Below are positions 1 to 45,698 of a stretch of 45,698 nucleotides of DNA, in pieces. Below the pieces are notes generated by a model. It saw only the letters and a program-made list of their open reading frames with translations. It ran no database searches and was not told the DNA's origin. Both the position numbers and the translations under genes were made by a program. Numbering within the stretch: the stretch's first letter is position 1; every line of letters begins with the position of its first letter. The DNA lies in assembly GCA_012513645.1 (NCBI GenBank), contig JAAZBU010000098.1, positions 1 to 45,698 of the forward strand, in the 5' to 3' direction. The stretch is from Clostridiales bacterium (GTDB taxonomy: Bacteria > Bacillota > Clostridia > Christensenellales > Aristaeellaceae).

Positions 1-1571
1 CGCTTCAAATCAGACTGCGCGCCGGTATATACATCGTTCTCAATCAATTTGACTGCCGCATGGCCGCCAAACATCATGGAAATCACCTGCAGCATTTTGC
101 TGCGGCTTTGCAGGTCAAACTCCTTCTCAGGAAGCGACAGCGTGAAGCCGCCCGCGCCGCCGCGCGGCACAATGGTTACCGTGTGCACCTCGTCGCACAG
201 CGGCAAGTAATGGCCGACAACCGCGTGCCCGGCTTCGTGATAAGCGATGATGCGTTTGTCCTCTTCCAACACCTTGTGGCTCTTTTTTTCGGGTCCCATC
301 TGCACACGTTCAACCGCCTGGATGAGATCGGACTGTTGAATTTTGGCGCGGTGCTTGCGCGCCGCGACCAGAGCGCCTTCGTTCATCACGTTTTCCAAAT
401 CAGCACCGGTAGCAAATGGCGTGCGCTTGGCGATGTTCTCCAAATCCACATCATCGGCCAACGGCTTGCCCTTGGCATGCACCTTGAGGATGGCGATACG
501 GCCATTGATATCCGGATAGTGTACGGTAACCTGTCGGTCAAAACGGCCGGGACGAAGCAGAGCAGGGTCCAGGATGTCGTGGCGGTTGGTGGCCGCCATC
601 ACAATCACGCCTTCATTGGTGGCAAAGCCATCCATTTCAACCAGCAGCTGGTTGAGCGTCTGCTCGCGCTCATCATGACCGCCGCCCAGGCCCGCGCCGC
701 GGTGACGACCGACCGCGTCTATCTCGTCGATAAAGACAATGCTGGGCGCGGCGCGCTTGGCCTGGTCAAACAAATCGCGCACACGGCTGGCGCCCACACC
801 GACAAACATCTCCACAAAATCGGAGCCGCTGATGGAGAAGAACGGCACCTTGGCCTCACCGGCTACAGCCTTGGCAAGCAAAGTTTTACCAGTCCCGGGG
901 GGGCCCACCAACAGCACGCCTTTGGGGATACGCGCGCCAAGTTCCAGATACTTCTTGGGCTCTTTGAGAAAGTCTACAATCTCTTTGAGCTCTTCTTTTT
1001 CTTCATCGGCGCCTGCCACATCGGCAAAGGTAATCTTGTTCTTGTTAGGGTCAACCATGTTGGCGTGACTCTTGCCAAAGCTCATCACCTTGGAGTTGCC
1101 ACCGGTCTGCTGGCGCATCATGACGTACCAGAATACCATTACCAAAGCAAGCGGCAGCAGGAAGGGCAGCATTTCCAAGTACCAGGGTGTCACCACGGGT
1201 GGCAAATACTCCAGTCGCAGCTTGCGCCCGCCAAACGACATATCGTTGATGCTGACCATATCGGGATCAAGCTTGTTCTCCGATGCGTACATGCGCGTCA
1301 GTGTATCGACAAATTCCGGGCCTATCGTGCTCTCAAAATCATAACGGGCCGGAAAATCAGCCTCTGATGTGAGGCTGGGAGACGCTAAGCCATACAGGGT
1401 ATTTCCGCGGATGGCGACCCTGGCCACTTTGCCTTCGGAAATATTCTGCAACAAATCAGGGTACTTGAGCCGGTTGGTGGGGATGCTGATGCTTTCCGAT
1501 ATCATAAAAGCAACCAAAAGAAATGCCGCAATCATGAATACATAGCCAAGCATGCTGCGAGATTTACGCAA
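1..1571 (-). CDS. ftsH: ATP-dependent zinc metalloprotease FtsH (3' part outside window)
   Basis: Membrane-anchored AAA+ protease that degrades misfolded membrane and regulatory proteins. About 523 codons are visible; the C-terminus lies beyond base 1. Order of parts: an N-terminal transmembrane helix (about residues 7-25), an extracytoplasmic segment, a second helix near 130-150, then the AAA domain with Walker A GPPGTGKT (bases 882-905) and the protease zinc site HEAGH (bases 225-239). The start is TTG at 1571: it is the only candidate with a strong Shine-Dalgarno site (AAGGAGG, 1581-1587, nine bases upstream), and it leads directly into the first hydrophobic helix. It has its own promoter and follows hpt and tilS, the usual Firmicute arrangement. 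Family assignment is certain; the TTG start is inferred from the ribosome binding site. Confidence 0.96.
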
Positions 1572-1609
1572 TAGGGGGTTCCTCCTTAAAAAGTGCCATA
1601 CCGTAGTAG

Positions 1610-1639
1610 ATTATATCACGCTGTTCCTTGATGACGCAA
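1610..1639 (-). promoter_or_regulatory. Candidate sigma-A promoter of ftsH
   Basis: Minus strand: TTGCGT (1634-1639), an 18-base spacer and TATAAT (1610-1615). It lies in the gap between hpt and ftsH, about 40 bases ahead of the TTG start. The -10 is consensus and the -35 is moderate. Confidence 0.6.
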
Positions 1640-1727
1640 GCAAATCGCGGGCCAATGTGTGGCGCTGATGTAAACCTTTGCAAAACACCAATCAGCCGTC
1701 ACCGTGATTCGATTGATTGCATGTATA

Positions 1728-2303
1728 TCAGGTGTATATCTTCGGGTCCAGTACGCCAACCTCGGGCAGGTTGCGATACTTTTCCGCGTAATCCAGACCA
1801 TAGCCTACCACAAACTCGTTGGGGATGATAAAGCAGGCGTAGTCAACCTTGAGGTCATTTTTGCGCCGCTCGGGTTTGTCCAAAAGTGTGGCCAACCGTA
1901 CAGATTTGGCGCCGCGTTGCGTGAGGGTTTGCTTAATATAGGAAAGCGTCAATCCACTATCCACTATGTCCTCAATCACCAGCACATCCTTGCCCAGCAC
2001 GTCGTGATCCAAGTCCTTCAGGATGCGTACAACGCCGGAGGTCTTGGTGCTGCTGCCGTAGCTGGAGATGGCCATAAAGTCAATCGTCAGCGGCAGGTCC
2101 AACTCCCGCAGCAAATCGGTGAAAAACAGCACAGCGCCTTTGAGGATACAGACACACATTAGATCTTTCCCCTCATAATCTTTTTGCAGTTGCGCCGCAA
2201 GCTTAGCAACCGCCTGGCTGATTTCATCCTTGGTAATCAGCACCCTATCCAAATCCCTGTACAGCACCCAATCCCTCTGCATAACTCTTTCACTCGCTTT
2301 CAT
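1728..2303 (-). CDS. hpt: Hypoxanthine phosphoribosyltransferase
   Basis: Purine salvage enzyme that joins hypoxanthine (often also guanine) to PRPP to give the nucleotide. The type I PRTase PRPP-binding loop is at about residues 107-120 (VLVIEDIVDSGLTL), with the usual lysine and flexible-loop region before it (SSYGSS, about 80-85). The length of 191 residues is normal. The reading frame starts 14 bases inside the end of tilS, indicating translational coupling. A second in-frame ATG at 2282, after the tilS stop, gives a length closer to known Hpt proteins and has a slightly better purine-rich upstream stretch, so the start is uncertain by seven codons. The order tilS-hpt-ftsH is conserved in Firmicutes. 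Confidence 0.95.
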   Translation of the reverse strand: MKASERVMQRDWVLYRDLDRVLITKDEISQAVAKLAAQLQKDYEGKDLMCVCILKGAVLFFTDLLRELDLPLTIDFMAISSYGSSTKTSGVVRILKDLDHDVLGKDVLVIEDIVDSGLTLSYIKQTLTQRGAKSVRLATLLDKPERRKNDLKVDYACFIIPNEFVVGYGLDYAEKYRNLPEVGVLDPKIYT

Positions 2304-3615
2304 TGCTGTTTGCGTCTATCTCGTCGGGCAATCGCCCCAGGTAGCAAAGTGTAACAGGCTTTGTTGTCGCACCTGTCACCGCCGCAGTCTGGGCCAACCC
2401 AACCCCAACAACCCATAGTATATCCGGGCCTCGAGCCAGCACGGGCCACATATCGCGTAGCGGCCTGTCTACCTTGCGGTTGATCAGATACTCCTTGAGG
2501 CTTTGTGTGCCTCCCAACCCCAGCGGCGCAATCCTGTCCCCGGGCTGACGATATCGCAGCTGCGCGCCCGCCAGCATTGCCCCGTGAAAGCATTCGATTC
2601 TGCGGTTGCCCGCCTTTGGCTGATTCGTCTCCTGCAATTGACCTAAGGGCAGCAATTCGGCGTCAGGCTTCACAACGTGCAGCCGTTCCCAGCCACGATA
2701 CGCTTTGACTCCTCCCGACAAATTGGCACTGCTGCCCGGCCTTTCAAGCAGCAGAAGACGCATGCGCTCGGTCTGCTCAAAATCCAGCACCACATCGGCG
2801 GTTTCGCATAGGCCGCGCAGGATGCGCCGCTGCGCCGCCACCGCCACTGATGACAGCGGCTGCGTCATCACAAAGTACAGAGGCGCTTGCAAACAAGCAT
2901 TTGCTTGAAGCCAGTTTGTCACATAGTCAGACCAGAAAACTTCTTCGTCAGACAGAATCACGCTTGTTCTGCCAAGGTTGCGGACGCTTGACGGACAAAT
3001 ATCCGTCATGATGGGCATGAGCCTCTTGCGTATGGCGTTTCGCAAAAAGCGTTCGTCCTCGTTGCTCTCGTCCTCACGCCAAGATTGTCCGAGCCCGGTC
3101 AGGTATTGAATGATATCATGCCTTCTGGTGCCAAGCAATGGGCGCCAGATGTAATTGCTCACTTCCCGCATAGATGCCAATCCCTTGTTGCCTGTGCCCA
3201 CCATGAGACGCATCAGCATGGTTTCTGCCTGATCATCCAGATGGTGCCCCAGCACCAGCCATTCTTTTTCGGCGTTGGACATAGTCTTCGCGAATGCCCG
3301 GTAGCGAGCAGCTCTTGCGTTCGCCTCCACATTTCCGTCGCACGAAACATTAACATATTCAACGATGAGCGGTAATGCATGCTCTTCACAAAACGCACGA
3401 ACAAAAGCAGCATCCAAATCCGCGTTGTCCCGCAGACCATGATGTACATGGACACACGTCAACGATAGCGGATACTGTTTCTTTAGCTCGAGCAACAGCA
3501 ATGCCAACGCGACAGAGTCTGCGCCACCCGATAAACCTAAGACCAGCTTTGCGGGCTGTCCTATCTTGAGGTAAGAAGCTGTCACTCGTTTCATTAGCTC
3601 ATCCATATTTGACAT
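2290..3615 (-). CDS. tilS: tRNA(Ile)-lysidine synthase
   Basis: N-type ATP pyrophosphatase that converts the wobble C34 of tRNA-Ile2 (CAU) to lysidine, so that AUA is read as isoleucine. The PP-loop SGGADS lies about 29-34 residues from the chosen start, followed by the HHLDDQAET segment typical of TilS. The C-terminal part (GDRIAPLG...LKEYLI) matches the TilS substrate-binding domain. The frame is open back to a TTG at 3642, but no ribosome binding site supports that start. ATG at 3615 (or 3606) puts the PP-loop at the usual distance from the N-terminus. The gene diverges from hsp20 and its 3' end overlaps hpt. No clear promoter for it was seen in the 3616-3753 gap. Confidence 0.94.
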   Translation of the reverse strand: MSNMDELMKRVTASYLKIGQPAKLVLGLSGGADSVALALLLLELKKQYPLSLTCVHVHHGLRDNADLDAAFVRAFCEEHALPLIVEYVNVSCDGNVEANARAARYRAFAKTMSNAEKEWLVLGHHLDDQAETMLMRLMVGTGNKGLASMREVSNYIWRPLLGTRRHDIIQYLTGLGQSWREDESNEDERFLRNAIRKRLMPIMTDICPSSVRNLGRTSVILSDEEVFWSDYVTNWLQANACLQAPLYFVMTQPLSSVAVAAQRRILRGLCETADVVLDFEQTERMRLLLLERPGSSANLSGGVKAYRGWERLHVVKPDAELLPLGQLQETNQPKAGNRRIECFHGAMLAGAQLRYRQPGDRIAPLGLGGTQSLKEYLINRKVDRPLRDMWPVLARGPDILWVVGVGLAQTAAVTGATTKPVTLCYLGRLPDEIDANSNESE

Positions 3616-3664
3616 TCTAACCAAATCAACTTCATTGAACAAGCAGAAAGAAAGAATTAGAATA

Positions 3665-3693
3665 TTGACTTTCTTTGACCATTGTGTTATGAT
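3665..3693 (+). promoter_or_regulatory. Sigma-A type promoter of hsp20
   Basis: TTGACT (3665-3670), a 17-base spacer and TATGAT (3688-3693), 60 bases ahead of the hsp20 ATG. No CIRCE inverted repeat (the HrcA operator) is visible around it, so heat control, if any, would use another regulator. Confidence 0.75.
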
Positions 3694-3753
3694 CTATTTG
3701 TCGCTGAAAAGCGGCCACCAAATTAACAGGACACATGACTTAGGAGGAAACGT

Positions 3754-4242
3754 ATGTTTACACTGATTCCCTATCGCCGTTATCTGAGCAGCCCCACCGG
3801 CAGCCGAGGCTCCTTGATGAACGATTCCTTTTTCCGCTCGTTCATGAACATGAGCGACAGCCTTGGTAGCAATGGTTTCCGCGTGGACATCCGCGAAAAG
3901 GACAATGCCTACCTGCTAGAGGCTGAACTGCCCGGCGTGGCCGAAGACAACATCAACCTCACTGTGGATGGAGATGTGTTGACCATCAGCGCCGATATCA
4001 GCAGCGAGACAAAGGACGAACGCCAGAATTACTATTACTCCGAACGCCGTACCGGCCATGTAGAGCGTTCCTTCAACTTGGAGGGCATCGATCAGGATGG
4101 CATCACAGCCAACTGCAAAAATGGCATTCTCTACGTTGATTTGCCCAAGCAAAAGCCAGTGCCCGAAAAAACGGCGCGCAAGATTCAAATCATCAACGCT
4201 CCCCGGCTGGAGGAGAACAAAGACGAAACAAAGTCCGTGTAA
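3754..4242 (+). CDS. Small heat-shock protein, Hsp20/alpha-crystallin family
   Basis: ATP-independent holdase chaperone that binds unfolding proteins in the cytoplasm as an oligomer. The alpha-crystallin domain covers about residues 46-145, including the ELPGV segment, the NGIL motif near the end (about residue 124) and the IQI form of the C-terminal I-x-I motif that docks between subunits. The length of 162 residues is typical. The start is supported by AGGAGG at 3742-3747, seven bases ahead of ATG. It is monocistronic: own promoter upstream and a terminator hairpin directly downstream. The short highly charged tail (EENKDETKSV) is ordinary for the family. Confidence 0.95.
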   Translation: MFTLIPYRRYLSSPTGSRGSLMNDSFFRSFMNMSDSLGSNGFRVDIREKDNAYLLEAELPGVAEDNINLTVDGDVLTISADISSETKDERQNYYYSERRTGHVERSFNLEGIDQDGITANCKNGILYVDLPKQKPVPEKTARKIQIINAPRLEENKDETKSV

Positions 4243-4260
4243 CAAAACACACAAATTTCA

Positions 4261-4300
4261 GGGGCTGCCAATTGATGGCGGCCTCTTTGCTTATCCTTTT
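4261..4300 (+). terminator. Terminator after hsp20
   Basis: A ten-pair stem (4261-4270 with 4276-4285, including G-U pairs) with a five-base loop, followed by a T-rich stretch (TTTGCTTATCCTTTT). It lies 18 bases after the hsp20 stop. Confidence 0.65.
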
Positions 4301-4359
4301 TACTGCCAGGCACATTCCTACAAATATGTCAAAGGGCTTTGCACCGTTTGGCCCTTTGC

Positions 4360-4388
4360 TTGACGCAGATTTGTCTGGATAGTAGAAT
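4360..4388 (+). promoter_or_regulatory. Promoter of the rhomboid-like gene
   Basis: TTGACG (4360-4365), a 17-base spacer and TAGAAT (4383-4388), about 35 bases ahead of the ATG at 4424. An 8-bp inverted repeat (4330-4337 with 4351-4358) sits just upstream of the -35 and could be an operator or chance. Confidence 0.65.
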
Positions 4389-4423
4389 AATGAATAGATT
4401 CTAACATCAGTAAGGGGATATGC

Positions 4424-5074
4424 ATGAACATCATGAATCGGTTGGAAAGAAAACTATATCGGCTGCGCGTTGAGCCGTTTTTTCGATACATTATCTTTGC
4501 GATGGCGGGTGTTTACTTGCTCCAAATGCTTTTTCCGCCGTTTAATCTCATCAGCAAATTGTTGCTGGTCATGCCCATGGTGTATCTGGGCGAAGTATGG
4601 CGATTGATCAGTTTCCTCATCGTTCCCCCGCTGTATGATCCGTTTTCTGCGATGCTGAATATGTACTTTTACTACTTCATCGGCACCTCGCTGGAGAGCA
4701 AATGGGGAGCGCGTCGGTTTTTGCTGTACTTCCTGTTGGGCGCATTGGGCGCAGTGTTAGCCGCGTTGATTACACAGGTTGGCACCAATCACTTTTTATA
4801 CATGTCGATGTTTTTCGCATTTTCTTTGCTGCATCCGGAGCAGGAGTTGTTGCTTTTCTTCGTCTTGCCTGTCAAGATGAAGTGGTTGGCCCTGTTCAAC
4901 GCTGTTTACTACATATACATGTTCATCGTGGGCGATTGGCCGCAGCGCGTGGCCATGATATTCAGCCTGCTCAACCTCTTCCTGTTCTTCGGCGGCGACA
5001 TGCTGACCATGATACGCGATTCTATCAATCACTGGCAGCGTAAACGCCGCTTTCAGAACGCGCAGCGCCGATAA
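4424..5074 (+). CDS. Rhomboid/Derlin-like integral membrane protein, probably not a protease
   Basis: A 216-residue protein with about five to six hydrophobic segments and a very basic tail (KRKRRFQNAQRR). The N-terminal part resembles rhomboid-superfamily proteins: GEVWRLISFLIVPP, then an amphipathic segment, then GTSLESKWGARRFLLYF, the pattern seen in bacterial rhomboid and Derlin-like proteins. The serine motif GxSG expected in the fourth helix is not present; the corresponding region reads YMSMFFAF, and no catalytic histidine is obvious in the last helix. I therefore infer a non-proteolytic rhomboid-fold protein that binds or moves membrane proteins. The start ATG follows AAGGGG. It lies behind hsp20 but has its own promoter, so a shared role is only suggested by position. 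Confidence 0.65.
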   Translation: MNIMNRLERKLYRLRVEPFFRYIIFAMAGVYLLQMLFPPFNLISKLLLVMPMVYLGEVWRLISFLIVPPLYDPFSAMLNMYFYYFIGTSLESKWGARRFLLYFLLGALGAVLAALITQVGTNHFLYMSMFFAFSLLHPEQELLLFFVLPVKMKWLALFNAVYYIYMFIVGDWPQRVAMIFSLLNLFLFFGGDMLTMIRDSINHWQRKRRFQNAQRR

Positions 5075-5155
5075 ACCACGGTTCTTCACGGCAGCAAGTT
5101 GTAAAGTATTGCAATCGCCTCCCTGTTTCGCATACACACTCTAAATACAGCAGAT

Positions 5156-5184
5156 AAGCCCCGGACGCAATGCATCCGGGGCTT
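5156..5184. terminator. Hairpin between converging rhomboid-like gene and rnpB
   Basis: A perfect ten-pair GC-rich stem (5156-5165 with 5175-5184) with a nine-base loop, in the gap between two converging transcripts. It could end both. T-runs after the stem are weak on either strand, so efficiency is uncertain. Confidence 0.55.
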
Positions 5185-5199
5185 ACCTATTTGAAATAA

Positions 5200-5546
5200 G
5201 TTGACGAGCGCAGCCTGTAAGCCGAGTTCTGTCTGGAATGGCCATCTGTCTAGGCGTTCCGTCGCCGGGACGCTCAAGCGATTACGAAAGCGGGACGGGC
5301 CGCCCCATGTGCTTTCAACTATCTTGCACCAGGTGGGGTTTACATGACGGACAAGTCGCCAGGCCGCCGGTGCGCTCTTACCGCACCTTTCCACCCTTAC
5401 CGAAGATTCGGCGGTATCTCTCTGTTGCACTCGCCTTGGAGTCGCCTCCACCAGCCGTTAGCTGGCACCCTGCCCTGCGGTGCTCGGACTTTCCTCATGC
5501 CCGCGGGCATGCGGCCATTCAGCTGCCTCATCAGCTCATATCAACT
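5200..5546 (-). ncRNA. rnpB: RNase P RNA, bacterial type A
   Basis: Catalytic RNA that trims the 5' leader of pre-tRNAs. Read on the minus strand, the hallmarks occur in order: GAGGAAAGUCC (5486-5496), CCGCAGGGCAGGGUGCCAG with CUAACGGCUGG, GUGCAACAGAGAGAUA, GGUAAGAGCGCACCGGCG, and near the 3' end ACAGAA then CGGCUUAC. The ends are placed where the 5' segment (GUUGA...GAGC) can pair with the 3' segment (GCUC.UCAAC) as helix P1, so they are good to about ten bases. The RNA begins just after the stop codon of the zinc-ribbon gene at 5552. No convincing separate promoter was found in that gap, so it may be processed from a longer transcript. Confidence 0.93.
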
Positions 5547-5551
5547 ATACT

Positions 5552-6253
5552 TTATACGATGATCATGCGGCCGCAGGTCTCGCATTCAACCAGCTTGCCG
5601 GACTTGATGCTGTACAGCACCGAAGAAGGGAAAGCCATGTTGCAGCCGCCGCACTGCCCATCCTGCAGCCTGGCCATGGGCGGCACGCTGTGCTGCTTGA
5701 TGGTGTTGTATTTTTCCAGATATTCTGCCTCGATGCCGTCTAACTTTTCCCGCGCCTTGCCACGCAGCTGCTCCACCGCCGCCTGCATGTCCTTGTATTC
5801 GGCGTCGTACTCGTCCCGCAGGGGGATAAACTCGTCCTTGGCCGCAATCAGGCGGATCTTGACATCCCTCTGCATGCGGTCACGGTCGGCAGCGTTCTTG
5901 CGGATGCGGCGCGTCTCCTGCTCAAAATCGTTCAGCGAGGTGGACAGCCGCTGCGCCTCCTCAATAAAGGTACGGATGCCTTCGCTGCTGTCCGCGGGCT
6001 GATCCTGAATACGGGTTTGCAGCTGCTTTAGCTGGTCTTCCGCCAGGCCAATGGCATCCTTCAGGGCGTCCATGCGGTCTACCATCGCCAGGATCTCATC
6101 CTCAATCTGCTTGAGGCTTTTTTGCAGATCCTGATATGAGTCACGGAGTTTGACAAGCTTCTGTCGTTTGGGCGACCTGCGGATCGATGCCTCCAGGTTG
6201 TCCACCTCAACGTCAGCCTGCTGATACTCCCACAATCGTTCTAATTGGTTCAT
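5552..6253 (-). CDS. Coiled-coil C4-type zinc ribbon protein (DUF164/CdsZ-like)
   Basis: 233 residues. About residues 5-185 are strongly helical and charged, predicted as a long antiparallel coiled coil. The C-terminus carries a four-cysteine zinc ribbon: C201-x2-C204 ... C224-x2-C227. This architecture is that of the widespread zf-RING_7/DUF164 proteins found beside nif3 in Firmicutes; a role in nucleic-acid or ribosome transactions has been suggested for relatives, but nothing here fixes the function. It follows nif3 by nine bases in the trmK-nif3 operon and directly precedes rnpB. ATG at 6253 follows a GGAGGA site. Confidence 0.85.
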   Translation of the reverse strand: MNQLERLWEYQQADVEVDNLEASIRRSPKRQKLVKLRDSYQDLQKSLKQIEDEILAMVDRMDALKDAIGLAEDQLKQLQTRIQDQPADSSEGIRTFIEEAQRLSTSLNDFEQETRRIRKNAADRDRMQRDVKIRLIAAKDEFIPLRDEYDAEYKDMQAAVEQLRGKAREKLDGIEAEYLEKYNTIKQHSVPPMARLQDGQCGGCNMAFPSSVLYSIKSGKLVECETCGRMIIV

Positions 6254-6262
6254 GCTTCCTCC

Positions 6263-7045
6263 TCACAGGGTATAGCCCTTTGCGCCCGAATCGGCCGCAG
6301 ATGCATACACCCCCACCCGATATTGTAGTGTATTCAAGGTGGTTTGTAAATACCGCGCCAGTTCGCGCATCATGCCGATCTCGGTGTGAAAGTGGCCGCC
6401 GTCAAAAAGAACGAAACCGCTTTCCGCAGCCGCCACTGCATTGTGATGCCGTACCTCCCCGGTCAACAGGGCCTGGGCGCCGGCTTCACGCGCTGCGATG
6501 AAGCCCTCATCGTAGGCACCGCCCGCGATAGCCAGCGTGGTAATTTCCAGTTCGGCATGGCCATAGCACCGCAGGCGCTGCCCCAGCAGGTCGCCCACCT
6601 GAACCCCCAAAGTACGGGCGTTCAGCGGCTGCGGCAAATCCCCCAGAAAAATATAGGGATCTGCCTTTCTCAGGTAAGTGAGCCCCAACTGCCTGCCGAT
6701 GACGGCAGCGCCGCTCAGCTCGGTTTGATCCAGGTTGGTGTGTACGCTGATGACCGATAGCCCCTGGTGGATGATCTGGCTCAGCAGCGCCCCCTCATAG
6801 CTGTCCTGCCGCAGTGTTTTCACGGCATGAAACATCAGCGGATGGTGGATTATCAACAACTGGGCCTTCTTCTCCGCGGCTTCCTGCACCACCTTTGGCG
6901 TCGCGTCCAGCGCTACCAGTATGTTCTCTACCTCAGCGCCCTGCGTACCGATTAAAAAGCCCGCGTTGTCAAAGTCCGCCTGGGTATCAAAGGGGGCAAT
7001 TTCGTCAATCAGGTCATAAATCAGTTGGTTGGTTGCTTTTCGCAC
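6263..7045 (-). CDS. Nif3-like dinuclear metal centre hexameric protein (YqfO family)
   Basis: 260 residues. The motifs that build the two-metal site are visible: the D-N-A-G segment near residue 25-29 (family form DNxG), IIHHPLMF (about 65-72), VISVHTNLD (about 97-105) and, near the C-terminus, GGHFHTEIGM with the final histidine and glutamate ligands. Members are annotated as GTP cyclohydrolase 1 type 2 homologues, but their cellular reaction is not settled. This copy is the short form, without the large inserted PII-like domain seen in B. subtilis YqfO (about 370 residues). Its start lies inside the end of trmK (32-base overlap), so the two are translationally coupled. Confidence 0.9.
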   Translation of the reverse strand: MRKATNQLIYDLIDEIAPFDTQADFDNAGFLIGTQGAEVENILVALDATPKVVQEAAEKKAQLLIIHHPLMFHAVKTLRQDSYEGALLSQIIHQGLSVISVHTNLDQTELSGAAVIGRQLGLTYLRKADPYIFLGDLPQPLNARTLGVQVGDLLGQRLRCYGHAELEITTLAIAGGAYDEGFIAAREAGAQALLTGEVRHHNAVAAAESGFVLFDGGHFHTEIGMMRELARYLQTTLNTLQYRVGVYASAADSGAKGYTL

Positions 7046-7700
7046 GTTCTATTTCCTCCGATAGCCAGATAAGCTCTTGCTCGCTCTGCCTGTCGCGCCT
7101 GGCGGACAGCACCCCTTTGCGCCACAGCAGATAATCCTCCACACGGGCGCTATCGGTGCTGCGCAGCGTTGGGCCGATCGCCAGCTGTCTGGACGTATAG
7201 TCCGCATGCGCTCGATGCGCCGTGATGACCGTATAATACCGCCCGGAGGCCAGCACCACGTCTTCCCGCTCCAGGGTGTAGCCATGGCCGGCTAATGCCC
7301 GGCGCACTTTGACGGTTTCAGTCTGGGCTGATATGACCAGCCTGGCTTGGCCCGCCCGCACATGATCGGCCAGCATCTCCGCGATGGTGGCGCCGCCAAG
7401 GCCGGCAATCACCACCACATCCACCGCCGCGTTCAACGCGGCCAGCCCGTCCGCAACCACGAAATCGGCACGGTCCTGCAAACCGTGCCGCCGAATCAGC
7501 CTTTGGGCCTTGTTGAGCGAGTCTGCGCTGATATCGCTGACGATCATCCGGTCACAGACACCCTGTCCCAGCAGCCAGCAGGCCAGCCGCCCATGGTCTG
7601 CCCCAATGTCAGCCGCCAGCGCGCAGCGGGGCACCCGGTTTGCCAGCGCCTGCAGCCGCGCATCAAGCTGCGGCGGCCGCAGCTTTGGCCGATGTGTCAA
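7014..7700 (-). CDS. trmK: tRNA (adenine(22)-N1)-methyltransferase
   Basis: SAM-dependent methyltransferase that modifies A22 in the D-arm region of tRNA. The SAM motif I is [15 protein letters not shown] (about residues 29-43), followed by the acidic strand end (VSDIS) and the [10 protein letters not shown] segment characteristic of TrmK (family form GMGG). 228 residues, normal size. The gene overlaps rpoD by four bases (ATGA) and nif3 by 32. The chain rpoD-trmK-nif3-zinc ribbon protein is a standard Firmicute arrangement. Confidence 0.93.
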
Positions 7701-8797
7701 TCCAAGAAATCCTTCAGCTTCTTGCTGCGGCTGGGGTGGCGCAGCTTGCGCAGCGCCTTCGCCTCGATCTGGCGGATACGCTCGCGGGTGACGTGAAACT
7801 CCTTGCCTACCTCTTCCAGCGTGCGCGGGTTGCCGTCATCCAGCCCAAAGCGCAGCCGCAGCACCTTGGCCTCCCGCGGCGTCAGGGTATCCAGCACCTC
7901 CCACAGCAGCTCCTTCATCAGGGCGTTGGAGGCAGCCTCCGCCGGGGCAGGGGCATCCTCATCCTGAATAAAGTCCCCCAGGTGGCTGTCCTCCTCCTCG
8001 CCGATGGGCGTCTCCAGCGATACCGGCTCCTGGGCGATCTTGATGATCTCCCGCACCTTGTTTTCGCTGATGCCCATGGACTTGGCAATCTCCTCCGGCG
8101 TAGGCTCCCGCCCATATTCCTGCAATAGCTGGCGGGAGATGCGGATCAGCTTGTTGATGGTCTCCACCATGTGCACAGGGATGCGGATGGTGCGCGCCTG
8201 GTCGGCAATGGCCCGGGTGATGGCCTGCCTGATCCACCAGGTGGCATAGGTAGAGAACTTGTAACCCTTGGTGTAGTCAAACTTTTCCACCGCCTTGATC
8301 AGGCCCAGGTTGCCCTCTTGAATCAGGTCCAGGAAAAGCATGCCGCGCCCCACATACCGCTTGGCGATGGACACCACCAGCCGCAGGTTGGCCTCGGCCA
8401 GCTCGCGCTTAGCGCCTTCATCGCCGGCCTCCATGCGCTTGGCGATCTCCACCTCTTCCTCGGCAGTCAGCAGGGGCACCTTGCCGATCTCTTTGAGGTA
8501 CATGCGCACCGGGTCGTCAATGTTGATGGCCTCGGGCACGGACAGGTCGATCTCTTCCTCCTCGGCCGATTCCTCCGAATTGCCATCCTTCTCAGTGGCT
8601 TCCTTTTCATCATCCTTAATCACCTGAATGCCCATGCTGTCCAGCGTCTCCAGCACGAGCTCAAACTGTTCAGGCTCCACCTCGTCGGTGGCCAGGATGG
8701 TCAATATTTCGGTATAGCTGATGCTGCCCTTGGCCTTCGCGGCCTCGTACAGTTCCTGCAGCTTCTGATCCAGCTTCTGCTGTGCCTTCATACTCAT
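7697..8797 (-). CDS. rpoD: RNA polymerase primary sigma factor (sigma-A)
   Basis: Housekeeping sigma factor that recognises TTGACA/TATAAT promoters, which agrees with the promoters seen in this window. 366 residues: a short region 1.1 (about 1-60), an acidic linker, region 1.2 from about 95, regions 2.1-2.4 at about 135-205 (with [18 protein letters not shown] and the -10 contacting [10 protein letters not shown]), region 3, and region 4.2 at the C-terminus ([19 protein letters not shown]). The length matches the short sigma-A of low-GC Gram-positives. The start overlaps dnaG by four bases and the stop overlaps trmK by four. Confidence 0.98.
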
Positions 8798-10581
8798 CCA
8801 GAAATTTCCTTTCCTTCCCTTTGGGAGAGCATCAAGCTGTTCAACGTTGTTCGCAGCCGCATGATCTCTTCCAGCGCATTCCGCTTGTCGTCGCCGGACA
8901 GTCGATCCACATCCCGGCTGATTTCCTCAATTCGTTTACGTACCTTCTTGCCGCGCAGGGTGCGCAGGCATTCCTCCGCGGCCGGCAATATCAGTTCGAT
9001 CCCCGTATCGCCAAGCCTGCTGAACACCTCGCTGGCCAATGAGCGTACCTGCTCATCCTCAGCTTCAGAGAGAATCTGTGCGGGATTTTTCCCTGCCAGC
9101 AGGGCCTGGCCCAGCGCCTGTGTCAATGGGCCGTCAAAGTCATCCGGTCTGACCATATCCTGCGGCAGGCGGCCCGTCGCCAGCAAGGAAAGCAGCGTCT
9201 TTTCGGCCTCGTCGGCTTCCTCCGGCGGGCCACCGGCAGCTGCCCGCTTTCGAGGGGAGGGGAGGCGCTTGCCCTGTGCAGAGGCGTCTCCCTTCTTGTC
9301 GGCGGTCAGGCGAACCTGTTCAGCCAGTACGTCCCTGGGGTAGCCGGTTTCCCCTTCCAGCCAGCGGAGCAGGTCCTCCCGCTCCACCGGGCTGGGCACG
9401 CCGGCAATCAGGTCACAGGCGGCCCGGGAAAAGGCGCTGTTGCCATCCTCTGAACCAGTATCATACCCATTTATCAGGCGGAGCAGGCGAAATCCGTTTG
9501 CGCCCATGGGTTTGATTGCTTCGAATGCATCCCGGCCGCCGCTGCGCAGCAAATCATCCGGGTCCATCCCCGGGGGAAAGCGCAGCACACGGGCGGGGAT
9601 CATCTCCCGCTGCAAAATATCCAGCGCACGCTCGGTGGCCATCTGGCCGGCCTCATCCCCATCGTAGGCCACCCACACCTCGGGTGCCAGGCGCTTGAGC
9701 AGCCGAGCCTGCTCCGCCGTCAGCGAGGTGCCCAGCGTAGCCACTGCGCCCACAACGCCACTTTGGGCCAGGGCCATCACATCCATGTAGCCCTCCACCA
9801 GCAATACGCGGTTCAGGTCACGCTGCTTTCTGAGGAAGTTGGCCCCATACACCCCCAGCCGCTTGTTGAATACTTTGGTTTCCTGCGTGTTGAGGTACTT
9901 GGGCTGGATATCGCCCATCGCCCTGCCGCCAAAGCCAATCGTCCGGCCGTAGAGATCAATGATGGGAAAAATCGCCCGGTTGCGGAACACATCGTAGCTG
10001 TGCCCTTCCTTGATGTGGACCAGGCCGGCTGCGGCCATCTCTTCCTGCGTAAATCCCTTGCCCTGCAGGTAATCGCGCAGCGTGCTCCATTCATCGCTGG
10101 ATGCCCCGAGGCCAAAGCGCTTGATCAGGCTATCGTCAATCCCCCGGCGGTGCAGATACGCAAGGATGTTTTGCCCGGCAGGCGTATACAGGTTGTTGTG
10201 GAAAAACAGCGCCGACTCGCGGTTGATATCGTACATCCGCTCCTTGAGCGAGCGCTCCTGCTCCTCCCTCGGGTCAAAGGATTGCACCGGCTCTGGGATG
10301 TTCAGCTGCTTGGCGATGTGGCGCAGGGCTTCAGGGAAGGTCAGCTTTTCCATCTCCATGACAAACTGGGCAACATTTCCCCCGGCCTTGCACCCAAAGC
10401 AATGATAGACATTGCTCTCCCTGTTGACCGAAAAGGAAGGGGTCTTTTCGTTGTGAAAGGGGCACAGCCCGATGTAGTTGCGGCCCTGTCGCTTCAGCTG
10501 CACATGGGGGGACACAATGTCCATGATGTCGGCACGGGCCAGCACCTCATCCACCCATGCGTCCGGATACCTGCCGGCCAT
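8794..10581 (-). CDS. dnaG: DNA primase
   Basis: Makes RNA primers for replication. Domains in order: a CHC2 zinc finger with C40, H43, C61 and C64; the RNA polymerase core; the TOPRIM metal site with EGYMD at about 263-267 and DGDEAG at about 307-312; then a less conserved C-terminal helicase-binding region after about residue 430. 595 residues, normal. It overlaps rpoD by four bases, the classic macromolecular-synthesis pair. The gap to dgt upstream is 51 bases and holds no clear promoter or terminator. Confidence 0.98.
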
Positions 10582-10632
10582 GCTCTGTTCACCCCCCTGT
10601 TCTCTTTTCGCCGCTATGCTGCTAAATCCTGC

Positions 10633-11634
10633 CTACAGCACATTGAAGCTGTCCGGGATGAAGAGCTGATTGAACGTGCGCATGGCAAACCGGTCGGTCA
10701 TAGAGGCCACATAATCGGTTACCGCCCGATCGGGGCCCTCGCGGTATACGATAGTCACATACTCCATCGGCATCTCCGCCGGGTGCTTCATAAAATAGTC
10801 AAACAGGGCTGCCAGCACAAAGTCACATTTCTTTTCCTCGTCCGAGCGCCAGCTGTCCTGGTAGACCCGCTCAAACAGGAAGCTGCGCATGGCGTTGGAT
10901 GCCTCCTGCACCCGCTCCCCGGTGAGGATGTCGGGCTGGCCCTCGCTGTGAGCCACCAGGTCGGCGATCATGGTGTTGATGCGCTCGCCGTGGGTAGCGC
11001 CCAATACCTTCAGGTAGCTGGCCGGCAGCTCATGCGGCTTGATGATGCCGGCGCGCAGGGCATCGTCAATGTCATGGTTGATGTAGGCGATGCGGTCGGC
11101 CTTGCCGACAATGCGCCCCTCCAGGGTAGCCGCGCGGCCCTTGCCGGAATGGTTGAGGATGCCGTCGCGCACCTCCCAGGTAAGGTTGAGGCCGCCATTT
11201 CCTTCCAGCACCTCTACCATCCGCAGGCTTTGTTCGTTGTGCCGGAATCCCTCCGGATTGAGCCGGTTGAGCGTGCGCTCACCGATATGGCCAAAGGGCG
11301 TATGCCCCAGGTCGTGGGCCAGGGCGATGGCTTCGGTCAGCTCCTCGTTGAGGCGCAGGGCCTTGGCGACGGTGCGTGCAACCTGCGCCACCTCCAGCGT
11401 GTGGGTGAGCCGGCTGCGGTAGTGATCCCCTTCGGGGGACACGAACACCTGGGTTTTGAACTGCAGGCGGCGAAAGCTCTTTGAATGGATGATGCGATCG
11501 CGGTCGCGTTGATAGGCGGTGCGCATTTCGCAGGGCGCCATCGGGCGCTCCCGCCCCCGGCTCTGCGCGCTCTTTGCCGCAAAGGGCGACAGCTCCCGCT
11601 CCTCCCGCTGTTCCAGCCGCTCCCTGATGTTCAT
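10633..11634 (-). CDS. dgt: Deoxyguanosinetriphosphate triphosphohydrolase-like protein
   Basis: HD-domain dNTP triphosphohydrolase that splits dGTP (possibly other dNTPs) into the nucleoside and tripolyphosphate, helping set dNTP pools. The HD metal site is visible: an R-x-x-H element ([11 protein letters not shown]), the HD pair in [13 protein letters not shown] and a downstream DDALRAG segment. The frame is open to 11751, but ATG at 11634 is the start: it has AGGAGG just upstream and gives the usual [12 protein letters not shown]-terminus of 333 residues. It lies upstream of dnaG and rpoD, as in many Clostridia, which fits a replication-linked role. A terminator upstream (11709-11737) separates it from trmD. 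Confidence 0.92.
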
Positions 11635-11708
11635 CTCGCACCTCCTCTGCCTTGCTAATCCTGTGCATATAGAATACTGCGTCCGGGGGTATTTCTCCTG
11701 CCCCGCTG

Positions 11709-11737
11709 CAAAAAAGAAGCGGCCGCACTGCGGCCGA
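11709..11737 (-). terminator. Terminator of the ylxM-trmD operon
   Basis: On the minus strand, a seven-pair GC stem (CGGCCGC with GCGGCCG, loop AGT) followed by CTTCTTTTTT. It lies about 20 bases after the trmD stop and ahead of dgt. Confidence 0.8.
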
Positions 11738-11758
11738 TAGAGCGTGAGCATCCTACGA

Positions 11759-12493
11759 TTAATCTGGCAGAGCGCCCTGATCCCGCAGCCAGGCCATCTC
11801 CTTGGGGGCGATGTCTGCCCGGGCCAGCAGGTCGGGCCTGCGCAGCGCTGTCAACAGCAAAGATTGCTCGCGGCGCCAGGCCCGAATGCGGGCGTGATCC
11901 CCGCTGAGCAGCACCTCAGGCACCTCAAGCCCCTCAAACACCCGCGGCCTGGTGTACTGCGGATACTCAAGCAGGCCATCGGACGAAAAGCTCTCATCCG
12001 CCGCGCTGTCCTCCGAGCCGAGCACGCCGCCAATCAGGCGGGCCACACAATCGATCAACACCATAGCAGGCAGTTCGCCGCCGGTGAGCACATAGTCGCC
12101 CACAGACAGCTCCATATCGATCTGGCGCTCAATGACCCGTTCATCTACCCCTTCATAATGGCCGCAGACCAGCAGCAGCCGAGGCTCGCGGCTTAGCTGC
12201 TGCGCCAGCGCCTGGGTCAGCACCTGCCCCCTGGGGCTGAGCAGAATGCGCTTGCCTGCAAATGGCTCGGGTGCAATGTCCTCAATGGCGTCGCTGATGG
12301 GCTGGGCCATCATCAGCATGCCTGCACCACCGCCAAAGGGATAGTCATCCGTATTCTTGTGTTTGCGTTTGGAGTACGGGCGGATATCGCGCACCTGCAG
12401 GTCAATCAGACCCGCCTGGCGGGCACGGCCGATGACACTCGCATCAAGCGCTGTAAACATCTCGGGAAAGATGGTCAGTACGTCAATCCTCAA
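11759..12493 (-). CDS. trmD: tRNA (guanine(37)-N1)-methyltransferase
   Basis: SPOUT-class methyltransferase that makes m1G37 and so prevents +1 frameshifting. Conserved parts: [13 protein letters not shown] at the N-terminus, the [11 protein letters not shown] segment (about 50-60), [13 protein letters not shown] (about 107-119) and the trefoil-knot SAM loop [14 protein letters not shown] (about 130-143). 244 residues, normal. It overlaps the end of rimM by 11 bases. A terminator follows at once, so rplS, which often follows trmD, is not here. Confidence 0.97.
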
Positions 12494-13013
12494 TCACGGC
12501 CACCTCATCCAGCAGGCGCTCGTCCACAACGATGATCCTCTGCTCCACATCCACGGTGGGTATCACCTTTTTGAGCGCAGGGATCAGCATGCGGCCCGGC
12601 TGTCTGTCCACCACATAGACATCGTTGGCGCCGGGCTGCAGCACCTCGGTCAGCACGCCAAGGGCCTTGCCCTGCGTGTCCACCGCCTGGCAGCCCACCA
12701 GATCGGCAATGAAGTGATGATCCGGCGGCAGGGCTATCGCCTGGTCGCGCGGAACGGACAGCAGCCATCCGCGCTGGCTTTCCGCCTCGTTGCGCGAGGC
12801 GCTGCCGTCCAGCGTCGCATAGACAAAGCCATCCCGCACCGCAACCTGCTCAATGGAAACGCTGATAGCCGGCTGTCCCTGCGCCTTTTGCACCTCAATG
12901 GTATCAAGCAGCAAAAAACGATCCGGGTCATCGGTTTCCGGCTTGATTTTTACCTGTCCCGCAATCCCCTGGGGTTTGACGACGATGCCCACAAGCAGTC
13001 GCTCTGACAGCAT
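12483..13013 (-). CDS. rimM: Ribosome maturation factor RimM
   Basis: Binds ribosomal protein S19 during 30S head assembly. 176 residues with an N-terminal RimM domain (VGIVVKPQGIAGQVKIKPETDDPDRF) and a C-terminal PRC-barrel (HHFIADLVGCQAVDTQGKALGVLTEVL...NDVYVVD). It sits between khpA and trmD as in most Firmicutes. The start ATG at 13013 follows AAGGAG. A hairpin in the leader between khpA and rimM may tune its expression. Confidence 0.95.
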   Translation of the reverse strand: MLSERLLVGIVVKPQGIAGQVKIKPETDDPDRFLLLDTIEVQKAQGQPAISVSIEQVAVRDGFVYATLDGSASRNEAESQRGWLLSVPRDQAIALPPDHHFIADLVGCQAVDTQGKALGVLTEVLQPGANDVYVVDRQPGRMLIPALKKVIPTVDVEQRIIVVDERLLDEVAVIED

Positions 13014-13028
13014 GCTGTGCTCCTTTTG

Positions 13029-13062
13029 ATGAGTATCAAAACGCCGCTTTGCAGCGGCGTTT
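13029..13062 (-). promoter_or_regulatory. Intercistronic hairpin between khpA and rimM
   Basis: Perfect nine-pair stem on the minus strand (13054-13062 with 13039-13047, six-base loop), with four consecutive T where the stem meets its tail, then GATA. It looks like a weak intrinsic terminator or an RNA processing or stability hairpin inside the ylxM-trmD operon. No new promoter was seen after it. Confidence 0.55.
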
Positions 13063-13067
13063 CATGG

Positions 13068-13295
13068 TTACTGAATCTCTACAAACACCGGCTTGCCGCC
13101 TTTTTCGGTGGCCGCCTTGACCACGCTGCGGATTGCCTTGGCAATGCGGCCCTGTTTGCCGATGATCTTGCCCATGTCATCCTGGGCCACATTGAGCTCC
13201 AGAATGATCGCCTCAGGACCCTCTGTCTCGGTTACCATGACTTCATCGGGGTTTTCCACCAGCGATTTAGCCAGGAAAAGGACCAATTCCTTCAT
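13068..13295 (-). CDS. khpA: KH-domain RNA-binding protein KhpA
   Basis: Small single-KH protein that, with KhpB/Jag in Gram-positives, binds RNA and affects cell growth and shape. 75 residues; the KH GxxG loop is GKQG within the segment MGKIIGKQGRIAKAIRS (about 41-57). The frame is open further upstream, but ATG at 13295 is chosen because it follows AAGGAG and gives the canonical length. It sits between rpsP and rimM, its standard place. Confidence 0.93.
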   Translation of the reverse strand: MKELVLFLAKSLVENPDEVMVTETEGPEAIILELNVAQDDMGKIIGKQGRIAKAIRSVVKAATEKGGKPVFVEIQ

Positions 13296-13314
13296 CTGGT
13301 TCTCCTTCTTTGGT

Positions 13315-13563
13315 TCAGCCCTGGATGGCGCCAACCTTCTTGAGCAGCACGCGCACGGTATCCGTGGGCTGAGCGCCGTTCTTGATCCAGTTGGCGGCCT
13401 TTTCTGCATCGATCTTGATCTGGGCGGGGTTGGTCATCGGGTCATAGGTGCCGATCTCCTCGATGAAGCGGCCATCCCGGGGGTTGCGCTCGTCGGCGAC
13501 GACCACGCGGTAGAAGGGCTTCTTCTTCATGCCCATCCTCTTGAGACGAATCTTGACTGCCAT
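13315..13563 (-). CDS. rpsP: 30S ribosomal protein S16
   Basis: 82 residues beginning [26 protein letters not shown], the family's N-terminal signature, with the conserved GTYDPM and the [11 protein letters not shown] segment. It is required for 30S assembly. Start supported by AAGGAGG with the same following bases (AACCCCC) as in the ftsH leader. Second ribosome-related gene of the ylxM-ffh-rpsP-khpA-rimM-trmD operon. Confidence 0.97.
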
Positions 13564-13645
13564 TGGGGGTTCCTCCTTAAGATTGCGAAATATCTATGGT
13601 AATCATACTTGATGATTGCCTGCGTTTCATGCCGGCCAGGCCGGT

Positions 13646-14971
13646 TTAAAAGGGTCTTTGCATCTTGCGCATCATGCCGCGCTTGTTGCCCATCATTTGC
13701 TTCATCATCTTGCGCATCTGCTCAAACTGGCGCATCAGCTGGTTGACATCCTGCACCGTTACACCAGCACCTGCGGCAATGCGCTTCCTGCGGCTGGCAT
13801 TGAGGATATCAGGCCTGCGGCGCTCCCTGAGCGTCATGCTGCGGATGATGGCCTCGGGTTTTTTCATGGCATCGTCGGCAATTTCGACGTCTTTGAGCTT
13901 GTTGCCCACGCCGGGCAGCATGCCCAACACGTTTTGCAGCGGGCCCATTTTCTTGAGCTGCTGCATCTGCTCAAGGAAGTCGTCCAGCGTCATGTCTTCC
14001 GGGCCCTTGCTCTTGGCCTGCTTGGCCGCCTCCTGAGCATCCATGGCCTCGGTCGCCTTCTCGATGAGGGTCAGCACGTCGCCCATGCCCAGTATGCGAG
14101 AGGCCATGCGGTCCGGGTGGAAGGGTTCGATGGCATCCATCTTTTCGCCGGTGCCGGCAAACTTGATGGGCTTGCCGGTGACGGCGCGCACGCTGAGCGC
14201 GGCGCCGCCGCGGGTGTCGCCGTCCAGCTTGGTGATGATCACGCCGTCAATTGTCAGCTTTTCGTTGAAACTGGTGGCCACGTTTACCGCGTCCTGGCCT
14301 GTCATAGCGTCCACCACCAGCAGGATTTCCTGCGGCTTCACCGCGGCCTTGATGCGGTCCAGCTCGCCCATCAGGTTTTCATCCACATGCAGGCGGCCGG
14401 CGGTATCCAGTATCAGCACATCGTTGCCGTAGTAGCGGGCATGCTCAACCGCTTCTTTGGAGGTGATCACCGGGTCCTGTGTGCCTTTTTCGAACACGGG
14501 CACCTTGACTCGCTCGCCCACTACCTGCAGCTGCTTGATGGCAGCGGGGCGGTAAATATCACAGGCTGCCAGCAGGGGCTTTTTGCCCTGCTTTTGCAGG
14601 TAACCGGCCAGCTTACCCGCCATGGTGGTCTTGCCCGAGCCCTGCAGGCCGCACAGCATGTAGATGGTGGGCACCGAGGACGACCAGGTGAGGCGCGCAT
14701 TGGCGCCGCCCATCAGGGCCGTCAGCTCCTCGTTGACGATTTTGATGACCTGCTGGCCCGCGTTGAGGGAGGAGAGGATCTCCGTGCCAACGCAGCGCTC
14801 GGTGACTTTCTTGATAAAATCCTTGACAACGACGTAGTTGACGTCGGCCTCCAGCAACGCCATGCGCACCTCACGCATCGCGTCCTTGACGTTCTGCTCG
14901 TTCAGCTTGCCCTTGCCGGTCAGCTTTTTAAATGCGCGTTGCAGTTTATCGGTTAAGCCTTCAAAGGCCAT
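13646..14971 (-). CDS. ffh: Signal recognition particle protein Ffh (SRP54)
   Basis: GTPase subunit of SRP, which binds signal sequences and 4.5S RNA and docks with FtsY at the membrane. Domains: N-terminal four-helix bundle; G domain with P-loop GLQGSGKT (108-115), the DTAGRL motif and TKLDGD; then the methionine-rich M domain from about 300, ending in a Met/Lys/Arg-rich tail. 441 residues, typical. The start overlaps the end of ylxM by 19 bases, as usual for this pair. Confidence 0.98.
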   Translation of the reverse strand: MAFEGLTDKLQRAFKKLTGKGKLNEQNVKDAMREVRMALLEADVNYVVVKDFIKKVTERCVGTEILSSLNAGQQVIKIVNEELTALMGGANARLTWSSSVPTIYMLCGLQGSGKTTMAGKLAGYLQKQGKKPLLAACDIYRPAAIKQLQVVGERVKVPVFEKGTQDPVITSKEAVEHARYYGNDVLILDTAGRLHVDENLMGELDRIKAAVKPQEILLVVDAMTGQDAVNVATSFNEKLTIDGVIITKLDGDTRGGAALSVRAVTGKPIKFAGTGEKMDAIEPFHPDRMASRILGMGDVLTLIEKATEAMDAQEAAKQAKSKGPEDMTLDDFLEQMQQLKKMGPLQNVLGMLPGVGNKLKDVEIADDAMKKPEAIIRSMTLRERRRPDILNASRRKRIAAGAGVTVQDVNQLMRQFEQMRKMMKQMMGNKRGMMRKMQRPF

Positions 14972-15348
14972 GCTTCAGTCTCCTCCTCATGCAGGTAGTC
15001 GGTCAGCAGGCGGGACGCCTCAAGCAGGCTGGCCTGCGCCCTGTCCCCTCGTATCGCGCGGTCGACCAGATCTCGGCAGGCCATAATGGCCTTCTGCTGG
15101 TCGGCAAAGCGTTTCACCAGGCCCAACGCCGTCTCCAGCTGATCCAGGCGGTCAAAGGTGCGGTTCAGCGTGTCGTTGACGCACTGGCGGGTAACGCCTA
15201 ACTGCTTGGCGATTTCGGCTAGCCCAAGGTCCTCGTCACAGTACAGGCTGATCATGCTCTGCTGGCGCCGGGTAAGCAGCGCACCATAGAACGAAGACAG
15301 GACACCATAGTCCACCCTTCGCTCCAACCCGCTGCCCCGCTCCGACAT
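14953..15348 (-). CDS. ylxM: YlxM/p13-like helix-turn-helix protein, SRP-associated
   Basis: 131 residues. The first 90 contain a sigma-region-4-like helix-turn-helix (LTRRQQSMISLYCDEDLGLAEIAKQLGVTRQCVNDTLNRT), the signature of the UPF0122/YlxM family that precedes ffh in Firmicutes. Relatives modulate SRP GTPase activity, but a DNA-binding role is also possible. The family is about 110-120 residues; this copy has a somewhat longer tail. ATG at 15348 is preferred over TTG at 15363 because AGGAGGG lies six bases upstream of it. It is led by a near-perfect promoter and a perfect inverted repeat that includes the ribosome binding site. Confidence 0.9.
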   Translation of the reverse strand: MSERGSGLERRVDYGVLSSFYGALLTRRQQSMISLYCDEDLGLAEIAKQLGVTRQCVNDTLNRTFDRLDQLETALGLVKRFADQQKAIMACRDLVDRAIRGDRAQASLLEASRLLTDYLHEEETEAWPLKA

Positions 15349-15352
15349 AAAC

Positions 15353-15384
15353 CCTCCTGTCAAGCTGTTTTACCTGACAGGAGG
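15353..15384. repeat. Perfect 10-bp inverted repeat over the ylxM start site and ribosome binding site
   Basis: Arms CCTCCTGTCA (15353-15362, plus strand) and TGACAGGAGG (15375-15384) with a 12-base spacer. One arm abuts the -10 box; the other contains the ylxM Shine-Dalgarno site. It could be a DNA operator centred just after the transcription start, or an RNA hairpin hiding the ribosome binding site if transcription starts early enough. Confidence 0.8.
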
Positions 15385-15412
15385 ATTATACAGGTTCCGC
15401 GCCTATTGTCAA
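15385..15412 (-). promoter_or_regulatory. Consensus promoter of the ylxM-trmD operon
   Basis: Minus strand: TTGACA (15407-15412), a 16-base spacer and TATAAT (15385-15390). Both hexamers match the sigma-A consensus exactly. Confidence 0.88.
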
Positions 15413-15430
15413 GTGTTTTATCTTGACGGG

Positions 15431-16579
15431 CTACAGGTCTATGACCTCCGCGTTTTCGACGGCCGCCTCCATCAGCGCCTCTACATCACCCATTTTCTGC
15501 TCGGCCTGCTCGGTCTTGTCCGGCTTGGGCTGCGTTACAGGATGGCGCGGCGTAAATACGGTGCAGCAGTCCTCATACGGCAGGCAGGAGGTTTCATAGG
15601 TGCCAATCCGCTCCGCGTAGGCAATGATTTCGCTCTTGTCAAAGCCAATGAGCGGCCGGAAAACCGGCCCCGCCACCACTTGATCGGTGCAGGCCAGGGC
15701 GCTCATGGTCTGGCTGGCTACTTGACCGATGGATTCACCGGTAATCAGCGCCTGGGCACGCTCCTTCTGGGCAATGCGCTGCGCGATGCGCATCATGTAG
15801 CGCCGCATGATCAGCGTGGTGTAGTCCTCCGGGCACTGCTCGTGGATGCGCATCTGCAATTCGGTAAAGGGCACCACATACACCCGCATGCCGCCGCAGT
15901 AGCCGGACAAGATGCGCGCCAAATCGAGCACCTTCTGCTTGGAGCGCTCACCCGTATAGGGAAAGGAGTGAAAGTGCACCGCGCACAGGCTGACGCCGCG
16001 CTTGGCAATCATATAGCCTGCCACCGGGCTGTCGATGCCGCCGGACAGCAGCAGCGCCGCGCGGCCATTGCTGCCCACGGGCATGCCGCCGGGGCCGGGG
16101 TAGACCCGCACATACAGGTAGGCGTAGTCGCGGATCTCCACGTTAAGCGCATGATCCGGCGTGCGGATATCCACGCGCAGATCAGGCCGGCGGGACAGGA
16201 TATAGCCGCCCAGCTGGGCATTGATCATGGGCGAATCCATCGGGTAGCGCTTGTCAGCGCGCCGGGCATACACCTTGAACGTTCCCTCCAGCCCCTCCAT
16301 CAGGTGAAGCGCCTGCTGACAGATGGCCTCAAAGTCGTCCTTGCCCATCTCGATGGCGGGGCAGACGGAGTGCACGCCAAACACACGGGTCAGCGCCTGG
16401 ATACAGGCCTCTACATCTGTCATCCCGCGCACATAGATGCGGCTGTCGTGCAGCACGGTCTGCCCGCCAAAGGGCTTGACCGCGTTTTTTACCCGCGACA
16501 GCAGCAGGTTCTGGAAGTAGGGCCTGTTGAGCCCTTTGAGATAAATTTCGCCGTAGCGGACCATGATCAATTCACGCAT
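15431..16579 (-). CDS. thiI: tRNA 4-thiouridine synthase ThiI (no rhodanese domain)
   Basis: Uses sulfur from a cysteine desulfurase to make s4U8 in tRNA, and in some bacteria sulfur for thiamine. N-terminal ferredoxin-like and THUMP domains (about 1-165), then a PP-loop ATPase with SGGIDS at 179-184 and the family segment EDCCTVFTPRHP near residue 345. 382 residues: the C-terminal rhodanese domain of E. coli ThiI is absent, as in most Firmicutes. It lies 13 bases after the cysteine desulfurase gene, its likely sulfur donor. ATG at 16579 follows AAGGAAA. Confidence 0.95.
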   Translation of the reverse strand: MRELIMVRYGEIYLKGLNRPYFQNLLLSRVKNAVKPFGGQTVLHDSRIYVRGMTDVEACIQALTRVFGVHSVCPAIEMGKDDFEAICQQALHLMEGLEGTFKVYARRADKRYPMDSPMINAQLGGYILSRRPDLRVDIRTPDHALNVEIRDYAYLYVRVYPGPGGMPVGSNGRAALLLSGGIDSPVAGYMIAKRGVSLCAVHFHSFPYTGERSKQKVLDLARILSGYCGGMRVYVVPFTELQMRIHEQCPEDYTTLIMRRYMMRIAQRIAQKERAQALITGESIGQVASQTMSALACTDQVVAGPVFRPLIGFDKSEIIAYAERIGTYETSCLPYEDCCTVFTPRHPVTQPKPDKTEQAEQKMGDVEALMEAAVENAEVIDL

Positions 16580-16592
16580 CGTATTTCCTTAT

Positions 16593-17738
16593 CTATCTTC
16601 TGGTATAGGCCTTAAGCAGGCCATAGCTGCGGATAACCGCCTGCGCGGCATAGTCTATCTGCTCCATGTGCAGGTCCGGCGCCAGGCTGAAGCGAATGGC
16701 GCTCTCGATGCGGGCTGCCGGCAGCCCCATGGCCGTCAATACATGGCTGTGCCGCCCTTTTCGAGACGAGCAGGCCGATCCGTTGCCCACGTAGACACCC
16801 TCGGCCTCCAGCGCGTGCAGCATGGTTTCCGCGCGCACCGGCGCAAACGACAGGTTGAGGATGTGGTCGGCCGCATCCGCTCCCTCAGGTGCCGGGCCGT
16901 TGATCGATACCCCCGGAATGCCCGCCCTGATCCGTTCATACAGGCGCAGCTTCAGCGCGCGCATGTCATGGTGCGCGGGGTAGGCCGCGATCGCAGCCGA
17001 CAGCCCCGCGATGCCGGGCGTGTTCTCTGTGCCCGAGCGGATGCCCTGCTCCTGCCCGCCGCCATGCAAAATAGGCGTCAGGCGCACGCGGCTACCTGTC
17101 CACAGCGCGCCCACCCCCTTGGGGCCATGAATCTTGTGGGCGCTCAGCGCATAGCTGTCGATGCCCCACAGCTGTACCGGACAATGATGGCGCAAAAAGC
17201 CCTGCACGCCATCCACGTGCAGCAGCGCCTGCGGGCAGCGACGGTCCCTCAGCTTGGCCACCGCTTCCAAGGGTTGGATGGCGCCTGTCTCATTGTTCAC
17301 CTGCATCACGCAGATTAGCCGCGTGTCCTTGCTCAGCAGGCTGTCCAACTGCTGCAGGTCAAGCAAGCCATCCGGCCCCAGCGGGATCGGTACCGCTTCA
17401 AACCCCTGATCCGCCATCGCCTTGCAGCTTTCCAGCACGGCCGGGTGCTCCCCCGCGGTGTACAGCACTTTGCCCCCCGGCCTGCGCCCCAACAGGCTGC
17501 CTGCAATGGCCAGGTTGTCTGCCTCGGTGCCGCCGGAGGTAAAGGTCACCTGCCCCTGCGCAGCATGCAGCACAGCCCGGATCTGCTCTCGGCACCGGTC
17601 CATGTCCTTTTCCGCCGCCAGGGCAGGCGCATACAAGGCAGAGGGATTGAAATAGCCATCCGTCATTGCTGAACGCATGGCCTCTATCGCCTGATCGCCT
17701 GGGCGCGTGGTTGCGCTGTTGTCCAGATATACCTTCAA
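16593..17738 (-). CDS. Cysteine desulfurase (NifS/IscS-like, ThiI partner)
   Basis: PLP enzyme that removes sulfur from cysteine as a persulfide. From the chosen start: N-terminal VYLDNSATT, the PLP lysine K202 in SAHKIHGPKG, and the catalytic loop cysteine C323 in NGSACSSRKG, followed by the conserved histidine. 381 residues, typical of the NifZ/IscS group. The start is TTG at 17738: it gives the usual LDNSATT N-terminus, lies five bases after the stop codon of the upstream gene, and follows GAGGAA. A GTG at 17780 would overlap the upstream gene and add residues unlike the family. Pairing with thiI indicates a role in tRNA thiolation (known from B. subtilis NifZ-ThiI). Confidence 0.93.
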   Translation of the reverse strand: MKVYLDNSATTRPGDQAIEAMRSAMTDGYFNPSALYAPALAAEKDMDRCREQIRAVLHAAQGQVTFTSGGTEADNLAIAGSLLGRRPGGKVLYTAGEHPAVLESCKAMADQGFEAVPIPLGPDGLLDLQQLDSLLSKDTRLICVMQVNNETGAIQPLEAVAKLRDRRCPQALLHVDGVQGFLRHHCPVQLWGIDSYALSAHKIHGPKGVGALWTGSRVRLTPILHGGGQEQGIRSGTENTPGIAGLSAAIAAYPAHHDMRALKLRLYERIRAGIPGVSINGPAPEGADAADHILNLSFAPVRAETMLHALEAEGVYVGNGSACSSRKGRHSHVLTAMGLPAARIESAIRFSLAPDLHMEQIDYAAQAVIRSYGLLKAYTRR

Positions 17739-17745
17739 TGCTTCC

Positions 17746-18309
17746 TCAGTTCTGCTGCATTTTGCCGGGGCCGGCCGCACGGATAATCAGCTTGCGCATT
17801 TCCTCGCTGGGCTCAATCACCATCAGCGATTTCTGGCCGTCCTTTTGAAAGAACATGTAGAACAAGTCGGCCTCCCTGTTGAGAAACCAGTTGATGCGCT
17901 TGATGCCGGGCATGTTCAGATACCTGCGAAAGGAGCCGGTGCTCACCATGCCCACGGCCTCCACATTGCGCACATTCATGGTGCCCAGCGCCTTGCGCTT
18001 GCGGTTGTTGAACACCTTGGCAAAATCCAGCACGCCGTTGGTGAAGGTGTACTCGTATTCGGTTTTGATGCGATCCTTGTACAAAAAGAGGAACACGCAG
18101 GAGGCAATCATCAGCAGCGTAATGACGATATCAAACAGCATCCGCGTGCTGAACCCCTGTGTGCTGATGGCCATCGTAATCACATTAAACATAAACACCG
18201 CGAGCAAACCGGACAGAATCATCATCACCCAGGCCAGGGCCATCATGACGTTTTCTGCACCACGGTTGCGTTTGGTGACAACCTCTTCCATGAATTGATC
18301 CATGCTCAT
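17746..18309 (-). CDS. Small two-helix membrane protein (possibly DUF6106)
   Basis: 187 residues from ATG 18309 (preceded by GGAGAG). Two hydrophobic helices lie at about residues 22-45 and 58-77, followed by a soluble domain of about 105 residues with mixed strand/helix character (DRIKTEYEYTFTNGVLDFAKVFNNRKRK...). The second half resembles proteins called DUF6106 in Clostridia and may have a PH-like fold; I am not sure of the family. Nothing in it shows an activity. It sits between the DUF212 gene and the cysteine desulfurase, in the same run of genes. An earlier in-frame start at 18342 would overlap the DUF212 gene. Confidence 0.7.
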   Translation of the reverse strand: MSMDQFMEEVVTKRNRGAENVMMALAWVMMILSGLLAVFMFNVITMAISTQGFSTRMLFDIVITLLMIASCVFLFLYKDRIKTEYEYTFTNGVLDFAKVFNNRKRKALGTMNVRNVEAVGMVSTGSFRRYLNMPGIKRINWFLNREADLFYMFFQKDGQKSLMVIEPSEEMRKLIIRAAGPGKMQQN

Positions 18310-18319
18310 GCTCTCTCTC

Positions 18320-18772
18320 CTATCGGTAAAATATGGGCACAATCAGCCCAATCACCGCACCGAAAAATACCTCGGTGGGTGTATGGCCAACCAGCTCCTG
18401 AAGCTCGGCATCCCCCAGGGGTTTTCCCTCCACCAGCATGCGGTGGAGCATGCGGTTGAGCACCTGGCTTTGCTTGCCGGTCTGCCGGCGCACGCCCATG
18501 GCGTCATAGATGACCACCATCGTGATCGCAATGGCGATGGCAAAGGACGTGGAGCCCAGGCCCTCGCGCGAGGCGATCATGGAGGTGAGCGCCACCAGAA
18601 AGGCGGTGTGGGAGCTGGGCATGCCGCCCATGCCAATCATGCGCCGCAGGTTCAGCCCGCGGTTGATGCGCCAGTCGATCAGCACTTTGATCACCTGGGC
18701 TACAAACCAGGCAACCAGCGCACAGATCAGGATATCGTTTCTCAGCAGGTCAGCCACTTCATTCCTCCACAC
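18320..18772 (-). CDS. Divergent PAP2-family (DUF212/YuiD-like) membrane protein
   Basis: 150 residues, three to four predicted membrane helices. Carries the DUF212 signature GGMPSSHTA (about 49-57), which corresponds to the phosphatase SGH motif of PAP2 enzymes, and the C-terminal GHTPTEVFFGAVIG segment with a second histidine. Related proteins are annotated as acid phosphatase/vanadium-dependent haloperoxidase-related; a lipid or prenyl-diphosphate phosphatase role is plausible beside ispA but unproven. It starts 15 bases after the ispA stop. Confidence 0.88.
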   Translation of the reverse strand: MWRNEVADLLRNDILICALVAWFVAQVIKVLIDWRINRGLNLRRMIGMGGMPSSHTAFLVALTSMIASREGLGSTSFAIAIAITMVVIYDAMGVRRQTGKQSQVLNRMLHRMLVEGKPLGDAELQELVGHTPTEVFFGAVIGLIVPIFYR

Positions 18773-18787
18773 ACCATAGCGGTCGCA

Positions 18788-19678
18788 TCATTGTACCCGC
18801 TGGAGGCTGTCCAGCGCAAGTTGCGCAAGGAAGCGCCCGGCATCGCCAAAGGCATTGGCCGCCGCAACGGCGGCATCAACATGGCGGGCTGCATCGCGGC
18901 GGGCGGCCAGAGCGCCATAGACAGCAGGCCAGGTCAACTTGCCGTGCCCGGCGTCCTGCCCTACCTGTTTGCCCAGCAGCTGCTCCTCGCCCTCCAGGTC
19001 CAGCAGATCGTCCACGATCTGAAAGGCCAGCCCCAAATGCAGGCCATACTGCCCGCCCAATGCCATCTGCTTTTCATCCGCACCGGCCAGCGCCAGCCCG
19101 CCCAGCACACCCGCCAAAATGAGATCAGCCGTCTTATGCTCGTGGATATATCGCAGCATGCGCTTGTCCGCAGGCTGTCCCTCCATGGCGATGTCCGCCG
19201 TCTGTCCGGCGATCATCCCCCGGCTGCCGGCACGCGTGGCAATTTGCGCCATGCCCGCCACCGCCCTGGGGTGCCCGCTGCGCGCCATCACCTCATAGGC
19301 CAGGTTCAGCAATGCATCCCCTGCCAAAATGGCCATGGCCTCACCAAATGCTTTGTGGCTGGTGGGCCGGCCGCGGCGCAGGTCATCATCATCCATGGCG
19401 GGCAGGTCATCGTGTATGAGGGAGTAGGTGTGTATCATCTCCACCGCTGCCGCAAAGGGCACCGCGGGCATGACATCCTCTTCCAACAGGTTATAGGCCG
19501 CCAGCAGCAGCACAGGGCGCAGGCGCTTGCCGCCTGACAGCAGGCTGTAGCGCATGGCCTCTGCCAGATCCGCCGGTATGCCGGCCTGCGGCCAGGCTGT
19601 ATCCGGCCGGGCAATGGCCGCGTCCAGCGCCTGCTCCGTCATGCGCTGATAGGCGGCGTAGCGCTCCTTATGCTCCAT
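18788..19678 (-). CDS. ispA: Polyprenyl synthetase (farnesyl diphosphate synthase)
   Basis: Condenses IPP with DMAPP and GPP to farnesyl diphosphate, precursor of undecaprenyl carriers. 296 residues from ATG 19678. The first Asp-rich motif (IHDDLPAMDDDDLRRG, around residue 90) and the second (FQIVDDLLD, around residue 225) are intact, as is GGKRLRP for IPP binding. ATG 19678 overlaps the end of xseB by 11 bases and has GGAGG six bases upstream; further upstream starts would sit inside the ribosome binding site. Placement behind xseAB is standard. Confidence 0.94.
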   Translation of the reverse strand: MEHKERYAAYQRMTEQALDAAIARPDTAWPQAGIPADLAEAMRYSLLSGGKRLRPVLLLAAYNLLEEDVMPAVPFAAAVEMIHTYSLIHDDLPAMDDDDLRRGRPTSHKAFGEAMAILAGDALLNLAYEVMARSGHPRAVAGMAQIATRAGSRGMIAGQTADIAMEGQPADKRMLRYIHEHKTADLILAGVLGGLALAGADEKQMALGGQYGLHLGLAFQIVDDLLDLEGEEQLLGKQVGQDAGHGKLTWPAVYGALAARRDAARHVDAAVAAANAFGDAGRFLAQLALDSLQRVQ

Positions 19679-19898
19679 CCTCATCCTCCGCGGGTTTGAG
19701 GGAACCATCCTTGAGGATCATCAGCTTGCCCTGCGCAGCGTCCAGATCACGGGTGAGGTCCTGGGATATCTTGATGCCCTGCTCATAGGCCTGCAACAGC
19801 TTTTCCAGCGGCAGGCCGCCCTCCTCCATCTGGTTGACCAATGCTTCCAGGGCCTCCAACTTGGCCTCAAAGCCAAGGTCTGTCTTTTTCTGCGTCAC
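19668..19898 (-). CDS. xseB: Exodeoxyribonuclease VII small subunit
   Basis: 76 residues. The core FEAKLEALEALVNQMEEGGLPLEKLLQAYEQGI is the XseB signature; it binds the large subunit in multiple copies. The start codon is GTG, overlapping the xseA stop (GTGA) and preceded by GGAGGA. The acidic tail PAEDEDGA runs into the start of ispA. Confidence 0.95.
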   Translation of the reverse strand: MTQKKTDLGFEAKLEALEALVNQMEEGGLPLEKLLQAYEQGIKISQDLTRDLDAAQGKLMILKDGSLKPAEDEDGA

Positions 19899-21100
19899 TT
19901 AAATTCCTCCAATTGGGCGGACAGCTTGCGCACCTCCGCCCTACCATCATGAAATACAAGGGTAAACTGTTCGGGCAGATGGCTGACATCGGTCAGCGGC
20001 CTGCCCTCATGAAGGGCCAACGCGTACCCACGCCGCAGCGTCTCGCCCGGGCCCATGGCCTGCAGCTTGCCCATCAGCGCATCCAGTTGGGCACGGTGCT
20101 CCCGCAGCCGGCCGGCATAGATGCTCAGCAGCGCCTGGTTGACCACAGCCAGGCGGTGCGCATAGCCCTGCAGCCGCATGGCCGGGTTAAACCGCTCCAG
20201 CCGCCGGGCCAAATCCTGCATGCGCGCTGACAGCATCAGCAGGCTGTTCATCGCCTTCTGATGCAGTTCGCCCCGCAGGGCGCGGACGCGCTGGTTCAAC
20301 TCCCGCTTATCGGGCACCGCCAGTTCAGCGGCGGCAGACGGCGTTGGCGCCCTCATGTCGGCGGCAAAGTCCGCCAGCGTGGTGTCGGTCTCGTGCCCCA
20401 CGGCCGATATCACAGGCTTGGGACAGGCGGCAATGGCCCGCACCAATTTCTCTTCGTTGAAGGCCCACAGGTCCTCTATGGAGCCGCCGCCGCGGCCGAT
20501 GATGATCACGTCTACCGTGTCAAGCTGCGCCACCTCGTGCAGCGCCTGCACCAGATCCTCCGCTGCACCTTCGCCCTGCACCTGGGCGGGGCGGAGAATC
20601 AGCGGCATGTTGGCAAAGCGGCGGTGCGCCACGGTTAAGATGTCGTGCAGCACCGCGCCGGAGCCCGAGGTAACGATGCCCATTGCCCGGGGCAGCAGCG
20701 GCAGGGGCCTTTTTCGTGCGGCATCAAACAGCCCTTCCTTGAGTAGCTTATCCTTGAGGGCGTTGTAGCGCTGAAACAGCTCCCCCACGCCATCCTGCAG
20801 CATGGCCTCCGCGTAGAATTGGTAGCTGCCGCTGACGGTATACAGCCCGGCAGAGCCGATGAGCACCACCTTCATGCCGTCCTGGGGCTTAAAGCGCAGG
20901 CCCATATTGTGCTGGCGGAACATCACGCAGGCGATGCGGCTGTTCTCATCCTTGAGCGAAAAGTACCAGTGCCCTGAGGCATAGGGGCGAAAGTTGCTCA
21001 CCTCGCCGCGCACCGCAATGCCCTGCAGCATCGGATCACCTGCGAGGGAGCGGCGCACATACTCGTTCAGGTCGCTGACGCTCAGCGCGCTTGCCTGCAT
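19895..21100 (-). CDS. xseA: Exodeoxyribonuclease VII large subunit
   Basis: Catalytic subunit of the single-strand-specific exonuclease VII. N-terminal OB-fold (ALSVSDLNEYVRRSL...VRGEVSNFRPYASGHWYFSLKD, to about residue 100), catalytic domain with GSGAVLHDI, VIIIGRGGGSIEDLWAFNEE (about 195-215) and SAVGHETDTTLADFAAD, then a coiled-coil segment that binds XseB. 401 residues. Overlaps folD by 19 bases and xseB by 4. Confidence 0.97.
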   Translation of the reverse strand: MQASALSVSDLNEYVRRSLAGDPMLQGIAVRGEVSNFRPYASGHWYFSLKDENSRIACVMFRQHNMGLRFKPQDGMKVVLIGSAGLYTVSGSYQFYAEAMLQDGVGELFQRYNALKDKLLKEGLFDAARKRPLPLLPRAMGIVTSGSGAVLHDILTVAHRRFANMPLILRPAQVQGEGAAEDLVQALHEVAQLDTVDVIIIGRGGGSIEDLWAFNEEKLVRAIAACPKPVISAVGHETDTTLADFAADMRAPTPSAAAELAVPDKRELNQRVRALRGELHQKAMNSLLMLSARMQDLARRLERFNPAMRLQGYAHRLAVVNQALLSIYAGRLREHRAQLDALMGKLQAMGPGETLRRGYALALHEGRPLTDVSHLPEQFTLVFHDGRAEVRKLSAQLEEFK

Positions 21101-21927
21101 GCCGCCTCCAGGGTGTTCTCCATCAGCATGCTGATGGTCATCTTGCCCACGCCGCCCGGCACCGGGGTGATGTATCCGGCTATGTCCTTGACGGCTTCAT
21201 AGTCCACATCACCCACCACCTTGCCGTCTACACGGTTGATACCCACATCCACCACAGCAGCACCCGGCTTGACCATATCGGCGGTCACAAAATGCGGCTT
21301 GCCGATGGCGGCCACCAAAATGTCGGCCCGGCGGCAGTGGTCCTTCAGGTTCTGCGTGCGGGAATGGCAGATGGTCACCGTGCAGTGCTCCCCCAGCAGC
21401 AGCATGGCCACCGGCTTGCCCACAATGTTGGACCGCCCGATCACCACCGCTTCCTTGCCCGCCAGCGGCACGCCCGCCTGCTTGAGCATGTACATGATGC
21501 CCTTGGGCGTGCAGGCCACAACGCCCTCCTGCCCGGTGAACAGCCTGCCCGCGTTATCGATATGAAAGCCGTCCACATCCTTTTCCGGCAGGATGCTGGC
21601 CAGCACAACCTCCTCATCCAGGTGTTTGGGCAGCGGCAGCTGCACCAGGATGCCGTGGATGAGGGGATCCTCGTTCAATGCTTGGATGGCTTTGATCAAC
21701 TCCGCCTGGGGGATATCCTTATCCAGCTTAACGGTTCTTGAGTACAGCCCAATGGTTTCACAGGCAATGCCCTTGTTGCGCACATAGATCTGGCTGGCCG
21801 GGTCTTCCCCCACCAGCACAACCGCCAGGCCGGGGTGAATGCCCTGTTCCTTCATTTCCGCCACGCGCCTTGCCTGGTCGCGGGTCAGTTCCTCCGACAT
21901 GAGCTTGCCGCTGAGTATCTCTGCCAT
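21082..21927 (-). CDS. folD: Bifunctional methylenetetrahydrofolate dehydrogenase/cyclohydrolase
   Basis: Interconverts 5,10-methylene-, methenyl- and 10-formyl-THF. 281 residues from ATG 21927, which follows GGGAGGT; the longer open frame upstream has no support. The catalytic tyrosine and lysine are in YVRNKGIAC (about residues 50-58), the substrate segment is HGILVQLPLPKH, and the NAD(P) fold has VIGRSNIVGKPVAMLL. The C-terminal PVPGGVGKMT is intact. One-carbon units from the glycine cleavage system encoded at 32270-36520 would feed this enzyme. Confidence 0.96.
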   Translation of the reverse strand: MAEILSGKLMSEELTRDQARRVAEMKEQGIHPGLAVVLVGEDPASQIYVRNKGIACETIGLYSRTVKLDKDIPQAELIKAIQALNEDPLIHGILVQLPLPKHLDEEVVLASILPEKDVDGFHIDNAGRLFTGQEGVVACTPKGIMYMLKQAGVPLAGKEAVVIGRSNIVGKPVAMLLLGEHCTVTICHSRTQNLKDHCRRADILVAAIGKPHFVTADMVKPGAAVVDVGINRVDGKVVGDVDYEAVKDIAGYITPVPGGVGKMTISMLMENTLEAACRQAR

Positions 21928-21947
21928 GGTGTACCTCCCTGATGATG

Positions 21948-22889
21948 TTATGATGTCAAAAAGTGTCTGCGTGCGCCGATCATGGCTACGCCGGCCGCGT
22001 TGTCGCCTGACAGCTCGGGCCGGCCATAGCACAGGCGCATGCCCGTGCGCCGGTCGGTATTTCTGCGCTCCAGCATCTGCCGCAGCAAGGCCGAGGATGC
22101 CACGCCGCCAAAGATGACCGCGTCATCAAGCCCGGTGGCTTCCCTTCCCAACGTCAGCATCCGGATGACGGTGCGCGCCACCAGATCAAACACTTCTGCC
22201 GCGATATCCTGCGGGGCGAGCTCGCCCTGCTCCGCGTCACGCATGGCCTGGGCCTCCGCGCCCGAAAAATGGCAGCCCTCCCGGGATACACTTGCGCCGT
22301 ATCTGCCCTTGGCACGGCCTGTCAAAGCCAGCTTTTCAAGCGCCGGCCCGGCCGGAAACGGCAGCCCCAGCCGGACGCCCACACGGTCAATCAACTGGCC
22401 TGCATGCAGGTCCAGCGAGCCCATCACCGCCATCAGCCTATCCCCCTCGCTGGCCAGCAGCTCGGTGGTTCCACCGGATAGATGCAGGGCCAGAAAACGC
22501 TGGGGCGGTTTCGGCTGCCCTATCAAAGCCGCGGCCAGGTGTCCGCGCTGGTGGGTGGTGGTGTAGCATGGCACGCGCAGCGCGGCCGCCATGCTCTGCG
22601 CCAGGGACAGCCCGGCTCTGAACACCGGCATGTAGGAGTCCTCCCCGTCCACCGGCCTGTCGGATACGCATATCGCGTCGATCTGCGCGTCAACGCCGTC
22701 CAATGCCTCCACAACTACCTGGGGCAGTTGCCTGACATGCGCAAAAACGGCCTCGCTTTGTCGAAGGCCGCGCGCACCCGGTTCCACCGGGAGGAGCATT
22801 CTGCTGGAGGAGATAAGGTTGAAGCCTTGATCAACAACGGCACAGGAGGTGGTGTAGCAGCTGGTGTCCAAGCCGAGTACGGCCTTCAT
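21948..22889 (-). CDS. TsaD/Kae1-family paralogue (Gcp-like), function unknown
   Basis: 313 residues of the ASKHA fold. It keeps the HxxxH metal pair of TsaD (H113 and H117 in THQRGHL) and the late aspartate (SGDNAAGVAM), but the TsaD SGGHT motif reads SGGTT (138-142): the histidine is a threonine. The N-terminal loop (LGLDTSCYTTSCAVVD) also differs from the ETSCDET form of true TsaD. It is therefore a paralogue of the tRNA t6A enzyme rather than TsaD itself; similar genes lie beside folD and nusB in other Clostridia. ATG overlaps the nusB stop by four bases. Substrate unknown. Confidence 0.8.
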   Translation of the reverse strand: MKAVLGLDTSCYTTSCAVVDQGFNLISSSRMLLPVEPGARGLRQSEAVFAHVRQLPQVVVEALDGVDAQIDAICVSDRPVDGEDSYMPVFRAGLSLAQSMAAALRVPCYTTTHQRGHLAAALIGQPKPPQRFLALHLSGGTTELLASEGDRLMAVMGSLDLHAGQLIDRVGVRLGLPFPAGPALEKLALTGRAKGRYGASVSREGCHFSGAEAQAMRDAEQGELAPQDIAAEVFDLVARTVIRMLTLGREATGLDDAVIFGGVASSALLRQMLERRNTDRRTGMRLCYGRPELSGDNAAGVAMIGARRHFLTS

Positions 22890-23293
22890 GCCCCGGGGTT
22901 CTCCCGCACATAGCTGCCCAGCACGCCGTTGATGAAGCGGCTGTCGCTCTCCTCGCCATAGCGCTTGGCCAGCTCCACCGCTTCATTGATCACCGCGCTG
23001 TGCGGTGAATCCTTCAGGTAGGCCAGCTCGTACATGGCAAGCCGTAAAATAGCCCGAACCAGCACGGGGATGCGATCCAGCTCGCGCGTTGTGCTGCGGG
23101 CCGCGATCTCCTGGTCAATGGCATCGCTGTGCTCCTGCAGGCCATCAAGCACCGCCCGGATGTAGGCGTCGTCCGCCGCCTCATCGGGCTCAAAGGCAAT
23201 CAGCCCCTGCAAGGTGTCCGGTCCGCCCTCGCCGCCGAGCATCTTCTCGTAAATCAGTTGCATTGTCGCCCGGCGGGCGGCCAATCTTGACAT
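22886..23293 (-). CDS. nusB: Transcription antitermination factor NusB
   Basis: Binds boxA RNA with S10 for rRNA antitermination. 135 residues with the all-helical NusB pattern, including ELDRIPVLVRAILRLAMYELAYL (about 70-92) and the C-terminal INEAVELAKRYGEESDSRFINGVLG signature. ATG at 23293 follows AAGGAG. It sits eight bases or fewer from both neighbours, downstream of the asp23 group as is common in Clostridia. Confidence 0.95.
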   Translation of the reverse strand: MSRLAARRATMQLIYEKMLGGEGGPDTLQGLIAFEPDEAADDAYIRAVLDGLQEHSDAIDQEIAARSTTRELDRIPVLVRAILRLAMYELAYLKDSPHSAVINEAVELAKRYGEESDSRFINGVLGSYVRENPGA

Positions 23294-23300
23294 GCCGGCC

Positions 23301-23627
23301 TTACTCCTTCGGCTCAGCGGAGGCAGCCTGGGCCGGCTCCTGCTTTGCTTCGTTTTTCTTTTCGTCCAGGGCCTTCTTCACCTTTTCCATGTCCTCCGGC
23401 CCATAGGTAACCTTTTTGCTGGACGGCGGGAACAGCTTGTTGATGAGCTTGCGCGCCGAATCCTCCAAGTTGTCGGAAGCGCCGATAAAGTAACCCGCCG
23501 CAGTCAGCGCGGCGACCAGCAGCGTCTTCCAGAAGCCCAGGTAGATCAGCATCAGGCCAAATACAAAGAATGCGCCTGCATAGATCAGCTTGCGTACCGG
23601 GTTGCCGGGCTTGTTCCACTCGTGCAT
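23301..23627 (-). CDS. DUF2273 small membrane protein
   Basis: 108 residues from ATG 23627. After a short head (MHEWNKPGNPVRKLIYAG) come two closely spaced hydrophobic helices forming a hairpin (about 15-50), then a charged Lys/Glu-rich tail ending in an Ala/Pro/Glu stretch. DUF2273 proteins sit next to Asp23 and AmaP in Gram-positives and are thought to help place Asp23 at the membrane. The open frame extends upstream into the end of amaP, but ATG 23627, eight bases past the amaP stop, gives the normal DUF2273 length. Confidence 0.82.
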   Translation of the reverse strand: MHEWNKPGNPVRKLIYAGAFFVFGLMLIYLGFWKTLLVAALTAAGYFIGASDNLEDSARKLINKLFPPSSKKVTYGPEDMEKVKKALDEKKNEAKQEPAQAASAEPKE

Positions 23628-23634
23628 ATGCTTG

Positions 23635-24354
23635 TCAATTCCCTTCAAGATGCTGTTCTTCAACCTGGGCGATATCCTCGTCATCAGGGGCGTCAGGCAT
23701 GGCCTCGGCCTGTTCATCCACCTTTCTGCCAAAGCCAAACCACGTGTGTTTTTCCGCTGCCTGGGGCGGTGCGGCCGTTTCGGGCTCCACCTTGGGCGGC
23801 TCCTGCATGAGGAAAGGGGATTCCTTCACCTCATTATCTGCGGTATCCACCGATACGCGCACCTCTTTGACGTCCACGCCGGAGGCGTTGAGCAGGTGCT
23901 GGCGCACCTCCTTTTGCAGCGCAGCAACAGCCAGGGGGATGCTGATATTGCCGGCCATGGCCACCTTCAGGTCGATGACCACGCCATCCCTGCGGTTTTC
24001 GATGGTCAGGCCCTTGAGGGCCATCTCATCATGGGCATCCATCACCTTGTGCACCAGGCTTTCCATGGCCTTTACCGAGATGCGCAGCTCGCCGCCGGCG
24101 GTCTGCTGTACCACAAAATCCTCTCTGGATGCTCGGCCGGACTTGGGCAAGGTGAGCAGATACACACCAAACAGAAACAGGACGGCGCCGCTTACCAGAA
24201 TGAGCCAGCGGTTAATCACCAGCCCCTCTGCTCCGAATACGGAAACGGCAATCCGATCCACGCCCAGGCCGACCAGAAAAGTCCCCACGCCTGCCAGGGC
24301 CGTCAAAAATGCGCCCACAAACAGAAGGATACGATCCAGAAACTTAACCTTCAC
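23635..24354 (-). CDS. amaP: Alkaline shock response membrane anchor protein AmaP
   Basis: 239 residues: two N-terminal membrane helices (about 8-32 and 48-68), then a cytoplasmic domain of about 100 residues similar to Asp23 (GGELRISVKAMESLVHKVM...GVDVKEVRVSV), then an acidic, Pro/Glu-rich tail. In staphylococci AmaP anchors Asp23 beneath the membrane. It lies 27 bases after the asp23 homologue. ATG at 24354 precedes the first helix directly. Confidence 0.88.
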   Translation of the reverse strand: MKVKFLDRILLFVGAFLTALAGVGTFLVGLGVDRIAVSVFGAEGLVINRWLILVSGAVLFLFGVYLLTLPKSGRASREDFVVQQTAGGELRISVKAMESLVHKVMDAHDEMALKGLTIENRRDGVVIDLKVAMAGNISIPLAVAALQKEVRQHLLNASGVDVKEVRVSVDTADNEVKESPFLMQEPPKVEPETAAPPQAAEKHTWFGFGRKVDEQAEAMPDAPDDEDIAQVEEQHLEGN

Positions 24355-24381
24355 GGAATCTTCCCCCCTTCAGGGACAGCC

Positions 24382-25065
24382 TCAGGCTTTGCGGCTCTTC
24401 CTGGCCGGCTTTGCAGCCTTGGGCTCTTCGGGCGCCTCAGCCACTTCTGCCGGCGGGGTTTCCACAGCCTCGGCTACCGGCTTTTCCGCCTCAACCTCCT
24501 GCGGCACAGCAGGTGCTTCTTCAGACACAGGCGTGGCATCGGACGCCTCAACATCTTCCGGGGCAGGCACTGCATCTGCTTTGGCGTCTACAGCCTCTTC
24601 CTTCTTCTGCTTGGCCTTCTTTTTGCTGCTGCCCGGCAGGCTGGGCACGTTGGCCGCCTCCAAGTTGGATTGTACCTCACGCTTTTCCTTTTCAAAGCTG
24701 ACGCCCTGAATGTGCACGTCCACGCGCACCACCTTCAGGCCGGTCATGGCTTCGATGGATTTTCGAACATTTTCCTGCACCTCGGTGGCCACCTTTTGAA
24801 TGGGCTGCCCGTACTCCACAATGGTGTACAGGTCGATGGATACCTCTTCCGTGCCCACCTCCACCTTGACGCCGCGGGTAATGTTGCGGTTTTTGCCGAT
24901 GATGTCGCCAAAGCCGCCGCTGGTCACCATGCCCGCGATGCCCTCAATCTCGTTGGCGGCAATGCCGGATATGATGGCGATGACTTCGTTGGCGTAGGTA
25001 ATGGTACCGCCGTCCGGCGATTCAACCTCCGCGTTGACTGGCAGGTTTTCGTTCTTAGGTGCCAT
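24382..25065 (-). CDS. Asp23/Gls24 family envelope stress protein with long low-complexity tail
   Basis: 227 residues from ATG 25065, preceded by GGAGGTG. Residues about 20-130 form the Asp23 domain (YANEVIAIISGIAANEIEGIAGM; VSIDLYTIVEYGQPI; VVRVDVHIQGVSF). A lysine-rich junction and about 90 residues of Ala/Pro/Glu/Val repeats follow, ending in a basic cap (KPARKSRKA). Normal Asp23 proteins are about 120-170 residues, so the tail is unusual. First gene of the asp23-amaP-DUF2273 group and of the long run to thiI, with a promoter at 25094-25122. Confidence 0.9.
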   Translation of the reverse strand: MAPKNENLPVNAEVESPDGGTITYANEVIAIISGIAANEIEGIAGMVTSGGFGDIIGKNRNITRGVKVEVGTEEVSIDLYTIVEYGQPIQKVATEVQENVRKSIEAMTGLKVVRVDVHIQGVSFEKEKREVQSNLEAANVPSLPGSSKKKAKQKKEEAVDAKADAVPAPEDVEASDATPVSEEAPAVPQEVEAEKPVAEAVETPPAEVAEAPEEPKAAKPARKSRKA

Positions 25066-25093
25066 GCGACACACCTCCTCCTATATCAGAGCC

Positions 25094-25122
25094 AGTATAG
25101 CAAAATTAGCGCCCCTGCGCAA
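25094..25122 (-). promoter_or_regulatory. Promoter of the asp23 operon
   Basis: Minus strand: TTGCGC (25117-25122), a 17-base spacer and TATACT (25094-25099), about 30 bases ahead of the asp23 start. Confidence 0.65.
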
Positions 25123-25157
25123 TATGGCGCACATCAGGGCATCCCGTCTTCAAATGC

Positions 25158-25186
25158 TTGCAGGTCTTCCGCTCCTCTGATACACT
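25158..25186 (+). promoter_or_regulatory. Promoter of the iron alcohol dehydrogenase gene
   Basis: TTGCAG (25158-25163), a 17-base spacer and TACACT (25181-25186), 37 bases ahead of the first ATG. It is divergent from the asp23 promoter, with 35 bases between the two -35 boxes. Confidence 0.6.
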
Positions 25187-25223
25187 ACAGGCAAAATCAA
25201 TACCGCGCGAAGAAAGGACATGA

Positions 25224-26405
25224 ATGATGTTAAACTTTGATTTCTATGCTCCGGCCCGCATCATATTCGGCAAGGATACCCAGCAAAAAATCGGCAAGGT
25301 GCTCAAACCGCACGCCAAAAAGGTGCTGCTGCACTATGGCGGTGGCAGCATCAAAAAGTCCGGCCTGTATGACCAGGTAGTAGCCTCCCTCAAGGAAAAC
25401 GGCATCGCCTATTTCGAACTGGGCGGCGTTCAGCCCAATCCCCGCCTGGGCCTGGTGCACCAGGGCATCCAGCTGGCCAGGGACGAAGGGGTTGACCTGA
25501 TCCTGGCTGTGGGCGGCGGCAGCGCGATAGACTCCGCCAAGGCTATTGCCATGGGCGTCTATCTGGACCATGACGTGTGGGATGTATACGAACAGCAGAT
25601 GCGTATCGACAAGGCCCTGCCTGTCGCCGTTGTGCTGACCATCCCCGCCGCGGGCAGCGAGTCCAGCGGTGACACCGTGATCACCAATGAGGAAAAAAGC
25701 CTGAAGTACGGCTATGGCAGCCCCAGGCTGCGCCCGCTGATCAGCATCATGAACCCGGAGCTGTTTTTCACCTTGCCCAAGGACCAAGTGGCCAACGGCG
25801 TGGCGGACATGATGAGCCATGTGTTTGAGCGCTACTTCACCAACACCCGCAACACCGATCTGACCGATGGCCTGTGCGAGGCAGTGCTGCGCACCATCAT
25901 GCTCAACGGCCCCAAGGTGCTGGACAACCCGCAGGATTATGACGCCTGGGCCGAAATCGGCTTCAGCGGCACAGTGGCGCACAATGGGCTGGTGGGCATG
26001 GGCCGTGAACAGGATTGGGCCTGCCACAACATGGAGCATGAGTTGAGCGCTATCTACGATGTGGCCCACGGCGCCGGCCTGGCGGTGCTGACCCCGGCCT
26101 GGATGCGATATGTGTACAAGGATAACATCGACATGTTTGTCCAGTTTGCCGTCAACGTCATGGGCGTGCAGATGAGCTACCGTGACAAGGATGCCCTGGT
26201 GCTAGAGGGCATCGCCCGGCTGGAGGCCTTCTTCCGCCGCATGGGCCTGCCCCAAACGCTGACGGAGCTGGGCATTGACGGCAGCCGGCTGGAAGAGATG
26301 GCCAAAAAGGCCACCGGCATCGCCTTTGGCGAGGAATCCCCCCTGGGCAACTTCAAAAAGCTGGCCTGGCAGGATGTGGTCAACATCTATAACCTGTGTA
26401 AATAA
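25224..26405 (+). CDS. Iron-containing alcohol dehydrogenase (BDH/YqhD type)
   Basis: NAD(P)H-dependent reduction of aldehydes to alcohols, such as butyraldehyde to butanol in fermenting Clostridia or detoxification of reactive aldehydes. 393 residues. Dinucleotide-binding GGGSAIDSAKAIA at 97-109; metal ligands D195, H199, H268 and H282 (in DMMSHVFERYF, CHNMEHELS and DVAHGAGL). The YGGGSIKKSGLYD segment near 38-50 is the form found in the butanol dehydrogenase/YqhD branch, which prefers NADPH. ATG at 25224 and 25227 are both possible after AAAGGA. Monocistronic plus-strand gene with its own promoter and terminator. True substrate unknown. Confidence 0.92.
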   Translation: MMLNFDFYAPARIIFGKDTQQKIGKVLKPHAKKVLLHYGGGSIKKSGLYDQVVASLKENGIAYFELGGVQPNPRLGLVHQGIQLARDEGVDLILAVGGGSAIDSAKAIAMGVYLDHDVWDVYEQQMRIDKALPVAVVLTIPAAGSESSGDTVITNEEKSLKYGYGSPRLRPLISIMNPELFFTLPKDQVANGVADMMSHVFERYFTNTRNTDLTDGLCEAVLRTIMLNGPKVLDNPQDYDAWAEIGFSGTVAHNGLVGMGREQDWACHNMEHELSAIYDVAHGAGLAVLTPAWMRYVYKDNIDMFVQFAVNVMGVQMSYRDKDALVLEGIARLEAFFRRMGLPQTLTELGIDGSRLEEMAKKATGIAFGEESPLGNFKKLAWQDVVNIYNLCK

Positions 26406-26426
26406 TTAGCATCATCACCAAATGCG

Positions 26427-26458
26427 GCGGCGGAGGGACAAACCCTCCGCCGCTTTGT
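26427..26458 (+). terminator. Strong terminator between the alcohol dehydrogenase gene and nudC
   Basis: Perfect eleven-pair GC-rich stem (26427-26437 with 26443-26453) with a five-base loop, followed by TTTGTATT. It lies between two converging genes and may also stop nudC transcripts from the other side. Confidence 0.8.
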
Positions 26459-26477
26459 ATTCTCGTATGGAATATCG

Positions 26478-27347
26478 CTACTCGTAGGGCTCCTGCCGCA
26501 CGGGGTCATTGTGCACCAGCACATCCGGCCCCAAGTCCTTAAAGCGGCAGATCATTTCATTGGTCAAGGCCAGCCCCATGTGGGGCACGTCGATGTCCGC
26601 GCGCGCCACAAATACCGCCTCGGACAGCTCCTGTTCATCGCGCACAATCTCGTTGCTTCCATCCACCTGGGCGTAGAAGCCGGCCAGCATGGAGCCCGTG
26701 AAGGGCCATGGCTGGCTTTTGTAGTAGGTGATGTGCCGTACCTTAAGCCCGGTTTCCTCCATCACCTCGCGCGCCACTGCCTGCTCCAGCGTCTCGCCGA
26801 TTTCGGCATACCCGGCCACCAAAGCAGGGCGCGGGTTCTCCCGCCCGGCATATTTCGTCACCAGCAGCCTGTCGCCATCCACTACGCCCACGATGACCGC
26901 CGGCATGATCTGCGGGTACTCCCGTTGGCCGCACTGGGTGCAGACCATCAGGCGCTCCACCTGGTCGTGCTGCGCAGCAGCGCCGCAGCGGCCGCAGAAC
27001 CTGCGGCTGGCGTACCACCGGTACAGATGGTGCGCCACCACACCCGCAAAGCACAGGTGCCGTGGAGAGGTGTAGCGCAGCTCCTGCACCGGCACAAAGG
27101 CATATCCCGCCGGGGCCATGTCCATCGCGCCCTCTTCCAGCAAAAAGAAGGGCTGCTCGCCAATGCTGAACAGGTAGGTGCACCGCTCAGCGGGTTGCCC
27201 CAGATCAGCCAGGCATGGGTAGGAAACCATATCCCCCATGGCCGTCAGCACCGTGTCGTCACGGCAGCAGATGATGCTGTCCTGTGGGGACGGCGTCAGG
27301 GAGCGATAGCTGTTGTCAAACGCCAGAGGCGAAAACTCATGCAACAT
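26478..27347 (-). CDS. nudC: NAD(+)/NADH pyrophosphatase NudC (Nudix)
   Basis: Hydrolyses NADH (and can remove NAD caps from RNA) to NMNH and AMP. 289 residues: an N-terminal domain, a zinc ribbon (C118, C121, C136, C139) and a Nudix box at about 179-201 (G-x5-E-x7-REVMEETG intact), followed by the SQPWPF motif of the NADH-pyrophosphatase subgroup. It begins 25 bases after aspS, so it is probably the last gene of the hisS-aspS operon, though its upstream ribosome binding site is weak. Confidence 0.93.
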   Translation of the reverse strand: MLHEFSPLAFDNSYRSLTPSPQDSIICCRDDTVLTAMGDMVSYPCLADLGQPAERCTYLFSIGEQPFFLLEEGAMDMAPAGYAFVPVQELRYTSPRHLCFAGVVAHHLYRWYASRRFCGRCGAAAQHDQVERLMVCTQCGQREYPQIMPAVIVGVVDGDRLLVTKYAGRENPRPALVAGYAEIGETLEQAVAREVMEETGLKVRHITYYKSQPWPFTGSMLAGFYAQVDGSNEIVRDEQELSEAVFVARADIDVPHMGLALTNEMICRFKDLGPDVLVHNDPVRQEPYE

Positions 27348-27372
27348 TTATGATAACCGCGTCAGATCGTCA

Positions 27373-29172
27373 TCAGGCCTTGTCCTGCGGGTCAAAGCGG
27401 AGGTGGAGCATGCGCAGCTGCTCCTCCGGCACGGCGGATGGCGTATCCATCATCAGGCAGGAGGCGTTTTGCGCCTTGGGGAAGGCAATTACATCGCGCA
27501 GGCTGTCCGCCCCGGTCAACATCATCATCAGCCGGTCAATGCCAAAGGCAAAGCCGCCGTGGGGCGGGGTGCCGTATTTGAATGCCTCCAGCAGGAAGCC
27601 AAAGCGCTGCCAGGCCTCCTCATGCGTGAAGCCAAGCCAGCTGAACATCCGCTCCTGCAGGTCGCTTGCGTGGATGCGGATGGAGCCCGACCCCATCTCG
27701 ATGCCGTTATATACCAAATCGTATGATTTGGCGCGCACCTGCTCCGGGTGTGTTTCCAGCAGGCCAAAGTCCTCCTCCATGGGCATGGTGAAGGGGTGAT
27801 GCGCCGCCTGGAACCGCTGGCTTTCCTCGTCCCACTCCAGCAGGGGAAACTCGGTAATCCACAGCAGGTTGTCCTTGCTCTGATCAATCAGGCCGAGCTC
27901 GCGCGCAAGCCTGCCGCGCAGCTGCCCCATGGCGGTCAACGCCACGGGCTTTTTGTCCGCGATGAGGAACAGCGCGTCCCCCGGCTGTACGTCCATGTGC
28001 GCAAGGAGCGCCTTTAGCTTTTCCTCGCTGAAGAACTTGGCAAAGGAAGAGCGGACAGTACCGTCCTCCTGCAGGGCCATCCAGGCCAGGCCCTTGACAT
28101 GGTAGGTTTTGACAAACTCACCCAGCGCGTCCATCTCCTTGCGGGACAGGCGGTCGGCGGCCTGTTTGGCCGTGATGGCGCATACCATCTGCCCGCCTTC
28201 CACCGCCTGCTCAAATATGGAAAAACCGCATCCCCGCACCTGCTCATTCACGGTGGAGATGGTCATGTCATAGCGGGTGTCCGGCTTGTCGGAGCCATAT
28301 TTCTCCATGGCGTCCTTCCAGGTCATTCGAGGCAGAGGCAGCGGCAGGTCAATGCCCTTGACCTCCTTGAAGACAGCGGCAAAGGCACCCTCTACGACGG
28401 TTTGAACGTCCTTGGGCTCTACAAAGCTCATCTCAAGGTCCAGCTGGGTAAACTCCGGCTGGCGATCGGCGCGGCTGTCCTCATCGCGGAAGCAGCGGGC
28501 CACCTGAAAATAGCGGTCCATGCCGGCCAGCATCAACAGCTGCTTGTATATCTGGGGGCTTTGGGGCAAGGCGTAGCACTCCCCGGCGTGGATGCGGCTG
28601 GGCACCAGAAAGTCCCGCGCGCCCTCGGGGGTGGACTTGGTGAGGATGGGCGTTTCAAACTCGGCGAAGCCCTGGGAAATCATATGGTTGCGGATGGCCA
28701 TGGTCACCTGAGACCTGGCTAACATGGTCTTTTGCATGCTAGGCTTGCGCAGGTCCAGGTAGCGGTACTTGAGGCGTATGGCCTCATTGTCCTTGGCGCC
28801 GTCCTCTACATAGATGGGCGGCGTCTCGGCGGCGTTGAGGATCTTGGCCTCGCGCACATTCACCTCCACCCGTCCGGTGGCCATATGCTCATTCACCGCA
28901 TCGGCTTCCCGCAGAGCCACCTGGCCGCGGATGGCCAGCACATACTCTGAGCGCAGGGCCTCGCCCATGGCATACACATCGGCAGGCAAGGTATCCGCCT
29001 TGAACACCACCTGCACCATGCCCGAAACGTCCCGCAGCCACACAAAGATAATGCCCCCCATGTTGCGGGCGCGCTGCACCCAGCCCATGAGCGTCAGCTC
29101 GCGGCCTACCATCGCCTCGGTTACTTCGCCGCAGCGGTAATCCCGCCGCCATCCGCCTAAAAACTCAGCCAT
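27373..29172 (-). CDS. aspS: Aspartyl-tRNA synthetase
   Basis: Class II synthetase, bacterial type, 599 residues. N-terminal OB-fold anticodon-binding domain (LTLMGWVQRARNMGGIIFVWLRDVSG, about 28-53), catalytic core with motif 2 (FRDEDSRADRQPEFTQLDLE), the large bacterial GAD insertion and motif 3 (FAFGIDRLMMML). It overlaps hisS by eight bases, the usual Firmicute order. I cannot tell from the sequence whether it is discriminating or also charges tRNA-Asn. Confidence 0.97.
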   Translation of the reverse strand: MAEFLGGWRRDYRCGEVTEAMVGRELTLMGWVQRARNMGGIIFVWLRDVSGMVQVVFKADTLPADVYAMGEALRSEYVLAIRGQVALREADAVNEHMATGRVEVNVREAKILNAAETPPIYVEDGAKDNEAIRLKYRYLDLRKPSMQKTMLARSQVTMAIRNHMISQGFAEFETPILTKSTPEGARDFLVPSRIHAGECYALPQSPQIYKQLLMLAGMDRYFQVARCFRDEDSRADRQPEFTQLDLEMSFVEPKDVQTVVEGAFAAVFKEVKGIDLPLPLPRMTWKDAMEKYGSDKPDTRYDMTISTVNEQVRGCGFSIFEQAVEGGQMVCAITAKQAADRLSRKEMDALGEFVKTYHVKGLAWMALQEDGTVRSSFAKFFSEEKLKALLAHMDVQPGDALFLIADKKPVALTAMGQLRGRLARELGLIDQSKDNLLWITEFPLLEWDEESQRFQAAHHPFTMPMEEDFGLLETHPEQVRAKSYDLVYNGIEMGSGSIRIHASDLQERMFSWLGFTHEEAWQRFGFLLEAFKYGTPPHGGFAFGIDRLMMMLTGADSLRDVIAFPKAQNASCLMMDTPSAVPEEQLRMLHLRFDPQDKA

Positions 29173-30457
29173 TTTGTTCCACTCCTCCGTTTTTCCGCAT
29201 CAACATGCCTGCGATTTGTTCTACAGCGCCCTGCAAGGGGATCTCTTTTTCCTCCCCGCTGCGCATGTCCCGCAGCCGGACATTGCCGCGCTGCATCTCC
29301 TCGCCCCCCACCATCACCAGCATATGCACATTCAGCTTATTTGCGTACTTAAACTGCGCGCGCAGGCTGCGGCTGCTATGGTCGCAATCCACCCGCAGAC
29401 CGGCAGCCCGCAGCGCCAGCGTCAGCTGGAAGGCCGCCGTCAGCGACTCCGGCTCGATATTGGCCACATAGATTTGATATTGCTCGGGCTCGGGCAGGGC
29501 GATGCCGCGGTTATCCAGCTCCATCAGGATGCGCTCCATCCCGATGCCAAAGCCCACCGCGGGCAGATCAGGCCCGCCCAGCATCTCCACCAGGCCGTCA
29601 TAGCGCCCGCCGCCGCACAACGCCAGCCCTTCGCGCACGCCGTGCATGATAATCTCAAACACCGTTTTGGTGTAGTAGTCCAGGCCGCGCACAATGCGCG
29701 GGTCTACCTGGTAGCGCACGCCGGCCGCATCCAGCAATTGCTGCAGGCGGGCGAAGTGATCATCGCACTCATCACAGAGCATGTCCAGCACCACGGGTGC
29801 ATCCGCCACAATGCGTTTGCAGGCCGTTTCCTTGCAATCCAGCACCCGCAGCGGGTTGCGGTCAAAGCGCTGGCGGCAGTTTTCGCACAGGTTGCCCAGG
29901 TTGTCGCCCAGGTATTCCCGCAGCCGCTGGTGATAGCCTGGGCGGCACACCGGGCAGCCGATGGAGTTGACGTGCACCGTCAGGTCATCCAGCCCAAGGC
30001 CGGCCAGCATATTGAGCAGCAGGGAAATCAGCTCCGCATCCGCGGTGGGCTCCTTGGCGCCAAAGCACTCCATGCCAAACTGGTGGTGCTCCCGCAGGCG
30101 GCCGTGCTGAGGGTTTTCGTAGCGGAAGATGGGGTTATTAAGGTAGTACATCTTCTGCGGCTGGGCCTGGGCAAACAGCTTGCCCTCTATCAGGGCGCGC
30201 ACCGCGCCTGCCGTGCCCTCCGGCTTCAGGGTGATGCTGCGCCCGCCCTTGTCCTCAAAGGTATACATCTCCTTTTGCACGATGTCCGTGGTATCGCCCA
30301 CGCCGCGCAAAAACAGCTCCGTATGCTCAAACACAGGCGTACGCACCTCGCGGTAGCCGGCCAGGGCAGCCGCCTGCCGCATGGCAGCCTCCACATGCTG
30401 TGCCCTGTAGCTGTCCTGCGGCAGTACATCCTTGGTTCCCTTGGGTGCCTGTATCAT
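29165..30457 (-). CDS. hisS: Histidyl-tRNA synthetase
   Basis: Class II synthetase, 430 residues from ATG 30457, which follows GGGAGGA. N-terminal APKGTKDVLP, motif 1 near PVFEHTELF, motif 2 (FRYENPQHGRLREHHQFGMECFG), the histidine-specific VRGLDYYTKTVFE and ALCGGGRYDGL motifs, and a C-terminal anticodon-binding domain. An open frame continues upstream through the T-box leader but is not coding. Expression should respond to uncharged tRNA through the leader at 30471-30682. Confidence 0.97.
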   Translation of the reverse strand: MIQAPKGTKDVLPQDSYRAQHVEAAMRQAAALAGYREVRTPVFEHTELFLRGVGDTTDIVQKEMYTFEDKGGRSITLKPEGTAGAVRALIEGKLFAQAQPQKMYYLNNPIFRYENPQHGRLREHHQFGMECFGAKEPTADAELISLLLNMLAGLGLDDLTVHVNSIGCPVCRPGYHQRLREYLGDNLGNLCENCRQRFDRNPLRVLDCKETACKRIVADAPVVLDMLCDECDDHFARLQQLLDAAGVRYQVDPRIVRGLDYYTKTVFEIIMHGVREGLALCGGGRYDGLVEMLGGPDLPAVGFGIGMERILMELDNRGIALPEPEQYQIYVANIEPESLTAAFQLTLALRAAGLRVDCDHSSRSLRAQFKYANKLNVHMLVMVGGEEMQRGNVRLRDMRSGEEKEIPLQGAVEQIAGMLMRKNGGVEQNG

Positions 30458-30470
30458 TGATTCCTCCCAT

Positions 30471-30682
30471 AAAACAACCCATGCATCAAAATGCATGGGA
30501 CGAATTGCTTCGCGGTGCCACCCTGCTTGCACAACACATGTGCCGCTCAATGCCTGTATCGCAGGCTGCGCCGGCTCTCGCCGATGGCTCCGGGGTGTCT
30601 ATCTGATGGTTTGCCGGGGGCTTACAGCCCAGACCCCCTTCTCTTCAGGCAAACGGCACAGCCTCTTCCCTTCAACGCCGAT
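30471..30682 (-). promoter_or_regulatory. T-box leader of hisS-aspS
   Basis: Minus strand. The T-box AGGGTGGCACCGCG (30511-30524) is followed by CGTCCC and then a terminator: nine-pair stem (30491-30499 with 30478-30486), loop TTTG and TTGTTTT. Upstream is a long stem I, with a strong distal helix GTTTGCC/GGCAAAC and a CTGTAAG apical segment (30611-30654). The specifier cannot be fixed without folding; the stretch 30595-30608 contains CAT, GAT and the overlapping GACAC. The terminator ends three bases before the hisS ribosome binding site. Confidence 0.92.
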
Positions 30683-30688
30683 GGGCGT

Positions 30689-30717
30689 ATTATATGGCGT
30701 GTTCGTCCCTTTGTCAA
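30689..30717 (-). promoter_or_regulatory. Consensus promoter of the hisS-aspS T-box transcript
   Basis: Minus strand: TTGACA (30712-30717), a 17-base spacer and TATAAT (30689-30694). Exact consensus. Its -35 overlaps the -35 of the pgi promoter on the other strand. Confidence 0.85.
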
Positions 30718-30739
30718 TGCTGGGGCGCTGTGCTATAAT
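30711..30739 (+). promoter_or_regulatory. Promoter of pgi
   Basis: TTGTCA (30711-30716), a 17-base spacer and TATAAT (30734-30739), 27 bases ahead of ATG. Five of its six -35 bases are shared with the -35 of the divergent T-box promoter. Confidence 0.82.
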
Positions 30740-30766
30740 CCACGTGAAGAAGGAGGCTGAGTAAAT

Positions 30767-32197
30767 ATGAGTGAATGTGAAAGCTGCTTTACCCCTTTAA
30801 TCCGTCTGGATGTCAATCATCTGATGAGCGATGTGGTGGGCGAGCGCTATGGTATTTCTGCGAATGAGTTAGATGCCGCCCAGCAGGCGGCCACGGCAGC
30901 GTTTGAAGCGGTGAAGCGCAACCGCGGTCAGGGCTGGCTGGGGTGGACCGAGCTGCCCTACAATCAGGATGACATTGTGGCCGACATCGAGCAGACCGCG
31001 ACCAGCATACGCAAGCGCTTCAAGGCCTTTGTGGTGCTGGGTATCGGCGGCAGCGCGCTGGGCCCCATTGCGGTACATCAGGCGCTTAACCACCTGCATT
31101 ACAACGAGCTGAGCGACGAAATACGCCGGGGCCCCCGCCTGTATGTGGAGGATAACATCGACCCCGAGCGCATGCAGGCGCTGCTGGATGTGGTGGATGT
31201 AAAGACCACCTGCTTCAACGTCATCACCAAGTCCGGTGCCACCGCCGAGACGATGAGCCAGTACCTGATTGTGACCGAAGCGTTGAAGAAAGCTGTGGGC
31301 GACGGCTGGCAGCAGCATATCATCGCCACCACCGACCGCGAGAAGGGCAACCTGATCAAATTGGCGCAACTGGAAGGCTTCAAAACCTTCTACATCCCCT
31401 CCTCCGTGGGCGGCCGTTTCAGCCAGCTCAGCCCCGTAGGCCTGTTAGCCGCCGCGGTATGCGGCATCAACATCCGCCTGATGCTCAGCGGCGCCAAGTG
31501 CATGGATCAGCGCTGCGCTACCGACCGCATCTGGGACAACCCGGCGCTGTTAGAGGCGGTCATCCAGCATGTGTTGATGGAATCCGGCATCAACGTGCAC
31601 GTGATGATGCCCTACGCCGACAGCCTCAAGTACATGGCAGACTGGTTTTGCCAGCTGTGGGCAGAGAGCCTGGGCAAGAATGTGACCCGCAAGGGGATGG
31701 CCGTCAACGTGGGGCAGACGCCCGTCAAATCCCTGGGCGTTACGGATCAGCACAGCCAGCTGCAGCTGTATACCGAAGGCCCCTACGACAAGGTGATTAC
31801 CTTCCTGAAGGTGGAGGCATTCCGCGCCACCACAGCCATTCCCCACGGCTGTGAAGAGTTCCCGGACGTGGCCTTCCTGGGGGGCAAGACGCTCAACCAG
31901 CTCATCGAGGCCGAGCGCCAGGGCACCGAATACGCCCTGCTGCGTGCAGGCCGCATGAGCCAGACCATCACGCTGCCCATCGTCAACGAGCACACCATCG
32001 GCCAGCTGCTCTACTTCCTGGAGCTGGTAACCGCCTATGTGGGCGAGCTGCTCGATATTGACGCCTTCAACCAGCCAGGCGTTGAGGAATCCAAGATCGC
32101 CTCCTACGCGGTGCTGGGCCATACAGGTGACAAGTACCGCCTCAAGCAGCAGGAAATGGCTGCAGCGCCCGCATCGCAGGAGAAGTATATCCTGTAA
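30767..32197 (+). CDS. pgi: Glucose-6-phosphate isomerase
   Basis: Interconverts glucose 6-phosphate and fructose 6-phosphate. 476 residues. Sugar-phosphate motifs in order: VVLGIGGSALG (about 88-98), ITKSGATAETMSQYLIV (about 152-168), SSVGGRFSQLSPVGLLAAA (about 209-227), and the C-terminal catalytic lysine segment in QPGVEESK. The size fits the shorter Clostridial/Bacillus-type enzyme rather than the roughly 550-residue enterobacterial form. AAGGAGG precedes ATG by nine bases. Monocistronic, ending in a very strong hairpin. Confidence 0.95.
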   Translation: MSECESCFTPLIRLDVNHLMSDVVGERYGISANELDAAQQAATAAFEAVKRNRGQGWLGWTELPYNQDDIVADIEQTATSIRKRFKAFVVLGIGGSALGPIAVHQALNHLHYNELSDEIRRGPRLYVEDNIDPERMQALLDVVDVKTTCFNVITKSGATAETMSQYLIVTEALKKAVGDGWQQHIIATTDREKGNLIKLAQLEGFKTFYIPSSVGGRFSQLSPVGLLAAAVCGINIRLMLSGAKCMDQRCATDRIWDNPALLEAVIQHVLMESGINVHVMMPYADSLKYMADWFCQLWAESLGKNVTRKGMAVNVGQTPVKSLGVTDQHSQLQLYTEGPYDKVITFLKVEAFRATTAIPHGCEEFPDVAFLGGKTLNQLIEAERQGTEYALLRAGRMSQTITLPIVNEHTIGQLLYFLELVTAYVGELLDIDAFNQPGVEESKIASYAVLGHTGDKYRLKQQEMAAAPASQEKYIL

Positions 32198-32214
32198 GCA
32201 CTGATTTTCACCCC

Positions 32215-32253
32215 ACAAAGGGCGCCGCTGATGTGATATGCGGCGCCCTTTGT
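32215..32253. terminator. Bidirectional terminator between pgi and gcvPB
   Basis: Perfect fourteen-pair inverted repeat (32215-32228 with 32240-32253) with an eleven-base loop, in the gap between two converging genes. A-rich and T-rich stem ends give a short U-run in both directions. Confidence 0.8.
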
Positions 32254-32269
32254 TCACGGATAGTTTCTT

Positions 32270-33688
32270 TTACTCCACAGGCTTGTAGCGCAGGATCGGG
32301 TTGCGCGCAGCGCCCACCTCGTCCGGCCGGCCGATGGGGGTAGTCACCGGGGCCTGGTGCAGACGCTCAGGATCGGTGTCGATCATCTCGCGGATCGCGC
32401 GGAAAGCCTCCGCGGCCTCATCCAGGGCTTCGCGGCTTTCGGTTTCCGTGGGTTCAAGCATCAGCGCCTCATGCACAATCAGGGGGAAGTACATGGTGGG
32501 CGGGTGCATGCCGTAGTCAATCAGGCCCTTGGCCACATCCAGCGCGGACACGCCCGACTCGCGCTTGGTCTTCTCCAGCGTGAGCACAAACTCGTGCATG
32601 CATACATGATCGTAGGCCACAGGGAAGTATTTCTTCACAGCGTGCATCAGATAGTTGGCGTTGAGCACGGCGGTTTCGCTGGCTTCCTGCAGGCCATCAG
32701 ACCCCAGCGTCAGGATGTAGGTCAGCGCGCGCACCAGAATGCCGAAGTTGCCATAGTAGGAACGCACCTGGCCGATGCTGTCGGGCTTTCGCTCCTCGCC
32801 CAGCAAGGAGGCCGGCAGGTAGGGGCTCAGGATGTCCTTGCAGCCAACGGGGCCGCAGCCGGGGCCGCCGCCGCCATGGGGGGTAGAGAAGGTCTTGTGC
32901 AGGTTGAGGTGCACCACGTCAAAGCCCATGTCCCCCGGGCGCACCTTGCCCATGATGGCATTGAGGTTGGCGCCGTCGTAGTAGCACAGGCCGCCGCAGG
33001 CGTGGATGATCTCGGTGATTTCCAGGATATTGGTGTCAAACAGGCCCAGCGTATTGGGGTTGGTCAGCATCAGGCCGGCCACCTCATCCGAGCAGGCTGC
33101 CCGCAGTGCATCCATATCCACACAGCCGTTGGCAGCCGAGGGGATATTGATCACGCTGTAGCCCACCATGGCCGCGCTCGCCGGGTTGGTGCCATGGGCC
33201 GAGTCGGGCACGATAATCTTGGTGCGCTTTGCATCGCCGCGTGCCTCATGATACTTCTTCATGAGCAGCAGGCCGGTAAACTCGCCATGCGCGCCGGCCG
33301 CGGGCTGGAAGCTCATGGCGTCCATGCCCGTGATTTCACACAGCAGCTTCTCCGCCGTGTCGATCACTTCCCGGCAGCCAAGCACTGTATCCGCAGGCTG
33401 CAAGGGGTGTACGTTTGCGAAGTTGGGGTCACCCGCCGCGACCTCATTGATGCGGGGGTTGTACTTCATGGTGCAGGAGCCCAGCGGGTAGAAGCCGCTG
33501 TTGACGCCAAAGGCCTGCTTGCTCAGCCTGGTGTAGTGACGGATCAGCTCCACCTCGGTCAGCTCGGGCAGCTTGGGCATGTTCTCACGCAGCGAGGCAT
33601 CCTCGGGCAGCGCGGCCTTGGGTACATCGCAGCCGGGCAGATAGCTCATCTGGCGGCCCGTGGCCCCAAGTTCGAAGACCAGCTTCAT
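32270..33688 (-). CDS. gcvPB: Glycine dehydrogenase (decarboxylating) subunit 2 (P-protein beta)
   Basis: PLP-carrying half of the split P-protein of the glycine cleavage system. 472 residues. The cofactor lysine is in VHLNLHKTFSTPHGGGGPG (about residue 255), with the preceding DSAHGTNPASAAM and the glycine-rich loop intact. Works with GcvPA, transferring the aminomethyl group to lipoyl-GcvH and releasing CO2. The start overlaps the gcvPA stop by four bases. Last gene of gcvT-gcvH-gcvPA-gcvPB. Confidence 0.97.
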   Translation of the reverse strand: MKLVFELGATGRQMSYLPGCDVPKAALPEDASLRENMPKLPELTEVELIRHYTRLSKQAFGVNSGFYPLGSCTMKYNPRINEVAAGDPNFANVHPLQPADTVLGCREVIDTAEKLLCEITGMDAMSFQPAAGAHGEFTGLLLMKKYHEARGDAKRTKIIVPDSAHGTNPASAAMVGYSVINIPSAANGCVDMDALRAACSDEVAGLMLTNPNTLGLFDTNILEITEIIHACGGLCYYDGANLNAIMGKVRPGDMGFDVVHLNLHKTFSTPHGGGGPGCGPVGCKDILSPYLPASLLGEERKPDSIGQVRSYYGNFGILVRALTYILTLGSDGLQEASETAVLNANYLMHAVKKYFPVAYDHVCMHEFVLTLEKTKRESGVSALDVAKGLIDYGMHPPTMYFPLIVHEALMLEPTETESREALDEAAEAFRAIREMIDTDPERLHQAPVTTPIGRPDEVGAARNPILRYKPVE

Positions 33689-35001
33689 GTTGTCACCTCC
33701 CGCACGGCCTCGACCACACGGTCAAGGGCCTGTTTAGTCAACTTCTCAGTCACGCACCAAAGCATGTGGTCGCCCACCGGCAGGCCGCTGAGGATGCCTT
33801 TTTGCATCAAGGCCTGCTCCAGCGCCTTGGGATCCGACGGGCATGTGGTGACAAACTCGTTAAAGAAAGCGCCGTCATATACCAGCTTGATCCCCGTTAT
33901 CCGGGTCAGCTGTTGGGCAAAGTAATGCGCCTTGTGGTAGCACAGCTCGGCCGCCTGCCGGATGCCCTGCGGCCCCATGGCAGACATGTATACCGCCGCC
34001 GTCATGGCGCACAGTGCCTGGTTGGAGCAGACATTGCTGCCGGCCTTTTCCCGGCGGATGTGCTGCTCGCGCGCCTGCAGGGTGAGCACGAAGGCCCGCC
34101 TGCCTTGATTGTCCTTGGTTTCGCCCACAATGCGGCCGGGCAGGGAGCGCGTCAGCTCCTTCCTTGCCGCCATGAAGCCCAGGTAGGGCCCGCCGTAGGA
34201 CAATGGAATGCCCAGCGGCTGTCCTTCGCCTACGGCGATGTCAGCGCCGTATTCCGCAGGGGTTTTGAGCATGCCCAGCGAGATGGGGTATACGCCCATG
34301 ATCGCCTTGGCACCCGCCCCATGGGCAGCATCTACCAGCGCCTGCGCATCCTCAATCTGGCCGAAGAAATTCGGCTGCTGGATGTACACGCAGGCCGTCT
34401 TGTCGTTCAACAACTCGGCCAGCTGCTTCAGATCAGTCCGGCCGTCCTTGACGGGGATCAGCGCAAAGGGCACATCGCGCCCCCAGCAGTAGGTGCGGAT
34501 GGTCTCGATGACTTCGGGATGGGCGGCCGCGCTGACCAGCACGCCTTCGCGCCTGCGGTCCAGGCACATCATGGCGGCCTCGGCCGCGGCGGAGGCGCCA
34601 TCGTAAACCGACGCGTTGCTGACATCCATGCCGGTCAGCTCGCAGATCATGGTCTGGTATTCAAAGATGCTCTGCAGGATGCCCTGGCTTAATTCAGCCT
34701 GGTAGGGTGTGTAGGTGGTGGAAAACTCTTCCCTGCTGGTCACACTGCCGACGACGGCAGGGATGTAGTGATCATACGCGCCTGCGCCACGCAGGATCGT
34801 GGGAAAAATCCGGTTCTTGGCGGCCATGGTACGCATGGCATCGCGCACTTCCAGCTCGGATAGCCCCTGCGGGATGTCAAGCGGCTTGGTCAGCAGCACG
34901 CTCTTGGGTACATCGCTGTACAGGTCATCAATGGCCTGATAGCCAAGGCTGTGCAGCATCTCCAGGCGTTCCTGCGGTGTGGATGGCAGGTAGCTCCCCA
35001 T
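33685..35001 (-). CDS. gcvPA: Glycine dehydrogenase (decarboxylating) subunit 1 (P-protein alpha)
   Basis: Partner of GcvPB; 438 residues beginning MGSYLPSTPQERLEMLHSLG, the family N-terminus. It has the PLP-fold but lacks the cofactor lysine, as expected for the alpha subunit. Conserved YTPYQAELSQGILQSIFEYQTMICELTGM (about 107-135) and SYGGPYLGFMA. The split P-protein is the Gram-positive and archaeal form. One base separates it from gcvH, and its end overlaps gcvPB. Confidence 0.97.
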   Translation of the reverse strand: MGSYLPSTPQERLEMLHSLGYQAIDDLYSDVPKSVLLTKPLDIPQGLSELEVRDAMRTMAAKNRIFPTILRGAGAYDHYIPAVVGSVTSREEFSTTYTPYQAELSQGILQSIFEYQTMICELTGMDVSNASVYDGASAAAEAAMMCLDRRREGVLVSAAAHPEVIETIRTYCWGRDVPFALIPVKDGRTDLKQLAELLNDKTACVYIQQPNFFGQIEDAQALVDAAHGAGAKAIMGVYPISLGMLKTPAEYGADIAVGEGQPLGIPLSYGGPYLGFMAARKELTRSLPGRIVGETKDNQGRRAFVLTLQAREQHIRREKAGSNVCSNQALCAMTAAVYMSAMGPQGIRQAAELCYHKAHYFAQQLTRITGIKLVYDGAFFNEFVTTCPSDPKALEQALMQKGILSGLPVGDHMLWCVTEKLTKQALDRVVEAVREVTT

Positions 35002-35002
35002 G

Positions 35003-35377
35003 TCAGCCCTCCTTGGTCAGTTGCTCATACTCCTCCGCACTGAGCAGTTCTTCCCGGTCACTAATCTCGTTGACCCGGACAATCCACGCCTCGTAGGGCG
35101 CTTCGTTGATTTTTTCCGGCGTATCCACCAGCGATTCGTTAACCTCGGCCACCGTGCCCGTCACCGGGCTGATGATCTCGCTGACCGCCTTGACGGACTC
35201 GATATCCGCAAAGGAAGCGCCCGCCGTGACGGCATCACCCACAAACGGCACGTTGATGAACACGATGTCGCCCAGCTCCTTCTGCGCAAAATCGGTCAGA
35301 CCGATCACAACGCTGTCTCCATCCTCTTTGACCCACTCGTGGGACTTGGAATAACGCAGCTCCTTGGGAAAATTCAT
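35003..35377 (-). CDS. gcvH: Glycine cleavage system H protein
   Basis: Lipoyl shuttle protein, 124 residues. The lipoylated lysine is K63 in [11 protein letters not shown], with [21 protein letters not shown] near the N-terminus. The start is preceded by AAGGAGG. A small hairpin with a GAAA loop lies in the 51-base gap after gcvT. A lipoamide dehydrogenase (L protein) is not in the operon and must be encoded elsewhere. Confidence 0.97.
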
Positions 35378-35428
35378 GGCCTAATCCTCCTTCATAACTA
35401 TGATGCGTTTCCGCATGATGTTCTTTGT

Positions 35429-36520
35429 TCAGGCTTTGGGGCGGGTATAAAAGGGCAGCGCCACAACTTGGGCAGCTAACTTACGGCCGCGCACGTCCAC
35501 CACCAGCTTTTCGCCGATGTTGGCGTGGGCGCGGTCAATCGTGGCCATGGCAATCGCCTTGCCCACAAAGGGCCCCATGGTGCCGCTGGTCGTCCGGCCG
35601 ATCAGTTGATCGTCCTTGTATACATCGCTGTCTTCCCGGGCGATGCCCCGGTCCAGCAGCATCAGCCCCACTCTGATCTTTTTGGGCTCCCCCCGCTCCA
35701 GCAGGGCCTGTTTACCGATGAAGTCCGGCTTGTCCATCTTGACAAACATATCAAGGCCAACTTCCAGCGGTGTGATGTCGTCGGACATCTCATGGCCGTA
35801 GAGGGGCATCCCCGCCTCCAGGCGCAGCGTGTCCCGCGCGCCCAGCCCGCAGGGAATCAGGCCGTCGTCCTTGCCGGCTTCCAGCAGCGCCTCGGCCAGG
35901 CGCACGGCATCCTCGGGCTTGCAATACAGCTCGTAGCCCAGCTCCCCCGTATATCCGGTACGGGACACCAGGCAATCGACGCCCGCCACTAACACATGCT
36001 CGGTGAAGGTATAGTATTTGGTGGGCAGTTGCGCCGCATCGGCCACACGGGCCAGCACCGCAGGCGCCTTTGGCCCCTGCAGGGCCAGCTGCGCATATTG
36101 ATCGGACAGGTCAAGAATTTTGACGTCGCCCTGCGCATGCTTTGTGTACCAGGCGAAATCCTTGTCCTTGTTGGCGGCGTTGACAATCAGCAGATAGCGG
36201 TCCTCGGCAAACTTGTAGACAATCAGGTCGTCTACAATGCCTCCCTGTTTGTTGCAAATCGGGCTGTAACGCACGCGGCCCACCTGCATGCCGCTGAAGT
36301 CGTTGGTATGCATCCGCTGAAGGTTGCTCAGCGCATCCGGCCCTTCAAACAGGATCTCCCCCATGTGCGATACGTCAAACAGCCCGCAGGCGCGGCGCAC
36401 GGCATTGTGCTCGGCGATTACGCCGGTGGGGTATTGAACAGGCAGCAGATAGCCCGCGAAGGGCACGATTTTGCCCTGCAGGCGTACATGCAGGTCGTAC
36501 AGCGGCGTCTTTTTTTCCAT
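35429..36520 (-). CDS. gcvT: Glycine cleavage system T protein (aminomethyltransferase)
   Basis: Transfers the one-carbon unit from aminomethyl-GcvH to tetrahydrofolate, giving 5,10-methylene-THF and ammonia. 363 residues from ATG 36520, which follows AGGAGGG. Conserved [18 protein letters not shown] (about 38-55, including the folate-site aspartate), [19 protein letters not shown] and the C-terminal barrel with GTTSGTMGP-like [12 protein letters not shown]. First gene of the operon, controlled by the glycine riboswitch immediately upstream. Confidence 0.96.
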
Positions 36521-36535
36521 AAAAACCCTCCTGAT

Positions 36536-36722
36536 CAAAAGGCACGCAAACCATATTGCGTGCCTCTGTTGTTGAACCTCGAGGATTCCCCCGCAAGGCG
36601 GAGTTGCCTCTTAGGTGCATTGCTGCTTTCCAGAGTTTCGTCCCAATCCGGTCTTGCTGCCTGAGAGTTTTTGCAGTCCCCTTCGGCGCCGCTGCGCAAG
36701 CGGTCTCTCCCGGATTGCTCAA
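36536..36722 (-). promoter_or_regulatory. Glycine riboswitch with terminator, upstream of gcvT
   Basis: Minus strand. First aptamer (about 36720-36625) has GGGAGAGACCG, GGCGCCGAAGGGG, ACTCTCAGGC, then GGACGAAACTCTGGAAAG, the family core. A second, shorter and diverged aptamer follows (CACCTAAGAGGCAA ... GGAATCCTCGAGG, 36618-36578). The expression platform is a ten-pair terminator (36556-36565 with 36540-36549) with TTTT, directly before the gcvT ribosome binding site. Known relatives turn the operon on when glycine binds. The RNA starts within a few bases of the ftsZ stop codon. Confidence 0.92.
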
Positions 36723-36726
36723 CCGA

Positions 36727-38115
36727 TTATTTTTTTGTGCCCCGACGCAGATAGGCGGGCACGCCCAGGTCGTCCTTCTCGGCCGCAAAGGGCTGCTGCG
36801 GGCGGACGGGCGGCTGGTAGGGGTTGGCCTGCTGCACATAGGGCGCTTGGCCTGGCGTATAGCCCGGCGCATAGGGCTGCTGCGGCTGATAGCCTTGCTG
36901 CATGTAAGGCTGCGGCGAGGGCATCTGCGGAACAACCGGGCCAGCCGGGCGCCCAGGCGTCGGGAAGAAGCCCGAGGTGTCCTGCTGATCGTACATGGCC
37001 GGCACCTGCGGCGCTTCAAAGGCCGGTGCATTGGCATCGGGCACATCAACGGGCGCGCGGTTTTCGTAGGGATTATAGGAGGCGGTGGCCGTACCGTAGG
37101 GCACAGATGCCTTAAACGGCTTTTTCTTGGCTTCCCGCGCGGGGAAGGCAGTCTTCTCAAAGCCGGTGGCAATGACAGTGATGCGCACCTCGTCCTTGAG
37201 GCTGTTGTCCACGCCGGCGCCAAAGATGATGTTGGCCTCGCTGTCGGCGGCCTCCTGAATCAGGCGGGCTGCCTCGTTGATATCCAGGATCGGCATATCC
37301 TCGCCGCCGGTGATGTTGATCAGCACCGCGCGGGCACCATCGATCTTGGTCTCAAGCAGCGGGCTGGCGACGGCGTTCTTGGCGGCCTGCACCATGCGGT
37401 TTTCGCCCTTGCCGCTGCCGATGCCGATGTGGGCCATGCCGCCGGACTCCATGACGGTTTTGACGTCGGCAAAGTCCAGGTTGATGGTGGCGGGCAGGGC
37501 AATCAGGTCGGAAATGCCCTGGATGCCCTGGCGCAGCACATCATCGGCCACGCGGAATGCTTCCAGCATGGAGGTACCCTTGCTGACCACCTGCAGGAGG
37601 CGATCATTGGGAATCACCACCAAGGTGTCCACAAACTGCTTGAGCTCGTTAATGCCCATTTCGGCGTTGCGCATGCGCTGCTTGCCTTCAAACTGGAAGG
37701 GTTTGGTGACCACGGCGATGGTCAGGCAGTTGAGCTCGCGCGCAATATCGGCAACCACAGGGGCAGCACCCGTGCCGGTGCCGCCGCCCATGCCGGCGGT
37801 GACAAACACCAGGTCCGCGCCCTTGAGCAGCTGGGCAATCTCTTCCCGGCTTTCCTCGGCGGCACGCTTGCCGATCTCGGGCACAGCGCCTGCGCCAAGG
37901 CCCTTGGTCAGCTTTTCACCGATCTGCAGCGTGATATCAGCCTTGGAGGCAGTCAGCGCCTGGCGATCGGTATTGACGGCGATGAATTCAACGCCCTTTA
38001 ACTGGGCCTCCACCATGCGGTTGACCGCGTTGGCGCCGCCGCCGCCGCAGCCGACGACCTTAATGGATGCAAAGGATTGCCTTTGTTCTTGTTCAACCTG
38101 CTGCAGTTCAAGCAT
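36727..38115 (-). CDS. ftsZ: Cell division protein FtsZ
   Basis: Tubulin-like GTPase that forms the Z-ring. 462 residues. GTP-binding GGGTGTG at 110-116, [12 protein letters not shown] near 21-32, the T7 loop ([20 protein letters not shown]) and a GTPase core ending near 325. The C-terminal linker is about 120 residues and very rich in Pro, Gln, Tyr and Ala, with PYxPQQPY-like repeats. It ends in the conserved tail [11 protein letters not shown] that binds FtsA and other partners, followed by a basic cap. ATG follows GAGGAGGA. Last gene of the dcw cluster here. Confidence 0.98.
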
Positions 38116-38154
38116 GGTTTGTCCTCCTCAAATGTGCGTGGGAGCGCCGGGGCA

Positions 38155-39333
38155 TCAGCCGCCGAACAGCCCGCGGAAGAAGCCGCCGATGCCGCTTTGC
38201 GGCGCGCCGGCCCCCGTCTTGGTGTCTATAATCAGGTCAAGCAGCCCCAAGGCACTGGAGTAAATGGGGCTGGACAGTTTGACCGCCTTGCGCGGCAAAT
38301 CCCGCACCGGCCGGCCCAGGCGTTCTGACAGAAACTCGCGGCCGCCCCGGTTGATAGCAAGGCCACCTCCGGTGAGGTACACGACAGACCAGTTGCCCAG
38401 GCGCACGCCCGATCCCTTGACGCACTCATTGATGGCTTCGCAGATCTCCTCGGCCCGCGGCTCCAAAATAGCGGACACCTTGTCGTAGTCGAATGTCTGC
38501 GTCCTGCCGTCAGCTGAGGTGACGTCAAAGCTGGGCTGGGAAGTGGGCGCGCCAAAGGTGTAGGCGCGCTTGATCTGCTCTGCCTGATCCAGGGGAATAT
38601 CCAGCCCATAGGTCAAATCGGCCGTAATGTGGCCGCCGCCCAGGGGCAGGTTCCGGTGGAAGATGATGGTATCGCCCTCAACCGCCATCACCTCGGTGGT
38701 CAGGTACCCCATGTCAATCAGCAGGGCAGTGCGGTCGCGCTCCTCATCAGATATATAGAGCATCGCCTCCCCCATCGGTGTGGAGAAAAAGCCGCTGGCA
38801 TTCTTGCCGATGGCGCGCAGGCGCTCGGACACGTCATCAATGAAAAACTGATCTGCAATCACATACGAAATCATGGCGCGCAGCTCATTGCCGTGCTGGT
38901 TAAGCGGCTCTAGTGTCTTTTTGCCGTCATCCACCACAAACCATGCCGGGCTGCGGTGAATGGGGGTGCCCCGCATCTCGCGTACCTCTTCATTGGCCAT
39001 GGCGAACAATGTTTCGATATCACGGCTGGTGACGTGCGGATCAGCGCCCTGCAAATCCACCTTGACTTCAACCGTGTATACGCGGCTGAACTGTCCGGGA
39101 ACGCCGACAAAAATATCCCGCGTGTTGGTGCGGGCCTGTTCTTCGGCCGTCCGGATGGCCTGTGCGATGGTATCGTTGACCAAGTCCGGATTGTTCCAGC
39201 GGGCATCGGCAAACCCATCGTAGGGCGCAATGCCGGCGCCCGTGATGTCACAGCGCTGCCGGCCCGAAACCTCGGCCACGAGGGCAACCACCTTGCTCGT
39301 GCCAAAGTCGATGACCGTGATTGTGCTTTTCAT
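38155..39333 (-). CDS. ftsA: Cell division protein FtsA
   Basis: Actin-like protein that ties FtsZ filaments to the membrane. 392 residues. Phosphate-1 motif IDFGTSKV (about 8-15), phosphate-2 LIDMGYLTTEV (about 208-218), adenosine motif YLTGGGLAI, and the SHS2 insertion between. The C-terminus (GIGGFFRGLFGG) is an amphipathic membrane-targeting helix. ATG at 39333 has no good ribosome binding site at standard distance (GGGG ten bases upstream; GGAGG is 17 bases away), so translation may be weak. 39 bases ahead of ftsZ; two candidate promoters lie upstream. Confidence 0.93.
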   Translation of the reverse strand: MKSTITVIDFGTSKVVALVAEVSGRQRCDITGAGIAPYDGFADARWNNPDLVNDTIAQAIRTAEEQARTNTRDIFVGVPGQFSRVYTVEVKVDLQGADPHVTSRDIETLFAMANEEVREMRGTPIHRSPAWFVVDDGKKTLEPLNQHGNELRAMISYVIADQFFIDDVSERLRAIGKNASGFFSTPMGEAMLYISDEERDRTALLIDMGYLTTEVMAVEGDTIIFHRNLPLGGGHITADLTYGLDIPLDQAEQIKRAYTFGAPTSQPSFDVTSADGRTQTFDYDKVSAILEPRAEEICEAINECVKGSGVRLGNWSVVYLTGGGLAINRGGREFLSERLGRPVRDLPRKAVKLSSPIYSSALGLLDLIIDTKTGAGAPQSGIGGFFRGLFGG

Positions 39334-39422
39334 CAGACGTCATCCCCATTCCTCCGGCAAGATGCCGCATGTATGTGTGCCATACGACAAAACTGGCCGA
39401 ATGATAGCCATTTGGATATCTT

Positions 39423-39451
39423 ATTGTAACCGTTTTGTGACAACTTAGCAA
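39423..39451 (-). promoter_or_regulatory. Candidate proximal promoter of ftsA-ftsZ
   Basis: Minus strand: TTGCTA (39446-39451), a 17-base spacer and TACAAT (39423-39428). The spacer contains the palindrome TTGTCACAA. About 90 bases ahead of the ftsA ATG. Confidence 0.6.
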
Positions 39452-39467
39452 GTGCTTCCCTAAAAAT

Positions 39468-39496
39468 ACAGTATGTTCTTCTTCCTTGCCCCGCAA
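39468..39496 (-). promoter_or_regulatory. Candidate distal promoter of ftsA-ftsZ
   Basis: Minus strand: TTGCGG (39491-39496), a 17-base spacer and TACTGT (39468-39473). Weaker than the proximal one, and followed by an A/T-rich stretch. Confidence 0.4.
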
Positions 39497-39509
39497 ACAG
39501 ACCGTAGTT

Positions 39510-40361
39510 CTAAATAGAATCCGGTCGGTATGTTGCCTCTCCGGGGACAGTGGCCTCGATGATGCCGCCTGTGTACTGCATTGCTTTCAGCTTTTCAATC
39601 ACAGCACGCGCAGTCCCTATCTTGGCCCGCAGCTGGCTGCCGTCGCCCAGGTGAACCGAGAAGCCATCCTTGGTGGTCATGTAAATGCTGGTGGGTTCCG
39701 ACAGATTGATATCCTCCACCTGCTGCGTATACCCTTGCGCCAACAGCTCCTGTACCAGGCCGATGGCGGACTCTACCTGCCCGGGCTTTGTGCTCAGCGG
39801 CGGCTTGCCCTCACGGATATCGCGAAGGGCCAGCCCGGACACCGTAATCAGGCTCTCCCTCTGTGCCAGGTTGCGGGTTTGGTCCAGTATCATGCCGTCA
39901 TCCGCCATGATGTAGGCAATGCCGATGTAGTTGATGCTGGCAACCGGCTGGCGCTCCCTCACATACAGGATGAGGGTGTTGGGGAATATTTTTTGCATCC
40001 GCTCATACACAAGGTAGCGGTTGGCATCAACGCCCTCGCGGATGCGCTGTTCACTGACATTGAAGTAATTGGAGGATGGCCCGAGCCCGGCCGACAGCGC
40101 CACCTGCTGCCAGGACACATTGTGGATTCCGACCACCCGAACATGGCGGATGGTAAAAACCAGGCTGCGCAGGATAAAGGCAAGGCTGACGATCATGATC
40201 AAAACGCAGCTGATAATCAGCATGCGCCGCTCCGGCGTCATGGGCGGCCTGGCCTGCGGCTCCTGCTCCCCACCTTCTGGCTGCCCCGTTCCTCCCGGCT
40301 GCTGCCAGGCATCTGGCACCTCCGGCGGCGGATAGTATTCAAAGCCCCGCTCAGGCGCCAT
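39510..40361 (-). CDS. ftsQ: Cell division protein FtsQ/DivIB
   Basis: Bitopic division protein that joins FtsL and FtsB/DivIC. 283 residues: a Pro/Gln/Glu-rich cytoplasmic head (about 1-45), one membrane helix (about 47-66), a POTRA domain (VFTIRHVRVVGIHNVSWQQVALSAGL..., about 67-137) and the beta domain to the C-terminus. The pattern is diagnostic though overall similarity in this family is low. ATG overlaps murD by 11 bases. murG and ftsW, often found between murD and ftsQ, are not here. Confidence 0.9.
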   Translation of the reverse strand: MAPERGFEYYPPPEVPDAWQQPGGTGQPEGGEQEPQARPPMTPERRMLIISCVLIMIVSLAFILRSLVFTIRHVRVVGIHNVSWQQVALSAGLGPSSNYFNVSEQRIREGVDANRYLVYERMQKIFPNTLILYVRERQPVASINYIGIAYIMADDGMILDQTRNLAQRESLITVSGLALRDIREGKPPLSTKPGQVESAIGLVQELLAQGYTQQVEDINLSEPTSIYMTTKDGFSVHLGDGSQLRAKIGTARAVIEKLKAMQYTGGIIEATVPGEATYRPDSI

Positions 40362-41781
40362 CGTGTTGTTCCCCGCCGCTTATCAAGTCAGATACCATCT
40401 GTTTGAAATATCTGCCGCGCTCTTCATAATCCTTGAACTGATCAAATGACGCGCAGGCAGGTGACAGCAAAATCGTATAACCGGCCTGAGCCAACGCTGT
40501 ACCCTGCGCCAAGGCCCCTTGCAGGTCAGCAGCCCTGCGCACCGCGTCAAAGCCAGTCTTGCGCAGCGCCTGTTCGATGGCCTCTGCCGTCTGCCCATAG
40601 AGGATCACGTGTTTTATCTGGCTGTTGCGCCGGATTGCATGAGCCAATTGTGCGAACGGTGTCTGCTTGTCCACGCCGCCTGCAAGCAAAATGGTAGGCG
40701 CCCTCATGGCCTCTACCGCCTTGATGGTGGCATCGGGATTGGTGCCCTTGCTGTCGTTGATGTAGCGGATGCCGTCCAGCTCGCGTACAAACTCCATGCG
40801 GTGCTCCACACCGGCAAAGCTGCGCAACGCATAACGGATGACCGCAGGCGGCACGCCGGCGATGCCGGCCATGGCTGCCGCGGCCAGGGCATTCTCCAGG
40901 TTGTGCGCACCGGGAATCCCGATCTCTTCCTGCGTGCAGATTGCCTGCTCCGTGCCCGCCCAGCGCAGCATCAGCATGCCTTGGTGTGCAAACGCGCCTT
41001 CAGCACCCTCTGCCCTGCGCGAGAAGAACGCCACCCTGCTGTTCAGCCCCGACTGCATGGCGGCCACCAGCGGGTCATCCGCATTGAGCAGCGCCACATC
41101 CTGCGGGGACTGACGGCCGAATATGCTGCGCTTGAGCGCGGCATAGTGTGCCAGATCACCATGCCGGTTGAGGTGGTCAGGCGTGATGTTCAGCACAGCG
41201 GCGATCCGCGGGCGGAACGTATCGATGGTCTCCAGCTGAAAGCTGGAGACTTCCACAACAAAAATGTCCTCCGCCTTTGCCTGGGCGACAGCGGCGGACA
41301 AGGGATACCCATTATTGCCGCACACATGCACCAATTGCCCCGCCTGGCGGAATATCTCCCCAAGCAGCGCTACGGTGGTGGTCTTGCCGTTGGTGCCCGT
41401 CACCGCATAGATGGGCCCCAGAGCAAAGCGTGACGCGAACTCCAGCTCGCCCATGATGGGCAGCCCCACCCGCGACGCAAGGCTGAATATAGGGGCTGTC
41501 TGCGGGATGCCGGGGCTGACGATCAGCGCATCCGCGCCGTCGATCGCCTGTTCGGGCGATGCGCCCGCCAGAAGCTGGCAGCCATCCCGCACCAGGTCAT
41601 CAATCTCCTGCCCGGGCAGCTGATCCCTGTGCTTTTGATCCCATAGCATTGGCAGTGCCCCCGCCAACAGCAGCAGCCGCGCGGCGGCAAGCCCGCTGCG
41701 CGCAAGGCCGGCAACCGCCACGCGCTTGCCCGCCCACTGATACCCTGTCTGATCTATGAACAAATGCTGTGCCTGTTGCAT
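40351..41781 (-). CDS. murD: UDP-N-acetylmuramoyl-L-alanine--D-glutamate ligase
   Basis: Adds D-Glu to UDP-MurNAc-L-Ala in the cytoplasm. 476 residues: N-terminal UDP-binding fold (KRVAVAGLARSGLAAARLL, about 19-37), ATP loop GTNGKTTT (about 129-136), the EVSSFQLE segment, NITPDHLNRHG (about 200-210) and the C-terminal domain with NDSKGTNPDAT. All family motifs are intact. 14 bases after mraY and overlapping ftsQ. Confidence 0.96.
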   Translation of the reverse strand: MQQAQHLFIDQTGYQWAGKRVAVAGLARSGLAAARLLLLAGALPMLWDQKHRDQLPGQEIDDLVRDGCQLLAGASPEQAIDGADALIVSPGIPQTAPIFSLASRVGLPIMGELEFASRFALGPIYAVTGTNGKTTTVALLGEIFRQAGQLVHVCGNNGYPLSAAVAQAKAEDIFVVEVSSFQLETIDTFRPRIAAVLNITPDHLNRHGDLAHYAALKRSIFGRQSPQDVALLNADDPLVAAMQSGLNSRVAFFSRRAEGAEGAFAHQGMLMLRWAGTEQAICTQEEIGIPGAHNLENALAAAAMAGIAGVPPAVIRYALRSFAGVEHRMEFVRELDGIRYINDSKGTNPDATIKAVEAMRAPTILLAGGVDKQTPFAQLAHAIRRNSQIKHVILYGQTAEAIEQALRKTGFDAVRRAADLQGALAQGTALAQAGYTILLSPACASFDQFKDYEERGRYFKQMVSDLISGGEQHDGA

Positions 41782-41795
41782 ACCCCGCCGCCTCT

Positions 41796-42779
41796 CTATC
41801 CCATGAGGGGTATCGCCGCCAAGATGGCCAAAGCGCTCAGGCCAAGGGTCACCAGCGCGTACATGATGACAATCTGGTTTTCCTTCATGCCCGAAAGCTC
41901 AAAGTGATGATGAATGGGTGACATCTTGAAGATGCGTTTCCCGTTGGTCGCCTTATAGTAAGTGCGCTGCATAATAACGGACAGGGAGGACATGATCATG
42001 GTAAAGCAGATGGGCAGCAGCCAGAACTGCAGCCCCAGCGCCATCGCCGCCGCTGTCATGGCCCCGCCGATAAACATGCTGCCGGTGTCACCCATAAACA
42101 CCTTGGCCGGATACCGATTGTAGACGAAGAAACCTGCGCCGGCACCTGCCAGCGAAAAGCACAGCGCAGCCACGCTCTCCCCCATGGTCGTCAGCAGCGG
42201 GCTGATCAGCAGCGCAATGGCCCCAAGAGCAATGGCGCCTATGACCGCCACCGAGGTGAGCAGGCCGTCAGCGCCATCCTGAAGGTTGGCGCTGTTTGTC
42301 ATGAACATGAACAGTAGCGTCATCAGCGGTATGTAAAGAATGCCCAGGTCCCATGTCCTGGCGGTAAAAGGCAGCTGAATCGCGCTGCCGACGCGCCAAT
42401 AGCAGTACAATGAAAACAGCAGGCCAACCGTTACCTGGCCGATGATCTTTTGCTTTGGACGCAGCCCCTCATGATCCCGCTTGATGTTTTTGCGGTAGTC
42501 ATCCAGAAAGCCGACCGCCAGCGCCCCCAGCGCGGCCAGCAGCATCGGCAGCAGATCCCAGGCAATCCCTTTGAGAAACGCCGCGGCCAAGCTAACAATG
42601 ACGCAGGAGGATGCAATCAAAAGACCGCCCATGTTGGGCGTTCCTTTTTTGCTCAGGTGCGCTTGCGGCCCCAGCTCGTAGATGGTCTGGCCAAACTGCC
42701 GTTGTTTGAGGGCGCGGATGAGCGGCGGCATGCATATCAGCGTGATTAGAAAGGCAGGAACTGCCGAAAAAACAATCAT
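41796..42779 (-). CDS. mraY: Phospho-N-acetylmuramoyl-pentapeptide-transferase
   Basis: Polytopic membrane enzyme that makes lipid I from UDP-MurNAc-pentapeptide and undecaprenyl phosphate. 327 residues, about ten helices. Conserved cytoplasmic motifs: STGTPNMGG-equivalent KKGTPNMGGL (about 45-54), the aspartate pair GFLDDYRKNIK, NLQDGADGLLT (family NLTDGLDGL), FMGDTGSMFIGG and the terminal MSPIHHHFELSG. ATG overlaps the murE stop (ATGA). murF, the usual neighbour, is missing here. Confidence 0.96.
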   Translation of the reverse strand: MIVFSAVPAFLITLICMPPLIRALKQRQFGQTIYELGPQAHLSKKGTPNMGGLLIASSCVIVSLAAAFLKGIAWDLLPMLLAALGALAVGFLDDYRKNIKRDHEGLRPKQKIIGQVTVGLLFSLYCYWRVGSAIQLPFTARTWDLGILYIPLMTLLFMFMTNSANLQDGADGLLTSVAVIGAIALGAIALLISPLLTTMGESVAALCFSLAGAGAGFFVYNRYPAKVFMGDTGSMFIGGAMTAAAMALGLQFWLLPICFTMIMSSLSVIMQRTYYKATNGKRIFKMSPIHHHFELSGMKENQIVIMYALVTLGLSALAILAAIPLMG

Positions 42780-44239
42780 TTTGCCGATCCCTGCTCGCTG
42801 AGCAACTCACGGACAATCTGCTTCTCGTCAAAGGGTTTTTTGACGCCGTGGACTTCTTGATAGGTTTCATGGCCCTTGCCGGCCAGAATCAACACGTCCC
42901 CCACCTGCGCCAGCGACAGCGCCCGCTGGATGGCTTGGCGGCGGTTTTCGATCACTTCATACGGCGCCTTGGTTGGGGCAATGCCTTCTTCAATCGCCTG
43001 AAGGATCTCCATGGGGTCCTCGGTGCGCGGGTTATCGCTGGTAAGGATGGAATAGTCCGCCAACCTGCCGGCCACCGCCCCCATGACGGAGCGCTTGGCA
43101 TGATCGCGGTCGCCGCCGCACCCAAAGAGCACCAGCACGCGGCCGCGCGCAAACTCTCTTGCCGTGCGCAGGATGTTCTCGAGCGCGTCGGGCGAATGGG
43201 AATAATCCAGTATCACCATGTAGGGTGTGTGTGTGTCCAGTACCTCCGCCCGGCCGGGCACGCTGCGCACGCCCTCCAGGGCGCGGCAGATGGTCTGCGG
43301 CTCCACCCCCATGATAAGCGCCAGGGCAGTGGCGGCCAAAGCGTTGTATACGTTGAACATGCCCATCATCTGCAGGCGCACGGGGTAGACATGTTCGTTC
43401 CACAGCGACAGCATAAAGTGGACACCCTGCTCGCTGATCTCAATATCCCGGGCGAAGATGTCCGCATTTGTACAAATGCCAAAGGTGCTGTGCGGCACAG
43501 ACAAATCCTGGGCAATGCTGCCTGAATAATCGTCATCGGCATTCAGCGCAGCATTCTTGACGTTGCCGCTGACCAGAAACTCCTTCTTGGTGTTGAAGTA
43601 GTTGTCCATCGTGCCAAAGTAATCCAGATGATCCTGCGACAGGTTGAGGTAGCAGCCGGCTTCAAACGTCAGCCCTTCCAGGCGCCGCATGGCGATGGCG
43701 TGGGCCGATATCTCCATGCAGACCACCTGAACACCCGCATCCGCCATCTGGCGGAAGGTACGGTTGAGCTCAATGGGGTCCGGGGTGGTCAGGGTGCTCT
43801 TCATCCAGCGGTTGCCGATCATGTTGCCCGTGGTGCCGATCAGCCCGCAGGAGAACCCCGCCGCCTCCAAAATAGCTTTGAGGAAATAGCTGGTGGTCGT
43901 TTTGCCCTTGGTGCCTGTAATGCCGACCAGCTTGAGCTGTCTGGCCGGATGCCCGTAAAAAGCTTCAGCCATGAGGGCCATGGCGGCCCGATCATGGCTG
44001 ACTTTCAACTGGGGTACATCAATATCATCCAAAAAGCGGGTGACCACCAAAGCAACGGCGCCATTTTCCACCGCCTGCGCGGCGAAATCGTGCGCGTCTA
44101 CGCTGGCGCCCGAAATACAAAAAAACAGGCCGTGATCGGTTGTATGACGGCTGTCCTGCGATATGGAGGCAACCTCACAATCGCCGCGCAGCGCCACCAG
44201 GTAGGGCGCCGCCGCTTTCGCCAGAAGCGATAACTTCAT
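42776..44239 (-). CDS. murE: UDP-N-acetylmuramoyl-tripeptide synthetase, meso-DAP type
   Basis: Adds the third amino acid to UDP-MurNAc-L-Ala-D-Glu. 487 residues: N-terminal domain with the DSRHTTDHGLFFCISG segment, ATP loop GTKGKTTT (about 110-117), HAIAMRRLEGL, and the C-terminal DNPRTEDP motif, whose DNPR form marks meso-diaminopimelate specificity. This gives direct evidence for DAP-type peptidoglycan. It follows ftsL by 29 bases, with no ftsI between. Confidence 0.96.
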   Translation of the reverse strand: MKLSLLAKAAAPYLVALRGDCEVASISQDSRHTTDHGLFFCISGASVDAHDFAAQAVENGAVALVVTRFLDDIDVPQLKVSHDRAAMALMAEAFYGHPARQLKLVGITGTKGKTTTSYFLKAILEAAGFSCGLIGTTGNMIGNRWMKSTLTTPDPIELNRTFRQMADAGVQVVCMEISAHAIAMRRLEGLTFEAGCYLNLSQDHLDYFGTMDNYFNTKKEFLVSGNVKNAALNADDDYSGSIAQDLSVPHSTFGICTNADIFARDIEISEQGVHFMLSLWNEHVYPVRLQMMGMFNVYNALAATALALIMGVEPQTICRALEGVRSVPGRAEVLDTHTPYMVILDYSHSPDALENILRTAREFARGRVLVLFGCGGDRDHAKRSVMGAVAGRLADYSILTSDNPRTEDPMEILQAIEEGIAPTKAPYEVIENRRQAIQRALSLAQVGDVLILAGKGHETYQEVHGVKKPFDEKQIVRELLSEQGSAK

Positions 44240-44268
44240 CTGTTATATGCCTTTCGCGTCCAGAATCA

Positions 44269-44784
44269 TTAAGGCTGCCGGGCGATGGGCGTCCACTGGC
44301 CGGCATAGGTCCTTGTCAGCGGCCGGGTATCCGGCGCCAATACCTGAATCGTCTCCTCGTCGAGGGCCAGTTTCATCCCCAACCGCTGGGAAGCATAGTA
44401 GCTGATGAAGGAGCTGTCCCTTGCCTTGTTCAGCTGCTCTTCAAGCCCCACGCGCTCCTGCTCGGACGCCAGATACTTGTTCTGGAGTTGCGTGAATTCA
44501 TCCCTGAGGGCTTGGCTGGTCTGAGCCTTCCGCAGGGACGTCGATGCCATTATAGCAACTGTTGCCATGATCAGCAAGAGCGCCCAGGGCAACGAAATCC
44601 CCCGGCGCCTGGTCTTATCCTGCCTGGCAGCGCGGTAGGCTACGCGCTCGTCGCCCTCTTCGTGTACCGCTTCGTCCGGCAAATCTACGGTAGTAGCCAC
44701 CACAATGCGTTCAAAGGGGTGCAGCTGGTCGCCCGCCAGCGTGTAATTCCCATTTTTATATGGGTTCTGCGCGTACTGCGTCAT
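44269..44784 (-). CDS. ftsL: FtsL-like cell division protein
   Basis: 171 residues: a long charged cytoplasmic head (about 1-85), one membrane helix (SLPWALLLIMATVAIMAS, about 88-105), a coiled coil (about 108-135) and the short C-terminal ISYYASQRLGMKLALDEETIQVLAP, which has the septum-initiator A-x2-LGM pattern. FtsL families are poorly conserved, so the call rests on topology and on its place between mraZ and murE. The head is longer than usual. It begins 24 bases after the mraZ stop, so rsmH is not between them. Confidence 0.82.
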   Translation of the reverse strand: MTQYAQNPYKNGNYTLAGDQLHPFERIVVATTVDLPDEAVHEEGDERVAYRAARQDKTRRRGISLPWALLLIMATVAIMASTSLRKAQTSQALRDEFTQLQNKYLASEQERVGLEEQLNKARDSSFISYYASQRLGMKLALDEETIQVLAPDTRPLTRTYAGQWTPIARQP

Positions 44785-44808
44785 GGCATTCTCTCCTCCC
44801 GTAGTGCA

Positions 44809-45396
44809 TTAGTTGTCTCGGCTTGCGCGTATCCTGGACTGAATCAGGCTGATGTCGCGCAGCACGTTCTGGTGTTCCTTGCTGAAGGCGCTGATTTCGT
44901 CGGCTGCCTGCTGGCTGGAAATCACACGCACATAGTCCCTGGCGCCGGATACCTGAACGCCGGCCGCATCCTGTAAAAACAACTCGCGCAGCGCCGCCGG
45001 AATCAGCACGCGGCCTTGCATGTCAAACCCCAGGTTGTCAAAGGAGAACATCGCGAACCGCTCCAGGAACACTTCGGCGCTGACATCCTCGTCGCTCAAC
45101 TCCGTCAGCATGTCCACCTTTTTCTGCCATACCTCAAAGGGGTAGATGGCGATACTCGTCTGGGCCATGTTGACGCCGATCACGATCCTGTCTCCCAGCC
45201 GGTCACGGAATGTTTGGGGAACGATCATCCGCCCTTTGGCGTCAATGCTGTGGTTGTACGCCCCGTAAAAGCCATACCGATCAGCTGGGCGCGTCTTTGG
45301 GGCAGTTTGCTTGTGGTTGGTTTCGGGTGCCAGTGCACGGTCAGATCCACTGCGATCAGCGTTGTTGAACTCATCTGACACCCTTTTCACCACCAA
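44809..45396 (-). CDS. mraZ: Transcriptional regulator MraZ with N-terminal extension
   Basis: AbrB-fold DNA-binding protein that controls the dcw cluster. The two MraZ repeats start at YGAYNHSIDAKGRMIVPQTFRDRL and FDNLGFDMQGRVLIPAALRE; the DAKGR and DMQGR motifs are present. Normal MraZ is about 143 residues and begins a few residues before the YNH segment. Here about 40 residues precede it (rich in Asp, Arg, Pro, Thr), with no internal ATG, GTG or TTG that could serve as a later start. Start candidates are TTG 45396, GTG 45393, GTG 45390 and GTG 45381; none has a strong ribosome binding site. C-terminal coiled tail after about residue 170. Confidence 0.9.
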   Translation of the reverse strand: MVVKRVSDEFNNADRSGSDRALAPETNHKQTAPKTRPADRYGFYGAYNHSIDAKGRMIVPQTFRDRLGDRIVIGVNMAQTSIAIYPFEVWQKKVDMLTELSDEDVSAEVFLERFAMFSFDNLGFDMQGRVLIPAALRELFLQDAAGVQVSGARDYVRVISSQQAADEISAFSKEHQNVLRDISLIQSRIRASRDN

Positions 45397-45403
45397 TCAC
45401 CAC
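45378..45403 (-). promoter_or_regulatory. Candidate MraZ box
   Basis: Minus strand: GTGGTG (45398-45403), GTGGTG (45388-45393) and GGGTGT (45378-45383), each six bases with four-base spacers, giving a 10-bp period. Known MraZ sites are short G-rich direct repeats spaced by about one helical turn. These overlap the presumed mraZ start and lie just after the promoter. Confidence 0.55.
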
Positions 45404-45424
45404 TTATTGCCTTTACACAGACAC

Positions 45425-45453
45425 AATTTACCACGCTTGAAAAAAGGCGTCAA
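45425..45453 (-). promoter_or_regulatory. Promoter of the dcw cluster (mraZ)
   Basis: Minus strand: TTGACG (45448-45453), a 17-base spacer and TAAATT (45425-45430), about 30 bases ahead of the mraZ start region. Confidence 0.68.
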
Positions 45454-45698
45454 TCGCTTGTCCCATCTGCATTTTTGCTTTGGGCAGTGCGCCGTGAAAT
45501 GATTTTCAGATATGCACCGATAAGGGGATTGCCTGTTCGCTTTAGCTTCATTTGATCAGAACAATAATTCCCCTGGAAAACTTGAGGAACCGAAAGGCTA
45601 TGTAATTATTGCACATATTATTATTCAATTATTGTAATATTTGACGAATTATCCTTTGGCGGAGTTTATCGCCCCTGTTTCTTCAGATTGCGATGTCA
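45454..45698. other. AT-rich stretch without a recognised gene
   Basis: This end of the window is clearly more AT-rich than the rest, especially 45590-45660 (ATTATTATTCAATTATTG and similar). No coding frame with support and no known riboswitch motif was recognised. It probably holds regulatory DNA between mraZ and a gene outside the window. TTTGACGAA near 45647 is one mismatch from the Spo0A box, which may be chance in such sequence. Confidence 0.4.

Follow-up and report, generated by a model that had tools for sequence, protein, structure and literature searches.

Introduction

The sequence GACAC in the specifier loop is a hallmark of the T-boxes that precede hisS-aspS operons (PMC5313534). 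Gutierrez-Preciado et al. 2009, as cited in PMC5313534, suggested that it interacts mainly with tRNA-Asp, and the same work is cited in PMC4342826 for the view that the element may take two structures, sensing both tRNA-Asp and tRNA-His. GACAC in hisS-aspS T-boxes is therefore already known, as are both of its readings. Further names and precedents exist. The S. aureus hisS-aspS leader has been termed a histidine T-box (PMC7927825), and the TBDB database, which mentions one experimentally studied case, takes both the ontology of downstream genes and alternative frames into account. A T-box that senses two tRNAs was shown for the transamidation operon of C. acetobutylicum (Saad et al. 2013, as cited in PMC4052509), and hisS leaders from hdc clusters have been reported with a His specifier (PMC5313534).

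Here we analyse a hisS-aspS leader from an uncultured clostridium related to Christensenella, located in a stretch of 45,698 nucleotides that we refer to as the window. As far as they are described in PMC5313534 and PMC4342826 (after Gutierrez-Preciado et al. 2009), the hisS-aspS T-boxes of Bacilli and lactobacilli have the same operon, the same GACAC and the same GAC register, which we checked for Listeria (L291), but the window leader differs from them in its truncated stem II and degenerate loop E. With the C. acetobutylicum T-box, going by the account in PMC4052509, it shares two overlapping codons in one specifier loop; there both tRNAs were shown to bind, whereas in the window the second codon is unconserved. 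An hdc-cluster hisS T-box (L287) also precedes hisS and also has CAC. In that leader, however, CAC lies in the canonical register and is followed by A, the antiterminator bulge is TGGA, and no aspS is annotated adjacent in the stretch fetched. From these comparisons and those below we conclude that the window leader is very probably a transcription-attenuating T-box that senses uncharged tRNA-Asp and whose overlapping CAC is not a second specifier.

Results

All window features described in this work lie on the minus strand. The region had been taken for the T-box leader of a hisS-aspS operon by a first-pass annotation of this DNA, and this identification stands. A cmscan match to RF00230 covers 30493-30684, from stem I to the antiterminator, and spans the full length (1-219) with 62.0 bits (E 2.5e-13). 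Next to it are hisS, for histidyl-tRNA synthetase (29165-30457; TIGR00442, 481 bits), and aspS, for a bacterial-type aspartyl-tRNA synthetase (27373-29172; TIGR00459, 759 bits). In relatives aspS also follows directly after hisS, and the named relatives that a search with HisS recovered are uncultured Clostridia and Christensenella-like bacteria. The gathering score of RF00230 is 93 bits, so a default gathering-threshold scan misses the window T-box, which at 62 bits falls under the curated cut-off. Relatives with the same operon and a full stem I score 65-138, and a whole-genome T-box search recovered the window leader again, among ten T-box matches in the genome.

The leader has the flanking signals of transcriptional control. 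A probable promoter is formed by the -35 hexamer TTGACA (30712-30717), 17 bases ahead of the -10 hexamer TATAAT (30689-30694); many relatives keep the latter immediately before the leader. The Rfam alignment and the sequence place the antiterminator core, TGGCACCGCG, of the UGGN-ACC type, at 30511-30520. It is followed by an intrinsic terminator at 30471-30499, the hairpin CCCATGCAT-TTTG-ATGCATGGG and then TTGTTTT; this succession is that of a T-box leader. Stem II, within 30540-30600, is a short hairpin without an S-turn, and stem I has a degenerate loop E motif; much of the family shares both traits. We do not take a stem II with S-turn as defining, since it is not universal and glycine T-boxes lack it (PMC7583486). 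The minimum-energy fold of the whole leader (z -1.4) does not reproduce the T-box fold and was set aside.

It might be asked whether the leader is a degenerate one in which the riboswitch is no longer active, given a score of 62 bits where the cut-off is 93, a stem II reduced to a short hairpin and the non-canonical AGAGG/GAUA instead of AGUA/GAA. Yet nothing is broken in the promoter, the basal helix, the T-box core or the terminator, and the genus as well as much of the family retains this same reduced form, with compensatory changes. We consider decay extremely unlikely.

Within the specifier loop, the first-pass annotation had pointed to GACAC as holding both GAC (Asp) and CAC (His), and had placed the specifier there. 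The sequence at 30595-30599 agrees on the first point and the Rfam model on the second, as it locates the GAC of GACAC, and not CAC, in the specifier columns (30597-30599). Next comes a conserved purine, A30596, which is also the middle base of 'CAC'. The leader accordingly has a GAC followed by a purine A, and aspS is among its downstream genes. Relative to the canonical register the CAC is displaced by two bases, and it is followed by a basal-helix C rather than by a conserved purine. This basal stem I helix joins GGG (30668-30670, 5' strand) to CCC (30592-30594, 3' strand), and among 50 hisS leaders its three pairs are present in 49, 50 and 48, with compensatory changes between GC, AT, CG and TA. 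The last base of CAC, the variable base at +5 (30595), stands opposite A30667 without a Watson-Crick pair; in the multiple alignment a standard pair is found at this position in just 18 of the 50 leaders. Pairing of GACAC in a helix had been named as a result that would speak against the proposal of two overlapping codons, and we do not see it: GACAC is unpaired because the basal helix starts after it and base 30595 lies outside that helix. Two sense codons, GAC and CAC, therefore overlap in an unpaired specifier loop 5' of the basal helix. As a motif alone GACAC is unremarkable (49 occurrences in the window vs 62.7 +/- 6.7 in shuffles), therefore only its location in the specifier loop carries meaning. 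Two further codons had been noted just upstream, CAT (30608-30606) and GAT (30603-30601). Both are present, but they are not conserved, with GGCATCGT, AGCAGACG and CACCGCGT in relatives.

The presence of both codons in unpaired form, with both synthetase genes downstream, raises the possibility of a two-codon T-box, in which tRNA-Asp would bind GAC, tRNA-His would bind CAC and a shortage of either would induce both synthetases. Two-tRNA sensing has been proposed for hisS-aspS leaders, according to PMC4342826, and the transamidation operon of C. acetobutylicum provides a precedent (Saad et al. 2013, as cited in PMC4052509). Against a reading of the leader as responsive to Asp only, it can also be held that the unpaired GACAC brings CAC within anticodon reach, and that GACAC is the commonest form, found in 34/53 GAC leaders.

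Conservation separates the two codons. With specifiers located by a 3' GAGC motif anchor and Rfam alignments, the 61 hisS leaders with a locatable codon divide into 53 with GAC, 6 with AAC and 2 with GGC, a conservation of GAC that is partly by construction because the specifier finder behind this table favours GAC, AAC and GGC. The Rfam model, which has no codon preference, likewise puts GAC in the specifier columns of L012, L020, L186, L205, L212, L216 and the Listeria leader, and its columns agree with the table in the examined leaders showing a specifier, except in L056, where one base is inserted. Following GAC, the 53 GAC leaders have AC (34), AG (5), AT (5), AA (4), GC (2) or GG, GA and GT (1 each). 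In the hisS-aspS leaders L208 (2666-2907) and L233, GGC occupies the GAC site (GGCAC) and AAC lies just upstream; both genomes have asnS.

Plotted on a HisS tree of 53 leaders, the first codon position is G in 50, the second is A in 51 and the third is C in all. Parsimony requires 2, 1 and 0 changes at these positions, 5 at base +4 and 11 at base +5. As to whether relatives conserve GACAC, its first three bases are kept, as GAC or AAC, in 51/53 leaders, but CAC is intact in 35/53 and lost in 18/53, with about 11 changes. The losses include the same-genus relative L012, which reads GACAA, as well as L020, L021, L024, L030, L042, L049, L186, L216, L218 and others. Further afield, a Paenibacillus leader reads GACTT, with GAC and without CAC, and the Listeria leader reads GACAC.

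For comparison we used other types of T-box, 83 of 127 of which aligned confidently under a score blind to the codon. In 62 controls with an NNC specifier for other amino acids, the +2 frame holds CAC in 15 and CAT in 9, and the loops carrying CAC include TACAC, TTCAC, ATCAC and ACCAC. CAC is commoner in the Asp leaders (34/53) than across the NNC controls as a whole (p=2e-5 when the A is not conditioned on), but given A at +4 a C follows at +5 in 34/48 Asp leaders vs 15/24 controls (p=0.59), these p values being guides only, as related genomes are not independent. The CAC excess in Asp leaders is therefore due to the A at +4. A review of T-boxes describes the purine after the specifier as a conserved stacking base and C as generally preferred at codon position 3 (PMC7583486). 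A C-ending specifier, a conserved stacking A and a C together give rise to CAC, and since CAC arises from the way T-boxes are built, its presence is no evidence of dual sensing.

The acceptor ends of the tRNAs add a further, smaller argument. Using RF00005 and ARAGORN, we found that the tRNA-His of the window genome has a CCCA end and a G before position 1 (G-1). No tRNA-Asp gene was found in this genome, which is incomplete, but in three relatives the tRNA-Asp has a GCCA end, complementary to UGGC. The UGGC bulge of the antiterminator (30520-30517) can pair with the GCCA of tRNA-Asp and fits G73, not the C73 of tRNA-His; among GAC leaders the bulge is TGGC in 50 and TGGT in 3. By itself this argument is weak, because the TGGA bulge of the His T-box L287 does not pair with the discriminator either.

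These results weigh on the proposal of two working codons. In a two-codon T-box both codons should be under selection, but CAC is lost repeatedly, C at +5 is no commoner than in other T-boxes with A at +4, the base after CAC is a basal-helix C and the bulge suits G73. In favour of CAC, L208 and L233 retain it although GAC has become GGC. On balance the comparison makes two-tRNA sensing by the window leader unlikely. The first-pass annotation had suggested a response to both uncharged tRNA-His and tRNA-Asp; with only GAC or AAC conserved, and a CAC that comes and goes, sits off register and lacks a following purine, this suggestion is not supported. A weaker form of the idea is that in this subclass the specifier loop would contain an additional unpaired base, so that the leader could alternate between GAC, read by tRNA-Asp, and CAC, read by tRNA-His, and would also respond weakly to His shortage in lineages that kept CAC. 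This too we think improbable.

The Asn specifiers are informative about the register. In order-level relatives AAC (Asn) occupies the same Rfam specifier columns as GAC, and it is the specifier of hisS-aspS leaders L026, L037, L039, L046, L047, L056 and L198. An asnS gene over the cut-off is absent from 6/7 AAC genomes vs 4/26 GAC genomes (p=0.001), and gatB is present in 5/6 vs 1/15, in a comparison that includes incomplete genomes and groups clustered by phylogeny; the one AAC genome that has asnS is G073. With AAC found mainly in genomes that lack asnS, the codon goes with the AspRS gene. The leader appears to read Asn where AspRS presumably charges tRNA-Asn too, and the specifier seems to track the tRNA substrates of AspRS.

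This also bears on whether the window leader could be a histidine T-box, with CAC operative and GAC incidental. Such a label is what a database-type assignment from the first gene would give, hisS being first, and it would match the name used for S. aureus (PMC7927825) and the use of gene ontology and alternative frames in TBDB. But the Rfam register and the conservation point to an Asp/Asn register, and so does the switch from G to A in the first codon base where asnS is lost, as would be expected were that register the working one. We therefore hold a histidine T-box to be very unlikely.

Discussion

Our preferred reading, a T-box for tRNA-Asp, draws on what the sequence shows, namely the T-box identity of the leader, its codon register, the conservation of that codon, the basal helix and the compatibility of the acceptor end. 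By analogy with the known T-box mechanism, tRNA binding, antitermination and the exclusion of tRNA-His would follow. The anticodon GUC of tRNA-Asp would pair with GAC (30597-30599), with A30596 stacking beneath the codon-anticodon helix. The free GCCA end of an uncharged tRNA-Asp would then pair with UGGC (30520-30517) and stabilise the antiterminator, and RNA polymerase could pass the terminator (30471-30499) and transcribe hisS-aspS; when tRNA-Asp is charged, the terminator would form instead. The CAC is made up of the third base of the specifier, the conserved A next to it and the variable base at +5, and would not be read as a second specifier.

Within the limits of sequence comparison, these results bear on the reading of the His codon in hisS-aspS leaders, which has been under discussion since 2009. 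They also advise caution, in that the specificity of a T-box should not be named from the first downstream gene. More useful is a side result: the change in the first specifier base that turns an Asp codon into an Asn codon is seen mostly in genomes lacking AsnRS, so the leader seems to go with the tRNAs that AspRS handles.

Some other RNA elements were noticed in the course of this work. Three hisS leaders from Bacillota (L021, L178 and L187) have an ultra-short stem I, with a promoter directly before a short hairpin that carries GAC in its apical loop. They retain an intact T-box core and terminator and look transcriptional. The same form is seen in L040 and in pattern matches in G239, G286, G305, G359 and G369. 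Ultra-short stem I is known from translational ileS T-boxes of Actinobacteria. In the window there is also a glycine riboswitch aptamer (RF00504, 36639-36722, 62.9 bits), which probably precedes genes for glycine cleavage, and a class A RNase P RNA (5201-5530, 265.5 bits).
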